Below are positions 1 through 57,718 of a DNA stretch of 57,718 nt, piece by piece; positions within the stretch are counted from its first letter, which is position 1, and each line of letters starts with the position of its first letter. A program made the position numbers and the translations under genes. The stretch is from a virus: IMG/VR virus record IMGVR_UViG_3300025769_000008, positions 1 to 57,718 of that record; one strand, given 5' to 3'. The notes under the pieces are model-generated. The model ran no database searches. It was not told the origin of the DNA and saw only the letters and a list, made by a program, of their open reading frames with translations.

Positions 1-36
1 AGATGGTGTTGATGCTGACTTAGTTGAGGGCATAGA
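1..36. repeat. Terminal overlap, left copy
   Basis: These 36 bases are identical to 57683-57718. Both copies lie in the same reading frame of one gene, so this is most simply the overlap of a circular assembly and not a packaged terminal repeat. It shows the genome is complete and that base 1 is an arbitrary cut. Confidence 0.95.
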
Positions 37-2854
37 AAGAACAGGTGGTAAAGGTAAGCCCCCAGAAAAATCTTGGGGTGCAAGATTAGTAGAAATAGCT
101 AAAGACCCTATTACTAATATAAGTAATTACTTTGGAAACTTTAGACAGAACTTTATAGATAAATTAGATGCTGTTGATAAAGCAATTGTTAATGCTATTG
201 AAACTAATGAAGAAGTAAGACAAGCTAATAATACAGCAGATACTGCAACTATGGCTGCTATTAGATTAGCAGATAGAGCCAGAGGTTTGTTTCAACAAAT
301 GCTTACTAAAGGCACTATAAATAGCCGTATAGAAGGAGAAGATTCTTTAGCTAATGTTATTAAAAGTGAAGATGGAGGGTTAATAGAAATACTATCTCCT
401 CTTTACTCAAGACCTGAATTAGATTTAGAAAGAATATTTAAGTTTTATGCTTCTCTTAAAAGAACACAAGAGTTTGATAAAAATGGTAGATTAGTAGCCT
501 CTCCTATTACAGAAGCTGATTTTGCTCTTATAGATAAAATTGAAGCTCAGTATCCTGAAGTTAAAAATGTATTTGATGCTTATCAAAGATGGAACAATGA
601 ATTAATTACTTTTGCAGAAGAAAAAGGATTATTAAGTAAATTTAAATCTAATAATGAAATTATAAAAGAACTTGCAGAAAAAGTAGAAAAAGGCGAAATA
701 ACTTTAGACCCATCTTTAATTCCTAGTTTAGTTGAATTATCCAATGCTAATAATGGACTAAGTGTAGAAGAGATTGTAAATATTGGTAATCAATACGGAA
801 TAGATACAAGAGGACAGGCAGAAATTTGGAGAGAGCAATCTTCATATTATCCTTTCTATAGGAATATGGTAGATGATTCTGGTATAACTGCACCAACAAT
901 AGCAGGTGGTGCATTACCTAATAATCCTTTAAGTATAAAACTAGAAGGTTCTGAAGATATATTAAATGTTGATCCTCTTGAAGCAATAACTAGAAACTCT
1001 TTATCTATTCTTACAGCTTCATTAAAAAATGATGGATTAAATAAATTAATAAGAGACCTAGAGTTAGTTGGTGAAGCTAAGTTAATAAGTCCTGAACAAG
1101 CAGGTAAAACAGATTCTATATTTGTTTTTAGAGAGGGAATTAAATATCACTATGCAGTAGATAGCAATTTAGTTGAAGGCATACAAGGTATAGGTGGTGT
1201 AGGAACTGGACCAATACAAAAAGTTTTAGCTCTACCAGCAGCTTTACTTAGAGATACAGTTACTCGTGACCCTGGATTTGTTGTAGTTAATATACTCAGA
1301 GATACATTGTCATCTGCTGTAACAAGTGGTGCTGACTTTGTGCCAGTCAAAGATTCTTTAGTCAATATGTTTAGAGACATGGAAGACTTAGAACAATTTG
1401 GTGTTTTAGGTGGATATGATTTTTCCAATGATGAGGGTAGTGTTAAACAATACATAACTCGTACCATGAGACAACAAGGACTATCACCTAGTAATGGTAT
1501 GTCCGCTAAAGATGCTTTCTTTAAATTATGGGATGGACTTGGAGCTTTAACTACAAAATCAGACGGAGCTACTCGTTTAGCGGTATATGAAGCAGTACAT
1601 AAAAAATTAAAAGACCAAGGATACACAGAAGCACAGGCTCAATCTGAAGCTGCTTATCAGGCACTAGAAATAATTAATTTCGGCAGAAGAGGACAAGACC
1701 CTTTATTTAGAGTTATAACATCTGCAATACCTTTCTTAAATGCAAGAGTACAAGGTCTAGATGTTTTATATAGATCATTTACTGGTCAATATTCTGCTGT
1801 AGAAAAACTACAAGCTAACGAAACATTAGAAGATGTACAAAATAGAATACTTAGAAAAGCAGCACTTAACGCTTCATTACTAACGTCTATCACTCTTTTA
1901 TACTATTTAATGGTGCATGATACAGATGAATACAGAAATCTAAAACGTGAGGTCAGAGATGATAACTGGGTAGTACCAACACCATTTGATTATGCTATTA
2001 AGATACCAATACCTTTTGAAGTAGGTATGTTATTTAAGGCTATACCTGAAAGAGTATTTGACTTAACCCTAGGTGATGATGCTTTCAGTCAAAAATCAGT
2101 TGATGAATTATTAACATCAACAGGTCGTCAATTAGAGACATCTTTAAATCTTCCATTTATACAACCTGGAGGTGGACTACAAATACTTAAACCTTTAGCT
2201 GAAGCAGTCAGTAATAGAAATAGTTACACAGGACAAGACATTGTTCCTTACTATCAACTTCAAAGAGAACCTGGATTGCAAGCTAGAACTACTACCAATC
2301 AATTAGCCAAAGAAATCGGTGAACTGTTTAACATATCACCCGCCAAGATAGAGCACGTTTTAAGAGGTTATACGGGTACTTTAGGAGGATATGTACTCGC
2401 ACTAGCAGACACACTAACTCGTGGTGCTACAGGCGAACCTATCCTTCCTAACAATGTTGATTTAGCCAAACAATTACCTGTTGTTAATAGGCTTCTATTG
2501 GACACAGAAAAGGCGGGAGGACTGCAACAACAATTCTATGAACTTAGAAGTGAAGTAGATAGAGCAGTAGCTACGATTAACGCTCTCAAGAAACAACAAC
2601 GCTTTGATGAACTATCAGCTTACAGAAGCAATATGAAAGGTGTTGTGGGGGTCAAGGGTCAAGTAAGAGCCTTAGAAAGATACTTGGACAATTGGAGAAA
2701 GAAAAGAGACAGATTGATGAGAAACGAAAACATATCTGTAATTGCCAAGTCAGACAAGCTTAGAGAAATGGAACTAGAAAGAGATAGAAGACTAGCCTTC
2801 GTTCCTGAACTAAGAAAAAGAGCTAGAGTGCCCGTCATAAATCTGAACCTCTAA
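1..2854 (+). CDS. Giant polyvalent virion protein, C-terminal part (residues about 1562-2512)
   Basis: This is the 3' part of the gene that starts at 52998 and crosses the contig junction. The frame is open from base 2, and the ATG at 251 is internal (in phase with 52998). Joined, the protein is 2,512 residues. Seen: long helical, charged segments; a region around 1660-1790 with an FGRRG motif followed by an IPFLNARVQGLDVLYRSF segment; a hydrophobic stretch near 1880-1920; and a basic coiled-coil C-terminus. The FGRRG/IPFLNARVQ block is like the large polyvalent-protein-associated domains (LPD38 type) of giant phage proteins that enter the cell with the DNA. Inferred role: an ejected internal virion protein. 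Its end overlaps the convergent gene 2810-3175 by 45 bases. Confidence 0.85.
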   Translation, partial: DGVDADLVEGIERTGGKGKPPEKSWGARLVEIAKDPITNISNYFGNFRQNFIDKLDAVDKAIVNAIETNEEVRQANNTADTATMAAIRLADRARGLFQQMLTKGTINSRIEGEDSLANVIKSEDGGLIEILSPLYSRPELDLERIFKFYASLKRTQEFDKNGRLVASPITEADFALIDKIEAQYPEVKNVFDAYQRWNNELITFAEEKGLLSKFKSNNEIIKELAEKVEKGEITLDPSLIPSLVELSNANNGLSVEEIVNIGNQYGIDTRGQAEIWREQSSYYPFYRNMVDDSGITAPTIAGGALPNNPLSIKLEGSEDILNVDPLEAITRNSLSILTASLKNDGLNKLIRDLELVGEAKLISPEQAGKTDSIFVFREGIKYHYAVDSNLVEGIQGIGGVGTGPIQKVLALPAALLRDTVTRDPGFVVVNILRDTLSSAVTSGADFVPVKDSLVNMFRDMEDLEQFGVLGGYDFSNDEGSVKQYITRTMRQQGLSPSNGMSAKDAFFKLWDGLGALTTKSDGATRLAVYEAVHKKLKDQGYTEAQAQSEAAYQALEIINFGRRGQDPLFRVITSAIPFLNARVQGLDVLYRSFTGQYSAVEKLQANETLEDVQNRILRKAALNASLLTSITLLYYLMVHDTDEYRNLKREVRDDNWVVPTPFDYAIKIPIPFEVGMLFKAIPERVFDLTLGDDAFSQKSVDELLTSTGRQLETSLNLPFIQPGGGLQILKPLAEAVSNRNSYTGQDIVPYYQLQREPGLQARTTTNQLAKEIGELFNISPAKIEHVLRGYTGTLGGYVLALADTLTRGATGEPILPNNVDLAKQLPVVNRLLLDTEKAGGLQQQFYELRSEVDRAVATINALKKQQRFDELSAYRSNMKGVVGVKGQVRALERYLDNWRKKRDRLMRNENISVIAKSDKLREMELERDRRLAFVPELRKRARVPVINLNL

Positions 2855-3175
2855 TTCATCTATAAGTTTCTCTTCTTTCAACTGTTTCAGCCTAAAGAAC
2901 TCATTGTGTTCAGGGTAACGAGCATGGAATAAACGGGCATAGAAGCCTATATAGTCATTACTTATCTTGAACTCTCCTCCGTTAGTTTCTATCTCACTAT
3001 GCCACCTAATGCGATTAACTATCGCCCAATGAGAGTAATGCTTTCTTCCTGTGGCAATTGCTTCCAAAGTATACTGCTCAAACTTCTCCCACACTTCAGG
3101 GTTTTGTTTGTGCCATTCCCACCAAGCTTCCTTCCTTTCTTGTAAATCATCTTTTAATTGTTCTACTAATTTCAT
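2810..3175 (-). CDS. Conserved phage protein (121 aa)
   Basis: The start is the ATG at 3175, which has a strong GGAGGCGAT ribosome site; upstream in-frame codons lack one. The protein is charged and helical, with a tryptophan-rich N-terminus (AWWEWHKQNPEVWEKF) and a central motif RKHYSHWAIVNRIRW followed by FKISNDYIGFYAR. This pattern recurs in phage hypothetical proteins next to RusA or HNH genes; no function is established. It is the last gene of the leftward early cluster and converges on the giant virion gene. Confidence 0.8.
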   Translation of the reverse strand: MKLVEQLKDDLQERKEAWWEWHKQNPEVWEKFEQYTLEAIATGRKHYSHWAIVNRIRWHSEIETNGGEFKISNDYIGFYARLFHARYPEHNEFFRLKQLKEEKLIDELEVQIYDGHSSSFS

Positions 3176-3192
3176 ATCGCCTCCAGATTTAA

Positions 3193-3681
3193 TTAACCAG
3201 TAAATATTTTTTTCTCTGAGATGGTAAAGATTTCCAACAAACACCTCGGATTATCTTTATCCACCCCCCCAAATTTATAAACCACTTCTTTGATTTGTTC
3301 AAAGCTATCATCTTCTAGTATCTCTGCCTTCACCAAAGCATCACAAGCAAACTTGTCTATGATTGAACAGGGATTACTAATGTCTAATCTTCTATTACTT
3401 CTAGCGTAATAGGTAAATACCAACTTCACAGGCTCGGTAAACCTCGGATAATCTTTAATCCTTTCTACTAATTGTTCTGAGTAAAGTTTCTTTGAAGTAG
3501 ACAACACTCGGTAATGTGCGTTGCGGTAGTTGTTTAGGTTCAGTATGAACTTCTTTTTCTTGGAGTAGTAGATTTCGAGGGGCAGCTCGATAAGGATCGA
3601 ATTTTCTGTGACTGGTAAATATTTTTTTTGTGCAGCGTCACGCTGCGTGTTATTTTTCAATAAAAACCAAAAAGGTATCAT
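3193..3681 (-). CDS. rusA: RusA-like Holliday junction resolvase
   Basis: RusA enzymes cut four-way DNA junctions. Seen: the family signature RRLDISNPCSIIDKFACDALV followed by ILEDDSFEQI, which carries the acidic metal-binding residues (Asp of RLD, Asp of IDKF, Asp-Asp of EDDS). Homology-like sequence begins only near residue 29 (about base 3597), just after a copy of the recurring ACTGGTAAATA motif. The ATG at 3681 has a good GAGGAAAGATA site, but the first 28 residues then overlap the gene 3650-3820 and look non-conserved. No ATG, GTG or TTG lies nearer the core, so an ATC start at 3597 is possible. The 3' end forms another copy of the motif. Confidence 0.85.
   Translation of the reverse strand: MIPFWFLLKNNTQRDAAQKKYLPVTENSILIELPLEIYYSKKKKFILNLNNYRNAHYRVLSTSKKLYSEQLVERIKDYPRFTEPVKLVFTYYARSNRRLDISNPCSIIDKFACDALVKAEILEDDSFEQIKEVVYKFGGVDKDNPRCLLEIFTISEKKIFTG
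3196..3213 (-). promoter_or_regulatory. Recurrent ATATTTACTGGT motif, copy 1
   Basis: Read on the minus strand it is AAAAAAATATTTACTGGT, about 20 bases upstream of the start at 3175 and overlapping the RusA stop. Core shared with other copies: ATTTAC(T/C)(G/A)GTAAAT, a palindrome. Possible promoter element or operator; function inferred from position only. Confidence 0.45.
3611..3629 (-). promoter_or_regulatory. Recurrent ATATTTACCAGT motif, copy 2
   Basis: The minus strand reads AAAAAAAATATTTACCAGT, just upstream of the RusA homology region (about 3597) and after the stop of the 56-aa gene. A GCAGCG/CGCTGC hairpin lies next to it at 3634-3648. Confidence 0.45.
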
Positions 3682-3820
3682 TATCTTTCCTCACCATTGC
3701 TACAACATCCTCATCCTTCATTTTCCTTTCTGCACCTGTAAATGACTTAGCTTTAATCTCGCTAGCTTCTATAACCAACTGTTCATCTGTACTGTCAAAC
3801 GTAATTGATTTAAGTCTCAT
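3650..3820 (-). CDS. Small hypothetical protein (56 aa)
   Basis: Starts at the ATG at 3820, with AAGGAAATACTAG upstream, overlapping the end of the Ref-like gene. The product runs from MRLKSITFDSTDEQLVIEAS to FLVFIEK and looks like a compact alpha/beta protein. No family is recognised. Its tight overlap with the upstream gene and good ribosome site support it as real. Confidence 0.7.
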   Translation of the reverse strand: MRLKSITFDSTDEQLVIEASEIKAKSFTGAERKMKDEDVVAMVRKDNDTFLVFIEK

Positions 3821-4112
3821 CTAGTATTTCCTTTACTTGATCTAATAATTCTTGTTCTGTTCCGTATCGCTTTTCAAACTCTTTCTTCCAAGGATGCCTA
3901 CTGACCCACATACCATTCATTGTTCCTTCTCGGTGATGCTGAAAGCAAAGAGGTAACACTAATAAATGTGCATTATCTTTTGTCTTGCCTTGAGTATGGT
4001 GAATCTCACTCGGTACAAATAGGTTGCCTTGATTCCTACAGACAATACATCCTATTTGGCTTACCTTGTCCATATGTCTTTTCTCTTCAGCAGTAGGGTT
4101 TCTTCCTTTCAT
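3810..4112 (-). CDS. Ref-like HNH nuclease (100 aa)
   Basis: Seen: zinc and HNH-type residues in the Ref pattern, with Cys22 and Cys25 (GCIVC), the SEIHHTQG motif (His38-His39), HLLVLPLC and the QHH triad near residues 58-60, then HPWKKEFEKRYG. Known: P1 Ref is a RecA-dependent HNH endonuclease that nicks DNA at RecA filaments and enhances recombination. Inferred: a recombination-linked nuclease acting with the nearby RusA, annealing protein and exonuclease. It overlaps both neighbours by a few bases, as expected in a coupled cluster. Confidence 0.82.
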   Translation of the reverse strand: MKGRNPTAEEKRHMDKVSQIGCIVCRNQGNLFVPSEIHHTQGKTKDNAHLLVLPLCFQHHREGTMNGMWVSRHPWKKEFEKRYGTEQELLDQVKEILDET

Positions 4113-4444
4113 GCACCATATCTAGCTTGCTCTTTCCTAGCAGATACTTGTTTAGTTCTCCACTCCTCAAAACCTACCTCTAATCCTTTCAGATTTACCT
4201 TGAGAGCAGACAAAGTTCCTTTTGCCACTCCAACTCTAAGTCTAGCTTCATACAACTCGTCTGAAGCTTCTGCGTAAGTTTCCTGTGCTGATGTTGTTTT
4301 GATTCCCTCTCCCAAGGCTTTGAGTTTTAACTGTGCTTGTAGTTTCTTTACTTTAGCTTCACACTTATGCACCTCATACTCGGTCTGTTCCATTGTCGGA
4401 GCAAGACTTCGGATTTTGTGCATCCAATTCTCTTGTTGTTCCAT
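4109..4444 (-). CDS. Coiled-coil phage protein (111 aa)
   Basis: The start at ATG 4444 is chosen because AGGAAAATCAAC precedes it; upstream codons belong to the overlapping gene 4374-4574. The protein is almost entirely helical (EVHKCEAKVKKLQAQLKLKA, then a second long helix) and ends in an EEWRTKQVSARKEQARYG motif seen in small phage proteins near single-strand-binding genes. No biochemical role is known. Motif copy 3 lies just upstream. Confidence 0.75.
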   Translation of the reverse strand: MEQQENWMHKIRSLAPTMEQTEYEVHKCEAKVKKLQAQLKLKALGEGIKTTSAQETYAEASDELYEARLRVGVAKGTLSALKVNLKGLEVGFEEWRTKQVSARKEQARYGA

Positions 4445-4574
4445 GTTGATTTTCCTGTGACTGGTTAATATTTTTTTTGCTGATGGTAGCAGGATCAGAG
4501 TTTCTGAATATGCGATCAAAGTTTTCTTGAAACTTATTATTGTCTTCAGGTCTTCTTTTACTGCCCTTGCTCAT
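4374..4574 (-). CDS. Small basic phage protein (66 aa)
   Basis: The N-terminus MSKGSKRRPEDNNKFQENFD is a recognisable phage small-protein type (MSKGSKRRP...F..N.DRIF). The last ~40 residues are low in hydrophobics and run across motif copy 3 and the start of the next gene, so the 3' extension may be a late addition to an older, shorter gene. No function is known. Confidence 0.65.
   Translation of the reverse strand: MSKGSKRRPEDNNKFQENFDRIFRNSDPATISKKNINQSQENQHGTTRELDAQNPKSCSDNGTDRV
4460..4478 (-). promoter_or_regulatory. Recurrent AATATTAACCAGT motif, copy 3
   Basis: The minus strand reads AAAAAAAATATTAACCAGT followed by CACAGGAAAA and the ATG at 4444. It matches copy 2 closely (AAAAAAAATATTTACCAGTCACAG), including flanking bases outside the palindrome, which suggests duplicated upstream regions. 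Confidence 0.45.
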
Positions 4575-4768
4575 CTGTCTTTAAGTAGATTGCTGATAGT
4601 TTCTTTGATTGATTTTCTTCCATACTGTTCACTAAATACTCTCTCAGCAATAGTACGAGAGTAGGGTTCTTCGTTGTTATCCCTTCTCTCTTTACTGTTC
4701 ATGGAGTACCAAGTGTTGAAGTTACCTTCATAGGAATCGTTATCGTCATATTCAAATACTTCACTCAT
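4571..4768 (-). CDS. Small acidic hypothetical protein (65 aa)
   Basis: ATG at 4768 inside the end of the preceding gene. The product is rich in Asp, Asn and Tyr at the N-terminus (MSEVFEYDDNDSYEGNFNTW) with a helical C-terminal half ending KSIKETISNLLKDR. No family recognised. Kept because it fills the operon exactly, with 8-base and 4-base overlaps. Confidence 0.6.
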   Translation of the reverse strand: MSEVFEYDDNDSYEGNFNTWYSMNSKERRDNNEEPYSRTIAERVFSEQYGRKSIKETISNLLKDR

Positions 4769-5087
4769 GTTTCCCCCTTATTTCTTGAAATTCATCTAGT
4801 ATCTTTTTGGTTTTACCATACATATCATGGATAACCCTAGAATAGCTTTCAGATTTAATAGATACATGATTATCGTGTGCTTCATCTTCATGCACTATGC
4901 AATAATCTAAATAATCATTTATATCTTTTATCTTACTCATAACATCTTCATGCCTACAAATAGGACATCCATATCCTTTCAGATGTTCGTCAGGAGTAGC
5001 TAAGAAATCACCATGACGAGGACATCCTATTGTGGTGTCCTCATCCATGATTATATATTTATCTTCAGAAGGGGATATCATCATCAC
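4761..5087 (-). CDS. Zinc-ribbon protein, DUF723-like (108 aa)
   Basis: Seen: a short zinc-binding unit GCPRHGDF...HLKGYGCPICRHE (two CP.H/CP.C knuckles), then a helical tail. The CP.HG.F..TP..HL.G.GCP.C pattern is common in phage proteins and in the DUF723-type domain, often near homing or recombination nucleases; function unknown. The start is uncertain: ATG 5087 overlaps the SSB-like gene by 23 bases, while ATG 5048 gives a 95-residue product that still keeps the whole ribbon. Confidence 0.65.
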   Translation of the reverse strand: MMMISPSEDKYIIMDEDTTIGCPRHGDFLATPDEHLKGYGCPICRHEDVMSKIKDINDYLDYCIVHEDEAHDNHVSIKSESYSRVIHDMYGKTKKILDEFQEIRGKHE

Positions 5088-5370
5088 TCAATTCAGGCTT
5101 TGCTTGCTCAACAACAGGCGGTGTAGGTTCAGCCTGTCTTTGTGGTTGAGGTATATCCAAACGAGCATACTTGTACTCATTGCCATTCTTAGAAGTTCTA
5201 TCCCAAAGGGCAACTCGCATTTCTGCTTCTTCCCCACCTTTTACTTTCTCCACTAAAGCTTTAAGTAGATTCTTATCTAAAGTAACCTTGCCTGTCCAAT
5301 CAGGTTGCTTATCGTTCTGCTTATAGTTATTAGTGTAGATTGCTCCGTCACTCTGCATTCTCTCTTCCAT
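5065..5370 (-). CDS. Single-stranded DNA-binding-like protein (101 aa)
   Basis: Seen: GAIYTNNYKQNDKQPDWTG near the N-terminus, a central beta-rich part, a proline-rich linker (PQPQRQAEPTPPVVEQ) and the terminal DDDIPF tail typical of SSB proteins, which recruits partner enzymes. Known: SSB coats ssDNA during replication and recombination. Short (101 aa) compared with bacterial SSB (~170). Starts at ATG 5370 with AAGGAGGTGAAGTA upstream, overlapping the annealing protein by one base, so the two are probably co-translated. Confidence 0.75.
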   Translation of the reverse strand: MEERMQSDGAIYTNNYKQNDKQPDWTGKVTLDKNLLKALVEKVKGGEEAEMRVALWDRTSKNGNEYKYARLDIPQPQRQAEPTPPVVEQAKPELSDDDIPF

Positions 5371-6074
5371 TACTTCACCTCCTTAGATGATTCTTTTAAA
5401 TTTTCTACATATTGAAGAGATAGATCATCTAACCTTTTCTTTTGGTCAGGGAATTTATCTTTCAACACCTTTATCTGTTCGGCATTAGCTTTGTATTGAC
5501 CTTTAACTTCTTCAGGAGTCTCAGCAATAGTTACTACCTTTAAAAATCCGTCAACAAAAGCATTCGCCCACGCTTCGTTATAATCAAAGTCGTCTTCCTG
5601 TTTAGGTTCTTCCTTTACAGGTTCTTCCTTCTTAGGTTCAGGCTTCTTTCCAACAGGCTTCTCTTCTTTGGCATCAGCATCAGGCAAGTCTTCACCCGCA
5701 TAAATGTAATGCCCTAAACCCCACATACCTAAACACTTAGTCAAACACCTCATCTTAGAAGTGTTTACTTGAAATGAATTAGGATTGATTACAGGTTGGT
5801 TCTTGTGGTTCATTATGGGTAGCCACATTTCCCTAACGAGATCACCTATGGAAACTCTACACCTAACTTCACAAGTTCCGTCAGGCAAGGTAACAAAAGG
5901 AACATGGTTATCATCCTCATAGAAACTATACTTAGCTTCAGGATAATGCTCCATTAATACACCCCATGCCCATGCCCAAGAAAGATAAGTTAAGTTCATC
6001 TTCTTCTCTGTATGCTCAGATACATCTACCTTAGATAAAGTATCCCATACATCCTTATACGTTAAATCAGCCAC
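5370..6074 (-). CDS. Sak/DUF1071-type single-strand annealing protein (234 aa)
   Basis: Known: phage single-strand annealing proteins pair complementary ssDNA during recombination-dependent replication. Seen: the DUF1071/Sak signature NLTYLSWAWAWGVLMEHYP, then TCEVRCRVSIGD, WLPIMNHKNQPV and MRCLTKCLGMWGLGHYIYAG, followed by a Lys/Glu/Pro-rich linker (~155-180) and a helical C-terminus. The start is a GTG at 6074 in a TAGTG overlap with the upstream gene, with AGGAGGTAGC as ribosome site. Its neighbours, an SSB-like protein downstream and an exonuclease upstream, make a complete strand-annealing module. Confidence 0.87.
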   Translation of the reverse strand: MADLTYKDVWDTLSKVDVSEHTEKKMNLTYLSWAWAWGVLMEHYPEAKYSFYEDDNHVPFVTLPDGTCEVRCRVSIGDLVREMWLPIMNHKNQPVINPNSFQVNTSKMRCLTKCLGMWGLGHYIYAGEDLPDADAKEEKPVGKKPEPKKEEPVKEEPKQEDDFDYNEAWANAFVDGFLKVVTIAETPEEVKGQYKANAEQIKVLKDKFPDQKKRLDDLSLQYVENLKESSKEVK

Positions 6075-6436
6075 TACGCTACCTCCTTATTTTTAGTTAG
6101 TCGTTTATATTTATCTTCAAATTCACACATCATGTCAGATTCAGGCAAGTGCTTACTCATTATGATTGCATCTGTCATAGATAATTTTTTCATTGTTTGC
6201 ACGCTATAAAGTTCGTGATCACCCCAATAAGCATCTTGTTCTTCATCCCATTCAAGATCAGAACAACAAGCATATTCAAGAATAGTTTGCTCCTCTAAGT
6301 CCATGCCTTCGTTTTCAAACTTAATCTTAGAAAAGTATGTTTCCAAGTCAGGACAGATAATAAGAAATCTATCTATGAATTCTTTATCACCACTCCTTGT
6401 CCAAGTCTCAATATAGTAATTGCATCTAGGTATCAT
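6074..6436 (-). CDS. Hypothetical acidic protein (120 aa)
   Basis: ATG at 6436 in an ATGA overlap with the 47-aa gene. Acidic, mixed alpha/beta; notable stretches are YYIETWTRSGDKEFIDRFLI and EYACCSDLEWDEEQDAYWGD. No family recognised. It lies between the exonuclease and annealing protein genes, so a DNA-metabolism accessory role is possible but unproven. Confidence 0.65.
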   Translation of the reverse strand: MIPRCNYYIETWTRSGDKEFIDRFLIICPDLETYFSKIKFENEGMDLEEQTILEYACCSDLEWDEEQDAYWGDHELYSVQTMKKLSMTDAIIMSKHLPESDMMCEFEDKYKRLTKNKEVA

Positions 6437-6576
6437 CTGTCACCCCCCATATCTATGATTAAATGATCTTTCATCCACTCTCTGCTGATTCCTTCTTCAG
6501 CTAGCTTATCCTTCATGCGATTCTCATATCGCTTGAGCATAGCTTTATTTCGTCTTTCTTTTACTTTGTTATTCAT
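6433..6576 (-). CDS. Small basic protein (47 aa)
   Basis: Begins MNNKVKERRNKAMLKRYENR and ends IIDMGGDR; strongly basic, one long helix. It starts at ATG 6576 with GAGGTGGGTG immediately upstream and ends in an ATGA overlap with the next gene. Perfect coupling on both sides supports it despite its size. Function unknown. Confidence 0.7.
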   Translation of the reverse strand: MNNKVKERRNKAMLKRYENRMKDKLAEEGISREWMKDHLIIDMGGDR

Positions 6577-7339
6577 CACCCACCTCGCTAGGGTCGTAGT
6601 TTTTATTTAATTTCCAATATGCCAATAAAGCATTGAACATATCCCTGTGTCTCGGATGTGTCACTTCATCCCATACATGACAAGCAATTAAGCTTGTGTC
6701 CTCTCTATCAATAAAGATAGAAATACGTTCCGCAGTCTCAAACCCACATCCTTGAACGTAGGCTGATAACTGCATACCATGTTCGTCATATACCAATCTA
6801 TTAGGGTCTTTGCCCCTCAAGTCATCTTTGGTTTTAAAATCTATAAATATCCCTGTTTCAGAATACAAGTCTATCTTTCCTCCATAGCCTTCTTTAGCAC
6901 AAAAGGAATCCTCTGCTATCCATGTTTCTAAGGGGTAATGTTCATCTAGCCAATCTTTTACTGCTAGATATGGTTCTGATTCTTTGCCTGATATAAATCC
7001 TTCTTCTATTTCGTAGTGTATCTCGCTTCCTCTTTCTGCTGATTTTTGTCCTACTAATTTAGAATGCTCTCTAGTCCTTCTTATATATTCATCTATGGTT
7101 TCATTAGGCTCTATATCCAAAACCATAGTAGACTTGATTGCTTCTTTTATTTTCCATTCCTCCAAGGCGGGCTTTGCAGATACACCAAGAATGCCTGTGA
7201 CTGAAGGAACGAATCTATGTTTTCTTGCATCAGCTAACGTGGTGTTTCTTTCTTTGCCATTAGCACCTATGATTGTGTACATAGGCTCACCTTCTTGTGT
7301 ATACCAATGCCCTGATTCTGAAGTGTGTTTATCTGTCAT
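6569..7339 (-). CDS. PD-(D/E)XK exonuclease, RecB/Cas4-like (256 aa)
   Basis: Seen: the nuclease core GYGGKIDLY (Asp157), GIFIDFKTK (Asp167, Lys169) and HGMQLSAYVQG (Gln190, Tyr194), preceded by the helical SEIHYEIEEG motif that carries the usual His and Glu. This is the RecB-family exonuclease fold that resects DNA ends for the annealing protein. The start at ATG 7339 is chosen because GAGGAAAGTGAAG precedes it; upstream in-frame codons would overlap the previous gene further. Inferred partner of the Sak-type protein at 5370-6074. Confidence 0.88.
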   Translation of the reverse strand: MTDKHTSESGHWYTQEGEPMYTIIGANGKERNTTLADARKHRFVPSVTGILGVSAKPALEEWKIKEAIKSTMVLDIEPNETIDEYIRRTREHSKLVGQKSAERGSEIHYEIEEGFISGKESEPYLAVKDWLDEHYPLETWIAEDSFCAKEGYGGKIDLYSETGIFIDFKTKDDLRGKDPNRLVYDEHGMQLSAYVQGCGFETAERISIFIDREDTSLIACHVWDEVTHPRHRDMFNALLAYWKLNKNYDPSEVGDE

Positions 7340-7544
7340 CTTCACTTTCCTCTTTCTTATATGCACACACAACAAAGTTATATCCCTCTGCATCTGTATC
7401 TAAATCTAATAGGTCAGTAAGAATAGTTAGCACGTTTACTTTATGGGATTCAGCATAATCAACACCAAACCACACACCTTTAGGTGCTACTGTCCACCCC
7501 CCTTTTTCTAGTTCTTTTCTAGTTATCATTTCGTGTTTACTCAT
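7329..7544 (-). CDS. Hypothetical protein (71 aa)
   Basis: ATG at 7544 preceded by GTGGAGAAT; an in-frame GTG at 7553 overlaps the ribosome site and is less likely. Contains GGWTVAPKGVWFGVDYAESH and an acidic Lys/Glu end. No family recognised. Coupled to both neighbours by short overlaps. Confidence 0.65.
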   Translation of the reverse strand: MSKHEMITRKELEKGGWTVAPKGVWFGVDYAESHKVNVLTILTDLLDLDTDAEGYNFVVCAYKKEESEDDR

Positions 7545-7783
7545 ATTCTCCACACCCCTACACCCTCTTCTCTAGTTAGGACACGAAACTTAGCTTCAGG
7601 ATGTTTGTGTGTATATCTCAGGCAATAGTTTCTAATTATCTTTATCTCTTGCCTTATCTTTCCTTTAGGAAGTTCAATCATAATATGATCACCCTCCTTC
7701 ATGTCCTCCAATGGGAGGTCATATTTCCTAGGCTTGCCCCTACCAACAGGCAAGGGTACACCTTCCTTAATTTCAAATTCCAT
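7541..7783 (-). CDS. Conserved small phage protein (80 aa)
   Basis: Begins MEFEIKEGVPLPVGRGKPRK, followed by MKEGDHIMIELPKG. The pattern IK.G.P.P..R.....Y....M..GD is widespread in phages as a short DNA-metabolism-cluster protein of unknown function. It is the first gene of the leftward early operon; AAAGGAGTAACTA precedes the start, and the parS-like site lies 19 bases further upstream. Confidence 0.7.
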   Translation of the reverse strand: MEFEIKEGVPLPVGRGKPRKYDLPLEDMKEGDHIMIELPKGKIRQEIKIIRNYCLRYTHKHPEAKFRVLTREEGVGVWRI

Positions 7784-7801
7784 TAGTTACTCCTTTTGAT
7801 T

Positions 7802-7817
7802 TGTTCCACGTGAAACT
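7802..7817. promoter_or_regulatory. parS-like site (ParB-binding sequence)
   Basis: The sequence TGTTCCACGTGAAACT matches the bacterial chromosomal parS consensus TGTTNCACGTGAAACA at 15 of 16 positions, including the central CACGTG. It lies in the short divergent intergenic region between the early leftward operon and the rightward primase-helicase operon. No ParA or ParB gene is visible here, so any binding would be by host ParB. I noticed no second CACGTG in the window. Confidence 0.6.
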
Positions 7818-7887
7818 GTTGCTCATTTATCGCTCCAACTAATAATGATTTAATGATGTTACCATGAAGTCTTGATAATGTGCAAGT

Positions 7888-7893
7888 TATAAT
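7888..7893 (+). promoter_or_regulatory. Consensus -10 box TATAAT
   Basis: A perfect TATAAT sits 13 bases before the ATG at 7907; no strong -35 is seen (TGAAGT at 17-bp spacing is weak). If used, the transcript would begin about 6 bases from the start codon and be nearly leaderless. Confidence 0.4.
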
Positions 7894-7906
7894 TTATAGT
7901 GTCTGA

Positions 7907-8164
7907 ATGGAGAAGCAACTAGCGAAAATAGACTCTTTAATTGTCAAACAGGCAGTAAGAGATGTAGCTAGTAAAGACGTGAATACATCTACTGAAGCAC
8001 TCTCCTATTTTATCTCAAAAGATTTTTATGATCTGTGCCAAAGAAATAATATGGATGCAGATATGATTCTAATGAGCATAAAAGAATTGAATAAATACCC
8101 ATTGTTATCACGAAAAAAAATGTCAAATGACATAGCTAGAGTTATTGATAGGCAGTTCGTGTGA
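7907..8164 (+). CDS. Hypothetical protein (85 aa)
   Basis: Helical, with hydrophobic and charged repeats (IDSLIVKQAVRDVASKDV; SRKKMSNDIARVIDRQFV). No family recognised. It is the first gene of the rightward early cluster, with no obvious Shine-Dalgarno site, consistent with near-leaderless expression from the TATAAT at 7888. Confidence 0.6.
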   Translation: MEKQLAKIDSLIVKQAVRDVASKDVNTSTEALSYFISKDFYDLCQRNNMDADMILMSIKELNKYPLLSRKKMSNDIARVIDRQFV

Positions 8165-8172
8165 GGGGTATA

Positions 8173-8227
8173 TAGTAAGTATAGATATACTTACTAAGTT
8201 TTAATTAATAAGTAACTACTAAGTAGT
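8173..8227. promoter_or_regulatory. Palindromic operator-like cluster upstream of primase-helicase
   Basis: Two palindromes: TAGTAAGTATA-GA-TATACTTACTA (8173-8196, 11-base arms, perfect) and ACTACT-A-AGTAGT (8215-8227). The bases from AAGTTTTAATT onward to GTATATAC resemble the region just before terL (19430-19475). Likely binding sites of a dimeric regulator; the RHH-like protein at 10465-10758 is one candidate (inference). Confidence 0.55.
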
Positions 8228-8254
8228 AAGTATATACATCATGGAGCAAAAAAA

Positions 8255-10024
8255 ATGGAGAGTCAAGAAAAAAGAGAAAGAGAGGATATCAGAAATCACA
8301 TTCAGCATAATCCAAAAACGAATGATTATAGGCACGGACAATACAAAATAACTTGTCCTAGTTGTCAAAATCAAAGAACCAAAAACAGAGGTGACACACC
8401 TCTATCGGTGAACATAAATTCAGAGACAATAGTTTATCATTGTCATCATTGTGGCATACAGGGAGCAATGTCTAGAGATCAAGGAGCAAGAATGAAAGTA
8501 GTGAAAGCAGAACCAAAACCTAAAAAAATTAAATTACCTGAAACAAATACAGAGGGAAAGGCAGTCAAATGGTTGGCAGATAGAGGGATAAGTATTGAAA
8601 CGGCAGAAGCTTCTGGCTGTGTGCTGTCAGAAAAAAATAATTTACCAGTCATAGGTTTTACCTTCGCCTCGGAGGGGGAGACCATTGCGGTGAAGTGGAG
8701 GTCAGCAAATGGGAGTAAGGATTTTTGGTGGGATAACAACGCTACTAAATTGTGGGGCAGACAAGTACACAATGATAGTTTACCTACAATTGAATCAACA
8801 ATAGTAATCACAGAAGGGGAGATAGATACACTCGCTATCAAAGAAGCTTTTAAAGATCACAGTAACATAGACGTTTACTCAGTACCCAATGGTGCACCCA
8901 ACAAGATTACTGATACCAAGATAGACCCCTCAGAAGACGGAAGGTTTAAATATATATGGGAAGATAGACACTTGTTTGAAGGAGTTGATAGGATAATTCT
9001 CGCTACAGATTCAGATGATAATGGTCAGATACTTGCAGATGAGTTGTCTCGTAGACTCAACAAGGCTAGATGTTACATAGTAGATTACAAAGGTCATAAA
9101 GATGCCAATGAATTACTTATCAATACAGACTCGGATACTGTCAGGAAACAGATACTAAACGCAGAGCCTATCCCTTTACATGGTTTAAACAACATTGACT
9201 TCTATGCTGATGAGTTCCAAAACCTTTATGAACAAGGTAAGCCTAGAGGTGTAAGCACAGGCTTTGATTCGGTAGATAAACTATTCACATTACAGACAGG
9301 TTATCTCAACGTAGTAACAGGATACCCTGGTGACGGAAAGTCTGCATTTATAGATCAAGTCATAGTAAATGTAGCTAAAAACTATGGTTGGAAAACGTGC
9401 TTCTGTTCCTTTGAAAAACCGCCTACATTGCACTCAGTACAGATTGCTCAATGCCTTGTCGGTAAACCTTTCTTTGAAGGGCAGAATCAAAGGATGACAC
9501 AAGAAGAGAAAGACTTTGCTCAGAGTTGGATAAACGATCACATCTTATTCCAAGACTATCAAGACGGAGGATTGCCTACAATAGAATCAATACTAGAGAA
9601 AGGTGCTAGTGCGGTTATGCGATATGGCATAAGGATTCTAGTGATAGACCCTTATAACTTTATACATACAGACCACAAAGGATTAGAGACTGATGCGGTT
9701 AGCGATATGCTTACGAAGGTTCAATTGTTTGCGAAGCAACATGATGTAGCAGTTTTTTTTGTAGCACACCCAACAAAACCCGCAGAACGTGGTAAGAAGA
9801 CAATAGTAACAGGGGTTGATATAGCTAAGTCAATGGCATGGTTTAGTAAAGCAGATATGGGGTTGACTGTATTTAGAGGTGATAGTAGTGTTACAGTTAA
9901 TGTTTGGAAGGCAAGGTGGGGTTGGTCAGCACAATGCGGTTCAACAGACCTTACATTTAATCCTGTAAATGGGAGATATGCAGAAGCAGAAGAAATACAA
10001 GACGACTACGATTGGGATTTCTAA
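8255..10024 (+). CDS. T7-type primase-helicase (589 aa)
   Basis: Role: primer synthesis and 5'-3' unwinding at the replication fork. Seen in order: an N-terminal zinc ribbon (Cys34, Cys37, Cys63, Cys66), a Toprim primase core (TEGEID, Glu188; TDSDDNG, Asp252 region), then a RecA-like DnaB-type helicase with Walker A GYPGDGKS (356-363), Walker B ILVIDPYN (Asp465) and a VAHPTKP motif (~504-510) for nucleotide sensing. Length fits T7 gp4 (566 aa). GGAG at 8243-8246 is the ribosome site. No DNA polymerase gene accompanies it, so it presumably works with the host polymerase. Confidence 0.95.
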   Translation: MESQEKREREDIRNHIQHNPKTNDYRHGQYKITCPSCQNQRTKNRGDTPLSVNINSETIVYHCHHCGIQGAMSRDQGARMKVVKAEPKPKKIKLPETNTEGKAVKWLADRGISIETAEASGCVLSEKNNLPVIGFTFASEGETIAVKWRSANGSKDFWWDNNATKLWGRQVHNDSLPTIESTIVITEGEIDTLAIKEAFKDHSNIDVYSVPNGAPNKITDTKIDPSEDGRFKYIWEDRHLFEGVDRIILATDSDDNGQILADELSRRLNKARCYIVDYKGHKDANELLINTDSDTVRKQILNAEPIPLHGLNNIDFYADEFQNLYEQGKPRGVSTGFDSVDKLFTLQTGYLNVVTGYPGDGKSAFIDQVIVNVAKNYGWKTCFCSFEKPPTLHSVQIAQCLVGKPFFEGQNQRMTQEEKDFAQSWINDHILFQDYQDGGLPTIESILEKGASAVMRYGIRILVIDPYNFIHTDHKGLETDAVSDMLTKVQLFAKQHDVAVFFVAHPTKPAERGKKTIVTGVDIAKSMAWFSKADMGLTVFRGDSSVTVNVWKARWGWSAQCGSTDLTFNPVNGRYAEAEEIQDDYDWDF

Positions 10025-10523
10025 ACAAGAAATTCACGTCAATGATGTCGGCAGTCCACATCTGCACAAACATCACGAAGTTGTAATAAGGGTTTTTAAT
10101 AATACAAAAGTTGGTCGAGCCATAGTGTTAGACCAACACCTTATTGACGTTCTATTTAACGAAGACCACTTAGACTCAAGACAACATAGTGTCTGTGATA
10201 AGTATCTCGGAATGATATCCAAGTCAGGAACTTTTCCAGCCGCTCCCCAGCTTTCAGAAAGAATATTTACTGGTAATAAGAATTCTCAGCCTCTACCCAA
10301 GTCCTGTATTTTGATCGGTGTTCAGAGAAACATTAAAGAAATCTGTGGGAATGCCAAAGAAAGAGTGTTTTGGAAACTCATGGTAGATAATCCCAATAAG
10401 ATAAGTATCTTAGAGTTAGAAATCATAAAGGAGTGTGCTAACGCACTATTGAATTATTGGTATGTCAGTCAGGAAAATCCTGTTTCTTTGTTTCAGCAAG
10501 CCCTGTTAAACCCACACCAATAG
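9978..10523 (+). CDS. Hypothetical protein (181 aa)
   Basis: ATG at 9978 is preferred (GGGAGAT directly upstream) over ATG 9969; either overlaps the helicase 3' end by about 50 bases. The product is alpha/beta with a VIRVFNNTKVGRAIVLDQHLID stretch and a helical C-terminus. No family recognised. It contains an in-frame copy of the GAATATTTACTGGT motif, read as Arg-Ile-Phe-Thr-Gly. The 3' end converges with and overlaps the RHH-like gene by 59 bases. Confidence 0.65.
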   Translation: MQKQKKYKTTTIGISKQEIHVNDVGSPHLHKHHEVVIRVFNNTKVGRAIVLDQHLIDVLFNEDHLDSRQHSVCDKYLGMISKSGTFPAAPQLSERIFTGNKNSQPLPKSCILIGVQRNIKEICGNAKERVFWKLMVDNPNKISILELEIIKECANALLNYWYVSQENPVSLFQQALLNPHQ

Positions 10524-10758
10524 AAACTGTTTCGCTTGTAACTGAACCTGAATAGATATCTTTTCCTTCTTGTTCTGCTATATCCTCTACTGCTTCTTTT
10601 GATTCTTGTAAAAGCTTTTCAACTGCAACATTCTTTTCATCTGCCATACTGTGAATCATATGAATGATCTGTTTGTTGAGTGATCGGCTTTCTTTTTTAG
10701 CTAGTGCATGGGCAAGATCATAAGTTTCTTGCGAGCATCTAATGAATAGACTTTTCAT
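10465..10758 (-). CDS. Ribbon-helix-helix (Arc-like) DNA-binding protein (97 aa)
   Basis: Seen: an Arc/MetJ-type N-terminus, with a short beta strand SLFIRCSQETYDLAHALAKK followed by SRSLNKQIIHMIHSMADE, matching the RHH pattern (strand, turn, RSLN helix, second helix). The C-terminal half is acidic then Ser/Thr/Gly rich. RHH dimers bind short palindromes. Inferred: a phage transcription regulator; the TA-rich palindromes at 8173-8196 and 19358-19373 and the ATTTACYRGTAAAT sites are candidate targets. Overlaps the upstream gene by 20 bases. Confidence 0.65.
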   Translation of the reverse strand: MKSLFIRCSQETYDLAHALAKKESRSLNKQIIHMIHSMADEKNVAVEKLLQESKEAVEDIAEQEGKDIYSGSVTSETVSIGVGLTGLAETKKQDFPD

Positions 10759-11065
10759 CTTTACCTTCCTCTTCTTGTTCTCTGTAAACTATCTCAGGTG
10801 ACTCTTGCACTTCAGCTATAGCTACACTTTCTCTACCCACTTGATAAAATCTGTTTTCTTCTAGCTGATGTATGGCTGATTCTAATAGCCATTCGTTAGA
10901 CACAATCAAAGGGTCATCTAATAATGAAATAGCAAAACTCAACGCATCAATCTCACTATCAAAAACCCAAACTAAGTGTACCCATTTGGCACTACTCTTA
11001 GTTGAAAACACATTCCTAGGGTCAGGTATATCTAATTGATAAGTGTGTCTTACTACTGCAAACAT
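10739..11065 (-). CDS. Hypothetical protein (108 aa)
   Basis: Mixed alpha/beta N-terminal part (FAVVRHTYQLDIPDP; WVHLVWVFDSEIDALSFAIS) and a very acidic end. No family recognised. Co-transcribed with the RHH-like gene. Upstream lies the long non-coding block 11066-11764. Confidence 0.6.
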   Translation of the reverse strand: MFAVVRHTYQLDIPDPRNVFSTKSSAKWVHLVWVFDSEIDALSFAISLLDDPLIVSNEWLLESAIHQLEENRFYQVGRESVAIAEVQESPEIVYREQEEEGKDEKSIH

Positions 11066-11120
11066 CCATTCATTATAGGCAAAATGCTATCAAATTGAAA
11101 GCGACTGAACACATTGATTG

Positions 11121-11154
11121 GTAGTGTTACTACTTGCATTACTTGTAGTGTTAC
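11121..11154. repeat. Pair of direct repeats GTAGTGTTAC
   Basis: Exact 10-base direct repeats at 11121-11130 and 11145-11154 (24-base period), in a stretch rich in TACTAC/GTAGT. The rest of 11066-11330 has no convincing reading frame. They could be protein-binding iterons near the DnaA boxes; weak evidence alone. Confidence 0.35.
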
Positions 11155-11200
11155 CCATTGCTGTATTTCCTACACCAGTTGTATTCAGTAGCACTAGAGA

Positions 11201-11220
11201 GAATATTTACTGGTTATAGA
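11201..11220 (+). promoter_or_regulatory. Recurrent GAATATTTACTGGTTATA motif, copy 5
   Basis: Non-coding copy of the recurring element, here GAGAATATTTACTGGTTATAGA. No gene start follows closely on either strand. Confidence 0.4.
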
Positions 11221-11334
11221 TATTTATTCGGTTAATCACGCCTACTGCTGTATTATTACGCCATTCCTCATCTCTTTCCTACACTACCCCTTATTAGTGC
11301 CTGTAGTATTTGCAATGACTTTCACAAATTTAGA

Positions 11335-11375
11335 CCAAAAAAAAGAGAGATAAGTATTTGACTACCTATCTCTCT
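11335..11375 (-). terminator. Rho-independent terminator, minus strand
   Basis: Perfect 9-bp stem AGAGAGATA (11344-11352) / TATCTCTCT (11367-11375); on the minus strand it is followed by a run of T (A-run 11335-11343 on plus). It would stop leftward transcription before the 10465-11065 genes. The preceding bases AATTTAGACC are shared with the terminator at 12224-12257. Confidence 0.75.
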
Positions 11376-11459
11376 CTATACATCTACTAACTAGACATGG
11401 AGGTTTCATTCGTGAAAATGAATCACTAATATAAACGATCTGATTGCACAATGCAATAC

Positions 11460-11491
11460 TTATCCACAATTAATTCACAGATTTATCCACA
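11460..11491. other. Putative replication origin with two exact DnaA boxes
   Basis: Two copies of the consensus DnaA box TTATCCACA occur at 11460-11468 and 11483-11491, with a degenerate TTAATTCACA between them. They are flanked by a hairpin ATTGC/GCAAT (about 11442-11456) and a palindromic ATTTACTGGTAAAT (11494-11507), within a 700-bp non-coding block. Known: DnaA recognises this 9-mer to load the host helicase. Inferred: host DnaA may initiate replication here, which fits a phage with a primase-helicase but no visible polymerase. Confidence 0.6.
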
Positions 11492-11492
11492 G

Positions 11493-11519
11493 AAATTTAC
11501 TGGTAAATAGAATATTTTT
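11493..11519. promoter_or_regulatory. Recurrent ATTTACTGGTAAAT motif, copy 6
   Basis: The most symmetric plus-strand copy (ATTTACTGGTAAAT followed by AGAATATTTTT), placed two bases after the second DnaA box. Its position suggests a regulator or host factor acting at the origin. Confidence 0.45.
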
Positions 11520-11567
11520 CACATCCATACCAACATCTTGTGCCAAACCTGTACGTCAGACACTATA

Positions 11568-11737
11568 TCTAGAAAATGTAAAAGTAGTTTAGATGTCAAG
11601 TTCTGTTTTCTCCTTAAAGCTAGGCAGTATCGTCAAGCTTTGTGAGTTAATCGTCATTAACTTCGTTCTTCTGCTAACCAAAGTCTCCACTTTGAAAATG
11701 TCAGGCATCTAAACTCTTTTACCTTGATGATTCTAGA
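11568..11737. ncRNA. Predicted multi-branched structured RNA
   Basis: Nested pairing seen by eye: outer stem TCTAGAA (11568-11574)/TTCTAGA (11731-11737); perfect 10-bp closing stem AGTTTAGATG (11586-11595)/CATCTAAACT (11706-11715); inside it hairpins AAAGCT/AGCTTT (11616-11621, 11636-11641), AGTTAA/TTAACT with loop TCGTCA (11645-11662) and CAAAGT/ACTTTG with loop CTCC (11679-11694). This makes a closed four-way junction of about 130 nt. No reading frame fits. It does not have tRNA dimensions and I do not recognise the family. The strand is undetermined because all stems are Watson-Crick. Confidence 0.6.
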
Positions 11738-11764
11738 ATGTCTTAGCGACAAAGTATGTCGTAT

Positions 11765-11986
11765 CTAATCTTGCTTTTCATACATGGTTAAAAGTTCACC
11801 TCTTTTCAGTAGAAACTTCTGCCATTCAAATAGAAGGTAGTAAAAGTCCTCTTCGCTTTTCACCACAGGATAAGGCTCACCCCATTCCTCTACGCAATTT
11901 AGTTCTTTAAAGAATTCCAACATCAACCACATAGTAATTAACGTACCCATGTCTGCTTTATTTATATTTGCTTTTGTTATATCCAT
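11765..11986 (-). CDS. Hypothetical protein (73 aa)
   Basis: Helical, aromatic-rich small protein (MWLMLEFFKELNCVEEWGEP; YYLLFEWQKFLLKRGELL). No family recognised. It stands alone: 11987-12156 upstream is AT-rich and non-coding with a TTGACA hexamer on the minus strand (12035-12040) but no clear -10, and motif copy 7 farther up. Confidence 0.55.
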   Translation of the reverse strand: MDITKANINKADMGTLITMWLMLEFFKELNCVEEWGEPYPVVKSEEDFYYLLFEWQKFLLKRGELLTMYEKQD

Positions 11987-12156
11987 AATTATATTTAATT
12001 AAGATTGAAACTATTTCCAATCACTACTCTAATATGTCAACGAAAACCAAAAACAGCCGTTTTTTTATTGTCTTTTTTTCATTGACAAAATAACCAAAAA
12101 ACCACAGGTACGAAAAACACAGCAATAGGTCGTCTGTAACCCAATAAAAACCTATG

Positions 12157-12176
12157 ACTGGTAAATATTTTATTTG
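12157..12176 (-). promoter_or_regulatory. Recurrent ATATTTACCAGT motif, copy 7
   Basis: The minus strand reads AAATAAAATATTTACCAGT followed by CATAGG, similar to copies 2 and 3 (CAGTCACAG). It lies about 170 bases upstream of the gene at 11765-11986, between it and the terminator at 12224. Confidence 0.45.
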
Positions 12177-12223
12177 CGGCAGGACAAAAGACGGGATTTC
12201 GCTGTAAAATTTAGACCAAAAAA

Positions 12224-12257
12224 AAAGGCGGTAACTACCTAAGTAGCTACCGCCTTT
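12224..12257. terminator. Bidirectional terminator
   Basis: Perfect stem AAAGGCGGTA (12224-12233)/TACCGCCTTT (12248-12257) with further ACTAC/GTAG pairing inside. An A-run precedes it, so on the minus strand a long T-run follows. It ends the leftward MoxR/VWA operon (12271-18188). Confidence 0.85.
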
Positions 12258-12270
12258 AATTTATTTTCTC

Positions 12271-12393
12271 CTATTCTTGATTCATATGTCCTTCGTGACA
12301 AACCTCACAACCGCAAGTCTCACCATTAACATATTCAACACTAGGATTTCCACATACTTCACAAGGATGTATTGTAATTACAAATTTATTCAT
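12271..12393 (-). CDS. Tiny zinc-knuckle protein (40 aa)
   Basis: Begins MNKFVITIHPCEVCGNPSVE; Cys at CEVC, then CGCEVCHEGH, giving a four-cysteine zinc site typical of small phage zinc proteins. It starts at ATG 12393 in an ATGA overlap with the upstream gene. It is the last gene before the terminator at 12224-12257. Function unknown. Confidence 0.7.
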   Translation of the reverse strand: MNKFVITIHPCEVCGNPSVEYVNGETCGCEVCHEGHMNQE

Positions 12394-12896
12394 TGTGATA
12401 CCTCCTCATCTTCCCAAGGCAAACCCCTAGGGTATTTGCCAAAGGGAGGATTGAAACCAACAGGATAAACATACAGATGATATTGATCTGCGACATTCAC
12501 CAATTGACACTCAGGAGGGTATAACTCAACCGCCCACCTATCTTTTCCGTTTTCGCAAAGAGCATTTTTGATCTGTTGCAAGTCAGTCCAAGAACGAACA
12601 GGTTTTCTATCAAGTCTTTTGATAGATAGATATGCCATACCTAAACGACATAACTCATCATCATAAATTTCGTCAGTCTCCTTTCCAACGTAAACATAAA
12701 CTTGATAGGTATCATTCAAATAAACTTTGCATGAAGTTAGTCTGTTGTATTGCCTTTTAGCTTCCTCCCAAGAAAGGTTATAAGGATTCTTTTCCTGTAT
12801 GTCCTTTATCCTTTCTTTTATGGGCATATCTTCAGGGTACAAACTTCCTTCAACAAATTTATCCAAAGTTTTAGAACCTAGATTTCTATCAATCAT
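12390..12896 (-). CDS. Conserved phage protein, DUF7694-like (168 aa)
   Basis: Seen: SWTDLQQIKNALCENGKDRW followed by AVELYPPECQLVNVADQYHLYVYPVG, a pattern common in phage and prophage proteins (W.DLQ.IKN....E..AVELYP....LV...N.YHL.V). The N-terminal half is helical, with a second WEEAKRQYNRL segment. Function unknown. Coupled by a short overlap to the gene upstream. Confidence 0.7.
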   Translation of the reverse strand: MIDRNLGSKTLDKFVEGSLYPEDMPIKERIKDIQEKNPYNLSWEEAKRQYNRLTSCKVYLNDTYQVYVYVGKETDEIYDDELCRLGMAYLSIKRLDRKPVRSWTDLQQIKNALCENGKDRWAVELYPPECQLVNVADQYHLYVYPVGFNPPFGKYPRGLPWEDEEVSQ

Positions 12897-13243
12897 TTAG
12901 ACACCTCCAAGATTACTCTTTTCTCTTTACCTTTACCTTTCAAAGAAAAAGTAACAGTATCACCAACATCTGCTTGAGCCTTGATACCTTTAATAGATAT
13001 CCTCCTATCTGCTCTAGCATTTTTAGTCCTGTAACATTTGACGACTGTTTTAGTGCCATCCTCAAACTCAGCTTGAAAACTGTGCCAAGAACCACTCAAC
13101 ATATCATCAAAGAATACATCTTGAGTCTTAACAAACTCTCTAATGCTAGCATTAGCATCAATGATATGTTTGTTAAGCATTGTTTTAGTTAATTTAATAA
13201 CCGCATTGGTTTTTATAACCAACCATTCTTTTTCATTACTCAT
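12893..13243 (-). CDS. Hypothetical beta-rich protein (116 aa)
   Basis: The start at ATG 13243 is chosen because the upstream ATG (13255) is itself part of the GGAGG ribosome site. Beta-rich C-terminal half (GDTVTFSLKGKGKEKRVILEV) and a basic centre (KCYRTKNARADRRISIKG). No family recognised. Its mRNA leader carries hammerhead ribozyme A, so its transcript would be cut free of the VWA gene upstream. Confidence 0.65.
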   Translation of the reverse strand: MSNEKEWLVIKTNAVIKLTKTMLNKHIIDANASIREFVKTQDVFFDDMLSGSWHSFQAEFEDGTKTVVKCYRTKNARADRRISIKGIKAQADVGDTVTFSLKGKGKEKRVILEVSK

Positions 13244-13272
13244 AATTTCCTCCATTGTAAGTAATAGTTAGT

Positions 13273-13335
13273 AAAACTGATTTCAAGGATTTTTCCTCTC
13301 ATCAGGCAAAAACACACATTTTTGCTATCAGTTTT
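13273..13335 (-). ncRNA. Hammerhead ribozyme A (type III)
   Basis: Minus-strand order: stem III AAAACTGA; cleavage triplet AUA; stem I GCAAAAA-UGUGUG-UUUUUGC; core CUGAUGA; stem II GAGGA-AAAA-UCCUU; core GAAA; stem III UCAGUUUU. All conserved hammerhead core bases are present and all three stems pair. Predicted cut between 13326 and 13325, in the leader of 12893-13243 and 43 bases before its TAACTAAC-type leader and GGAGG. The downstream product would begin with a 5'-OH. Confidence 0.9.
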
Positions 13336-13376
13336 TAAAAATTGGCTTTCATAAGTCCAACCTAAGAGCGAAACTG

Positions 13377-13418
13377 AAGGTAAGTTAACCTAGGACACCT
13401 CCTAAATTAACCTACCTT
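13377..13418 (-). other. 19-bp hairpin directly upstream of ribozyme A
   Basis: Arms 13377-13395 and 13400-13418 pair along all 19 positions as minus-strand RNA, three of them G-U wobbles, around a GGUG loop. As plus-strand RNA those three become A-C mismatches, so the structure is specific to the leftward transcript. It lies 10 bases after the VWA gene stop. After ribozyme cleavage it would sit near the new 3' end and could block 3' exonucleases. Confidence 0.75.
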
Positions 13419-13428
13419 TAGAATCCAC

Positions 13429-14793
13429 TTATGCGTAGAAGTCAGCAGTATCAACGTAAACCACCTCACCAAAAGGAAGGTTTTCAGAGTAACGACTCTT
13501 ATCGGTTACGCACCACACTACAGGACACTCAGGCTCTTGCTCAGGCTCTACAGTTCCATATCCATCCGTAAAGTAAACAAAGGCTTGAACGTCTTCCACA
13601 TCATCAGACCATTCATTGAACAGATGAAAGGGAGGGTCAAAGGAAGTTCCACCCCCACCACGAACCTTGAGTTCTAGGTCTTCACCTTGATTAAGTTCGT
13701 AGATATCCCACCATTCACCTTGATCATTTTTCACTACTGTAGAAGCACAGTAGCAAACTCTAACCTTGTCCAATCCGCAGTCTTCAGCCATAGCTTGTAC
13801 TTCACTCGCAAACTGATCTAGTTCGTGTTGTGAAACACTTCCGCTAGTATCAACCGCAATAGCAAGTTCTCCTCCTTCAGGATTACGAACCTTGCTAGGT
13901 AAGTTGATACCTCTCCACGCATGACGTTTATTAAGTCTAGACCAAGAATAGTCATTGCAAGTCAACGACTGTAAGAAGTCATTCAACATATCTTTCCAAG
14001 ATATAGCTGATTCTTTCTCACTTTCAATGCCACCTTTCATATTAGAAGTACCGCTTCCAAATTGCTCTAGCTTGTCAGCTAGTGAAACTGCTCTTTGAAT
14101 CTCGCCTTTGAGTTCTTGCATTTCTGCTTCGTTCATTGGCTTGCCTTCTTCGTTAGTAGCATCCCAAACTTCTCCAATTGCGGAAGGAAGATTATCAAGA
14201 TCACTCGAAATTGATTTACCCCCCCTTGGGGAATCTTCATGATATTTTCCTTTACCAGTCAATGATTGATCTTCTCCTTGATCATCAGACTCAGAATCCC
14301 CCCCACCTTCGGAATCTTGCGACTCTTCAGGCTTGTGTTCTTCGTTGTCATTGTTGATCTGATCTACCGCATCTTGCAAGGCATCCTCATCTTTAATCAG
14401 ATGTTGATACACCTTCTCAGCAGTCCAACCTTTGTACTGATAATCAAGAAGACCGCCTGTTGGCAAAGTCATTCTTAGATCATAGTGAAGGTAGTTATTG
14501 ATTACATAATCGCAAGCAATATTCCAAACTTTAGGATGTCTCTTCCCTCTCCTTAAAGGATGTTCATAGACAACGTGTAAAGCTTCGTGGACAAGTACAC
14601 CTTGCAACTCTTCTTCGGTAACACCCTCAACAAAATCAGGAAAGAAATAAATCTTCTTTCCATCAGTTGCCATAGTGTCACACTTAGAAGAATCGACCTC
14701 CACTAATTCAAGGTGTAGGAGCATACTTGCCATACCTACATTGCCTTGCATTAGCTTTGATCTAGCCTTAATGATCTTATCTAAACTAGTCAT
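13429..14793 (-). CDS. VWA-domain protein with N-terminal HExxH (DUF2201-like, 454 aa)
   Basis: Seen: an N-terminal putative metallopeptidase-like region with VHEALHVV (His69, Glu70, His73) and HPKVWNIACDYVINN; an acidic, low-complexity linker (~150-200); and a C-terminal von Willebrand A domain with the MIDAS motif DTSGS (315-319), a GGGGTSF threonine motif and a YFTDG aspartate motif. Known: such proteins pair with MoxR AAA+ ATPases in chaperone or metal-insertion-like complexes. The partner ATPase is at 15925-16974. The start at ATG 14793 follows TTGGAGGTAAGAAAA. Confidence 0.85.
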   Translation of the reverse strand: MTSLDKIIKARSKLMQGNVGMASMLLHLELVEVDSSKCDTMATDGKKIYFFPDFVEGVTEEELQGVLVHEALHVVYEHPLRRGKRHPKVWNIACDYVINNYLHYDLRMTLPTGGLLDYQYKGWTAEKVYQHLIKDEDALQDAVDQINNDNEEHKPEESQDSEGGGDSESDDQGEDQSLTGKGKYHEDSPRGGKSISSDLDNLPSAIGEVWDATNEEGKPMNEAEMQELKGEIQRAVSLADKLEQFGSGTSNMKGGIESEKESAISWKDMLNDFLQSLTCNDYSWSRLNKRHAWRGINLPSKVRNPEGGELAIAVDTSGSVSQHELDQFASEVQAMAEDCGLDKVRVCYCASTVVKNDQGEWWDIYELNQGEDLELKVRGGGGTSFDPPFHLFNEWSDDVEDVQAFVYFTDGYGTVEPEQEPECPVVWCVTDKSRYSENLPFGEVVYVDTADFYA

Positions 14794-15769
14794 TTTTCTT
14801 ACCTCCAAAGGCACGTTCTAAGAACCCACCTTTAAGTCCATCAACAGACTGCTCAAGACCTTCAGCTACTTGCTTACGTTTTGATTCACCTAGTTCTGTA
14901 TCATCCCTTAGAGACTCCACAGAGTTGATAGAAGCAAGAACGCTTACAAGTTGTTGATGAGCATCAGAGATAGATTGATCATTGCCTAAGATATCTGAAT
15001 TAATAGAAGGAAGAGTTTCAACCGCCTGTCTCAATTTCTCGATACTGCTATTGTTGAAGAAACCCTTCTGTTTGTTTTCAGGGTCGTAGGCTTTTAGCTT
15101 CTCAGCTAAATGATCTACTTGAGAAACAAGTGCATCAACAGTAGTAACTAAAATGTTCTTAATGTTGGTGCTTGCTCTGTTTACTGCATCACTCTCTATC
15201 CTCTTTCTAAGTTCGTCAGATACATTTAATCTGATATCAGAACCAAAAGTTGGTAGCGGAGACATTTCAAACTGAAAGATAAATTTATCTCTCAGCCTTT
15301 GCAAATCCCAATCGTCAGTAGGGTAATCGTCTTCGTCAAACGCATCACCTAATCTGTCTTTTGCATTCGCAATGTCTAGAGGTAGTTGCTTGAAAAAACC
15401 TTCTACCTCTCTATCCCAAATCACTTTCGCTTGATTGACTTCGTACTGAAGCTTTTCAAGTTGTGAGTTAGGACACAATCGCCAACCACCGCCAACCTTG
15501 ACTCCGTTATCGTCTGAAGTATCAGACCAAGGCAAAGTAAGGGGATAGTAAAAGTCATTCCTAAACGCATTGATAATACTGCGAAACTCTTTGTTCACAT
15601 TCCTACCAAAGATATGCTTAGAAACATTTAACAAATCAGCATTAGATTTCACATCCTCTGCTAAATCATTTTTTAAACTCTTATCTGTTTTGATACCGCT
15701 CGGATGCCCTAGAGCAACACGAACCAAAGTAGCATTCTCAGATAGAGTTGTACTTAGTTTTTTATCCAT
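14786..15769 (-). CDS. Middle gene of the MoxR-VWA set (327 aa)
   Basis: A soluble, mostly helical protein with several long charged helices (LEKLQYEVNQAKVIWDREVE; ALVSQVDHLAEKLKAYDP). I do not recognise a catalytic motif. Its place between a MoxR ATPase and a VWA/DUF2201 protein resembles three-gene phage clusters in which the middle protein is a DUF3150-type partner; that assignment is tentative. It starts at ATG 15769 after TGGAGGTTCAATT and has ribozyme B in its leader. Overlaps the VWA gene by 8 bases. Confidence 0.7.
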   Translation of the reverse strand: MDKKLSTTLSENATLVRVALGHPSGIKTDKSLKNDLAEDVKSNADLLNVSKHIFGRNVNKEFRSIINAFRNDFYYPLTLPWSDTSDDNGVKVGGGWRLCPNSQLEKLQYEVNQAKVIWDREVEGFFKQLPLDIANAKDRLGDAFDEDDYPTDDWDLQRLRDKFIFQFEMSPLPTFGSDIRLNVSDELRKRIESDAVNRASTNIKNILVTTVDALVSQVDHLAEKLKAYDPENKQKGFFNNSSIEKLRQAVETLPSINSDILGNDQSISDAHQQLVSVLASINSVESLRDDTELGESKRKQVAEGLEQSVDGLKGGFLERAFGGKKND

Positions 15770-15797
15770 AATTGAACCTCCATTCAGTTAGATAAAG

Positions 15798-15857
15798 TTA
15801 TCTGATTTCATGCTTTTGCAATCATCAGTTGAGATAACACATCTCAATATCAGATAG
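15798..15857 (-). ncRNA. Hammerhead ribozyme B (type III)
   Basis: Minus-strand order: stem III UAUCUGA; triplet AUA; stem I UUGAGA-UGUGUUA-UCUCAA; core CUGAUGA; stem II UUGC-AAAA-GCAU (outermost pair U-U); core GAAA; stem III UCAGAUA. Predicted cut between 15848 and 15847, in the leader of the 327-aa gene. The stem I loop (UGUGU) and stem II loop (AAAA) match ribozymes A and D. Confidence 0.88.
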
Positions 15858-15864
15858 GCTTGAG

Positions 15865-15914
15865 GGGAGAAAAAGAACATTTACCAGTAAATAATAAATA
15901 TTTCTCTCTCTCCC
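15865..15914 (-). other. 13-bp hairpin upstream of ribozyme B, enclosing motif copy 8
   Basis: As minus-strand RNA, GGGAGAGAGAGAA (15914-15902) pairs with UUCUUUUUCUCCC (15877-15865) at all 13 positions, including two G-U wobbles that would be mismatches on the plus strand. A CCCG/CGGG hairpin overlaps its base just after the MoxR stop. The loop holds the palindrome ATTTACCAGTAAAT (15879-15892). Confidence 0.65.
15879..15903. promoter_or_regulatory. Recurrent ATTTACCAGTAAAT motif, copy 8
   Basis: Full palindromic copy followed by AATAAATATTT on plus, located between the MoxR and 327-aa genes. It may give the downstream genes their own promoter or operator. Confidence 0.45.
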
Positions 15915-15924
15915 GTCAGGCGGG

Positions 15925-16974
15925 TCAGACTTCTAAGTCAGAATTTTCTACCTTAAATTCTCCATAGGTAGAAGTATCTTTTAACTCAGGTCTCGCTCCA
16001 GTCACAGAACGCACAAAGAAGATTCCAAACTCAGGGGAAGGAAACTTATTTATGAAGTTGAGACTATTCTTAAAATGGCTTGTGACGTTGTTGTCATTCG
16101 CTTCTTTAATCACAGTCACTAATGCACAGATCGTAGCGTAGCAAATGCCCCCATGATCAGGAACATCTACTTCAAGACCTTCGACTATTCGGTCAAGATC
16201 AGGCACATCATTTTTAAGAGCTAAGAAAGACATAAATTCAATTGAAGCAGTCTCGCCAATATCACATTCACAAATCAATTGCTTCAGATCGTTGGAAGGA
16301 TTAGTCTTCAAAGTATCAGACAATCTTGTCCATGCTCTCGGTGAAGGCTGAGGAGTTTTGACTTTTGGGTCAAAGACATTCAACCACTCAGGCTGAAAGT
16401 TGATATAACCCAATACATCAGGATGCACATCATTATCAACCGCCCATTTCAACCAGTCATCCGTATTGTGTTCAAAGTTAATAATTGAACAACGACCAAC
16501 CACATGAGAAGGCAGAGCATTGCTACCCGCCCTGTCGGATGATCTGTTACCCGCACAGATAACTTTCCACCCTTCGGGCAAGATGTACTCGCCCAATCTT
16601 CTCTCGTAAATGATCTGTCCTACTATGGCTTGTACACTCGGATGAGCCTGTGCATATTCATCAAAGAATAAAACACCCTCACCACCAATCGGAAGATTAC
16701 CTAAGAAGGCTCGCTTCTGTTGGTTATCGTCACCAATATAAGGCAGACCACCAAGGTCAACGGATTCATAAAGAGATAGCCTAAAGTCAATCCACCCAAA
16801 CTGCTTCGCAGTTGGATTGATTTCATCTGAAACAATCTCTCTATCGTTAGCTAGTTCCTCCGCAAGTTGTTTAACAACCGCAGATTTACCAACACCAGTT
16901 CCTCCTAAGAGGAAGGGGGCATTGCCCCCATTTAATACAGACTTCATTATCTGTAATGCTTTACTAGGATACAT
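15925..16974 (-). CDS. MoxR-type AAA+ ATPase (349 aa)
   Basis: Role: ATP-driven remodelling chaperone, usually paired with a VWA protein. Seen: Walker A LLGGTGVGKS (ending Ser31), Walker B VLFFDEYAQA (Asp105, Glu106), a sensor-1 region CAGNRSSD and an arginine-bearing PSHVVGRC segment, all in AAA_5/MoxR order. The start at ATG 16974 follows ATGGAGGTTCTT; the upstream in-frame ATG (16986) overlaps that site. Ribozyme C lies immediately upstream. Partner candidates are the genes at 14786-15769 and 13429-14793. Confidence 0.9.
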   Translation of the reverse strand: MYPSKALQIMKSVLNGGNAPFLLGGTGVGKSAVVKQLAEELANDREIVSDEINPTAKQFGWIDFRLSLYESVDLGGLPYIGDDNQQKRAFLGNLPIGGEGVLFFDEYAQAHPSVQAIVGQIIYERRLGEYILPEGWKVICAGNRSSDRAGSNALPSHVVGRCSIINFEHNTDDWLKWAVDNDVHPDVLGYINFQPEWLNVFDPKVKTPQPSPRAWTRLSDTLKTNPSNDLKQLICECDIGETASIEFMSFLALKNDVPDLDRIVEGLEVDVPDHGGICYATICALVTVIKEANDNNVTSHFKNSLNFINKFPSPEFGIFFVRSVTGARPELKDTSTYGEFKVENSDLEV

Positions 16975-17023
16975 AAGAACCTCCATTCTATTTATCTAGT
17001 TAATGTTGCTAGCACCACGCTAG

Positions 17024-17087
17024 CACCTATACGAACCCAACCAAAGTTAAGTTCGTTTCATAGCATTTCAGCTAATCATCAGTAGGC
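17024..17087 (-). ncRNA. Hammerhead ribozyme C (type I, overlapping a stop codon)
   Basis: Circularly permuted relative to the others. Minus-strand order: stem I GCCUA; core CUGAUGA; stem II UAGC-UGAAAU-GCUA flanked by U-U; core GAAA; stem III CGAACUUAAC-UUUG-GUUGGGUUCG (10 bp with two G-U); triplet GUA; stem I UAGGU. Predicted cut between 17030 and 17029. The UGA stop of the gene at 17079-17264 lies inside the CUGAUGA core, so coding and ribozyme sequences overlap. A GCTAGC/GCTAGC hairpin follows toward the MoxR start. Confidence 0.88.
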
Positions 17088-17264
17088 TTTCTCAGGTATG
17101 AAAGGAACGACTTCCAACTCATACCCAAGGCTCTCGATTACCGCAACGTGGTAATCATTAAAAGTCTTTGATCTTGTCAGCTTTGCTAACTTCTCAGCAG
17201 TATCGCAAACAGGATAAAGAAGGTAATTCCCAAACACATTTTTCCAAACGACTTTAATCTTCAT
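17079..17264 (-). CDS. Small hypothetical protein (61 aa)
   Basis: Begins MKIKVVWKNVFGNYLLYPVC and ends VVPFIPEKAY; alpha/beta, no family recognised. It starts directly after the stop of the gene upstream (TAAATG). Its last codons and stop form stem I and the first core segment of ribozyme C, an unusual constraint on its C-terminus. Confidence 0.65.
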   Translation of the reverse strand: MKIKVVWKNVFGNYLLYPVCDTAEKLAKLTRSKTFNDYHVAVIESLGYELEVVPFIPEKAY

Positions 17265-17606
17265 TTAGACCTCCACCTTAGTGAAATACCATTGATCAGA
17301 ATCAATAGGCATTTGAGTATTATCTATATGGTCAACAAGGTAAGTCTGTCCTTTGATTTTACTTAAAGACATTTTGCCCTCAAACACATCTAGAACCGCA
17401 TTGATTCTCGCTCTAGTTGTTGGAGTATCCCAACCGCATAAAGTGAATTGAACCAATGTTGAATCCTTGAGGTTTCCTTCAGGCATGATTCTCACAATCT
17501 GATTACCATGCAACCAAACACCTTCACTTGTAACAACAGTATTACCGCCTTTAAAATCCTTAGATTCATAAAGAGCAACCGCACAATTTTTATCTATATT
17601 TCTCAT
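17265..17606 (-). CDS. Conserved phage hypothetical protein (113 aa)
   Basis: Beta-rich small protein with FTLCGWDTPTTRARINAVLD, a pattern (GW.T.TTR.R.N) seen in many phage hypothetical proteins, and a C-terminal DSDQWYFTKVEV. No function known. Leader: ribozyme D, then TAACTAATAACTAACTATGG and GGAGG before the ATG at 17606. Confidence 0.7.
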   Translation of the reverse strand: MRNIDKNCAVALYESKDFKGGNTVVTSEGVWLHGNQIVRIMPEGNLKDSTLVQFTLCGWDTPTTRARINAVLDVFEGKMSLSKIKGQTYLVDHIDNTQMPIDSDQWYFTKVEV

Positions 17607-17637
17607 AGTTTTCTAACCTCCATAGTTAGTTATTAGT

Positions 17638-17692
17638 TATCTGTTTCATCCTTTTGGAATCGTCAGCCAAGGTACACACCTTGATACAGATA
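17638..17692 (-). ncRNA. Hammerhead ribozyme D (type III)
   Basis: Minus-strand order: stem III UAUCUG; triplet GUA; stem I UCAAGG-UGUGUA-CCUUGG; core CUGACGA; stem II UUCC-AAAA-GGAU (outermost U-U); core GAAA; stem III CAGAUA. Predicted cut between 17685 and 17684, in the leader of 17265-17606. The C at core position 7 is allowed in hammerheads. Loops I and II match A and B. Confidence 0.9.
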
Positions 17693-17715
17693 GGGGATAC
17701 TTATTAGGCATCCCC
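17693..17715 (-). other. Hairpin directly upstream of ribozyme D
   Basis: As minus-strand RNA, GGGGAUGC (17715-17708) pairs with GUAUCCCC (17700-17693), 8 bp with one G-U, loop CUAAUAA. It abuts stem III of ribozyme D and lies just after the stop of 17723-18103. Same hairpin-then-ribozyme order as at A and B. Confidence 0.65.
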
Positions 17716-17722
17716 CACTTTT

Positions 17723-18103
17723 TTATTGATCTAATCTCTTTCCTCTGAAGTGATTCTCATCTTCTTCAATCAGAGCATGAATGTCTGCATTAGCCATATC
17801 CATGACATTCTGAAAACCTACGCTTCCTACTCTGTAGATGTCTCCGTTAAAGATCATCCTATCACCTACAGAAGTAGACCTATATTCAGCACCTCTAACA
17901 AAGGTAGATACACTAGAATTCTTAGTCCAAGACTCTTCTATGTTTTGAGTCTGTGCATAAGCAAATTCTAAAGCTTCAGTACCTTCACGCTCTCCCACAT
18001 TTACAAGACCAACGACTTCAGGTTTATCGAAAGTTTTACGACCTCCAAAGTCTTCAGTCATTAAAAATGCAGTATGGATAACAGTTATAAGATTTATTTT
18101 CAT
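17723..18103 (-). CDS. Hypothetical protein (126 aa)
   Basis: First coding gene of the ribozyme operon. Beta-rich with NGDIYRVGSVGFQNVMDMAN and an acidic end; no family recognised. Leader: ribozyme E, then TTAACTAACTTAATTCG and TGGAGGATTAAAACA before the ATG at 18103. Confidence 0.65.
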   Translation of the reverse strand: MKINLITVIHTAFLMTEDFGGRKTFDKPEVVGLVNVGEREGTEALEFAYAQTQNIEESWTKNSSVSTFVRGAEYRSTSVGDRMIFNGDIYRVGSVGFQNVMDMANADIHALIEEDENHFRGKRLDQ

Positions 18104-18138
18104 TGTTTTAATCCTCCACGAATTAAGTTAGTTAATTT

Positions 18139-18188
18139 ACTGTTTCTGCTTTCGCTTCATTCAGGCTAGATACACATCTAGCGACAGT
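18139..18188 (-). ncRNA. Hammerhead-like ribozyme E (type III, variant core)
   Basis: Minus-strand order: stem III ACUG; triplet GUC; stem I GCUAGA-UGUGUA-UCUAGC; core CUGAAUGA (one extra A compared with CUGANGA); stem II GC-GAAA-GC flanked by A-A; core GAAA; stem III CAGU. Stem I and its loop are like ribozyme D. The inserted A and the 2-bp stem II may weaken or abolish cleavage. Predicted cut, if active, between 18183 and 18182. Confidence 0.68.
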
Positions 18189-18190
18189 TG

Positions 18191-18481
18191 GAGGACTGTC
18201 CTCAAAGTTTCGGAATATGTCTCTTTAATGTTTCGTTCCAATTAGGTATCTCTCGATAGCTAAACGACATACTCGTTCCCTTTGAGTTGTATGAGTCTTG
18301 CTTCTTCGGTTATCTTGCACCTAACCTTTACACTCTCTCACACTAGCCACTTTCTTAGGCGGATTCAGTTGCGACCTTCACTATATTTGAACCTAATCGC
18401 ATCCTACTTCTAGAACCTTCAATCTCTCGTGAGACTGGCAGACCTTTTAAGGAGGGTGACTCGTTTGCTCCGTAGGAGCAA
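18191..18481. ncRNA. Hairpin-rich non-coding block, possible structured RNA
   Basis: No reading frame is supported in 18189-18592. Hairpins seen: GAGGA/TCCTC (18191-18203), TATC/GATA (18247-18258), GACATACTC paired with bulges to GAGTTGTATGAGTC (18266-18297), GGTTA/TAACC (18308-18326), GGAT..GCGA/TCGCATCC (18361-18404), TCTC/GAGA (18423-18434), CCTT/AAGG (18443-18452), TTGCTCC-GTA-GGAGCAA (18465-18481). By eye it is less AT-rich than flanking sequence. If transcribed leftward, ribozyme E would form its 3' end. I could not match it to tRNA, tmRNA or RNase P. Confidence 0.5.
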
Positions 18482-18549
18482 TCTTAACACAGAAGCACAT
18501 CATTGCAAATCATATTAGCTAGCAGACTGTGAGCATACCCAAATACTCC

Positions 18550-18565
18550 TTACTGGTAGATAATA
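18550..18565 (+). promoter_or_regulatory. Recurrent TTACTGGTA motif, copy 9
   Basis: TTACTGGTAGATAATAAT lies 43 bases before the terS ATG, followed by a related TTAACAGGTAATA and the AGGAGAACAGAACC ribosome site. It is a plausible late promoter or operator element. Confidence 0.4.
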
Positions 18566-18592
18566 ATTAACAGGTAATAGGAGAACAGAACC

Positions 18593-19084
18593 ATGACAGA
18601 CAAGACAGAGAAACCGAACCTCAAGATCGTGAACAAAGACACAGACCTAACCATAAAGCAGAGGGCATTCGTAGACGAGATTATCAGGGGCAAGTTAGGA
18701 AGCTATAAGGAAGCTTACGCAAAGGTATATGACGTTACGCTAACCAAGACAGGGAAGATACCTAAGTGGGTAGAGGTAGAAGCAAGCAAGCTTGTAGCTA
18801 ACCCTAAGATAGCACTAAGCTTACATAAGGCTATACAGAGGAAAGAGGATGTTGCAGTTGCTTCTTCCCTACGTACAAGAAACTACGTTCTTGAAAGGCT
18901 CATGTCAGAGAGTAAAGAAGCAGATAGCGATGCAACAAGGGTCAGAGCATTAGAATTGTTAGGGAAGACTGTATCGCTCTTTAACGACACCATAGAGATA
19001 AAGGAAGCAAGGGATAGCGAAACCATAGAAGAGGAGATAGAAGAGAAGATCATAGCCTTACTAAGTAAAGAGGAAGCAGAGTAA
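18593..19084 (+). CDS. terS: Terminase small subunit (163 aa)
   Basis: Role: recognises the packaging site and recruits the large subunit. Seen: the N-terminal helix-turn-helix-like region LTIKQRAFVDEIIRGKLGSY..AYAKVY and EASKLVANPKIALSLHKAIQ, then a helical C-terminus ending in acidic coiled coil (EEEIEEKIIALLSKEEAE). This matches the general small-terminase pattern. It directly precedes terL but is separated by a 400-bp non-coding region with poly-C tracts that could be the packaging site. Confidence 0.8.
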   Translation: MTDKTEKPNLKIVNKDTDLTIKQRAFVDEIIRGKLGSYKEAYAKVYDVTLTKTGKIPKWVEVEASKLVANPKIALSLHKAIQRKEDVAVASSLRTRNYVLERLMSESKEADSDATRVRALELLGKTVSLFNDTIEIKEARDSETIEEEIEEKIIALLSKEEAE

Positions 19085-19294
19085 CCCCCCCTTTTGTTCG
19101 CAGAATCCACAGAGAGAGGACACCCCATACCCCCCTTGTGTGTGTACGGCTACCTGACTATCATATATACATAGTGATTCACACATTCATAGCTCTACTT
19201 TCATATACCCCCCCTATATATTGCATTTTGCTAGCAAGTTTTCACTAAGTACCCCCCCTTTCTTAGATAAAGACCTAGGATTCCTACACCCCCC
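19085..19294. repeat. Five poly-C tracts between terS and terL
   Basis: Runs of 6-7 C occur at 19085-19091, 19130-19135, 19208-19214, 19252-19258 and 19289-19294, spaced 37-78 bases, most in the context TAC(6-7)(T/A), plus a GGGGG at 19334-19338. The region is otherwise AT-rich and has no supported gene. Candidate packaging (pac/cos) or i-motif/G-quadruplex DNA; function inferred from position only. Confidence 0.6.
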
Positions 19295-19357
19295 ATATTA
19301 TTTTTTCAAAAAAACAGTTGCTTTTTTTGTGAAGGGGGTGCAATATTGTAAAATCTG

Positions 19358-19484
19358 TAGGTATATATACCTAGTACATACCTAATACCCAGTTCCTACC
19401 TAATGAGTGCCTACCCTGTATGTACTTAATAAGTTTTTAATTTAAGAAGTATCTACTTAGTGGGTATATACTACATAGTAAGTA
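19358..19484. promoter_or_regulatory. Palindromic regulatory region upstream of terL
   Basis: Holds a perfect 16-base palindrome TAGGTATATATACCTA (19358-19373), an inverted repeat AGTACATAC (19373-19381)/GTATGTACT (19418-19426), direct TACCTAAT repeats (19379, 19397), and a stretch AAGTTTTTAATTT...GGGTATATACTACATAGTAAG resembling the region before the primase-helicase (8196-8240). Likely co-regulation of the two transcription units. Confidence 0.5.
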
Positions 19485-20980
19485 TGAATAAGAATGTTCT
19501 CAGTAAAGTAAAGAATTTATCTCCTGTAGAGAAGCAAGAGTTATTAGTTCTGTTAGAAGAACTAGAACAAGCGAAGAATAGGGAGAAATGCCACGAAGAG
19601 TTTATGTCCTTTGTTGGGGAGATGTGGTCAGCGTTTATTCATGGTAAACACCACGAGATAATGGCTGATGCGTTTGAAAGGGTCGCTAAAGGCGAATTAA
19701 AGCGTTTAATCATCAATATGCCCCCTAGACATACCAAGAGTGAGTTTGCCTCTTATTTGCTCCCTGCGTGGTTTCTAGGTAGGTTTCCTGATAAGAAGAT
19801 CATACAGACTGCCCATACTGCTGAATTAGCGGTTGGCTTTGGTAGAAAGGTCAGGAACTTAGTAAACAGTAACGATTACAAAGAAGTGTTTCCAGATGTT
19901 AGCTTGCAATCTGATAGCAAAGCAGCAGGAAGGTGGAATACTAATAAAGGCGGAGAATACTTTGCGATAGGGGTAGGTGGTGCAGTAACTGGTAAAGGTG
20001 CTGACCTACTTATTATTGACGATCCGCATTCAGAACAAGAAGGTGCAAGTGCCGATATAAACGTATTCAATAGAACATACGAATGGTACACATCTGGTCC
20101 GAGACAGCGTTTACAGCCAAATGGCTCAATTGTTGTGGTTATGACTCGATGGCACAATAAAGATTTAACAGGACAAGTGGTTGATGCTAGCATTAAACGT
20201 GGTGGTGCTGACCAATGGGAAGTCATAGAACTCCCAGCTATATTGCCTTCAGGTAATCCTTTGTGGGCTGAGTTCTGGAAAATGGAAGAATTACAGGCTC
20301 TAAAAGCCGAGCTACCCAACAGTAAATGGATGGCTCAATACCAACAAGACCCTACTTCTGAAGAAGGAGCTTTGGTAAAAAGGGAATGGTGGAAAATATG
20401 GGAAGGGAGAGAACCCCCTCATTGTGAATTTGTTATCCAGTCTTGGGATACAGCTTTTATGAAAAATCAAAGAGCTGACTTCTCTGCTTGCACAACGTGG
20501 GGTGTTTTTTACATGGAAGATGATGATGGTCTGCTAGCACCTAATCTTATATTGTTAGATGCGTATCAAGAAAGACTAGAGTTTCCTGAGTTGAAGAAAA
20601 TGGCTATGGAGAAGTACAGAGCCTATACACCTGATGCGTTTATAGTAGAAGCTAAAGCAGCAGGTATGCCTTTGATCTTTGAGTTAAGGGCAATGGGTAT
20701 TCCCGTACAAGAGTACACTCCAAGCAGAGGTAACGATAAGATATCAAGAGTAAATGCAGTATCTGATCTATTTGCTTCAGGAGTAATTTGGGCTCCAGAA
20801 ACCCGTTGGGCTGAAGAGACAATAGAACAATTTGCTGGATTTCCAAATATGGAGCATGATGATTTAGTTGATAGCACTACGCAAGCTCTGTTAAGATTCA
20901 GACAAGGTGGTTTTGTTTCATTGCATTCTGACGAAGAAGATGAACCTTTGGAACATAATCGTACTGCAAATTATTATTAG
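19484..20980 (+). CDS. terL: Terminase large subunit (498 aa)
   Basis: Role: ATP-driven DNA packaging motor and head-filling nuclease. Seen: ATPase Walker A-like MPPRHTKSE (79-87), Walker B DLLIIDDPHSE (Asp179, Asp180), MTRWHNKDLTG coupling motif, then the RNase H-like nuclease with QSWDTAF (first Asp), VEAKAAG (Glu) and EHDDLVDS (last Asp pair). The start at ATG 19484 follows the TAGTAAGT repeat; an in-frame GTG at 19460 lies within the regulatory repeats and is unlikely. No strong ribosome site is visible. Confidence 0.95.
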   Translation: MNKNVLSKVKNLSPVEKQELLVLLEELEQAKNREKCHEEFMSFVGEMWSAFIHGKHHEIMADAFERVAKGELKRLIINMPPRHTKSEFASYLLPAWFLGRFPDKKIIQTAHTAELAVGFGRKVRNLVNSNDYKEVFPDVSLQSDSKAAGRWNTNKGGEYFAIGVGGAVTGKGADLLIIDDPHSEQEGASADINVFNRTYEWYTSGPRQRLQPNGSIVVVMTRWHNKDLTGQVVDASIKRGGADQWEVIELPAILPSGNPLWAEFWKMEELQALKAELPNSKWMAQYQQDPTSEEGALVKREWWKIWEGREPPHCEFVIQSWDTAFMKNQRADFSACTTWGVFYMEDDDGLLAPNLILLDAYQERLEFPELKKMAMEKYRAYTPDAFIVEAKAAGMPLIFELRAMGIPVQEYTPSRGNDKISRVNAVSDLFASGVIWAPETRWAEETIEQFAGFPNMEHDDLVDSTTQALLRFRQGGFVSLHSDEEDEPLEHNRTANYY

Positions 20981-20988
20981 GATATTAA

Positions 20989-23472
20989 ATGGCAATAGAA
21001 AGACAACCAGCTACACCTGTAGATGGTCTTATAGAACAAGACCCAGAGGAAGCTGATATAAGTATCGCAATAGAAAACCCAGAATCAGTTGCTATTGAGA
21101 CTGATGATGGTGGCATGATTATTGACTTTGATCCTAATGCTTCACCTGTGGGTGACGAAGGATTTGATTCTAACTTAGCTGATTTCATGGATGATGATGT
21201 CCTAATGGAACTAGGTAACGAATTAGTAAGTGCTTATAACGGAGATAAAGAATCTCGTGCTGATTGGGAAGAGACTTACACAAAAGGCTTAGATCAACTA
21301 GGATTAAAGATAGAAGAAAGAACACAACCTTGGGCTGGTGCTTGTGGAGTATTTCACCCGATGCTTTCCGAGGCAGTAATACGATTTCAGTCACAATCTA
21401 TTACCGAGATGTTTCCAGCTCAAGGACCTGTTAAAACTAAGATAGTAGGCAAAATAACTGAAGCAAAAGAAAAACAAGCCAGAAGAGTACAAGACTATTT
21501 AAATTACTTACTGACATATGAGATGTCAGAATACAGAACTGAAACAGAGAAGATGTTATTTTCATTGCCTTTGGCTGGTTCAGCTTTTCGTAAAGTTTAC
21601 TTTGATCCTAGCTTAGATAGACCCAGTTCTATATTTGTACCAGCAGAAGATGTTGTAGTTAATTATGGTGCAAGTGATTTAGAGACTTGTGAACGTGCTA
21701 CTCATGTAATGCGTAAATCTTCTAATTCTGTTAGAAAAATGCAAGTTAATGGATTCTATAGAGATATAGAACTACCTGCTGGATCACAGAATACTTCTGA
21801 TATAACTAAAAAGTATAACGATATAACAGGGGAACAAGATACTTATAGCTATGATCAGAGCCATACCATATTAGAAATGCAAGTAGATTTAGACCTAGAA
21901 GGGTTTGAAGATACTAATGGTCAAGGTGAACAAACAGGTATAGCTATACCCTATGTTGTAACAATAGATTATCCAAGTGGAATTATATTAAGTATTCGTA
22001 GAAACTATTACGAAGATGATGCAAACAAACTCAGAAGAATGCACTTTGTTCATTATCAATACTTACCAGGTTTAGGATTTTATGGGTTTGGTTTAATACA
22101 TATGGTAGGTGGTTTAGCTAAATCAGCTACATCTATCCTTAGACAACTTGTAGATGCAGGAACATTATCTAATCTCCCTGGAGGACTCAAAGCACGAGGA
22201 CTGCGTATTAAAGGCGATGATACCCCCATTATGCCTGGAGAGTTTAGAGATGTAGATGTACCTGGTGGTGCTATTAGAGACAATATTACGTTTTTACCAT
22301 ACAAAGAACCATCAGGAACTCTATATCAACTTTTACAAAACATAGTTGAAGAAGGTAGAAGATTTGCCAGCATATCTGATATGAAGATATCTGACATGAA
22401 CAACCAAGCACCTGTAGGTACTACACTTGCCTTACTAGAACGTAATCAAAAAGTTATGAGTGCAGTACAAGCTAGACTTCATGCCTCTATGAGAAAAGAG
22501 TTTGATATTTTAGTAGGTATAGTTAAAGACTTTACTGAGCCTTCTTACCCATATGAAATGGATGATGAGGAGTTTATTAAAGGGTCAGACTTTGATAACA
22601 GAGTAGATATATTGCCTGTATCTGATCCAAATGCAGCAACAATGGCTCAAAGAATTATGCAGTATCAAGCTGCAATGCAATTGGCACAATCATCTCCTGA
22701 GATGTATAACTTACCAGAACTTCACAGACAAATGCTTGAAGTATTAGGCATAGAAGATGTAGATGCTATTGTTCCTGATGAAGATGATATTAAAGCTGTT
22801 GACCCAGTAACAGCAGTACAGAATTTAATTAATGGTAAACCTGTTAAAGCGTTTATTGAACAAGATCACGAAGCACATATTGCTACAGTAGCAGCAGCTC
22901 AACAAAATCCTGAAATAATGGAAATAGTTCAACAAAGTCCTAAAGCTCCTACTATTCTTGCAGCAGCTTCTGATTATGTAAATCAACATCTCACTATGCA
23001 ATATCGTAAAGAAGTTGAAAAAGAGATGGGTGTTGAGTTACCTCCTGAAGGTGAACCATTACCAGCAGATGTTGAGAAGCGTATATCAGCCCTTGTAGCT
23101 GAAGCTGCTCAAAGAGTCTTAGGAACATCTCAACAAAGAGCTGAACAAGAAAGAATTAGGCAACAACAACAAGACCCACTTATTCAAATGAAAGAAAGAG
23201 AAGTGGCTATTAAAGAAGGTGAGTTACAACGTAAAGCACAAGAGGGTCAAGCTAAGATTCAGCTAGAAGCAGCGAAAGCAGCCAATAGAGATGAAATAGA
23301 ACGTGAAAGGATATCTACACAAGCAGAAATAGCTGGAGCCAGAATAGGTCAGCAAACTGCTAGCGATTTGCTAGAAAATGCTCAAGATGATAAAAAACAA
23401 GCTTTAGAAGAATATAAACTTGGTCTTGACATGGCAAAAGATATAGTGAAAGATATCACTAAGAATGAATAA
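20989..23472 (+). CDS. Portal protein (827 aa)
   Basis: Role: dodecameric ring at one capsid vertex through which DNA enters and leaves. Seen: an acidic N-terminus, a portal-like core (WEETYTKGLDQLGLK; QPWAGACGVFHPMLSEAVIRFQ; LPLAGSAFRKVYFD; YGFGLIHMVGGLAKSATSIL), PVGTTLALLERNQKVMSAVQ near residue 480, then a long Gln/Glu/Ala-rich coiled coil (690-827). Larger than P22 portal (725 aa). Position directly after terL supports the call. Confidence 0.88.
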   Translation: MAIERQPATPVDGLIEQDPEEADISIAIENPESVAIETDDGGMIIDFDPNASPVGDEGFDSNLADFMDDDVLMELGNELVSAYNGDKESRADWEETYTKGLDQLGLKIEERTQPWAGACGVFHPMLSEAVIRFQSQSITEMFPAQGPVKTKIVGKITEAKEKQARRVQDYLNYLLTYEMSEYRTETEKMLFSLPLAGSAFRKVYFDPSLDRPSSIFVPAEDVVVNYGASDLETCERATHVMRKSSNSVRKMQVNGFYRDIELPAGSQNTSDITKKYNDITGEQDTYSYDQSHTILEMQVDLDLEGFEDTNGQGEQTGIAIPYVVTIDYPSGIILSIRRNYYEDDANKLRRMHFVHYQYLPGLGFYGFGLIHMVGGLAKSATSILRQLVDAGTLSNLPGGLKARGLRIKGDDTPIMPGEFRDVDVPGGAIRDNITFLPYKEPSGTLYQLLQNIVEEGRRFASISDMKISDMNNQAPVGTTLALLERNQKVMSAVQARLHASMRKEFDILVGIVKDFTEPSYPYEMDDEEFIKGSDFDNRVDILPVSDPNAATMAQRIMQYQAAMQLAQSSPEMYNLPELHRQMLEVLGIEDVDAIVPDEDDIKAVDPVTAVQNLINGKPVKAFIEQDHEAHIATVAAAQQNPEIMEIVQQSPKAPTILAAASDYVNQHLTMQYRKEVEKEMGVELPPEGEPLPADVEKRISALVAEAAQRVLGTSQQRAEQERIRQQQQDPLIQMKEREVAIKEGELQRKAQEGQAKIQLEAAKAANRDEIERERISTQAEIAGARIGQQTASDLLENAQDDKKQALEEYKLGLDMAKDIVKDITKNE

Positions 23473-23668
23473 TGATATCACACAGCTATCACTTTCAGAG
23501 CATCTGAAAATAAAGCTGCGTGGTATGATGAATGAACATGCTGATCATATAGCTTCTGGAGCTTGTAAGAACTTTGATGAGTATCAGAAGATGACTGGCA
23601 TAATCGAGGGATTAGCCCTTGCAGAACGAGAACTGTTAGATTATATCGAAAGAGTTCTCACAGAATAG
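23465..23668 (+). CDS. Small helical protein (67 aa)
   Basis: Begins MNNDITQLSLSEHLKIKLRG and ends LAERELLDYIERVLTE. Two amphipathic helices; it resembles short proteins following the portal gene in several marine phages. It overlaps the portal stop by 8 bases. Function unknown. A CGACT/AGTCG hairpin follows before the GroES-like gene. Confidence 0.7.
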   Translation: MNNDITQLSLSEHLKIKLRGMMNEHADHIASGACKNFDEYQKMTGIIEGLALAERELLDYIERVLTE

Positions 23669-23700
23669 GAACTCGACTCCTTAAAGTCGTGCAAAAAAAA

Positions 23701-24102
23701 ATGAGTAAAGCAGAAGTAAAAATACCAGAACCCGAAAGTGTAAAAACTCCTGAAATAGACAAAGACGCTAAGTCTCAATTACCAGAACCTACAGGTTGGA
23801 GAATATTAGTAGCTATGCCTAGAGCAGAAGAAAAAACTGATGGAGGTATTGTTAAAGCTACCCAAACTATCAAAGACGAAGAAGTAAGTAATATTTGCGG
23901 ATACGTTATGAAGTTAGGACCTGAGTGTTACAACGACACCAAAAGATTTCCGAGTGGACCTTGGTGTAAAGTTGGCGATTGGGTAGTGTTTCGTGGTTAC
24001 TCAGGCACTCGCATGAAAATGTATGGACAAGAGTTTCGCTTAATTAATGACGATACTGTGGAAGCAGTAGTTGATGATCCAACAGGAGTAGTTAGAGCAT
24101 GA
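23701..24102 (+). CDS. GroES-like co-chaperonin (133 aa)
   Basis: Role (known for family): caps GroEL and assists folding; T4 gp31 does this for its capsid protein. Seen: an acidic N-terminal extension, then the Cpn10 fold pattern PTGWRILVAMPRAEEKTDGG with a mobile-loop segment (GGIVKATQTIKDEE), GYVMKLGPECY, KVGDWVVFRGYSGTRMKMYG and EFRLINDDTVEAVV. An in-frame GTG at 23689 is possible but the ATG at 23701 is more likely. It sits between portal and capsid genes, consistent with helping capsid folding by host GroEL. Confidence 0.88.
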   Translation: MSKAEVKIPEPESVKTPEIDKDAKSQLPEPTGWRILVAMPRAEEKTDGGIVKATQTIKDEEVSNICGYVMKLGPECYNDTKRFPSGPWCKVGDWVVFRGYSGTRMKMYGQEFRLINDDTVEAVVDDPTGVVRA

Positions 24103-25124
24103 GTGAAACAGAAATCATAAATGAAGAACCAGTAATAGAGGAAAGTGTTAAACAGTCTGAAGAAGATAAATTCTTTGGTAAACAAACACAAATTGATAAC
24201 ACTATACCTGAAGGATTAGAAGTAGAAGTTATTGACGATACTCCACAAGAGGATCGTAGACCAGCAAAAGAAGAGACTACATCTGAAGTACCTGATGTTG
24301 ATGATGAAACTTTAGATAAAGAAATATCTGATTATAGCGAAAGAGCTGGTAAAAGAATTGCTCAAATTAAATATGAGTATCATGAAGAACGTAGAGCTAA
24401 AGAAGCTGCTACAAGAGAATCACAAGAAGCTGTAAAACGCTTACAAACTTTGATGTCAGAAAACCAAAGGCTACAAGCTATGGTAGATCAAGGTGGACAA
24501 GTTTTAAATAAACAGGCACATAACAATGCTTTGTGGGCTAAACAAAATGCACAAGAAGCATTTAAAAAAGCTTACGAAGAAGGTAATGCTGAAGAAATGA
24601 CAAAAGCACAAGAGTTATTGTCAAAAGCTACATTAGCTGAACAACAATCAACTAATATGGCACAAAACCTTCAACAACAAATAGCTCAAAATTTACCACA
24701 GCCTGAAATACAAGCTGCTCAACCTGATCCAGATATGCAAGCATGGGCACAAAAAAATCCTTGGTTTATGGGTAGTGAACCTGTACACAAAGAGATGACA
24801 TCTTATGCAATGTATGTAGATCAAAGCTTACAAGCTAAAGGGATTGACCCTGCTTCTAAGTCACAAGAATATTATGATGAAGTTGATAAAGCTATGCGTA
24901 ATCAATTTCCAACCTTTTTCGGTGCATCTTTACAAGAAGAGGTAAAAGTACCTCAAGAAGAAGCACCAAAACGACAACCTTCAACAGTTGTTGCATCCGC
25001 AACGAGGGATAGCGGTAACAAAAAACCTTCGCAAATACGATTGACTCAGACACAAGTTAAGCTAGCTCGCCAACTTGGAATTAGTCCAGAGCAATACGCA
25101 AATCAATTATTAAAGGAGGCTTAA
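24099..25124 (+). CDS. Scaffolding protein (341 aa)
   Basis: Acidic N-terminus, central long coiled coil rich in Gln, Ala and Glu (about 95-205), and a basic C-terminal tail with ASATRDSGNKKPSQIRLTQTQ, typical of phage scaffolds that organise capsid assembly through a charged C-terminus. Position two genes before the capsid protein fits. ATGA overlap with the GroES-like gene. Confidence 0.75.
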   Translation: MSETEIINEEPVIEESVKQSEEDKFFGKQTQIDNTIPEGLEVEVIDDTPQEDRRPAKEETTSEVPDVDDETLDKEISDYSERAGKRIAQIKYEYHEERRAKEAATRESQEAVKRLQTLMSENQRLQAMVDQGGQVLNKQAHNNALWAKQNAQEAFKKAYEEGNAEEMTKAQELLSKATLAEQQSTNMAQNLQQQIAQNLPQPEIQAAQPDPDMQAWAQKNPWFMGSEPVHKEMTSYAMYVDQSLQAKGIDPASKSQEYYDEVDKAMRNQFPTFFGASLQEEVKVPQEEAPKRQPSTVVASATRDSGNKKPSQIRLTQTQVKLARQLGISPEQYANQLLKEA

Positions 25125-25646
25125 ATGTCAGAAGAAAATAATAACACTAATGAAGTGGAGGCAGTTTCTACTGATACTCCTGTAAACCAAGAGCGTACCC
25201 CGAGGGGAACAGATAGCCGAGAGGCTACCCAACACACACAAAGTTGGGAAAATGTGTCAAACCTTCCTACACCCAATCCACAAGAAGGCTGGGTATTTAG
25301 GTATATCAGAACATCCCTTTTAGGACAGTCTGATAATCCTAATGTATCAAGACGCTTTCGTGAGGGATGGATACCATGTGAATTGCAAGATCATCCTGAG
25401 TTGCAAATTCATATGATGGATCATGGCTCAGAGTGGGCAAAAAAAGGTAATGTAGAAATAGGTGGACAATTATTGTGCAAAATGCCAGCAGAAAAAGCGA
25501 AAGCCAGAGATGAACACTTTGCTAACTTAGCTAAGTCTCAACTTGAATCTGTTGACAATGTGTACTTTAAAGATCAGGACAATAGAATGGCGACCAAACA
25601 AGTGTTTGAGCGTAATTCTAAAACAACTTTTGGTAAAGATTCTTAG
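25125..25646 (+). CDS. Virion-associated protein (173 aa)
   Basis: Acidic N-terminus then NPQEGWVFRYIRTSLLGQSD, RRFREGWIPCELQDHPE, IGGQLLCKMPAEKAKARDEH and a terminal KTTFG. This pattern recurs between scaffold and capsid genes of podovirus-like phages; probably a minor head protein, function not established. AAAGGAGGCTTAA precedes the ATG. Confidence 0.65.
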   Translation: MSEENNNTNEVEAVSTDTPVNQERTPRGTDSREATQHTQSWENVSNLPTPNPQEGWVFRYIRTSLLGQSDNPNVSRRFREGWIPCELQDHPELQIHMMDHGSEWAKKGNVEIGGQLLCKMPAEKAKARDEHFANLAKSQLESVDNVYFKDQDNRMATKQVFERNSKTTFGKDS

Positions 25647-25683
25647 GAGTCTTTAATAATTAATTTAATATAAGGAGACAATT

Positions 25684-26271
25684 ATGTCATCTAGTGCAAC
25701 TCCTCACGGAGCTAGACCTGTTGGAACAATTGTTGGAAGCCCTTATCAAGGAAAAGTTACACATTACAAAATTAAAAATGCGTATGGAACTTCTATATTC
25801 TATGGTGATTTTGTAAAGTGGGGTGACGATAACCCTAATACTACTATCCAAAAGGATACTGGTACTACAGCTTGTACACCTATAGGTGTTTTCCTTGGTT
25901 GTGCTTACACAGACCCAACTACAGGTCAATTCACACCTAATCAATATTTCCCAGCTTCAACTGCTGCGGATGATATTGTTGCGTATGTTGCTACAGACCC
26001 ATTCATACTTATGCAAATGCAATGTGATGGTGCAGCTGACCAAGACGACCTTGGTAAGAACTGTGCTGTTGTGCAAACTGCTGGAAGTACAGCAATTGGT
26101 ACTAGCAAAAATTCGGTTGATATATCTACTGTAGCAACCACTAACACACTACCATTAAAGATCGTTGACTTTGTTGATGGTCCAGATAGTGCAGTTGGTG
26201 ATTCTTACACAGATGTATTAGTAATGTTTAACGTAGGGCATCAATTGCTCAACACAACAGGTATTGGTTAA
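25684..26271 (+). CDS. Putative head decoration or stabilisation protein (195 aa)
   Basis: Beta-rich, Gly/Thr/Asp-rich, with GSPYQGKVTHYKIKNAYGTS and GVFLGCAYTDPTTGQF. It immediately precedes the major capsid gene, the usual position of decoration proteins; assignment is by position and composition. The ribosome site AAGGAGACAATT is shared in style with the next structural genes, suggesting strong expression. Confidence 0.6.
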   Translation: MSSSATPHGARPVGTIVGSPYQGKVTHYKIKNAYGTSIFYGDFVKWGDDNPNTTIQKDTGTTACTPIGVFLGCAYTDPTTGQFTPNQYFPASTAADDIVAYVATDPFILMQMQCDGAADQDDLGKNCAVVQTAGSTAIGTSKNSVDISTVATTNTLPLKIVDFVDGPDSAVGDSYTDVLVMFNVGHQLLNTTGIG

Positions 26272-26282
26272 GGAGTACAATT

Positions 26283-27197
26283 ATGGCAGCTATATCAAGA
26301 GCTAATGAGCTCAAGCAGCTTCTTCCAGGACTTAATGCCCTGTTTGGAGAGGAATACAATAACTACGAGAATGAGCATGAAGAAATTTATGTAACTGAGA
26401 ATTCTGAAAGATCGTTTGAGGAAGAACTCAAGTTATCAGGTTTCGGAGCTGCTCCAGTAAAAGATGAAGGTTCAGCTATCAATTATGATACTGCACAAGA
26501 GTCTTTTGTAGCTCGTTACACACACGAAACAATAGCTATGGGCTATTCAATCACAGAAGAAGCAATGGAGGATAACCTCTATGTTTCTCTCTCTGGTAGA
26601 TATACTAAAGCTTTGGCTCGTGCAATGGCTTACACAAAACAAGTGAAAGCAGCGTATCCATTAAATAATGGATTCTCTACTACTTTCTCTTCAGGTGATG
26701 GTGTTGCTTTATTTAGCACAGCTCACCCACTTGTAAGTGGCGGAACTAACAGCAACAGACCTTCTTCAGGTGCTGACTTAAATGAAACATCTCTTGAAGA
26801 TGCTATCATTCAAATCGGTAAATATACTGATGAAAGAGGTCTTAAAATTGCAGCTAGACCAAGAAAACTAATAGTACCATCTGATCTTCAGTTTGTTGCT
26901 ACTAGACTATTGCAAAGTGACTTCAGAGTCGGAACTTCTGATAATGATATCAATGCAATCAAAACTAATGGAGTGATTCCAGAAGGTTATGCAGTTAACC
27001 ACTATTTAACTGATACTAATGCTTTCTTCATCACTACTGATGTTCCTGATGGCATGAAACATTTCGTCAGAAGTCCTATGACTACATCTATGGATGGTGA
27101 CTTTGACACTGGTAATGTTAGATACAAAGCTAGAGAAAGATATTCCTTTGGAGTATCTGATCCACTAGGTATCTTTGGATCACCAGGTAGTTCGTAA
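26283..27197 (+). CDS. Major capsid protein (304 aa)
   Basis: Seen: the Mu gpT-like capsid pattern YTHETIAMGYSITEEAMEDN followed by LSGRYTKALARAMAYTKQVKAA, a FSTAHPLVSGG loop and PRKLIVPSDLQFVATRLLQS, ending in a FGVSDPLGIFGSPG tail. This family has the HK97 fold. AAGGAGTACAATT precedes the ATG and a strong terminator follows (27205-27235), as expected for the most abundant structural gene. Confidence 0.85.
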   Translation: MAAISRANELKQLLPGLNALFGEEYNNYENEHEEIYVTENSERSFEEELKLSGFGAAPVKDEGSAINYDTAQESFVARYTHETIAMGYSITEEAMEDNLYVSLSGRYTKALARAMAYTKQVKAAYPLNNGFSTTFSSGDGVALFSTAHPLVSGGTNSNRPSSGADLNETSLEDAIIQIGKYTDERGLKIAARPRKLIVPSDLQFVATRLLQSDFRVGTSDNDINAIKTNGVIPEGYAVNHYLTDTNAFFITTDVPDGMKHFVRSPMTTSMDGDFDTGNVRYKARERYSFGVSDPLGIFGSPGSS

Positions 27198-27204
27198 GAA
27201 CTTT

Positions 27205-27235
27205 AAGGGAGGCTCGCAAGGGTCTCCCTTTTTTC
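27205..27235 (+). terminator. Rho-independent terminator after capsid gene
   Basis: Stem AAGGGAG (27205-27211)/CTCCCTT (27224-27230), followed by TTTTTT. Probably limits read-through and raises capsid mRNA relative to downstream genes. Confidence 0.85.
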
Positions 27236-27254
27236 CTTCTAGGGTAATTTTTTT

Positions 27255-27290
27255 CTATCGACTGACCTAGCAGACAAGCCAAGACGATAG
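27255..27290. other. CTATCG/CGATAG hairpin in capsid-downstream gap
   Basis: A 6-bp perfect stem (27255-27260/27285-27290) closes a 24-base loop, 10 bases before the ribosome site of 27310. Possible leader structure or RNA processing site; I checked it against the hammerhead core and it does not fit. Confidence 0.35.
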
Positions 27291-27309
27291 ATTTTAAGGA
27301 GACTTAATT

Positions 27310-27834
27310 ATGGCAAACTCAACTTTTTCAGGACCAGTCAGGTCTGAGAACGGCTTTAAGGTCGTTTCTAAAAATACAAGCACAGGAGCAATATCTACAT
27401 CCTTTACCCTTGATGGTTCAGGAATGCAAGTAGCACCTGTAGCTTTAGCTGATACTACAGCTATTTCATTAACAGCAGCAACGCATGGTGGCAGAGTATC
27501 AGTTGTACCTGCACTAACAGCTAACTGCACATTAACTTTACCCTCACCTTCAGAAGGAGTTTACTTTAAACTTATTTATGGTGGTGCAGCAGAAGAAACT
27601 GAAAACTTAATTATTAGCACAGGTTCTAATACTAACTTTTACATTGGTGGTATTATTCATTTAGATTCAAATGCAGATAATGTTTCTGTTTATTCTGATG
27701 GTAACTCAAATTCCATTTTGACTTTAACTGATTTTGGTTTATTTGAAGTAAACATTTTGGCTAAAGACTCTACCAATTGGTATATTTGGGGCAATCAAGA
27801 AGGTGCAGATGCACCAGCATTCTCTGACGCATAG
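27310..27834 (+). CDS. Putative head fibre or decoration protein (174 aa)
   Basis: Starts MANSTFSGPVRSENGFKVVS, a motif common to phage capsid-associated fibre proteins (N-terminal STFSGPVRS..GF), followed by a beta-rich Thr/Ser/Gly domain ending in IWGNQEGADAPAFSDA. Known examples of this N-terminus lie next to capsid genes; exact role unknown. Confidence 0.6.
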   Translation: MANSTFSGPVRSENGFKVVSKNTSTGAISTSFTLDGSGMQVAPVALADTTAISLTAATHGGRVSVVPALTANCTLTLPSPSEGVYFKLIYGGAAEETENLIISTGSNTNFYIGGIIHLDSNADNVSVYSDGNSNSILTLTDFGLFEVNILAKDSTNWYIWGNQEGADAPAFSDA

Positions 27835-27843
27835 GAGTAAATT

Positions 27844-28251
27844 ATGGCAGATGCAGTAACTTCACAAACCATCATTGATGGTGAAAGAAACTGTATTATG
27901 AAGTTTACCAATGTCAGCGATGGTACTGGCGAATCCGCAGTTGCTAAAGTAGATGTTTCTGCTTTAAATTCTAATGCAGCAGGTGTAGCTTGCTCAGAAG
28001 TTAGAGTTATGCGAGTTAGCCATGCTATCGTTGGTATGTCTGTCCAAATGTTTTTTAATGCTACTTCTAATGTTTTACTTATGGAACTTGCAGAAAGTAG
28101 TAATGGACATATGGATTTTCAAGACTTTGGTGGTATTCCTAATAATGCAGGAAGTGGTAAAAATGGTGACATTTTATTTACCACAAAAGGTCACAGTTCA
28201 GGAGACACTTATTCTATCGTTTTAGAGATGGTAAAAGTGTATTCTGATTAA
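27844..28251 (+). CDS. Hypothetical structural protein (135 aa)
   Basis: Beta-rich with a conserved-looking SVQMFFNATSNVLLMELAES and GSGKNGDILFTTKGHSSGDT segment. This type recurs downstream of capsid genes in marine phages; probably virion-associated. TAGGAGTAAATT before the ATG. Confidence 0.6.
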   Translation: MADAVTSQTIIDGERNCIMKFTNVSDGTGESAVAKVDVSALNSNAAGVACSEVRVMRVSHAIVGMSVQMFFNATSNVLLMELAESSNGHMDFQDFGGIPNNAGSGKNGDILFTTKGHSSGDTYSIVLEMVKVYSD

Positions 28252-28263
28252 TAGGAATTTATT

Positions 28264-28581
28264 ATGGCTAAAACTAAAAATTATGTAATTTCAGAAACTG
28301 GTGAGTTTCCTGCTCAGTACAAAGTTTTACATCTTGATGAAGATGGTATCTACAGACCTGTATTTGGTCCTGATCCTGATCTAGAAGATGCAGAGCGTAA
28401 GTGTGCTGAGATGAACGGAGAGAGAGCTAGGAATGATAAAGGGCAATTAGTTGCTGACGATCCTTCTACTCCTGATGTTAATGAAGCTTATGTTGGTGGT
28501 AAAGCACCAAAGAAAAAGGCTACTAAAAAAGCACCAGCAAAGAAAGCTACAGCTAAAAAGAAAACTACTAAGAAAAAGTAG
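28264..28581 (+). CDS. Protein with histone H1-like Lys/Ala tail (105 aa)
   Basis: The N-terminal two thirds are an ordinary small acidic domain (ETGEFPAQYKVLHLDEDGIY). From about residue 80 the sequence is KAPKKKATKKAPAKKATAKK and onward, a lysine/alanine repeat like eukaryotic H1 and bacterial AlgP tails that bind DNA. Inferred: DNA-contacting protein in the head or packaging path. Confidence 0.65.
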   Translation: MAKTKNYVISETGEFPAQYKVLHLDEDGIYRPVFGPDPDLEDAERKCAEMNGERARNDKGQLVADDPSTPDVNEAYVGGKAPKKKATKKAPAKKATAKKKTTKKK

Positions 28582-28595
28582 TATTATTTATATTT

Positions 28596-28623
28596 ATAAT
28601 ACTCTGGTAAAACGGAGTATTAT
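28596..28623. other. Intergenic hairpin
   Basis: Perfect 9-bp stem ATAATACTC (28596-28604)/GAGTATTAT (28615-28623), loop TGGTAAAACG. No T-run follows, so it is unlikely to be a strong terminator; it may be an mRNA processing or stability element. Confidence 0.5.
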
Positions 28624-28651
28624 ATTTATCTAATTTATACAAGGAGACAAA

Positions 28652-28885
28652 ATGGCAGGTAAAAAAACTAAATACATGGCTGGTGGTGGAAAAAACACTA
28701 AGTACATGGCTGGCGGTGGAAAAAATTCAAAATACATGGCTGCTGGCGGTATGAAAACTGAAGTTGGTAAAGAAGCTAAAGTTGAACAATACAGAGATTA
28801 TGTTAAAAGAATGTTTGGTGGTGGAGATACAAAAATGACTACTAAAGGTTCTTCTGCTGGTGGTCGTAGAGATAAAAGATCATAA
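28652..28885 (+). CDS. Glycine/lysine repeat protein (77 aa)
   Basis: Begins with three near-identical 10-residue repeats (K-N/K-T/S-K-Y-M-A-G/A-G-G), then a helix EVGKEAKVEQYRDYVKRMF and a basic Gly/Ser end. The YMAGGG motif reappears in the internal virion proteins at 46609-52998. Probably virion-associated; function unknown. Strong AAGGAGACAAA ribosome site. Confidence 0.6.
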   Translation: MAGKKTKYMAGGGKNTKYMAGGGKNSKYMAAGGMKTEVGKEAKVEQYRDYVKRMFGGGDTKMTTKGSSAGGRRDKRS

Positions 28886-28899
28886 ACCAGTAAATAATG
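28885..28899 (+). promoter_or_regulatory. Recurrent ACCAGTAAATA motif, copy 10
   Basis: AACCAGTAAATA directly abuts the ATG at 28897, leaving no room for a normal ribosome site. Possibly chance in AT-rich sequence. Confidence 0.3.
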
Positions 28900-29190
28900 T
28901 CTAGAGCAACAAAAGATTCCAGATTAAAAAGAGCTGGAGTTTCTGGATACAATAAACCTAAAAGAACACCTAATCATCCTAAAAAGTCACATATAGTTGT
29001 GGCAAAAGAGGGTGATAAGGTTAAAACTATACGTTTTGGAGAACAAGGTGCAAGCACAGCAGGTAAACCTAAGAAAGGTGAATCTGCTCGCATGAAAGCC
29101 AAACGTAAATCTTTTAAAGCTAGGCACAGAAAAAATATTAATAAAGGTAAGATGTCAGCAGCTTATTGGGCAAATAAAGTAAAATGGTAA
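28897..29190 (+). CDS. Conserved basic phage protein (97 aa)
   Basis: Contains KKSHIVVAKEGDKVKTIRFG, KRKSFKARHRKNINKGKMSA and terminal AAYWANKVKW. This signature is well known in cyanophages and other marine phages as a conserved small basic protein; function unknown, possibly DNA-binding in the virion. It has no clear ribosome site (the motif ACCAGTAAATA abuts the ATG). Confidence 0.75.
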   Translation: MSRATKDSRLKRAGVSGYNKPKRTPNHPKKSHIVVAKEGDKVKTIRFGEQGASTAGKPKKGESARMKAKRKSFKARHRKNINKGKMSAAYWANKVKW

Positions 29191-29204
29191 TTAGCAGAAG
29201 TAAT

Positions 29205-29300
29205 ATGAAAAACCAAATTCTTAAAGCTCCGTCTTCTAAGAAAAAGGTATCAAAAACAAAATCTGGTATAACTATAACTAGAATTAAAAAGGATAAATAA
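29205..29300 (+). CDS. Very small basic protein (31 aa)
   Basis: Product begins MKNQILKAPSSKKKVSKTKS and ends ITRIKKDK; about a third lysine. AGAAG lies upstream and the stop overlaps the next ATG (TAATG). An in-frame ATG at 29184 would extend it by 7 residues. It is one of several lysine-rich proteins in 28264-29300. Confidence 0.55.
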   Translation: MKNQILKAPSSKKKVSKTKSGITITRIKKDK

Positions 29301-29995
29301 TGGCAACGAGTGGTACTCATACATTTACTTTAGACATAAGCGATATTATGGAAGAAGCTTATGATATAGCGGGAGTTGAATTACGCTCTGGCTATAGCTA
29401 TATGAGTGCTAAACGTGCTTTAAATTTAGTTTTTCTAGAATGGCAAAACAAAGGATTAAATCTTTGGACTGTTGAACAAGGCACAGTTAGTTTAACTTCT
29501 GGTACAAATACATATAGCTTAGATAGTTCAGCTATTGAAGTTATTGATGCTTTTATTAGAACTGATGCTGGCAATGTAGATAAACAGTTTGATCAAAGGT
29601 TAAATAGAATATCTAGAACTGAATACAATCATCAAGCTAATAAATTAAATAAAGCTAAACCAACACAGTTTTTTGTAGATAAAAATACAGGAACTTTACA
29701 AATTGTTTTGTGGTCAACACCAGATGACGCAGACACATATACTTTGGTTTATGACTATATACAAAAAATAGAAGATGTAGGAACAGTAGCTACAAATAAT
29801 GCTGATGTTCCGTCAAGATATTTACCATGCTTGTCATATGCTTTGGCATACTCTTTAGCTAGTAAAAATCCTGAATCTGCACAAAGAATACCTTTTATAA
29901 AACAAAGATATGATGAACTTTGGAATGAAGTTAGTGATGCAGATAGAGAAAGAGCACCTGTAAAATTTGTTCCTGATTTAGCTACATATAGATAA
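29300..29995 (+). CDS. Head-tail adaptor / neck protein (231 aa)
   Basis: Helical N-terminus IMEEAYDIAGVELRSGYSYM and SAKRALNLVFLEWQNKGLNLW, then a beta-rich middle and a helical end. This is the pattern of adaptor proteins that attach to the portal in podovirus-like phages (P22 gp4 position). Role by similarity of pattern and by location; direct evidence would be needed. Confidence 0.6.
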   Translation: MATSGTHTFTLDISDIMEEAYDIAGVELRSGYSYMSAKRALNLVFLEWQNKGLNLWTVEQGTVSLTSGTNTYSLDSSAIEVIDAFIRTDAGNVDKQFDQRLNRISRTEYNHQANKLNKAKPTQFFVDKNTGTLQIVLWSTPDDADTYTLVYDYIQKIEDVGTVATNNADVPSRYLPCLSYALAYSLASKNPESAQRIPFIKQRYDELWNEVSDADRERAPVKFVPDLATYR

Positions 29996-30336
29996 TGGCA
30001 TACGCAAGAGGTAAAAAAGCATTAGGTCAATGTGACAGATGTGGCTTTACATATAAGTTAAATGAACTCCAATATGAAATATTTGATAGCAAACGAAATG
30101 GGTTGCGGGTTTGTTATGAATGTTTAGATGAAGATCAACCACAATTAAAACTTGGAGAACTAAATATAGTTGATCCACAAAATTTATATAATCCTAGAGT
30201 AGACACAGGGGAAAAAGAATCAACCACTTATTATGCTTTTGATCCTGTAGGAGGAGGTGTAACTGAGTTTGGTTCAAGTACAATGGGTTTGGATATCACA
30301 GCAGAGTTAGGTAAAGTTAAGGTAGTAATAACATGA
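29995..30336 (+). CDS. Zinc-finger virion-associated protein (113 aa)
   Basis: Seen: CDRCGF and CYECLD, a pair of CxxC knuckles about 33 residues apart (Cys13/16 and Cys40/43), followed by a Gly/Asp-rich beta tail. Zinc-finger proteins at this spot between two neck genes occur in related marine phages; function unknown. TAATG overlap with the upstream gene. Confidence 0.7.
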   Translation: MAYARGKKALGQCDRCGFTYKLNELQYEIFDSKRNGLRVCYECLDEDQPQLKLGELNIVDPQNLYNPRVDTGEKESTTYYAFDPVGGGVTEFGSSTMGLDITAELGKVKVVIT

Positions 30337-30977
30337 GTTGGACATTTACAACATTAAAAACAGCTATACAAGATTATACTCAAAATACTGAGTCTACTTT
30401 TGTTACAAATTTACCTACATTAATAGTACAAGCAGAAAACAGAATAGTTAAATCTGTTGAACTACCTAACTTTAGAAAAAATGTAACTGGTACATTAACT
30501 TCTAGTAGTCCTTATTTATCGACACCAATAGATTATTTATATCCTTTTTCTTTGGCTGTTTTAGATAATAGTAGTAATTATGAATATTTATTAAATAAAG
30601 ATGTAAGTTTTATAAGACAATCTTTTCCATCTGCAAGCACTACAGGAACTCCTAAGTTTTATGCACAGTTTGATGATGATACTTTTATCATAGCACCAAC
30701 ACCTGATTCTAATTACACAGTTGAGTTGCACTATTTTTATATACCTACATCCATAACCACTTCATCAGATGGAACATCATGGTTAGGTACAAATGCCACA
30801 GAAGCTTTGCTTTATGCTAGTTTAGTAGAAGCTTATACTTTTATGAAAGGCGAACCTGATATTTTATCTAACTATGAAAAAAGATTTCAAGAAGCATTAC
30901 AAAGACTAACACTTGAATCAGATGGTTATAATCGTAAAGATGCTTTTAGAGATGGACAAAGGAAAGTAAATGTTTAG
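30333..30977 (+). CDS. Phage adaptor-type neck protein (214 aa)
   Basis: Contains LPTLIVQAENRIVKSVELPN near the N-terminus, PIDYLYPFSLAV, TPKFYAQFDDDTFIIAPTPD and a helical C-terminus with YASLVEAYTFMKGEPDILSN. This AENRI...L.LP..R pattern is typical of phage adaptor proteins that bridge portal and tail. ATGA overlap with the gene before. Confidence 0.7.
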   Translation: MSWTFTTLKTAIQDYTQNTESTFVTNLPTLIVQAENRIVKSVELPNFRKNVTGTLTSSSPYLSTPIDYLYPFSLAVLDNSSNYEYLLNKDVSFIRQSFPSASTTGTPKFYAQFDDDTFIIAPTPDSNYTVELHYFYIPTSITTSSDGTSWLGTNATEALLYASLVEAYTFMKGEPDILSNYEKRFQEALQRLTLESDGYNRKDAFRDGQRKVNV

Positions 30978-31260
30978 TGTTGATATTGAATCAACTATTG
31001 GGCAGGTTGCTGTACAAACTACACAAAACAAAGGCTTGAGTCCTGAGTATTGGACTGAAAGAATTTTAGAAAGATTAGTGTCAGTAAGCGATAATGCTGA
31101 TCCTATGGTAAAAGCACAAGCAGATGCTTTTAAAGATCAAATAGAAAAAGTTATATTAATTTACATGAAACAAGCTATTTTAAGTGACAGATCAACTGTA
31201 GCAGGTATGCTAGAGAAACAAGGTCATAAAGAAATGGCAGATATTATAAGGAGACTATAA
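30970..31260 (+). CDS. Conserved small phage protein (96 aa)
   Basis: All-helical; GLSPEYWTERILERLVSVSD, then ADAFKDQIEKVILIYMKQAI and KQGHKEMADIIRRL. This type is common in the neck region of marine podo- and siphoviruses; function unknown. Overlaps both neighbours. Confidence 0.7.
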   Translation: MFSVDIESTIGQVAVQTTQNKGLSPEYWTERILERLVSVSDNADPMVKAQADAFKDQIEKVILIYMKQAILSDRSTVAGMLEKQGHKEMADIIRRL

Positions 31261-31691
31261 TGGCTATATCACAAGCAATGTGTACTTCTTTCAAGAAAGA
31301 GCTCTTGGAAGGTGTTCATAATTTTAAAAACTCAGGCGGAAGCACATTTAATTTAGCACTATATACAAGTAGTGCTAGTTTAGGTGCTGGTACAACTGCT
31401 TACACTACTTCTAACGAAGCTAGTGGAACTAACTACACAGCTAAAGGTGCTTCTTTAACAAGAGTAGACCCTACTACTTCTGGAACTACAGCATTTACTG
31501 ACTTTTCAGATTTAACTTTTAGCTCTGCTACTATTACTGCTAATGGTGCATTAATATTTAATGACTCAGCTTCTGGCGATCCAGCAGTATGTGTACTAGC
31601 ATTTGGAGGAGATAAAACTTCTACAAATGGTGATTTTACAATTCAATTTCCAACAGCAGACGCATCAAACGCAATTATTAGAATAGCTTAG
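31260..31691 (+). CDS. Virion structural protein (143 aa)
   Basis: Pattern FKKELLEGVHNFKNSGGSTF then NLALYTSSASLGAGTTAYTT and ANGALIFNDS is a recognisable phage structural family, beta-rich, found upstream of tail fibre genes. Probably a tail or baseplate component. Starts in a TAATGG overlap. Confidence 0.7.
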   Translation: MAISQAMCTSFKKELLEGVHNFKNSGGSTFNLALYTSSASLGAGTTAYTTSNEASGTNYTAKGASLTRVDPTTSGTTAFTDFSDLTFSSATITANGALIFNDSASGDPAVCVLAFGGDKTSTNGDFTIQFPTADASNAIIRIA

Positions 31692-31697
31692 TTTTAA

Positions 31698-32396
31698 ATG
31701 GCTAATATTACAGGCTGGGGTCGAGGTACTTGGGGCGAAGCCACTTGGGGTGAAGCTGCTCCAATTTTAGTTACAGGAGTAGCTGGAACAACAGCATTAG
31801 GCTCTGAGACTGTAATAGCAAAAGCATTAGTAGCTGTATCAGGTAATGCTGGTGTATCTGCATTAGGCAACACAGTTGTTGAAGGAGATGCAGTTCAAGG
31901 AGTATCTGCGGTAACATCAACATCTGGACTTGGTGATGAAAGTGTTGTTTGTACTGCAAACATAGCTGTAACAGGAAATGCTGGAACTACGGCATTAGGT
32001 TCAGAAACTGTTATAGCAGAAGCAAATACATCTGTAACAGGAAACGCAGCTACGACAGAAGAAGGCACAGTAATTGTACAAGCTATAGCAGTAGTAGGTG
32101 TAAGTGCAGTTGCTTCAACATTAGAACTAGGTGATGAAGTTGTTATATGTGAAAATAATTTAGATGTTACAGGACTATCAGGTACTGGTGGAATAGGTGA
32201 TGTTACCAGTATAAGCAAAGCTGTTGTGGCTGTAACAAATGTAACAGGAACTGGTTTTGTGAATGGAGTAAATGTTTGGGGTCTAGTTGATGATAGTCAA
32301 ACAGCAAACTATTCAGAAGTATCTACAACACAAACACCTAATTATAGTGAAGTTTCAACAACGCAAACTCCTGATTGGGAAGAAATTGCAGCTTAA
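31698..32396 (+). CDS. Repetitive tail-associated protein (232 aa)
   Basis: N-terminal GWGRGTWGEATWGEAAP, then about five imperfect repeats of ~37 residues around VTG-A--TALG-E-VI--A, and C-terminal triplicated QTANYSEVSTTQTPNYSEVS-type motifs ending PDWEEI. The W-rich start and terminal YSE/DWEE repeats are seen in phage tail or fibre accessory proteins. Exact role unknown. Confidence 0.65.
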   Translation: MANITGWGRGTWGEATWGEAAPILVTGVAGTTALGSETVIAKALVAVSGNAGVSALGNTVVEGDAVQGVSAVTSTSGLGDESVVCTANIAVTGNAGTTALGSETVIAEANTSVTGNAATTEEGTVIVQAIAVVGVSAVASTLELGDEVVICENNLDVTGLSGTGGIGDVTSISKAVVAVTNVTGTGFVNGVNVWGLVDDSQTANYSEVSTTQTPNYSEVSTTQTPDWEEIAA

Positions 32397-32424
32397 TTAT
32401 TATATAATTTTTAGAGGAAAATAA

Positions 32425-35400
32425 ATGGCAAGCACATACGTAAATAACTTAAGACTCAACGAAATGGCGACAGGTGATGCGTCAGGAACTTGGGGTACAG
32501 TTACAAATACAAATTTAGAGTTGATTGGTGAAGCATTTGGTTACAATACGCAAGATTGCTTTAGTTCTGACGCAGACGCTACTACAACTGTAGCAGACGG
32601 AGCTACTGATCCAGCTAGAGCCTTCTATTTTAAGGTTACTTCATCAGCTACTTTAAGTGCTACAAGAACACTTACTATTGCCCCTAATACTGTATCCAGG
32701 GTAATGGTTATTGAGAACGCAACTACAGGTTCGCAATCTATTAACATTTCTCAAGGTTCAGGTGCTAACGTAACAATAACTACAGGGCAAGTTAGAGTTG
32801 TATACCTAGATGGTGCTGGTTCAGGTGCTGCGGTAGTAGACTCGTTTACAGATTTAGGTTTGTCAGGAACAACCACAACAGCTGCACTAACTGTTAGTGG
32901 AAACTTATCCGTAGACGGCGGAACAATCAAACTAGACGGAAACTATCCTACTGGCACAGGTAACGTAGCTTTGGGTGATACTGCACTAGGTGATGGGTCG
33001 TTGAGTGGTGCTAATAATACTGCTGTAGGTAATGCAGTATTATCATCTAATACATCAGGTAATCAAAATACTGGTGTTGGCTACAATTCATTAGCTGACT
33101 GTACTACTGCTACTGCAAGTACAGCAATTGGTACTGGCTCATTAAAAGGAGTGACCACAGGCGCAAACAATACAGGTCTTGGTTATCATGCAGGTAATGA
33201 TATTACTACAGGAGCAAAAAATACTTTTGTAGGTTCTCTGTCTGGTGATGCAACTACAACAGCAGACGATAATACGGGGATAGGTGTTAGTGCTTTAGGA
33301 GCAAATACCACAGGCGCTTCAAATACTGCGGTAGGAAGTTCTGCGTTACAAAATAATACGACAGCTTCAAACAATACAGCAATTGGTTTTACAGCTTTAT
33401 TAGCAAACACTACAGGGGAATACAACACAGCAGTTGGTTCTTTATCATCAGATTCAATTACCACAGGAAGTCTTAACACAGCTATTGGGTACTACACTTT
33501 AGCAGCAGCTACAACAGCATCAAACAATACTGCTCTAGGTGGTCAAGCATTGGCAGTTAATACATCTGGTTCTAGCAATACAGCAGTTGGAATGAACTCT
33601 TTGGTAGCAAACACTACAGGTGGTTCAAACGTAGCAGTAGGCGCAACTGCCTTAGATGCAAATACGACTGCATCAGGTAATAATGCGGTTGGAATGGCAG
33701 CTTTAGGAGCAAACACTACAGGTGCTTCAAATGTTGCAATGGGGCAACAATCCTTAACAACAAACACTACAGGTAGTAATAACACAGCCATAGGTCACGT
33801 TGCTCTCGGAGATAATACAACAGCATCTGACAATACTGCTATGGGTTATCTTGCTTTAAATGCAAACCAAACAGGAGACAGAAATACTGCTGTAGGCTCA
33901 ACTGCCCTTGATGCTTTAACAGCGGCAAACTACAACGTAGCTGTTGGTTGGACATCACTTGGAGCAACTACAACAGGTGCTAATAATGTTGCATTGGGTT
34001 CGTTTGCTCTTCAGACTAATACTACTGCAAATAATAATGTTGCTGTAGGATATGCAGCTCTTCAGGCTAACGCTACAGGAACACAAAACACAGCAATTGG
34101 ACACGAGTCTTTGTATAACAGCACAGTAAACGATAACACAGCAGTTGGCTATCATGCTATGAGAGCTACCACTACTGGAAGAATTAATGCTGCTTTTGGA
34201 TATAACGCTTTAGGTTCTAATACAACAGGTGGAGATAATACTGCTGTTGGTGGTGCGTCTTTAGATGCAAATACTACGGGTAGTTCTAATACAGGAGTAG
34301 GCTACGCAACTTTATCAGCAAATACAACAGCAAGTAATAACACCGCAGTTGGTCATTTGGCTTTGCTTAATAACACTACAGGGACAGAAAACGTGGCTGT
34401 TGGTGCTTTAGCGGGGGATGCAATTACAACTGGTTCTTACAGTACGGCTATAGGTTATATAGCTTTATCTGCCGCTACTACAGCCAGCGATAATACAGCC
34501 GTAGGTCGTGAGGCTTTAAGAGATACAACATCAGGTGATGATAACGTAGCCGTAGGTAAAGAAGCTGGAAAACTTAATACAACAGGGTCAGGCAATACGG
34601 CAGTTGGTAATCATGCTTTCAATGTAAATACAACAGGTTCTAATAATACCGCCATTGGCTCTAGTGCTTTAGACGCTAACACTACAGCAAGCGATAACAC
34701 AGCAGTAGGTAATGCGGCACTAGGATCAAACACTACAGGAGCAGACAATACTGCTGTGGGTAAAAGTGCTTTAACGGGCAATACTTCTGGTAGTTTCAAT
34801 ACGGCTGTAGGTTATCAGGCTATGTCTACATCAAGTGCGGGTCCTGCACGAAATGTTGCTGTGGGTTATCAGGCGGGTACGGCACTTACAAATGGTGCGT
34901 ATAATACTTTTGTAGGAATGTTTGCAGGTAATGATGCAACGACCGCGGGAGGATGTCTAGCTATTGGATATAACATGGGAGTCACAGCGGGAGGTTCAGT
35001 AAGAGGAGCTATTGGTTATAACAATGGCTCAACAGGAACAGCAGATTATGCCATAACCTTTGGTAGAAGTGGTACTGACTGGTCAAGACTTTCTTATGGG
35101 GGTTCTAGTTTTACTACTGGTTCTGATGAACGCAAGAAAAAAGATATTACAGACCATCCGCTAGGTTTAGATTTTATTAATCAATTAAGAACTGTTAATT
35201 ATCATTTTAAAGCCCCTTGTGATGTTCCTGAAGAATGGGATACCCATAAAGCATCTGAAAAAGAAGCAAAAATAACCACATGGCAAACAGGTATGTTGGC
35301 ACAAGATGTTAAAGCAGCACTTGACAATCTTGGCGTTGATGCTGAGAAATTTAATGGTTGGGGTCAAGAACCTGATGGTATGCAAACACTAGATTATGGT

Positions 35401-35493
35401 CAATTTGTTATGCCACTTGTAAAAGCAGTAAAAGAACTTTCTGCTAAACTTACAGCAGCAGAAGCAAGAATAACAACTTTAGAAGGAGAATAA
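32425..35493 (+). CDS. Tail fibre with YadA-like head repeats and S74 chaperone domain (1022 aa)
   Basis: Role: receptor-binding fibre. Seen: an N-terminal tail-attachment region (YVNNLRLNEMATGDASGTWG), then about 30 repeats of the N-N/D-T-A-V/I-G type (about residues 170-870), as in trimeric beta-roll heads of adhesins; then a C-terminal peptidase S74 intramolecular chaperone starting about residue 900 (GSDERKKKDITDHPLGLDFI) with the autocleavage Ser, ending in coiled coil. The S74 domain trimerises the fibre and cuts itself off. Repeat DNA is near-identical in places, so copy number may vary. Confidence 0.92.
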   Translation: MASTYVNNLRLNEMATGDASGTWGTVTNTNLELIGEAFGYNTQDCFSSDADATTTVADGATDPARAFYFKVTSSATLSATRTLTIAPNTVSRVMVIENATTGSQSINISQGSGANVTITTGQVRVVYLDGAGSGAAVVDSFTDLGLSGTTTTAALTVSGNLSVDGGTIKLDGNYPTGTGNVALGDTALGDGSLSGANNTAVGNAVLSSNTSGNQNTGVGYNSLADCTTATASTAIGTGSLKGVTTGANNTGLGYHAGNDITTGAKNTFVGSLSGDATTTADDNTGIGVSALGANTTGASNTAVGSSALQNNTTASNNTAIGFTALLANTTGEYNTAVGSLSSDSITTGSLNTAIGYYTLAAATTASNNTALGGQALAVNTSGSSNTAVGMNSLVANTTGGSNVAVGATALDANTTASGNNAVGMAALGANTTGASNVAMGQQSLTTNTTGSNNTAIGHVALGDNTTASDNTAMGYLALNANQTGDRNTAVGSTALDALTAANYNVAVGWTSLGATTTGANNVALGSFALQTNTTANNNVAVGYAALQANATGTQNTAIGHESLYNSTVNDNTAVGYHAMRATTTGRINAAFGYNALGSNTTGGDNTAVGGASLDANTTGSSNTGVGYATLSANTTASNNTAVGHLALLNNTTGTENVAVGALAGDAITTGSYSTAIGYIALSAATTASDNTAVGREALRDTTSGDDNVAVGKEAGKLNTTGSGNTAVGNHAFNVNTTGSNNTAIGSSALDANTTASDNTAVGNAALGSNTTGADNTAVGKSALTGNTSGSFNTAVGYQAMSTSSAGPARNVAVGYQAGTALTNGAYNTFVGMFAGNDATTAGGCLAIGYNMGVTAGGSVRGAIGYNNGSTGTADYAITFGRSGTDWSRLSYGGSSFTTGSDERKKKDITDHPLGLDFINQLRTVNYHFKAPCDVPEEWDTHKASEKEAKITTWQTGMLAQDVKAALDNLGVDAEKFNGWGQEPDGMQTLDYGQFVMPLVKAVKELSAKLTAAEARITTLEGE

Positions 35494-35494
35494 T

Positions 35495-35818
35495 ATGGCT
35501 CAAACAGTAGCACAAGTATTAACAGCAGCAACTGACAGCGTGACAGTTATTAATGATATTAATACTAATGGCAATAAATCACTTCATGCAGGTGGTACAA
35601 CTGACGCAGACGGAAACGCTGTAGCAGGTGATTGGTCACAAGCAGATATAAATGAAAAAGTACAACGTAATGTTGACCACTTAGAAACTATCTTGGCTTA
35701 CGAACCTGTTGATTCAGATGACGATACACCTAACGTGGTTGGTTCATCTTCAAGCAAGAAAACTGCTTGTAGTACCGCTATAACTACAGGTAAAGCTTAC
35801 ATATCAGCTAATTCATAA
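35495..35818 (+). CDS. Hypothetical tail-region protein (107 aa)
   Basis: Begins MAQTVAQVLTAATDSVTVIN; acidic middle (PVDSDDDTPNVV) and a Ser/Thr-rich end. The WSQADINEKVQRNVDHLETI helix is seen in proteins after fibre genes in marine phages. Function unknown; possibly a fibre accessory. Confidence 0.6.
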   Translation: MAQTVAQVLTAATDSVTVINDINTNGNKSLHAGGTTDADGNAVAGDWSQADINEKVQRNVDHLETILAYEPVDSDDDTPNVVGSSSSKKTACSTAITTGKAYISANS

Positions 35819-35827
35819 GGAGTAAAA

Positions 35828-36073
35828 ATGACTGAAGAGAAAGCAGTAGAAACAACTGAAACTACAGAACAACCTGTAGACCCACAACTACAACAAAGAA
35901 TCGCTTATACAGAAACTTTGCAACAAGAAATTAAAAATCTTCAAGAGCAAATGGCACAACTACAATATCAATTAGATATTAGAGTTACAGCTTTAGTTGG
36001 TTATCAAAGCACTTTAGAAGTTATAGACGAATCTGAAGAAGAAATTAAATTAAATGGAGAAGGAGAAAAGTAA
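35828..36073 (+). CDS. Coiled-coil protein (81 aa)
   Basis: Acidic, Thr/Glu-rich start then a clear coiled coil (QQEIKNLQEQMAQLQYQLDI). No family recognised. AAGGAGTAAAA before the ATG; one-base overlap with the next gene. Confidence 0.6.
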   Translation: MTEEKAVETTETTEQPVDPQLQQRIAYTETLQQEIKNLQEQMAQLQYQLDIRVTALVGYQSTLEVIDESEEEIKLNGEGEK

Positions 36074-36270
36074 TGGATACATTAATGAGTCTTGTGCAAT
36101 GGATTACTACAATAGTAACAGTTGCTTCTATAATAGCTGCATCTACACCTACACCTAAAGATGATGAATGGATTGGTAAGCTATATAAACTTATTGATTT
36201 ATTAGCCGTAAATATAGGTAAAGCTAAACAACAAGCACCTGTAGTTGAATCTAAAGATGGCGACAGCTAA
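36073..36270 (+). CDS. Small membrane protein, holin candidate (65 aa)
   Basis: One hydrophobic segment (SLVQWITTIVTVASIIAAS, about 6-24), then DDEWIGKLYKLIDLLAVNIG and a short charged tail. This type recurs in marine phages near lysis genes. With the next gene it may form the holin function; evidence is topology and location only. Confidence 0.55.
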   Translation: MDTLMSLVQWITTIVTVASIIAASTPTPKDDEWIGKLYKLIDLLAVNIGKAKQQAPVVESKDGDS

Positions 36271-36442
36271 AGATGCTTTAAATGCGATTGAGTCGCATGA
36301 AAAAGAATGTAAATTAATTTATAAAAGCATAGATGCTAGACTAGAAGCTGGTTCTAAAAGATTTGATAAATTAGAAGCTATACTATGGGGTGTATATCCT
36401 TTTATATTGGCAACAATAATAGCATCAAGGTTTTTAGGATGA
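36257..36442 (+). CDS. Small C-tail-anchored protein, holin-like candidate (61 aa)
   Basis: The ATG at 36257 is used; an in-frame TTG at 36245 is unlikely. Soluble helix (ESHEKECKLIYKSIDARLEA) followed by a C-terminal membrane segment (WGVYPFILATIIASRFL). The layout, helix then one membrane span, resembles XhlA-type lysis accessory proteins. Overlaps the upstream gene by 14 bases. Confidence 0.5.
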   Translation: MATAKDALNAIESHEKECKLIYKSIDARLEAGSKRFDKLEAILWGVYPFILATIIASRFLG

Positions 36443-36627
36443 GTAGATCAAAAAAGTCAAAATCAAGGGTTAATGAGGCAGGTAACTATACAAAACCTGC
36501 TATGCGTAAACGTCAATTCCAAAGAATAAAAGCTGGATCAAAAGGCGGAAAAGCAGGACAATGGAGTGCAAGGAAAGCACAAATGTTAGCAAAAGCATAT
36601 AAAGACGCTGGTGGTGGATATAAATAG
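36439..36627 (+). CDS. Conserved small basic phage protein (62 aa)
   Basis: Begins MSRSKKSKSRVNEAGNYTKP, then MRKRQFQRIKAGSKGGKAGQ and WSARKAQMLAKAYKDAGGGY. This AGNYTKP..RK..F..IKAG.KGG..GQWSARKAQ pattern is highly conserved in marine phages; function unknown, probably nucleic-acid binding. ATGA overlap on the 5' side. Confidence 0.75.
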   Translation: MSRSKKSKSRVNEAGNYTKPAMRKRQFQRIKAGSKGGKAGQWSARKAQMLAKAYKDAGGGYK

Positions 36628-37316
36628 TGTCCTATTTAATCAGCAATATACCTCAGTTTAAATGCTGGGTTAGAAAAGAATTTACTTGTAATCATCAAAG
36701 ATATCACGGGGAATTTATTCATGCACTAGCTATTGCTGTTAATACTATTCCAGATAGATCATTAAGTTTTCAAGTAGTTTTTACTGGTTGTGAAATAGAT
36801 AACTATGAAGATATGCCTAATGTACATGGTGGTGCTATGTGGGCAAGAATGCCAATACAAGCCTTAGTTGCTGATATACCTGTAGAAGAGTGGGCTTTAC
36901 CAATGGAAGATCATTTAGCTCAACCTTGGGATTGTGAATCAAGAGATCACTCAGTAGTTGTAATGGATAGGGTAAGTTCTAGTCCTTGGATTTGTAAAAT
37001 TAATAATGAATTTTATCAAGGCAAGTATTTGTTTACTGTAGATTACACAAATAATTCTATTGCAGATGATCCAGCACAACACAAACAATCTCATGTTTTA
37101 TATATAACAGAAGATTGCGAATGGAAAGGTAATTTAGTTGCATTACCAAATAACAGAGTTAGAGCAACAAGTCCTGCATTATGGAGAACTGGAGAAGGTG
37201 CTCCTGATTTTGCACCATCACAACATATACATTCAGCAGAAGGACATGAAAGTTATTTAGACCCTTTAATTACATTTAACAATTTGTATAGCGAAGGTTT
37301 AAACGAGGAAGACTAA
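36627..37316 (+). CDS. Conserved virus protein of unknown function (229 aa)
   Basis: GTG start in a TAGTG overlap. Contains WVRKEFTCNHQRYHGEFIHA, TGCEIDNYEDMPNVHGGAMW, DCESRDHSVV and a YLFTVDYTNN segment. This sequence type is recurrent in marine phages and cyanophages; I know of no function. Possibly a virion or DNA-handling protein. Confidence 0.7.
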   Translation: MSYLISNIPQFKCWVRKEFTCNHQRYHGEFIHALAIAVNTIPDRSLSFQVVFTGCEIDNYEDMPNVHGGAMWARMPIQALVADIPVEEWALPMEDHLAQPWDCESRDHSVVVMDRVSSSPWICKINNEFYQGKYLFTVDYTNNSIADDPAQHKQSHVLYITEDCEWKGNLVALPNNRVRATSPALWRTGEGAPDFAPSQHIHSAEGHESYLDPLITFNNLYSEGLNEED

Positions 37317-37555
37317 TGCCATTAAAAAAATCACAAAGAAGTTTAAAAAATTGGACTAATCAAAAATGGCGAACAAAGTCAGGAAAAAAATCTTCTGAAA
37401 CAGGAGAAAGATATTTACCTGAAAAAGCCATAAAAGCTATGTCTAGTTCTGAATATGCAGCTACTACTAGAAAAAAAAGAGCTGATACAAAAAAAGGTAA
37501 ACAATTTTCTAAGCAACCTAAAAAGGCTGCAAAAATATCAAAGAGGTATAGGTAA
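37316..37555 (+). CDS. DUF5872-like basic protein (79 aa)
   Basis: Contains SLKNWTNQKWRTKSGKKSSE, GERYLPEKAIKAMSSSEYAA and a lysine-rich end (TKKGKQFSKQPKKAAKISKR). This K.W..QKWRT.SGK.S.....YLP..A...L pattern is the DUF5872 type, found in phages and giant viruses; function unknown, likely nucleic-acid binding. Confidence 0.8.
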   Translation: MPLKKSQRSLKNWTNQKWRTKSGKKSSETGERYLPEKAIKAMSSSEYAATTRKKRADTKKGKQFSKQPKKAAKISKRYR

Positions 37556-37977
37556 TGTATGAATACGCTTGTAAAGTTGAAAGAGTCGTTGATGGTGATA
37601 CTGTTGACGTTGTGTTGGACCTTGGGTTCGATATTCTTTATAAGTCTCGTGTTCGTTTATATGGCATTGATACTCCCGAGTCACGCACTCGTAACAAAGA
37701 TGAGAAGGCTAGAGGAAAAATGGCTGCGTCTTTTTTAGAAGATGCTATTAATAATGGTAAGCAAGTAGTAATACAAACAAAATTAAAAGATTCTAGAGGT
37801 AAATTTGGTAGAGTTTTGGGTGATGTTGTTGTTGATGGAATAAATATTAACCAGTCAATGATAGATAATTATCATGCTGTTGCCTATTTTGGACAAAGCA
37901 AAGAAGCAATAGAAGCAGTACATCAATCTAATAGAACTAGACTTATAGAACTTGGAAAGTTTAGTCCAGTAAAATAA
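37555..37977 (+). CDS. Staphylococcal nuclease-like protein (140 aa)
   Basis: Role: Ca-dependent phosphodiesterase acting on DNA or RNA. Seen: KVERVVDGDTVDVVLDLGFD (OB-fold start with metal-binding Asp), RVRLYGIDTPESRTR (catalytic Arg and Asp) and KFGRVLGDVVVDG (second Arg). No signal peptide is visible, unlike secreted nucleases, so it probably acts in the host cytoplasm or virion. TAATG overlaps on both sides. Confidence 0.92.
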   Translation: MYEYACKVERVVDGDTVDVVLDLGFDILYKSRVRLYGIDTPESRTRNKDEKARGKMAASFLEDAINNGKQVVIQTKLKDSRGKFGRVLGDVVVDGININQSMIDNYHAVAYFGQSKEAIEAVHQSNRTRLIELGKFSPVK

Positions 37978-38327
37978 TGGAACAAGCAATCCAATTTATT
38001 AATGAAGTAGGTTTTCCAATAGCTGCTGCATTAGGACTAGGTTTTTTTATATGGAAGCTGATTAATAGAATTATTGACGGCATGGAAACTAAACTTGATG
38101 TGTTAGATGATAAGGTAGCAGATCAAATAGCACAAATGGAAGAGAGACTAGGTACTAAGTTAGATTCACAGCATGGTATTTTAGTTGCTTTAATTGATAG
38201 AGTAAGGTCATTAGATAACGAAATTATTAGACAAGATACACTTATAAAAACAATACTAGGTGTACCTCAACTAATAGATAGCAATAAAATCGCTAAAGCT
38301 GATCGTGATGATCAGAGGAAGGATTAA
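37977..38327 (+). CDS. Membrane-anchored coiled-coil protein (116 aa)
   Basis: One N-terminal membrane span (GFPIAAALGLGFFIWKLINR, about 12-31), then a long coiled coil (DVLDDKVADQIAQMEERLGT). Similar proteins occur just before lysis genes in marine phages; possible holin or inner-membrane lysis accessory. It precedes the csgF-like gene by one base. Confidence 0.55.
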   Translation: MEQAIQFINEVGFPIAAALGLGFFIWKLINRIIDGMETKLDVLDDKVADQIAQMEERLGTKLDSQHGILVALIDRVRSLDNEIIRQDTLIKTILGVPQLIDSNKIAKADRDDQRKD

Positions 38328-38789
38328 ATGCACATAGATAATTTAATAGCAATTATAGCTATTGTTTTTTTTACTTTACTTGTATCTTTAACAGTAGAAG
38401 CAGATCAAATAGTTCATAAATTTAAATCACCAAGTTTTAGCGGTGAAGCTACATCTAGTCATTATTTAACTATTGAAAATCAAGAACACAGCAGAAAGCT
38501 TACAATTAAAGAAGAAATAAAAGCTTTGCAAGATGAAATAGAAAGAGAAAAAGAAAATTCTACTTTAGCAAGGTTTATGCGTAATTTAGAGTCAAGAGTT
38601 TACGCAGAGCTTTCTAGACAATTAGTTAATAATTTATTTGGTGAAACACCACAAAGCGAAGGAATAATAACATTAGAAGGAAACATCATTGAATATACAA
38701 GTGATGGTGTAACTCTTACTTTAAAAATAACAGAAGCAGATGGAACAGTTACGGAAATTACCATACCTATCGGTACTTTTACTTTCTAG
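38328..38789 (+). CDS. csgF: CsgF-like curli assembly protein (153 aa)
   Basis: Seen: a signal peptide or membrane segment (LIAIIAIVFFTLLVSLTVEA), then HKFKSPSFSGEATSSHYLTI, matching the CsgF N-terminal plug region (F.F..P.F.G......L..A..QN), a helical stretch with ESRVYAELSRQLVNNLFGE, and a beta C-terminus (GNIIEYTSDGVTLTLKITEA...TEITIPIGTF). Known: CsgF sits on the CsgG outer-membrane channel and couples secretion to curli nucleation. The next gene is CsgG-like, which makes the assignment much stronger. Confidence 0.85.
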   Translation: MHIDNLIAIIAIVFFTLLVSLTVEADQIVHKFKSPSFSGEATSSHYLTIENQEHSRKLTIKEEIKALQDEIEREKENSTLARFMRNLESRVYAELSRQLVNNLFGETPQSEGIITLEGNIIEYTSDGVTLTLKITEADGTVTEITIPIGTFTF

Positions 38790-39612
38790 TTGTTCTATAT
38801 TCCAACAGTTTGAAGATACTTATGAACAAAGGTTTCAGGACAAAAATATTGTTACAATATCTGAATTGCAATCAAAAGAACTTGCAAATGTAGCTAAACC
38901 TTTGGTACAACCAGTAGTAGCTGTTTATCCTACTGCATTTACAGATCAAACAGGACAAAGAAAAAGCAATAGTGAGTTTGCTTTATTTAGTACAGCTATA
39001 ACACAACAACCTAGTGCATTATTAATTAGAGCTTTAAAACACGCTAGTAATGGTCAATTTTTTAGAGTTGTTGAAAGAGTAGGTTTAGATAATTTAACAA
39101 AAGAAAGACAACTTATAAGGTCGGCAAGAGAGCAATTGTCTGATGAAGAAGAACATAAAAAAACTCTACGACCTTTATTGTTTGCAGGGGTTTTAATAGA
39201 AGGTGCTGTAATTTCTTATGAAAGCAATCTTTCTACAGGTGGTACGGGGGCTAGATATTTAGGTATAGGCTCTAGTATTCAATATAGAGAGGATAGTGTA
39301 ACAGTATCTTTGCGTATGGTTTCGGTGGCAACAGGAGAAATACTTATAGAAGTAATGACTGAAAAAACAATTTTTAGTTATGGAAAATCTGAAGATGTAT
39401 TTCGTTTTATAGAAATGGGAACAGAACTTGTAGAAATAGAATTAGGTAATTCTAGAAATGAGTCCTCTACCATAGCTTTAATGAAAGCTATTGAAAGTGC
39501 TGTACTAGAATTAATAAATGTCGGATACGACAGGAGTTTTTGGAAACATGAAGAAGTTGAAATTAATAAGCCTGATTGCGATGCTGATTGCATTGCCAAT
39601 ATACGGGGCTGA
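38740..39612 (+). CDS. csgG: CsgG-like curli secretion channel lipoprotein (290 aa)
   Basis: Role: nonameric outer-membrane pore that exports curli subunits. Seen: lipoprotein signal LPYLSVLLLSSC (Cys18), then the CsgG landmarks PVVAVYPTAFTDQTGQRK, RVVERVGLDNLTKERQLIRS, EGAVISYESNLSTGGTGARY, LGIGSSIQYREDSVTVSLRM, VATGEILIEVMTEKTI and IESAVLELINVGYDRSFW. Order and spacing match E. coli CsgG (277 aa). The signal peptide is encoded within the csgF 3' end (50-base overlap, different frame). Confidence 0.95.
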   Translation: MEQLRKLPYLSVLLLSSCSIFQQFEDTYEQRFQDKNIVTISELQSKELANVAKPLVQPVVAVYPTAFTDQTGQRKSNSEFALFSTAITQQPSALLIRALKHASNGQFFRVVERVGLDNLTKERQLIRSAREQLSDEEEHKKTLRPLLFAGVLIEGAVISYESNLSTGGTGARYLGIGSSIQYREDSVTVSLRMVSVATGEILIEVMTEKTIFSYGKSEDVFRFIEMGTELVEIELGNSRNESSTIALMKAIESAVLELINVGYDRSFWKHEEVEINKPDCDADCIANIRG

Positions 39613-40279
39613 TAACGAAATATATATTGATCAGTCAGGAACTGGTGCAAATATAGATTTAGAACAATTAGGTATTTCTAATATTATTGGAGGTTCTGAT
39701 GCGTCAGCAGGTAACATGACTGCTTTAGACCTAGATGGTAATTCAATGACATTGGATATAAACATGATAGGCGGAACAAATAAATTTTTAGGAGATATTT
39801 GGGCTGATAATTTTACTGGGTTTTATGAATTTACTGGAGGAAGCAATACTTTTAATATACAAGTTGATCCTTCAAATACTTATGGAGCAGATGATTCTGA
39901 TCAAAATGTACAAGTAACAGGAAGTTCTAATACATTTACTTTAAATCAAGCAACAACTGCTTTAGCTGATAGTTTAAATTTAGATTGGATAATACAAGGT
40001 TCTAACAATACTATTACATCAACTATTAATATTGATAATGCTACTAATTACATGGATATAGATGGTTCTGATAATACTTTGACCTATGTAGGTACTGGTG
40101 TTACAGCTTCTGCTGGTGGTTATTTTTACTTAGATCATACAGGAGGATCAAGAACTTTTAATATTCAACAATTAAGTACACAAGATAATGATTGGCTCAA
40201 AATTTTATCTACAAGCGGTACTTCTGCTTCTACTGTTTGTGTCATTCAAAACGACCAAGGTACAAGCACAAGTTGCTGA
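39548..40279 (+). CDS. Secreted curlin-like repeat protein (243 aa)
   Basis: Signal peptide MKKLKLISLIAMLIALPIYG then ADNEIYIDQSGTGANIDLEQ, which follows the curlin repeat rule (I-x-Q-x-G-x-x-N, repeated). Later segments (GGSNTFNIQVD; TGSSNTFTLNQA; GSNNTITSTINI; GSDNTLTYVG) keep an (S/G)-x-N-T-hydrophobic-x-hydrophobic rhythm expected of a beta-helical amyloid-like protein. Inferred: the substrate of the CsgG-like pore. It is longer and less regular than CsgA (151 aa). The ATG at 39548 is used for the signal peptide; the gene overlaps csgG by 65 bases. Confidence 0.75.
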   Translation: MKKLKLISLIAMLIALPIYGADNEIYIDQSGTGANIDLEQLGISNIIGGSDASAGNMTALDLDGNSMTLDINMIGGTNKFLGDIWADNFTGFYEFTGGSNTFNIQVDPSNTYGADDSDQNVQVTGSSNTFTLNQATTALADSLNLDWIIQGSNNTITSTINIDNATNYMDIDGSDNTLTYVGTGVTASAGGYFYLDHTGGSRTFNIQQLSTQDNDWLKILSTSGTSASTVCVIQNDQGTSTSC

Positions 40280-41303
40280 TATAGGAGATATATCTGAACT
40301 TAATGGTTTTGCTCAAATAGTTAGAGATAAACCATATGTAGCTAATTTAGATTTTGCAATACAAAGTAATGATGAAGCCATAACTACAAATGGAAGAATG
40401 GCTATTACTTTTTTAGATGATAGCAAGGTAAAACTTACAGAACATTCACAATTAATTATTGATGAATATATTTATGATCCTGATCCTAGTAAAGCCAAAA
40501 TGGCTCTTACATTTGGTTTAGGTACAGCTCGTTTTATAACTGGCAATCTTAATCGTATAGATAAACAAAACATAAGTCTTAAAACACCTACTGCTGATAT
40601 CGCTATAAGAGGAACGGATTTTACAGCTACAGTAGATGAATTAGGTCGTAGTTTAATAATACTGCTTCCAGACCCATTTGGGCTTTCTAGTGGCGAAATA
40701 GAAGTTGTGACTGCTATGGGTACTGTAATACTAAATAAGCCCTACGAAGCGACTACAGTAAGCGTATTTGAGTCTGCACCAAGTAAACCTGTTATTTTAG
40801 ATTTAACATTAAATCAAATAGATAATATGTTAATTGTTACTCCTCCCAAAAAAGAAGCAGTTATTGAAGAACAAATAGTCACTAAAAAAGCAAATATATT
40901 AGATTTTAATGATTTAGATATAGATTATTTAGCAGAAGATTTATTGGCTGAAGATGATTTAGAATTTAATGAATTAGATATAAATTATTTAGATGTTAAT
41001 TTTTTAGAAGATTTACTTAATGTTTTAGATGCTTTAGCAATAGAAGAAGAGGAAGATCAATTAGCACAAGCTACAAGCACACAAATAACAGGTACATTAT
41101 TAGGTAGAGACCCTGATACACAAATTACAACATTAATAACAGGTAATGTTATAAGTATGAGAAGAAGCATAAATGAATCTGTAAGAATAGATTTAGATGC
41201 CAGTAATTCTTATACAGTTATATTTATACAGGATGGAGTTTCTAATGTAGTTAAAGTAAATGGTGGTAGTGATTCAACAATAACTATAACTCAGAGTGAT
41301 TAA
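40188..41303 (+). CDS. Secreted FecR-domain protein (371 aa)
   Basis: Signal peptide KFYLQAVLLLLLFVSF ending in VQA, then a FecR-like beta domain: GFAQIVRDKPYVANLDFAIQ, NGRMAITFLDDSKVKLTEHS, RFITGNLNRIDKQNISLKTP and ADIAIRGTDF. A Leu/Asp/Glu-rich region (about 225-285) follows, then a C-terminal stretch (FIQDGVSNVV; STITITQ) resembling curlin strands. Known: FecR domains sense envelope signals, and free FecR proteins are often encoded beside CHASE2-cyclase genes. Inferred: periplasmic partner of the next protein. Overlaps the preceding gene by 92 bases. Confidence 0.88.
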   Translation: MIGSKFYLQAVLLLLLFVSFKTTKVQAQVADIGDISELNGFAQIVRDKPYVANLDFAIQSNDEAITTNGRMAITFLDDSKVKLTEHSQLIIDEYIYDPDPSKAKMALTFGLGTARFITGNLNRIDKQNISLKTPTADIAIRGTDFTATVDELGRSLIILLPDPFGLSSGEIEVVTAMGTVILNKPYEATTVSVFESAPSKPVILDLTLNQIDNMLIVTPPKKEAVIEEQIVTKKANILDFNDLDIDYLAEDLLAEDDLEFNELDINYLDVNFLEDLLNVLDALAIEEEEDQLAQATSTQITGTLLGRDPDTQITTLITGNVISMRRSINESVRIDLDASNSYTVIFIQDGVSNVVKVNGGSDSTITITQSD

Positions 41304-43063
41304 TGAAAAAAATATTATTAGTTTTAGTTATAGTTTTATTTATTCCATTTATTACGCAAGTAAATATATTACAAATAATAAAACTTAAAACATTTGATGC
41401 TTTTGTAACTAAACAAAAACCTTCAGAATATTTTACTATTTTAAATATAACAGAAGAAGATATAGCTAATGAAGGTGGTTATCCCTTATCTAGACAAACA
41501 CTAGCACAAATACAAATAAATCTTTTACGTCAGGGTGCTATAGGAGTTGGATGGGTTATAGCTTTTCCACAACCTGATAGATTTGGTGGTGATTTTGAAT
41601 TTGCTAATGCTTTATCTTTTTCTCCTAGTGTATTAGCTATGTTTGAAGGCAAAGGAGATTATCCTCCTACAATAGGCACAGTTATATTGGGTGACGACAT
41701 TGGAGGTTTAAAAGCTGAAGGGGTAATACAAAACATAGAATTATTACAACAAAATGCAAATCAAGGTTTAGCTGTTGCAAGAACTGATATAGATAATTTA
41801 GTAAGAAGATTGCCTTTACTTATGAGAAGCAATGATGGATGGGTAGCTTCTTATGGAACAGAAGTTTTAAAAGTATTAGCTGGTGCGGATACTTATGTTA
41901 TTAAAACTAATGTTAATGGCATTGAAGAAATAAGAGTTAAAGGCTTACCGCCAGTTAAAGTAGATAGTTTTGGTAGAAAGTGGATTAGCTGGGTTAATAC
42001 ACCACAAACAAATTTACAAGAAATGAACGTGGAAGGTAAGTTTGTTTTTGTAGGTTTTACAGCAAAAGGCATAATGCCACAAATTGCTACACCAGCAGGT
42101 TTATTAGAACCACACAAAATACAAGCTGCATTAGCTGAATCTATACTTATACAAAATAGTCCACACATACCTGACTATGCACTAGCAGTAGAAGCAGTAT
42201 TATTAATTTCAATGATATTGTTAACTTGGGTGTTAATAAATATTTTTGGAATATCGTTAGGAATACTATTTACCAGTCTATTGTTTTTTTCTACAGCAGG
42301 AAGTGGGTATTATTTAATACAACAAGGTTTATTAATAGACGTAACATGGTCGCTTATATCTCAGTTTATTACAGCAGCAACAGCTTTTTATTTAAGATTT
42401 AGAGAACAATACAAATTAAGACAACAAATAAAACAACAGTTTGGAAAATACTTAGACCCAAGGATGGTTAAGAAATTACAAGATAATCCTGAACTTTGTC
42501 AGGTTAATGGTAAAAGAGTTGATTGTTCTATTATTTTTACAGACCTTAGAGGATTTACTAGCTTATCGGAATCAGTTGAACCTGAAGTAGTAACCTACAT
42601 TATGAATTCTGTATTAGATGCACAAGTACAAGCAGCTAATAAATATTTTGGATGCACAGATAAATTTATTGGAGATGCTGGTATGTTTCATTGGAATACT
42701 ATTATTCCACAAGAAGATCATTACAATCTTGCTTTACAAGCAGCAAAAGAAATAGAAAAAAATATTGACCAGTTAAATATTAAATTTGCAGAAGAAGATA
42801 TACCTGAAGTTGCTATTGGTATAGGTGTAAATTCTGGAGTTTGTATAGCTGGTAACTTTGGAGCAACAGATAGATTTGCATTTAGCCTTATAGGAGACCC
42901 TTGTAATGTAGCAGCTAGACTAGAATCAAGTACAAAGGTTGCAGGAGTAGGAGTTTTGATAGGTGAAGAAACTGCCAAATATAGCGATTTTAAGCTACAA
43001 TTATTAGAACCTATAGAAGTAAAAGGTAAAGCTAAACCATTACAGGTTTATACATGGGCATAA
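41303..43063 (+). CDS. Membrane CHASE2-adenylate cyclase (586 aa)
   Basis: Role: makes cAMP (or cGMP) in response to a periplasmic signal. Seen: N-terminal membrane helix (4-22); a CHASE2-like sensor (about 26-290) with FTILNITEEDIANEGGYPLS and RRLPLLMRSNDG; three membrane helices (about 296-362); then a class III cyclase with metal Asp414 (FTDLRGFTS), Lys454 and Asp458 (DKFIGDAGMF), and Asn535/Arg539 (GDPCNVAARLE). All catalytic positions look intact; the second base-recognition residue is Ser instead of Thr or Asp. Starts one base into the fecR stop (TAATG). Confidence 0.93.
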   Translation: MKKILLVLVIVLFIPFITQVNILQIIKLKTFDAFVTKQKPSEYFTILNITEEDIANEGGYPLSRQTLAQIQINLLRQGAIGVGWVIAFPQPDRFGGDFEFANALSFSPSVLAMFEGKGDYPPTIGTVILGDDIGGLKAEGVIQNIELLQQNANQGLAVARTDIDNLVRRLPLLMRSNDGWVASYGTEVLKVLAGADTYVIKTNVNGIEEIRVKGLPPVKVDSFGRKWISWVNTPQTNLQEMNVEGKFVFVGFTAKGIMPQIATPAGLLEPHKIQAALAESILIQNSPHIPDYALAVEAVLLISMILLTWVLINIFGISLGILFTSLLFFSTAGSGYYLIQQGLLIDVTWSLISQFITAATAFYLRFREQYKLRQQIKQQFGKYLDPRMVKKLQDNPELCQVNGKRVDCSIIFTDLRGFTSLSESVEPEVVTYIMNSVLDAQVQAANKYFGCTDKFIGDAGMFHWNTIIPQEDHYNLALQAAKEIEKNIDQLNIKFAEEDIPEVAIGIGVNSGVCIAGNFGATDRFAFSLIGDPCNVAARLESSTKVAGVGVLIGEETAKYSDFKLQLLEPIEVKGKAKPLQVYTWA

Positions 43064-43066
43064 AAT

Positions 43067-43462
43067 ATGAGTAAAGTTTTAATAGGTATAATTGCAGTAT
43101 TATTAATAATTGGTTATTTTCTTTGGAATGAAAATGCAAGATTATCTGCATTAAATCAAGCTTTTGAATTACGGGATCAAGAACAACAAGCTGCTATAGA
43201 GTCTTTGCAAAATGATTTCAAATTGCAAACAGAAGGTTTATTAGAGATACAAAGTAAAAATCAAGCTATAGAAGCTGAAATGTCTAGATACTTAGATGTA
43301 TTTAAAAGACATGATTTAACTAAACTAGCAGCAGCTAAACCATCTTTACTAGAGCCTAGGGTTAATAAAGGAACTAAAAATGTATTTGATAGTATTGAAG
43401 AAGACAGTCGCAGCATTGATGATCTTGATGATGGTCTCCAGTTGCAGTCTGTTTCCAAGTAA
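43067..43462 (+). CDS. Inner-membrane spanin-like protein (131 aa)
   Basis: N-terminal membrane anchor (VLIGIIAVLLIIGYFLW) followed by a long periplasmic coiled coil (DQEQQAAIESLQNDFKLQTE; IQSKNQAIEAEMSRYLDVFK) and a flexible acidic end. This is the i-spanin (Rz) layout. The next gene, a lipoprotein, begins inside it in another frame, as in Rz/Rz1 pairs. Role: fusing inner and outer membranes at lysis. Confidence 0.7.
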   Translation: MSKVLIGIIAVLLIIGYFLWNENARLSALNQAFELRDQEQQAAIESLQNDFKLQTEGLLEIQSKNQAIEAEMSRYLDVFKRHDLTKLAAAKPSLLEPRVNKGTKNVFDSIEEDSRSIDDLDDGLQLQSVSK

Positions 43463-43760
43463 ACAAAACGTACAAATAACTACTAAAGCTTTAGAAAGGC
43501 AAATAGCACAGCCTGTTATGCCTAGAGAAATAGATTTAAAAGAACCATATTGGTATGTAGTTTCAGATAAAAACATAGATGAGTTTTTGGCTAGAGTTGA
43601 AAAAGAACATGGGCAAATAGTTTTCTTTGCTATGTCTGTACCTGATTATGAACTCATGTCTTACAATATGCAGGAATTAAAGAGATATATAAATGAACTT
43701 AAACAGGTTGTGGTCTATTATAGAAAAGTTACTACAAATAAACCTGAAACAGGGGAGTAA
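43380..43760 (+). CDS. Outer-membrane lipoprotein, o-spanin candidate (126 aa)
   Basis: Signal sequence with lipobox MILMMVSSC then SLFPSK; mature part alpha/beta with MPREIDLKEPYWYVVSDKNI and a helical YNMQELKRYINELKQVVVYY. It overlaps the i-spanin-like gene by 83 bases in a different frame. Longer than Rz1 and with a folded domain, so it may have an added role. A TTG at 43395 is an alternative start giving a more typical signal peptide (KKTVAALMILMM). Confidence 0.65.
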   Translation: MYLIVLKKTVAALMILMMVSSCSLFPSKQNVQITTKALERQIAQPVMPREIDLKEPYWYVVSDKNIDEFLARVEKEHGQIVFFAMSVPDYELMSYNMQELKRYINELKQVVVYYRKVTTNKPETGE

Positions 43761-43761
43761 T

Positions 43762-44205
43762 ATGAACATATCACAAGAGGGGATAGCTTTAATTAAAAAG
43801 TTTGAAGGTTGTGAATTAGAAGCTTATCAAGATTCTGTAGGTGTTTGGACTATAGGATACGGACATACTAAAGAAGTAAAAGAAGGTGACAAAATAAATC
43901 AAGATGAAGCCGAACATTTATTACAAGAAGAGATGCCTGAATACGAAGGCTATATAAATGACATGGTTACAGTACCTTTAAAACAATGTCAGTTTGATGC
44001 TTTAGTTTGTTGGGTCTATAACCTAGGACCAACTAATCTTGGCAATTCAACATTATTGAAATTACTTAATGCAGGTGATTATCATACAACACCATCACAA
44101 ATTAAAAGATGGAATAAAGCTGGAGGAAAAACATTGCAAGGATTAATTAGACGAAGAGAAGCAGAAGCACTTCTTTTTGAAGGTAAAGAATGGATTGAGG
44201 TCTAA
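43762..44205 (+). CDS. T4-type lysozyme endolysin, GH24 (147 aa)
   Basis: Role: cleaves peptidoglycan at lysis. Seen: the exact catalytic spacing Glu15-(8)-Asp24-(5)-Thr30 in KKFEGCELEAYQDSVGVWTI followed by GYGHT, and a C-terminal RRREAEALLFEG typical of GH24. The start at ATG 43762 follows AGGGGAGTAAT; it overlaps nothing upstream. No signal peptide is visible, so a holin is needed. Confidence 0.93.
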   Translation: MNISQEGIALIKKFEGCELEAYQDSVGVWTIGYGHTKEVKEGDKINQDEAEHLLQEEMPEYEGYINDMVTVPLKQCQFDALVCWVYNLGPTNLGNSTLLKLLNAGDYHTTPSQIKRWNKAGGKTLQGLIRRREAEALLFEGKEWIEV

Positions 44206-44206
44206 T

Positions 44207-46075
44207 ATGCCTTTAGCTAAATATGTTTTTAAACCAGGTATTAATAAAGAAGGAACAAACTACTCTAATGAGGGTGGTTGGTTTGATGCTGATAAAGTAA
44301 GATTTAGAAAAGGTAAACCTGAAAGAATAGGTGGCTGGTCTAAATTTACTACAGATTCTTTTATAGGAACTTGTAGAAAATTATATCCCTATAAAGCAAC
44401 AAGCGGAGATAGTTTTGTAATATTAGGCACTCATCAAAAATTATATAATCTTAGTGGTGATGTTTACTATGATATAACCCCTATTAGAGCTACAACTACA
44501 AATGGTATTACATTTTCTGCAAGCAATGGCTCTTCTACAATAACTGTAACAGATTCAAGTCATGGAGCAGTTACAGGAGATTTTGTTACTATTTCTGAAG
44601 CAGTTTCTTTAGGTGGATTAATTACAGCAGATGTATTAAATCAAGAGTATCAAATAGAAAAAGTTACAGGAGATAATACATACGAAATAATAGCTAAAGA
44701 TACTTCAGGAACAACAGTAACAGCAAATGCTAGTGATTCTGGTAATGGTGGTTCTGGAGTAGATGGTGCATATCAAATTAATTCAGGATTAGATGTTTAT
44801 GTAAGAAGCACAGGTTGGGGTGTAAATACTTGGGGAGCTGGAACATGGGGTTCTGCTAGTGATTTAACATTAACTAATCAACTTAGATTATGGTCAATAG
44901 ATAATTTCGGTGATGATACTATTGCTGCACCTAGAGCTGGAGCTTTATATTTTTGGGATAAATCAGATGGTCTTACTACAAGAGCAGTAGCTGTATCTTC
45001 AGAATCAGGTGCTAGTGATGTTCCAACAGCTTGCTTGCAAGTTATGACATCAGATGTAGATAAGCACGTTATAGCATTTGGAGCTAATCCTATAGGTAGT
45101 TCAACTATAGACCCATTATTAGTTAGATTTTCTGACAGAGAAAGTGCAGTTGATTGGACACCTACTGCAACAAATCAAGCTGGTGGTGTGCAATTATCTC
45201 AAGGTTCTACAATTGTAGGAGCTTTGCGTACTAGACAAGAAATACTTATATGGACAGATGCAGGTATTGTATCTATGCGTTTTGTTGGTGAACCTTTTGT
45301 TTTTAGTTTTACAGAAGTTGCCGAGGGTGTAAGTTTAATATCACCAAATGCTGCAACTAATGCAAATGGTAGAGTATATTTTATGGATCGTGATGGTTTT
45401 CATGTTTACTCAGGAACATCACAAAGGTTGCCATGTACTGTATTAGATTATGTATTATCTGATTTAAACCAAGATCAAGCTTATAAAGTATTTGCAGCTT
45501 CAAATTCAAGCGTTAATGAAGTTATGTGGTTCTATCCTTCAGGAACAAATACAGAAATTGATAAGTATGTATTATTTAATTATTTAGAAAATACATGGTC
45601 TATAGGAACAACATCAGATAATTTTGTAAGAACTGCATGGAATGAAGCTTCTATATATGAAAATCCAGTAGCAGCAAGTAAAAATAGCAGTACATCTAAT
45701 TTGAATTATGTATATAGCCATGAAATAGGACATGGAGATGACACAGATGCTTTTACAGCTTTTATAGAATCAAGTGATTTTGATCTAGCACCAGATGGAG
45801 AAAGATATACATTCATATCAAAATTAATACCTGACATAGAATTTAGAGATCAACAATCAACAAGTGATAGTGTTACTTTTACTATTAAAGGCAGAGACTT
45901 TCCTTTACAAGATTTATCTACTTTACAAACTATAGATGTAACACCAACTTCTACATTTGCAAATACGAGAGCAAGAAGCAGACAAGCAGCTTTGCGTATA
46001 TCAAATTCGTCTAGTGATTACGGCTGGAGATTGGGTGATTTAAGATTAGAAATTAGACCTGATGGTAAAAGATAA
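44207..46075 (+). CDS. Tail/DNA-stabilisation protein, P22 gp10-like (622 aa)
   Basis: N-terminus YVFKPGINKEGTNYSNEGGW then FDADKVRFRKGKPERIGGWS, a well-known start of the podovirus packaged-DNA stabilisation family (P22 gp10). Later beta-propeller-like repeats, RFSDRESAVDWTPTATNQAG and REGWxxGD-like end (GWRLGDLRLEIRPDGKR). Role: seals the portal and forms the tail nozzle. The ATG at 44207 is used; AGGTCTAAT precedes it. Confidence 0.85.
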   Translation: MPLAKYVFKPGINKEGTNYSNEGGWFDADKVRFRKGKPERIGGWSKFTTDSFIGTCRKLYPYKATSGDSFVILGTHQKLYNLSGDVYYDITPIRATTTNGITFSASNGSSTITVTDSSHGAVTGDFVTISEAVSLGGLITADVLNQEYQIEKVTGDNTYEIIAKDTSGTTVTANASDSGNGGSGVDGAYQINSGLDVYVRSTGWGVNTWGAGTWGSASDLTLTNQLRLWSIDNFGDDTIAAPRAGALYFWDKSDGLTTRAVAVSSESGASDVPTACLQVMTSDVDKHVIAFGANPIGSSTIDPLLVRFSDRESAVDWTPTATNQAGGVQLSQGSTIVGALRTRQEILIWTDAGIVSMRFVGEPFVFSFTEVAEGVSLISPNAATNANGRVYFMDRDGFHVYSGTSQRLPCTVLDYVLSDLNQDQAYKVFAASNSSVNEVMWFYPSGTNTEIDKYVLFNYLENTWSIGTTSDNFVRTAWNEASIYENPVAASKNSSTSNLNYVYSHEIGHGDDTDAFTAFIESSDFDLAPDGERYTFISKLIPDIEFRDQQSTSDSVTFTIKGRDFPLQDLSTLQTIDVTPTSTFANTRARSRQAALRISNSSSDYGWRLGDLRLEIRPDGKR

Positions 46076-46278
46076 TGGCTGATATCAAAACGATAGCATT
46101 ACCATTAGCAAGCATAGAATATGATTCTAATGATGAAGCTTTAACTAGAAGAACTATAGAACAGGCTATAGAAGATATAAATGTAAAAATAACTAACATA
46201 CAAAGAATGCAGTCTACAGTTACAAGTAAAGCTTCTAAGAGACATCAATTTTTATTAATGGGATTAAAACATGGCTGA
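46075..46278 (+). CDS. Small conserved phage protein (67 aa)
   Basis: Begins MADIKTIALPLASIEYDSND with a helix EALTRRTIEQAIEDINVKIT. Typical partner of the stabilisation protein in marine podoviruses; perhaps a tail accessory. TAATGG overlap upstream and 8-base overlap downstream. Confidence 0.65.
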   Translation: MADIKTIALPLASIEYDSNDEALTRRTIEQAIEDINVKITNIQRMQSTVTSKASKRHQFLLMGLKHG

Positions 46279-46609
46279 TGATTTAAAAGTATTAGGTCAG
46301 TTAGACCCAGCAGCTACTACTACAACAGTTTTATATACTGTGCCAGATATGACACAGACCACAATTAGTTCAATTGTGGCAGCTAATAGAACAGGATCAG
46401 CTATAACATTTAGATTAAGTGTTCATGTTGCTGGTGCAGGTGCAGATGACAAACAATTTTTATACTATGACAAATCAGTTGCAGCTAATGATTCGTTAGC
46501 TATAGTTATAGGTATAACCCTTAATCAAACAGATGTGTTGAAGGTTTATACAAGTGCAGTTGATATGAGTTTTAATGTGTTTGGTTGCGAAACTAAAGAG
46601 GAAAGATAA
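46271..46609 (+). CDS. Beta-sandwich virion protein (112 aa)
   Basis: Sequence LGQLDPAATTTTVLYTVPDM then VAANRTGSAITFRLSVHVAG and NDSLAIVIGITLNQTDVLKV is a recurrent small phage structural type, probably a beta-sandwich tail or fibre-associated protein. Overlaps both neighbours. Confidence 0.7.
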   Translation: MADDLKVLGQLDPAATTTTVLYTVPDMTQTTISSIVAANRTGSAITFRLSVHVAGAGADDKQFLYYDKSVAANDSLAIVIGITLNQTDVLKVYTSAVDMSFNVFGCETKEER

Positions 46610-49020
46610 TGGATATTAAACAACAAACTAAAAATGTAGCAGCTCAAGGTCGTTATGGCGACTCTATGCTTTTGCACGTTAATCCAGCAGAGGTAAAAGG
46701 ATTAGCGTCAGCTATGCCTATAACAGTAAATCCGCAAACTGGACAGCCAGAAGCCTTTTTACCTTTTCTTGCTCCTTTAGCAGGAAGTTTATTAGGAAGT
46801 AGTTTATTAGCTGGTGTAGGTGGCATGAGTGCTTTGACAGCAGGAGCTTTAGGTTCAGGTCTTGCACAATATGCAGCTACAGGCGATTTAAAAAAAGGAT
46901 TGCTAGCTGGTCTAACAGGATATGGTTTAGGAACAGCTATGCAAGGAGCAGGTGCAGCTAAAGCTGGAGCAGATGCAACAGCAGCAACCACACAAGCAGC
47001 AACAGAAGCAGCAACACAAACAGCTTTAACTAATCCTGCTAATTTAAATATAACAGACCCAACTTTACTTAATATTGCTTCAACTGATCCTACGTTAGCT
47101 TCTCAATTAGGAGCAGAAGCTTTAAATCCAGCAGGACAATTAGCAGTAGGAAAACAACTAGCAATGGCTCAACCAGCAATAGCACAAGCTGGTAGAACAG
47201 CAGCAGAAGCTTATACAGGTACTGGTGTAGATGCTTTAAAAGATGTGTTTACAGGTAATACTATTGGTGAAGGTTTTGGAAACCTAGCAACAGGATTAGC
47301 TGATCCTATGTCATACATACCAGCAGGTATAGGTATGGGCGGTACTGGCATAATGGAATCACAAGAAGCCTTTGCAAGAATGGTAGGAGAAAGCGAGGAA
47401 GCATACAGGAGAAGAAGAGAACAAAATCTTTTGGATAATCCAGAACCTATTCTTTATTCAGCAGAAGGCGGAAGAACAGGATATTTTATGGGTGGCGAGA
47501 TGAGAGCTGCTATTGATAGTGTAGGTGGTCGAGATATAACAGGTGGTAATTTGCCACAGATATTTGCACCTGCCAAACAAGCATATGATGTAAACCCTGA
47601 TTTTATGGCAGGATTCGCACCTGAAACTATGTATTTTAATCCAGCTACAATATCAGCCCCTGCGTCTGGTTTACAAGCAGGAGCACCTCCTATAGGGATA
47701 GATACATATGAAGGCTCTAAAGGCGGTTATGGAGGCAGACAAGCATCTATAGCACCTCAAGTATCTATAGACCCATACTCAGCTTATACAGGTTCTGCAC
47801 CTAAAGGTTTAGAATTTACTGAAGCACCCATGCCTGAACCAATACAACCTATGCCTGTCTTACCTATAACTCCACCTGATTTTGGAATAGGTGTACCTGA
47901 TATAGGAGGTATAGTTGGTATTCCTAATATAGGCAATATAGACATTCAATCAATAATAGATGGATTAGGAGATTATAATAGACCAGAAAGATTTATGCCC
48001 ATGACAGGAGAAGATTTAGGAATTACACAACCTTTTACTCTTGGTGAACAACTTCCAAAAGGTGTTGATAATAATATAGATATTTCAAATTATTTATCTA
48101 ATAAAGAAGATACTTTAGGAACTGCAAAAGATATTTTTGGACCACAAGTAGAATTTGCAACAAGTCCTGTTGAAGGCTCTAATTATATGATGACTGCTGC
48201 TGCATTAGAAGGTATGGGAATTGCTCCACAACCAGTTAGTGGTGGTGGATTAGGTGGTCTTTTTGGTGGTTTAACTCCACAAGAACCAATTGTTAGTGAA
48301 ATGAATACGCAAGTTGCACCTGCATTAGATGTAACTTCTGTACCTGCTTTAGATGTTTTAGACCCAGTTGTAGCTAAACAAGTAGTTGATATTCCAACTT
48401 ATAATTATAACGATCCAGCTAGATTAGCCAGAATAGATGATTATTTTGCAAGTGATAGATTTGCATCTGCATCAGGTGGTTCTACTAATTTTCAAGAAGG
48501 AGGAGCTCTAAAGCCTATTCCAGAAGATAATAAAGGTTTACCTAATTTACCTAAAGATGTAAGAAATGAAATGGGTTATATGCAAGAAGGTGGTATGACT
48601 GATATGCAAAGTGATCCACTTACTCAAGAAGTTACTATGTTTATTTTAGGTGAAACAGATAATGAACAAGCACTCAATGACTTTATAACAAAATATGGAA
48701 GTGATGCTTTTATGCAACTTAGAGAGGCAGTATTGCAGTCTATAGTTCCTAATGCCCAAACAGAAGGTTTAATTAGAGGTGATGGAGAAGGTGGAATGGA
48801 TGATGACCTTAGGGGCATGATAGGCGGTAAGGAACGTATTGCAGTATCTCAAGATGAATTTATTGTTCCTGCTGATGTAGTATCAATGTTAGGAGATGGC
48901 AGTTCAGATGCTGGTTCTAAAGAACTTTATGACATGATGGATAGAGTTCGTAAAGAAAAAACTGGTACTACAAAACAAGCACCTAAATTAGCTAATGCTG
49001 GAGGACTATTACCTGCATGA
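46609..49020 (+). CDS. Internal virion protein with GG motifs (803 aa)
   Basis: Hydrophobic Gly/Ala-rich segment near 45-125 (LLGSSLLAGVGGMSALTAGA), which could insert in a membrane; proline/glycine-rich middle; and several GG signatures (AEGGRTGYFMGGEMR; NFQEGGALK; MQEGGMTD; ANAGGLLPA at the end). Typical of large proteins of marine podoviruses, thought to be ejected or tail-internal. Function unproven. Confidence 0.65.
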   Translation: MDIKQQTKNVAAQGRYGDSMLLHVNPAEVKGLASAMPITVNPQTGQPEAFLPFLAPLAGSLLGSSLLAGVGGMSALTAGALGSGLAQYAATGDLKKGLLAGLTGYGLGTAMQGAGAAKAGADATAATTQAATEAATQTALTNPANLNITDPTLLNIASTDPTLASQLGAEALNPAGQLAVGKQLAMAQPAIAQAGRTAAEAYTGTGVDALKDVFTGNTIGEGFGNLATGLADPMSYIPAGIGMGGTGIMESQEAFARMVGESEEAYRRRREQNLLDNPEPILYSAEGGRTGYFMGGEMRAAIDSVGGRDITGGNLPQIFAPAKQAYDVNPDFMAGFAPETMYFNPATISAPASGLQAGAPPIGIDTYEGSKGGYGGRQASIAPQVSIDPYSAYTGSAPKGLEFTEAPMPEPIQPMPVLPITPPDFGIGVPDIGGIVGIPNIGNIDIQSIIDGLGDYNRPERFMPMTGEDLGITQPFTLGEQLPKGVDNNIDISNYLSNKEDTLGTAKDIFGPQVEFATSPVEGSNYMMTAAALEGMGIAPQPVSGGGLGGLFGGLTPQEPIVSEMNTQVAPALDVTSVPALDVLDPVVAKQVVDIPTYNYNDPARLARIDDYFASDRFASASGGSTNFQEGGALKPIPEDNKGLPNLPKDVRNEMGYMQEGGMTDMQSDPLTQEVTMFILGETDNEQALNDFITKYGSDAFMQLREAVLQSIVPNAQTEGLIRGDGEGGMDDDLRGMIGGKERIAVSQDEFIVPADVVSMLGDGSSDAGSKELYDMMDRVRKEKTGTTKQAPKLANAGGLLPA

Positions 49021-49490
49021 ATGAGCCAGCAATAAAACAAGAAGCATCTGGAGTCTACGAATTGTCTTTAGTTCCTGTAGAACAGATATCTTTAGTTTGG
49101 AGTCAAGTAGAAAAGTTTTTAAAAAAATCAGCTAGTCGTTCAGGCGGAAGAACAAGAATAGAAGATATATTTTATGAACTTATAAATAACCAAACACAGC
49201 TTTGGATAATTTTTGATACAGGTGATCTAAAGATAAATGGAGTACAAATTACTTTATTTAATACATATCCAACAGGTAAAAAAATGTTAAACCTAGAACA
49301 TACGTCAGGAAAGAATATGCAAGACTGGGTTGAACAAGGTATTGAAACTATGATTAAGTTTGCTAAAGCTAATGGATGTGAAGGCATAGAAGGTATGGGT
49401 CGTCATGGTCAATGGAATTGGGTTAAAAATAAAAAGGGTTGGAAAAAACCTGCAACATTTTACGAATATATATTTGAGGATGATAAATGA
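49017..49490 (+). CDS. GNAT-like phage protein (157 aa)
   Basis: Ordered alpha/beta with LSLVPVEQISLVWSQVEKFL, then QLWIIFDTGDLKINGVQITL, a helix WVEQGIETMIKFAKANGCEG and terminal WNWVKNKKGWKKPATFYEYI. The strand-helix-strand order and KKPA.FYEY end resemble phage GNAT-fold proteins found among virion genes; no acetyl-CoA P-loop motif is obvious, so enzyme activity is doubtful. ATGA overlap at the start. Confidence 0.55.
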   Translation: MNEPAIKQEASGVYELSLVPVEQISLVWSQVEKFLKKSASRSGGRTRIEDIFYELINNQTQLWIIFDTGDLKINGVQITLFNTYPTGKKMLNLEHTSGKNMQDWVEQGIETMIKFAKANGCEGIEGMGRHGQWNWVKNKKGWKKPATFYEYIFEDDK

Positions 49491-50917
49491 GAAAATTTAA
49501 AGGTGGTGGTGGAAGTTCTGCACCAACAGAACAAACTGTATATAGCACAGACTTACCTGAATACGTTGAGCCGTATTTTAAACGACTACTGCAACGTGGT
49601 GAGGCTGAATCATTACAAGGATATACTCCATATGGCGGTCAAAGACTAGCTTACTTTTCACCTGATGAATTAACCAGTCAAGCAATGACTAGGGGTTTTG
49701 CAACTGCTGGTACACCACAACAATTTACAGATGCAGCAGCAAGATATGGACAGACCACACCATTAACTTCTCAATATACAGCAGGAACATTTGATTCAGG
49801 ATATGCAGCAGGAGATGTAGGTCCAACTTATCAAGCAGGTACTATAGGTTCAGATTATAGAGGTAGACAAATAAGATCATCTTATAGACCTGATGCAAGA
49901 CGTTCACAGTATATGGCAGGAATAGTTGGTGATAGCTATACACCCATAGGCTATGAACAAAATCTTCAAAGGTTTATGTCACCTTATCAACAGAATGTTA
50001 TTGATGTAGAAAAAAGAGAAGCAAGAAGACAATCTGACATAATGGGAAAAGGTATTGGTGATGCAGCTACAGCTCAAGGTGGTTTAGGTGGATATAGAGA
50101 AGCTATACAGCAAGCTGAACGTGAACGTAATTTAGGACAACAACTAGGAGATATACAAACTAGAGGTAGTCAAGCAGCATTCCAATCAGCACAACAACAA
50201 TTAGCAGCAGAAAGAGCTGCTGGTTTAGGTGCAGCACAATTTGGTTTACAACAATTCCAAGCTGGTGAATCAGCACAACAAGCACAAGAAAAATTAATGC
50301 AAGCTGCATTCCAAGCTGGTGAGCAAGCCAAGCAACAAGCTGCTTCATTGGGCTTAACAGCAGAACAACAAACTGAAGCATCAAGACAAGCACAAGAAAA
50401 GTTCGCACAATCTGGATTCCAATTAAGTCAACAGGCTTTACAACAACAAGGTGCTCAATCACTACAAGCTTATCAAGCAGGTGAATCTGCTAGACAACAA
50501 GCAGCAAAACTTGGACTGACTGCACAGCAACAAGAAGAAGCTGCAAGACAAGCACAAGAGAAGTTTGGTCAAAGTGCATATGATTTATCTAATCGTTACA
50601 ACTTAGCTGCTGCACAGGGATTAATGGGTGCAGGTGAAACTATTAGCAGAGATGCTCTATCTAGAATAGCAGCATTACAAGGTATAGGTGAACAACAAAG
50701 AGCATTGCAACAAGCTAGTTTTGATGTTGGTTATGAAGATTTCCAAAGACAAAGAGATTTTGCACAAAATCAACTTGGGTTATTTAGTAACTTGTTAAGA
50801 GGTGTACCAGTACAACCACAACAAAGAATAAGTACGTTTCAACAACAACCTGGATTATTTCAAACAGCCGTAGGTGCAGGTTTATCAGGTCTAGGTTTAT
50901 ATAGAGGAATGAGTTAA
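49487..50917 (+). CDS. Gln/Ala-repeat internal virion protein (476 aa)
   Basis: N-terminal KFKGGGGSSAPTEQTVYSTD and EYVEPYFKRLLQRGEAESLQ, a beta/Tyr-rich region (80-150), then long helices with at least three ~33-residue repeats (QAGE-A-QQA--LGLTA-QQ-EA-RQAQEKF, about 255-370). Resembles ejection-type internal proteins of marine podoviruses; could extend as a long helical tube or rod. Function inferred. Confidence 0.65.
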   Translation: MRKFKGGGGSSAPTEQTVYSTDLPEYVEPYFKRLLQRGEAESLQGYTPYGGQRLAYFSPDELTSQAMTRGFATAGTPQQFTDAAARYGQTTPLTSQYTAGTFDSGYAAGDVGPTYQAGTIGSDYRGRQIRSSYRPDARRSQYMAGIVGDSYTPIGYEQNLQRFMSPYQQNVIDVEKREARRQSDIMGKGIGDAATAQGGLGGYREAIQQAERERNLGQQLGDIQTRGSQAAFQSAQQQLAAERAAGLGAAQFGLQQFQAGESAQQAQEKLMQAAFQAGEQAKQQAASLGLTAEQQTEASRQAQEKFAQSGFQLSQQALQQQGAQSLQAYQAGESARQQAAKLGLTAQQQEEAARQAQEKFGQSAYDLSNRYNLAAAQGLMGAGETISRDALSRIAALQGIGEQQRALQQASFDVGYEDFQRQRDFAQNQLGLFSNLLRGVPVQPQQRISTFQQQPGLFQTAVGAGLSGLGLYRGMS

Positions 50918-52998
50918 TGAATTTAGTAGATTTAGCAACAGAATTAGAATATGTGCCTAAAGAACAATTGGCACAAATGTCACAAGACCCTAGCAGTAGG
51001 TATCCTCAATACTTAGTATTGTCAGAAATACAAAGAAGAACTGCTAACGAAAAAGCTTATGCAGCAGCTAAACCTAGACCTACTACTACAGTAGCAGAAG
51101 AAGTTGTTGGTGAATTTATGCAACCTCAAAGTTTGCAAGCAGGTATGCCGTCTGAATCAGCTCCAACTGATGCTTTCTCTTCAGAGTCTATGGGTATACC
51201 TGCCTCTGCTCCTATGCAACAACCTATGATGATGGCTGGCGGTGGTCAAACTAAGGCAGAAGCTAGAGAAGGCATTATTGATATGATGTCTGATATAAAC
51301 ATAAAACGTGGTGAAGCTGGATTATCTGGATTAATGGATGCTGCTGGTGATGTTATAACTGCTGGTAGTGCTGTTATACCTATAAATGCAGCAGGTAAGT
51401 TAGCACTTATAGAAAAAGCCATGAAGCCTTTATCTGGTGCTTACAGAAAAGCTTTAGAAGCTTCTAGAAAAGGTAATGTTGAATATGCAAATTTAGACCC
51501 TCTAGTTAAAGAACAAGCAAAAAAATATATACAACTTAGTAAAGAATCTGATAAAGCTTCTTTTACTTTGGGTGCAGGTGCACCAACAGCTTTTTCTTTA
51601 GGTGTTGCTAATCAAGCAGGAAAGTTTAAATATCAAGATGAAGATAAAAAAGCTAGTGGTGGTTTAACTGAATATATGAAAGAAGTTGGCTCTGAACTTA
51701 AACGTATAAAAGAAAAAGAATCTAGATATGCAGCTAGAAACAAAAGAGAAAAAGAAGGAAAAACAATATTTTCTACTTCATTATCACCTAGAAAATATGT
51801 AATACCTGATGAAACATATAAAAAATTAACTGATAAAGGAATGGTTAGGGCTTTTGATGCCTATAGACCTATGGGATTATTGTTTAACGCTTTATCTGGA
51901 GAAGGTGCATTTAGTGGAATGGATAGAACAATACCTGAATCAAAATTAAAAAACTTAGAGTCTGCAATGAAACAGTCTCGTAATGAAATGCAACAAAGAC
52001 AATTAGGTTTAGCTAGTGGTGGTTTAACTGCTTATGCTAATGGTGGTGCATTAGAACAAAGTTTTGCAGACCCATATGAAAACGTATTAGGTTCATCTTC
52101 TAATCCTTACCCTATGGAATATATTGAAGATGAAGAAGATTTAACAATAGGAGATTTACGAGACCCATTAGCAGCAGCTACAGCGTTATTAGCCCTTGAT
52201 CCAAGAAGAAAAGCTTTAAGTTATTTAGGAGGTAAAGCCAAAGGTTTATTTGGTGCAATAAAAAGAAGATATAAAAAAGATGATATAGATTTAGGACCAA
52301 CAGGTATGCCAGCAGGTAAAGTTAAAGTTGGAAAAGAAACTTATGATCCATCAAAAGTAACTGTTCCACAAACAGGTATAGACTTAAAAAAAGTTATTAA
52401 AGACCCTTTAATTACAGTTCCTGCTGGATTAGGAACTGCATATTCTATATCGTCTTTATCAGATGAATCTGTTGATACAAATGATAAAAATAAAACAGAA
52501 ACAGATACAGAAAAACAACTTCGTTTGCAAAGAGAAGAATATGAAAAACAACTCGCAGAACTCAGAAATAAAGCCACAGGAATAGCTAAACCTAAAAAAG
52601 AAATAGACTATGACTTAGTAGGATTAGGTGGTCTTATAATGGGTGCTAGAAATATGAGTGAACTTGGTACAGGATTAGCTGGATTAGCTGAAAGAAGACA
52701 AGCTAGAGAAGATGCTTTATTAGAAGGACAAGCACAACAAGATTATTATAGAGCTAGTGCTGATAAAGTAAGAGCTGAAATAGAAGGTTTACCTTTAGAA
52801 AATAAAATGGATGCTTTAGAACAAGTAAATGATATTCTTACTAAAGCTTTAGAAGGTGAAATTGAGCTCACAGAAGAACAATTACAATATTATAATGTAG
52901 CCTCTCAAACTTTAACTTCACAAATTTTAGCGTTACAAGGAATAACTGCAAATTCATTAACAGGACTTGATCCATTAGAAGAAAATAGAATACAGTAA
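50917..52998 (+). CDS. Internal virion protein with GG motifs (693 aa)
   Basis: Low-complexity N-terminus, then MMAGGGQTKAEAREGIIDMM, a Gly/Ala hydrophobic segment (MDAAGDVITAGSAVIPINAA), KASGGLTEYMKEV, LASGGLTAYANGGALEQ, and a second hydrophobic segment near 590 (LVGLGGLIMGARNMSELGTG). The coiled-coil C-terminus carries many charged residues. Shared GG signatures with 46609-49020 and 28652-28885 suggest a common assembly or processing signal. Function unknown. Confidence 0.65.
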   Translation: MNLVDLATELEYVPKEQLAQMSQDPSSRYPQYLVLSEIQRRTANEKAYAAAKPRPTTTVAEEVVGEFMQPQSLQAGMPSESAPTDAFSSESMGIPASAPMQQPMMMAGGGQTKAEAREGIIDMMSDINIKRGEAGLSGLMDAAGDVITAGSAVIPINAAGKLALIEKAMKPLSGAYRKALEASRKGNVEYANLDPLVKEQAKKYIQLSKESDKASFTLGAGAPTAFSLGVANQAGKFKYQDEDKKASGGLTEYMKEVGSELKRIKEKESRYAARNKREKEGKTIFSTSLSPRKYVIPDETYKKLTDKGMVRAFDAYRPMGLLFNALSGEGAFSGMDRTIPESKLKNLESAMKQSRNEMQQRQLGLASGGLTAYANGGALEQSFADPYENVLGSSSNPYPMEYIEDEEDLTIGDLRDPLAAATALLALDPRRKALSYLGGKAKGLFGAIKRRYKKDDIDLGPTGMPAGKVKVGKETYDPSKVTVPQTGIDLKKVIKDPLITVPAGLGTAYSISSLSDESVDTNDKNKTETDTEKQLRLQREEYEKQLAELRNKATGIAKPKKEIDYDLVGLGGLIMGARNMSELGTGLAGLAERRQAREDALLEGQAQQDYYRASADKVRAEIEGLPLENKMDALEQVNDILTKALEGEIELTEEQLQYYNVASQTLTSQILALQGITANSLTGLDPLEENRIQ

Positions 52999-55900
52999 TG
53001 AGCGTATATAAAGCACCTGATGGAAGTAAATATAATATTCCTACAGAGCCTTTACAAAGAAAAAGATTTGTTGATGCTGTAAAAAATAAATACGGAGAAG
53101 ATTTAGATCAAACTTCTACATTAGATCAGGCAATAGAATTTGGTAAAGCAATACCTAGGGGTGCTGCTAGTTTAGCTTTGTCTGTACCTACAGGTATAGT
53201 TTCTTTATTTGATATTGGTGATGATAGTGCAGCACTTAAAGGTTTACGAGGTCTAGAAAAATCATTACGAGAAGATTCAGCACTTGCAGCCGATCCTAGA
53301 TACGCAGATAAATTTAGTACAAAACTAGGTGAAGGTATTGGATCATTTGTTCCTTTTTTAGGTGCTGCGAAAGTAGGTAGCACTTTAGCTAAAGCAGGAG
53401 CAGTAGGTCAAAAAACTGGACAATATGGTGTACCAGCAGCATTAGCTATACCAACAGGTATGTCTGCACAAGCTGATCGTATAAACATGGCTAGAGAAAT
53501 GGGTGAAGATGTTGGTGGTTTAACAGAAACAACTGCCACTCTATTAGGTGGTGCTATAGGTATTACAGAAATATTACCTGTTGCACACATATTTTCTAAA
53601 GTATCTAAAGCAGCTCCTAAATCTGTAAAAGAACAATTAGTATCTGCACTTAAATCAGGTGCATTTGAAGGTGGTCAAGAAGTAGGTGCAAGCATACTGC
53701 AAGATTTAACTGCTCGTGGTTTATATAGTGAAGAATTACCTATTGGTGAAAGTCTATTTGATGAGTTTACTATAGGTGGCATTATTGGTGCTGGTGCTGA
53801 TCTGGTTGTTACTAGCATGGGTAAGAAAGGTATAAAAGACTATCACGCAGAAGAAAAAGCTAGAAGAGAAACTTTAAACAAACAAGAATTATTAAAAACA
53901 AAAAAAGTGGAATTAGGTCTTGAACAAGGCACTATTCCAGAATTTCAAGAACCAACTCAAATTGATGTTCCAAACATCCCCGCCCCCGAATCCATACAAG
54001 ACCCTCTTAATTTAGATTATGTAGAAAATGCTGATGGCAGCTTTGCTATATTAGATTTAAATCAACCAGCCAATCCTATTATATCTACAGCACCTACACA
54101 GGCTGCTGCTGTTACAGGTATTGAGAAACTTAAAACAAAACAAAACAATGCTTTGTTAAAAAACCAACTAGATAATATGCTTTACCTACAAGGTAATGTT
54201 AATAGTGCTGCTGCGTTTGAATTAGGACAAACTTTATTAGACCCCATAGCTACAACTGTTACAGCTAATGATATAGCAGTTAATAACAGTAGACTTAAAG
54301 ACACAGGTAAAAAGAATTTTGTAGATCAAAATAAAAATAAAACTTTTAGTATGCCTGAAGCAAAAAAACTGCTTACTAAAAAAGATTTTAACACCATGAC
54401 AGAAAGTATGGCACAAGCCGTATTTAAACAATCAGAAAAGTCTGGAGAACCTTCTTTAACTGCTGGTAAACAAAAACTTAATACTACTCCTAAGTTTTTA
54501 AAGTCTATGCTTGCTTCTAAAAACATAGACCCAGATAGTATTATCTCACCTGCTTTTCAACACGCTGCTGAAGTATTTACAGGAACAAGTCAAATTTCAA
54601 GCATGACTAAAGGACAAAAAGAACTTTTGTTAGCTAGAATTCATGCTATGCCTAAGTTTAATAATAAAATTTCTTTTCCTGAATTTAGAAATAGAGAGTA
54701 TTCAGCCAAAGATATGGCTGATTTTGTAGCTAATATTGGTAAAACTGAATTTACAATAGATAATGTCAAAGATTTTTTAACTCAAAGATATACAGGTAAA
54801 AAAGCTAAATATCACAAAGGTAACTTTGAAGATAATTCTTTTTTAGCAATACAAGAAGCTGATACATTTTTAAGAGATTTAAAGGATAGTGGTAGAGCAG
54901 AATTACAAGAAGATTTTGTTACATACAAAATTAGAGACAACTTTGAATTTGATATTGCAAGACGAGCTGAAAGTTTTGGACAAACACCAGAAGAGTTTAG
55001 AGCCAAGTTAGAAGCAGAAAATAAATTACCACAAGAGATTATTGACCAGTTAGTAGAATCAGAAAGAGTAAAACAAGAAAAACTTTTACCTCCAGAAGAG
55101 GTTGAACCTAAAGTTATAAATTATCGTGAAGCAGTAGAAGAGGGTAGAACTAATAAGTTTGCTAAAGAAGCTCAAAGAATATTAAACGAAAGGGGCTTGA
55201 AAGATACTGGTGTAGTTATAAGTAATGAATTGTTATCTGCTAGCACATTAAGACAAGTAAAAGATAACGAACTTATTTATGATCCAAGAGCAGTAAAAGA
55301 TAGAGGCATATTAGGTGAGTATGATAAACAATCTGACATTATATTTTTATCACTTAATAGAATTAATCCTGATGGCAATCTTACAGAGTCAGATATACAA
55401 CAAAAGTTAAATAGAGTTCTTGACCATGAAATGATTCATGCGTTGAGAGCTAAAGATTTAATTAATGAAAGAGAATATAACTATTTACGCAATCAAGTTA
55501 AAAGTAAAAAAGTACCTGAATCGTTTGATTCTAATTTTAAAAATAAATCTTTTTATCAAAGAAGTGTAAGTATTAATTCCGCTACATTAGAAGGCAGAGA
55601 ACTTACAGAAGAAAAAAGAGAAGAGTTTTTTGTAGAAGAAGCCATAGCAGAAATGTTTAAGGCTAGAGAAGATATAAAAAATATGCCACCTAAATCACAA
55701 GGTATATTTAATAAAATTGTTGATTTCTTTAAAGGCATGGGTGAAGCAATGCGTTTATCAGGATATCAAAATGTATCTGATATATTTACTGATATTGAAC
55801 AAGGCAGAGTAGGTGCTAGAGCTAGAGGAGAAATAAGAACTACAAGAGAGCTTGATACAGGCGAAGCTAGAAGAGGTTTAGGTGAGTTAGCTGATGATAT

Positions 55901-57718
55901 AGAACAAAGAGAAGCAGCATTACCTGAAGCTGCTAGAGTCATTACTGGCGATCCTATAGTTACTACACAAGAACTATCTAAGTTACAAAGACTACCTATA
56001 CCTGAACCATTACCTGAACCTATTATAGAACCAGACCCAACTGAACCTGACCCTGACCCTGCTCCAGCTCCAGCTCCTGTTGAAACAGCAACACCATATG
56101 ATGTGCGTAAATTAAGCGGACAAGAATATGATAGTGACAGATTATTAATTACTAATGGTTTATTAAATAGTAAAGCAATAATTAAAGCTGGAAGTAATAG
56201 ACAAAAAGGATTTTATAAAGGTGATTCTGTCAAAATGATGAAATGGCTAAAAGACAATTCGCCTAATGAAGATTACAGAATTATAGCCTCTAAAACTTAT
56301 GAGACATTATTAAAGTTACAGAAAAAAGGTTTTAATTTTCCTTTAGAGTTTTCAAGTCGTTCTTTAGGTGGTGCAAGTGGACAAGTAGAATTACGTTTAT
56401 TTGATCGTACTACTATGCCAATGAAAATTAATAACTCTCAACAAAGTATAAATGATAGTAAATCACTTGGTGGAATGAATACTAATGGTGTTAATTTTGA
56501 AACACTATTACATGAAGCCATACATCAAGCAACTCTTACTACAGTCCGAGATTTTAATCTTTACATACAAGGTAAAAAATTACCCAAAGATTTAAGAGCA
56601 CCAGTTAAATTAAGTAAAAAAGCAATTAAAGCTTCAGAAGATTTAGAAAATGTTCAAGATAAAGTTAATGAATATATAAAAGAAAAAAAAGATTATTACA
56701 CAAAAGTTGGTGCAGAGTTAAAGCGTTTTTATGATATTGCAATGGAAGCAAGCACTAAAGAAATAACAGAAACTGCATATGATGAATTTAAAAGATTAAG
56801 AAATGAATATAGAACAGAAGTTAAAAAAGAATCTTCAACAATAAAAAAATTAGCAGCAACTCTTGTAGATAATCAATTTCCAACAAATGAAAGAGTTATA
56901 AAAGGTGTGGAAGGAAGTTATCTATCTTGGAAAAAATATTACCAAGATTATAAAGTTAATGGAGGATTTGCAGAAAAGGATTTATCTGAATTTATAACAT
57001 TTGGTTTAACCAATAGAGAGTTTCAAGAATTTTTAGAATCTATACCTTATAAAACTAAAAATGCTTGGAGTGAGTTTGTACAGTCTATAAGAAATATATT
57101 AGGTTTACCTGCAAAATCTAATACAGCTTTATCTGCATTTTTACAAAGTGCAAGTGATATTGTTGAAACAGGAGCACAAACAACAAGAATAGGTAAAACT
57201 GATACTGAGTTAATTGATACTGTTGATTTTGCTAATAAATCAATTGATGAAAATAGCAAAGAAGGTTTAGAGTTAAAACTTAGAGATTTAGAAACTCAAC
57301 TTTACAATGCTGAACGTATTGAAGCTGATGGAAGAGGTAGAGTTTCAGAAAGAATAGCTAAACAAGATAGAGACCGAATAAATAGAATTAAAAATGAAAT
57401 TCAAAGTATTCAAAACGAATTAGCACAATCTACTTTACCTGAACAACTACCTTTATTTTCTGAAGGAACAAGATTCCAAGGTGACAATAAAACATCTGAA
57501 CAAGTAAAACTTAAAAGGTCTGTAGAAGAGGTAGAGGAGCTAGTAAGACAGACTCCTAGGGGTGGAGTACCCTATTACAATTTAAATGCCTCAGACGTGG
57601 CTATAGACGCTGCATTAGAGTTTAATAAAGACCTTTCATCTGTAGCTCCTAACGATATACCTCTTTGGTCTGCACCTAGCTTAGATGGTGTTGATGCTGA
57701 CTTAGTTGAGGGCATAGA
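52998..57718 (+). CDS. Giant polyvalent virion protein, N-terminal part (continues at base 1; 2,512 aa total)
   Basis: Starts in a TAATG overlap with the previous gene and stays open to the window end. Seen: several Gly/Ala hydrophobic segments in residues 50-260 that may insert in a membrane; a first zincin motif HEMIH (810-814) in VLDHEMIHALRAKDL; a Glu/Pro-rich linker (about 1004-1030); a second zincin motif HEAIH (1172-1176) in ETLLHEAIHQATL; and charged helical regions. Known: polyvalent phage proteins combine peptidase, enzyme and LPD domains and are injected with DNA to protect it or reprogramme the cell. Inferred: two metallopeptidase domains, perhaps self-processing. The rest is annotated at 1-2854. 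Confidence 0.85.
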   Translation, partial: MSVYKAPDGSKYNIPTEPLQRKRFVDAVKNKYGEDLDQTSTLDQAIEFGKAIPRGAASLALSVPTGIVSLFDIGDDSAALKGLRGLEKSLREDSALAADPRYADKFSTKLGEGIGSFVPFLGAAKVGSTLAKAGAVGQKTGQYGVPAALAIPTGMSAQADRINMAREMGEDVGGLTETTATLLGGAIGITEILPVAHIFSKVSKAAPKSVKEQLVSALKSGAFEGGQEVGASILQDLTARGLYSEELPIGESLFDEFTIGGIIGAGADLVVTSMGKKGIKDYHAEEKARRETLNKQELLKTKKVELGLEQGTIPEFQEPTQIDVPNIPAPESIQDPLNLDYVENADGSFAILDLNQPANPIISTAPTQAAAVTGIEKLKTKQNNALLKNQLDNMLYLQGNVNSAAAFELGQTLLDPIATTVTANDIAVNNSRLKDTGKKNFVDQNKNKTFSMPEAKKLLTKKDFNTMTESMAQAVFKQSEKSGEPSLTAGKQKLNTTPKFLKSMLASKNIDPDSIISPAFQHAAEVFTGTSQISSMTKGQKELLLARIHAMPKFNNKISFPEFRNREYSAKDMADFVANIGKTEFTIDNVKDFLTQRYTGKKAKYHKGNFEDNSFLAIQEADTFLRDLKDSGRAELQEDFVTYKIRDNFEFDIARRAESFGQTPEEFRAKLEAENKLPQEIIDQLVESERVKQEKLLPPEEVEPKVINYREAVEEGRTNKFAKEAQRILNERGLKDTGVVISNELLSASTLRQVKDNELIYDPRAVKDRGILGEYDKQSDIIFLSLNRINPDGNLTESDIQQKLNRVLDHEMIHALRAKDLINEREYNYLRNQVKSKKVPESFDSNFKNKSFYQRSVSINSATLEGRELTEEKREEFFVEEAIAEMFKAREDIKNMPPKSQGIFNKIVDFFKGMGEAMRLSGYQNVSDIFTDIEQGRVGARARGEIRTTRELDTGEARRGLGELADDIEQREAALPEAARVITGDPIVTTQELSKLQRLPIPEPLPEPIIEPDPTEPDPDPAPAPAPVETATPYDVRKLSGQEYDSDRLLITNGLLNSKAIIKAGSNRQKGFYKGDSVKMMKWLKDNSPNEDYRIIASKTYETLLKLQKKGFNFPLEFSSRSLGGASGQVELRLFDRTTMPMKINNSQQSINDSKSLGGMNTNGVNFETLLHEAIHQATLTTVRDFNLYIQGKKLPKDLRAPVKLSKKAIKASEDLENVQDKVNEYIKEKKDYYTKVGAELKRFYDIAMEASTKEITETAYDEFKRLRNEYRTEVKKESSTIKKLAATLVDNQFPTNERVIKGVEGSYLSWKKYYQDYKVNGGFAEKDLSEFITFGLTNREFQEFLESIPYKTKNAWSEFVQSIRNILGLPAKSNTALSAFLQSASDIVETGAQTTRIGKTDTELIDTVDFANKSIDENSKEGLELKLRDLETQLYNAERIEADGRGRVSERIAKQDRDRINRIKNEIQSIQNELAQSTLPEQLPLFSEGTRFQGDNKTSEQVKLKRSVEEVEELVRQTPRGGVPYYNLNASDVAIDAALEFNKDLSSVAPNDIPLWSAPSLDGVDADLVEGI
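57683..57718. repeat. Terminal overlap, right copy
   Basis: Identical to bases 1-36; joining them keeps the giant gene in frame (start 52998, stop 2854). Unit genome length 57,682 bp. Confidence 0.95.

What the first reader, a model, noticed from the sequence alone, without database searches (positions are those of the whole stretch)
12893..18188. Operon with five serial hammerhead ribozymes, one in every intergenic gap
On the leftward strand, each of the gaps at 13244-13428, 15770-15924, 16975-17078 and 17607-17722, plus the leader of the first gene (18104-18188), contains a sequence that folds as a hammerhead: cores CUGANGA and GAAA, three pairing stems and an NUH triplet (AUA, AUA, GUA, GUA, GUC). 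Gaps without room (overlapping genes) have none. Hammerheads are known in phages and metagenomes, but a series that would cut a polycistronic message into nearly single-gene pieces is, as far as I know, not a standard arrangement. It implies post-transcriptional separation of the MoxR, 327-aa, VWA and small genes.
Basis: partly seen in the sequence, partly recalled or inferred. Interest (0 to 1): 0.96.

Follow-up and report, generated by a model that had tools for sequence, protein, structure and literature searches.

The report
Ribozyme-punctuated phage operon
A marine phage operon carries a self-cutting RNA (a hammerhead ribozyme) at nearly every gene boundary, and over a hundred related phages keep this layout while sequences and genes change, which suggests that the phage cuts its own long message into separate, end-protected mRNAs.

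Summary
The minus strand of 12.9-18.2 kb has five hammerhead-ribozyme motifs, four type III and one type I, in the leader and in every real gap of a MoxR/VWA operon, and none elsewhere in 57.7 kb. Rfam passes none at its cut-offs, but covariance models built only from other phages find all five (E 7e-17 to 8e-8). In 122 related contigs there are 322-402 hammerheads on the operon strand, 0-1 on the other, and 0-3 in shuffles. Stems covary. In 150 model hits the catalytic core is invariant except free N7, and H17 is never G.

New anatomy: most cut sites are bracketed by hairpins, one from the ribozyme and one from the flank. Ribozymes persist at junctions where neighbouring genes are unrelated (45 families in 100 contigs before MoxR).

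Best reading: serial self-cleavage of a polycistronic phage message into end-protected mRNAs, which also makes the slots tolerant of gene exchange. Clustered phage hammerheads, and the processing idea, were published in 2011 (PMC3088659), so this is a new variant of a known kind. Cleavage itself is untested.

The parts
18139..18188 (-). HHR-1, type III, leader of the first gene; NUH = GUC, predicted cut between 18183 and 18182; variant core CUGA-A-UGA; stem II of 2 bp with A.A at 10.1-11.1
   Evidence: descriptor; model R1 38.5 bits, E 8e-8; several close relatives have CUGAUGA at this position
17638..17692 (-). HHR-2, type III, between 126-aa and 113-aa genes; NUH = GUA, predicted cut 17685|17684
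   Evidence: R1 71.2 bits, E 7.5e-17; RF00008 30.6 bits, E 3.2e-6, below Rfam cut-off
17025..17087 (-). HHR-3, type I, between 61-aa gene and MoxR; NUH = GUA, predicted cut 17030|17029; core contains the UGA stop of the 61-aa gene
   Evidence: R2 41.4 bits, E 7.9e-9; MFE fold is the hammerhead, z -4.3
15799..15856 (-). HHR-4, type III, between MoxR and 327-aa gene; NUH = AUA, predicted cut 15848|15847
   Evidence: R1 71.4 bits, E 7e-17
13273..13335 (-). HHR-5, type III, after VWA gene; NUH = AUA, predicted cut 13326|13325
   Evidence: R1 47.5 bits, E 2.7e-10
   Evidence: fold -11.9 kcal/mol, z -2.4; CUAAUAA hairpins abut hammerheads in relatives
15858..15921 (-). long hairpin before HHR-4: predicted 3' end cap of MoxR mRNA; its apex holds the repeated palindrome TATTATTTACTGGTAA (15881-15896)
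   Evidence: fold -29.6 kcal/mol, z -7.4; motif
   Evidence: fold -25.8 kcal/mol, z -6.2
17007..17025 (-). hairpin just after the HHR-3 cut: predicted 5' cap of MoxR mRNA
   Evidence: fold -10.5 kcal/mol, z -1.95
18183..18200 (-). hairpin GACAGU-CCUCCA-ACUGUC whose 3' arm is also the 5' strand of HHR-1 stem III; loop CCUCC is complementary to the GGAGG ribosome-binding site
   Evidence: sequence; fold -5.8 kcal/mol
18189..18592 (-). about 400-nt non-coding leader and divergent promoter region, with blocks conserved across relatives
   Evidence: blastn
17723..18103 (-). 126-aa gene, no named family
17265..17606 (-). 113-aa gene, Pfam Kyano_Gp96 (PF23790)
17079..17264 (-). 61-aa gene, no match
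15925..16974 (-). MoxR-type AAA+ ATPase (PF07728, phrog_1297)
14786..15769 (-). 327-aa gene, overlapping VWA; no named family here
13429..14814 (-). DUF2201 metallopeptidase-like + VWA protein (PF13203/PF09967)
12893..13255 (-). 120-aa gene, first gene after HHR-5

Best explanation
The five motifs are cis-acting hammerhead ribozymes that cut the operon transcript as it is made. Shown by sequence: ribozyme fold and core, covariation, position at gene boundaries, and hairpins around most cut sites. Inferred: cleavage in the cell and its effect. The predicted products are a free leader RNA and mRNAs for the 126-aa gene (18182-17685), the 113+61-aa genes (17684-17030), MoxR (17029-15848), 327-aa+VWA (15847-13326), and the 120-aa gene onward. 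Each new mRNA starts with a 5'-OH and, as a rule, a 5' hairpin. For type III this is the ribozyme's own stem I, and the cut lies about 80 nt before the start codon. For type I it is usually an added hairpin. Most upstream products end in a 3' hairpin plus a 2',3'-cyclic phosphate; for type I that hairpin is stem III, for type III a separate hairpin. Capped ends would slow RNase E-type and 3'-exonuclease decay and would free each gene's stability and translation from its neighbours. This also explains why boundary slots accept many unrelated genes.
For: Exactly five descriptor hits in the window. Independent models: E <= 8e-8 for all five. In 122 contigs: strict 322 same strand, 0 opposite, shuffles 0-1; relaxed 402 vs 1, shuffles 0-3, present in 121 of 122. 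Covariation: type III 100 double-side changes vs 27.2 +/- 4.8 in shuffles, type I 48 vs 13.1 +/- 2.5. In 150 type III model hits C3 U4 G5 A6 G8 A9 G12 A13 A14 are 150/150, N7 takes all four bases, H17 is A/C/U and never G, loop I UGUG nearly invariant. All 215 model hits lie on the operon strand. In 17 long records the hits lie within one gene cluster. Operon gaps of at least 80 nt: 295/373 with a hammerhead, and the misses inspected mostly hold one with an elaborated stem II; other same-strand gaps 14/230. Flanking hairpins: type III upstream median z -2.40 (59% below -2), type I downstream -1.82 (48%), controls -0.41 and -0.50 (18%, 12%). Type I abuts or overlaps the upstream stop in 107/117; type III cut-to-start 74-86 nt. 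Types swap at one junction: before MoxR I 85/III 2, before the 327-aa gene III 60/I 6.
Against: No cleavage or transcript data. No Rfam gathering hit in the window or in 13 related loci. HHR-1 carries an A6 insertion known to lower activity. In AUA-type copies the core CUGAU can also pair with the stem III 3' strand, and this inactive fold is the MFE for HHR-4 and HHR-5. A palindromic element inside the MoxR-327 gap could be a promoter, so the operon may not be one transcript. Flanking hairpins are a majority trend, not universal. A phage with a homologous MoxR/VWA operon (Synechococcus phage MinM2) shows no hammerhead, so the ribozymes are not needed for these genes. Many contigs are close relatives, so counts are not independent.
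Confidence: 0.8

Rival explanations
1. Natural insulators rather than message splitters: each gene or pair has its own promoter, and the ribozyme only trims a variable 5' leader so every mRNA begins with the same hairpin (as in the synthetic RiboJ part).
For: Nearly every hammerhead sits before a ribosome-binding site, type III cut-to-start 74-86 nt; one precedes the first gene; a palindromic element lies before the first gene and in the MoxR-327 gap.
Against: That element is in only one internal gap of the operon at full match; no excess of sigma-70-like promoters; 3' hairpins upstream of the cut would be pointless if nothing upstream were on the same RNA.
Confidence: 0.12
2. The motifs are kept mainly as recombination joints for gene cassettes (homology at gene boundaries), with self-cleavage secondary.
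For: Slot before MoxR holds 45 gene families in 100 contigs, after VWA 23 in 72. L004, L005, L006 and L008 have ribozyme - different gene - ribozyme before MoxR; the window and L003/L018 look like products of crossovers within the two ribozymes.
Against: Homology alone would conserve sequence; instead stems change in compensated pairs, N7 drifts, the core stays fixed and type I and III replace each other. Invariant core junctions such as MoxR-327 keep ribozymes too.
Confidence: 0.05
3. The ribozymes cut and re-ligate to make circular or spliced RNAs, or chiefly to release the about 400-nt leader as a separate RNA.
For: Serial ribozymes can in principle give circles; the leader is long, partly conserved and ends in a hammerhead.
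Against: Perreault et al. looked for spliced or circular products from tandem hammerheads and found none (PMC3088659). The leader fold is not more stable than shuffles (z -0.62). It does not explain the internal copies.
Confidence: 0.03

Closest known systems
Clustered hammerheads in prophages (Perreault et al. 2011, PMC3088659)
   Same: Several hammerheads flank single genes or short blocks in phage DNA; processing into gene-length mRNAs proposed; three tandem sets active in vitro and one in E. coli.
   Different: There the gene identities are not constant. Here one operon in over 100 related contigs has a ribozyme at nearly every boundary, with hairpins around most cuts. Their final filter discarded mispaired 10.1-11.1, which would drop many of these.
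Rfam Hammerhead_3 (RF00008) and Hammerhead_1 (RF00163)
   Same: Fold, core and cut-site rules; best copy 30.6 bits to RF00008.
   Different: No copy reaches the cut-offs (48.5 and 34 bits); U10.1.U11.1 stem II in many copies.
RiboJ insulator (sTRSV hammerhead + 23-nt hairpin; PMC6206723)
   Same: Hammerhead cut, then a 5' hairpin, then ribosome-binding site; raised mRNA level in E. coli, stability suggested.
   Different: Engineered single part at the promoter; here natural, serial, and paired with 3' hairpins for the upstream mRNA.
Halovirus HF2-type leader hammerhead (in PMC3088659)
   Same: Phage leader hammerhead; mapped 5' end of the transcript within 3 nt of the cut site.
   Different: Single ribozyme, variant core, archaeal host.
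Theta (HDV-like) ribozymes of gut phages (PMC10879173)
   Same: Self-cleaving ribozymes in phage genomes.
   Different: Other ribozyme class, linked to tRNA-based recoding.

Membership tests
hammerhead ribozyme | three helices around a core C3 U4 G5 A6 N7 G8 A9 / G12 A13 A14 | tested here: met
   four copies exact, HHR-1 with one inserted A; 150/150 at all fixed positions in relatives
hammerhead ribozyme | N7 free, H17 not G, A15.1-U16.1 pair | tested here: met
   N7 T103 C34 A8 G5; H17 A82 C61 T7 G0; 148/150 A-U, the other two U-A, a natural variant reported still to cleave
hammerhead ribozyme | stems maintained by compensatory change | tested here: met
   far above shuffles and slid controls
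hammerhead ribozyme | standard first pair of stem II (10.1-11.1) | tested here: inconclusive
   U.U in most type III relatives; natural U.U variants and activity of this mismatch reported (PMC3088659)
hammerhead ribozyme | stem I / stem II loop contact | tested here: inconclusive
   loop I UGUGU and loop II RAAA nearly invariant, like the sTRSV UGUGCUU loop from memory; contact itself not modelled
hammerhead ribozyme | Mg2+-dependent self-cleavage giving 5'-OH and 2',3'-cyclic phosphate | not testable with these tools
   needs in vitro transcription
Rfam RF00008 / RF00163 | score at or above gathering cut-off | tested here: not met
clustered phage hammerheads (PMC3088659) | several hammerheads flanking genes on one strand of a phage genome | tested here: met
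clustered phage hammerheads (PMC3088659) | tandem self-cleavage of the natural polycistronic RNA | not testable with these tools
   shown there for other loci, not here

The most novel reading that the evidence does not exclude
A ribozyme-punctuated operon: a gene-cassette format in which each unit carries a self-cleaving ribozyme, end-capping hairpins and its own ribosome-binding site. Genes can then be inserted, swapped or lost at ribozyme joints without disturbing their neighbours' expression, so ribozymes serve both as message separators and as recombination boundaries.
Probability: 0.4. Interest if true: 0.92.

Novelty: new variant of a known kind. Interest (0 to 1): 0.82.

Why it matters
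What bacterial and phage hammerheads do has been open since they were found. Here the same gene junctions keep self-cleavage motifs across a large phage group while sequence, ribozyme type and neighbouring genes turn over, which points to self-cleavage at gene boundaries as the selected function. The layout makes clear predictions for mRNA ends and half-lives that ordinary E. coli reporter constructs can test. The copies fall below Rfam cut-offs, so hundreds of such ribozymes may be missing from annotation.

Tried and rejected
Chance or generic hairpins: rejected. Rfam as arbiter: its models do not reach cut-off even for the best copies, so new models were built from other phages. Hammerheads as an inherent part of MoxR/VWA operons: rejected, MinM2 has the operon and no hit, while other phages have arrays with other genes. 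Upstream hairpins as intrinsic terminators: none of the terminator-like sites found on the minus strand lies in these gaps. A general anti-Shine-Dalgarno switch: CCUCC occurs within 25 nt of only 7 of 402 relaxed hits, so at most a leader feature. A structured leader RNA: fold z only -0.62. Bacterial genome collection with the MoxR alignment: no relative. Named phages by blastn with one hammerhead: only chance-level hits.
Full report
What was claimed and whether it is there. All five are present, with the stated triplets. A mechanical hammerhead descriptor finds these five and nothing else in the window; 188 of 200 shuffled windows give none and 12 give one. Four are type III (stem III open) and one is type I (stem I open). 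HHR-1 has CUGAAUGA, one A more than the consensus. Stem II opens with U.U in three copies, A.A in one and G.U in one.

Why Rfam is silent. At gathering thresholds Rfam reports nothing in the window or in 13 related loci. RF00008 gives 30.6 bits (E 3.2e-6) to HHR-2, against a cut-off of 48.5. RF00163 gives nothing meaningful. Perreault et al. 2011 removed candidates with a mispaired 10.1-11.1, so copies of this kind were filtered from their final alignments. They also note that the U.U mismatch occurs naturally and supports more activity than other mismatches, and that an insertion after A6 lowers activity.

Independent test. MoxR and VWA proteins pulled about 120 related IMG/VR contigs. From these, leaving the window out, I aligned 19 type III copies (A5) and 15 type I copies (A6) and built models R1 and R2. 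R1 finds the four type III copies at E 7e-17, 7.5e-17, 2.7e-10 and 8e-8. R2 finds the type I copy at 7.9e-9. The next window hits have E > 0.6. Covariation is strong: A5 has 100 cells changed on both sides against 27.2 +/- 4.8 in shuffles, A6 48 against 13.1 +/- 2.5, and slid structures collapse. In 150 hits from a search of 100 loci, chosen by the model and not by the core motif, the nine fixed catalytic positions are invariant, N7 takes all four bases and H17 is never G. The model was itself built from intact copies, so this favours intact hits to some degree. Two hits carry U15.1-A16.1, a natural variant reported still to cleave.

How general it is. Over 122 dereplicated contigs (1.34 Mb), the strict descriptor finds 322 hammerheads on the operon strand and none on the other; shuffles give 0-1. 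A relaxed one finds 402 against 1, shuffles 0-3; only one contig has none, and R1 finds hits in that contig too (L077). There are 242 distinct sequences. In 17 records of 36-60 kb the hits lie within one gene cluster. Of operon gaps of at least 80 nt, 295 of 373 hold a hit. The misses I read mostly hold a hammerhead with a longer or branched stem II. Same-strand gaps elsewhere: 14 of 230. The 327-aa and VWA genes overlap in most contigs and then have no ribozyme; where a gap exists, 17 of 20 have one. Before MoxR the ribozyme is type I in 85 and type III in 2; before the 327-aa gene it is type III in 60 and type I in 6. What persists at a junction is a self-cleavage motif, not a sequence.

Anatomy of a junction. 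Type I copies start at or overlap the upstream stop codon (107 of 117 within 15 nt). Type III copies lie a median 64 nt after the stop, with the cut 74-86 nt before the next start codon. The type III upstream space tends to hold a hairpin: median z -2.40, against -0.41 for other intergenic gaps and -0.50 for coding DNA. The 45 nt after a type I cut also tend to hold one: median z -1.82. So the hairpin that each permutation lacks is usually supplied by the flank. In the window, hairpins before HHR-2, HHR-4 and HHR-5 and after HHR-3 fold at -11.9, -29.6, -25.8 and -10.5 kcal/mol. One recurrent hairpin has a CUAAUAA loop and abuts stem III. After cleavage most mRNAs would carry a hairpin at both ends. 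That each end slows decay is inference from general knowledge of E. coli RNA decay and from RiboJ, where a post-cleavage 5' hairpin goes with higher mRNA levels (PMC6206723).

Gene turnover. MoxR, 327-aa and VWA proteins are one family each, but the gene before MoxR falls into 45 families in 100 contigs and the gene after VWA into 23 in 72 (families by blastp on small proteins with a simple gene caller, so an upper estimate). L004, L005, L006 and L008 have two type I ribozymes around different small genes before MoxR. The window has only the second ribozyme, joined at GCCTACTGATGA. L003 and L018 have the catalytic part of the first with the leader of the second. This fits crossovers at ribozymes but is not proof.

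Wider context. The window has an exact 36-bp terminal direct repeat, so the genome is probably complete. The nearest named phages by terminase are Pelagibacter phage HTVC027P (58.9%) and similar 57-62 kb phages. None of the five examined has a hit in the stretch read, including MinM2, which has a homologous MoxR/VWA operon. DNA patterns find the same hammerhead class in other phages, for example three around an AAA_5 ATPase/CobT-like operon next to a terminase (L167) and five in L176.

Verdict. Hammerhead identity is near certain from sequence (about 0.97). Serial message splitting with end protection is the best explanation (0.8) but untested. The kind of arrangement, and the processing idea, date from 2011 (PMC3088659). 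The density, conservation, hairpin pairing and link to gene exchange are, as far as the held literature shows, new. Literature limits: open-licence PMC only, no preprints.

Noticed in passing
relatives of the window, types I and III: The cut-site base and the first stem II pair are coupled. U10.1.U11.1 goes with A17 (67 of 68 type III, 18 of 18 type I), while in type I a G-C pair goes mostly with C17 (52 of 58). It holds in both permutations, but shared ancestry is not removed.
   Followed up: partly
window 1-36 and 57683-57718: Exact 36-bp terminal direct repeat, suggesting a complete genome although the record is classed linear.
   Followed up: partly
window 15881-15896, 18550-18565 (-) and weaker copies: Repeated palindromic element TATTATYTACYRGTAA, 9 matches against 1.5 expected; perhaps a phage promoter or operator.
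   Followed up: no
window 18183-18200 (-): Hairpin with a CCUCC loop shares an arm with HHR-1 stem III, so it could compete with the ribozyme and, if uncut, pair with the GGAGG start site.
   Followed up: partly
window 18189-18592 (-): About 400 nt of non-coding leader with conserved blocks; no stable fold beyond shuffles.
   Followed up: partly
L167 5214-8993, L161: Another phage type with three hammerheads around an AAA_5 ATPase and a weakly CobT-like 663-aa protein, next to a divergent terminase.
   Followed up: partly
L176 9221-12077: Five type III hammerheads in a phage that encodes a DNA polymerase III alpha-like protein; no MoxR operon in the part held.
   Followed up: no
window 32425-35493 (+): 1022-aa structural or tail-spike-like protein with many 51-nt (17-aa) repeats.
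   Followed up: no
window 15799-15856 and 13273-13335 (-): In AUA-type copies the core CUGAU and stem III 5' strand CUGAU compete for the same AUCAG; the MFE is the inactive fold.
   Followed up: no
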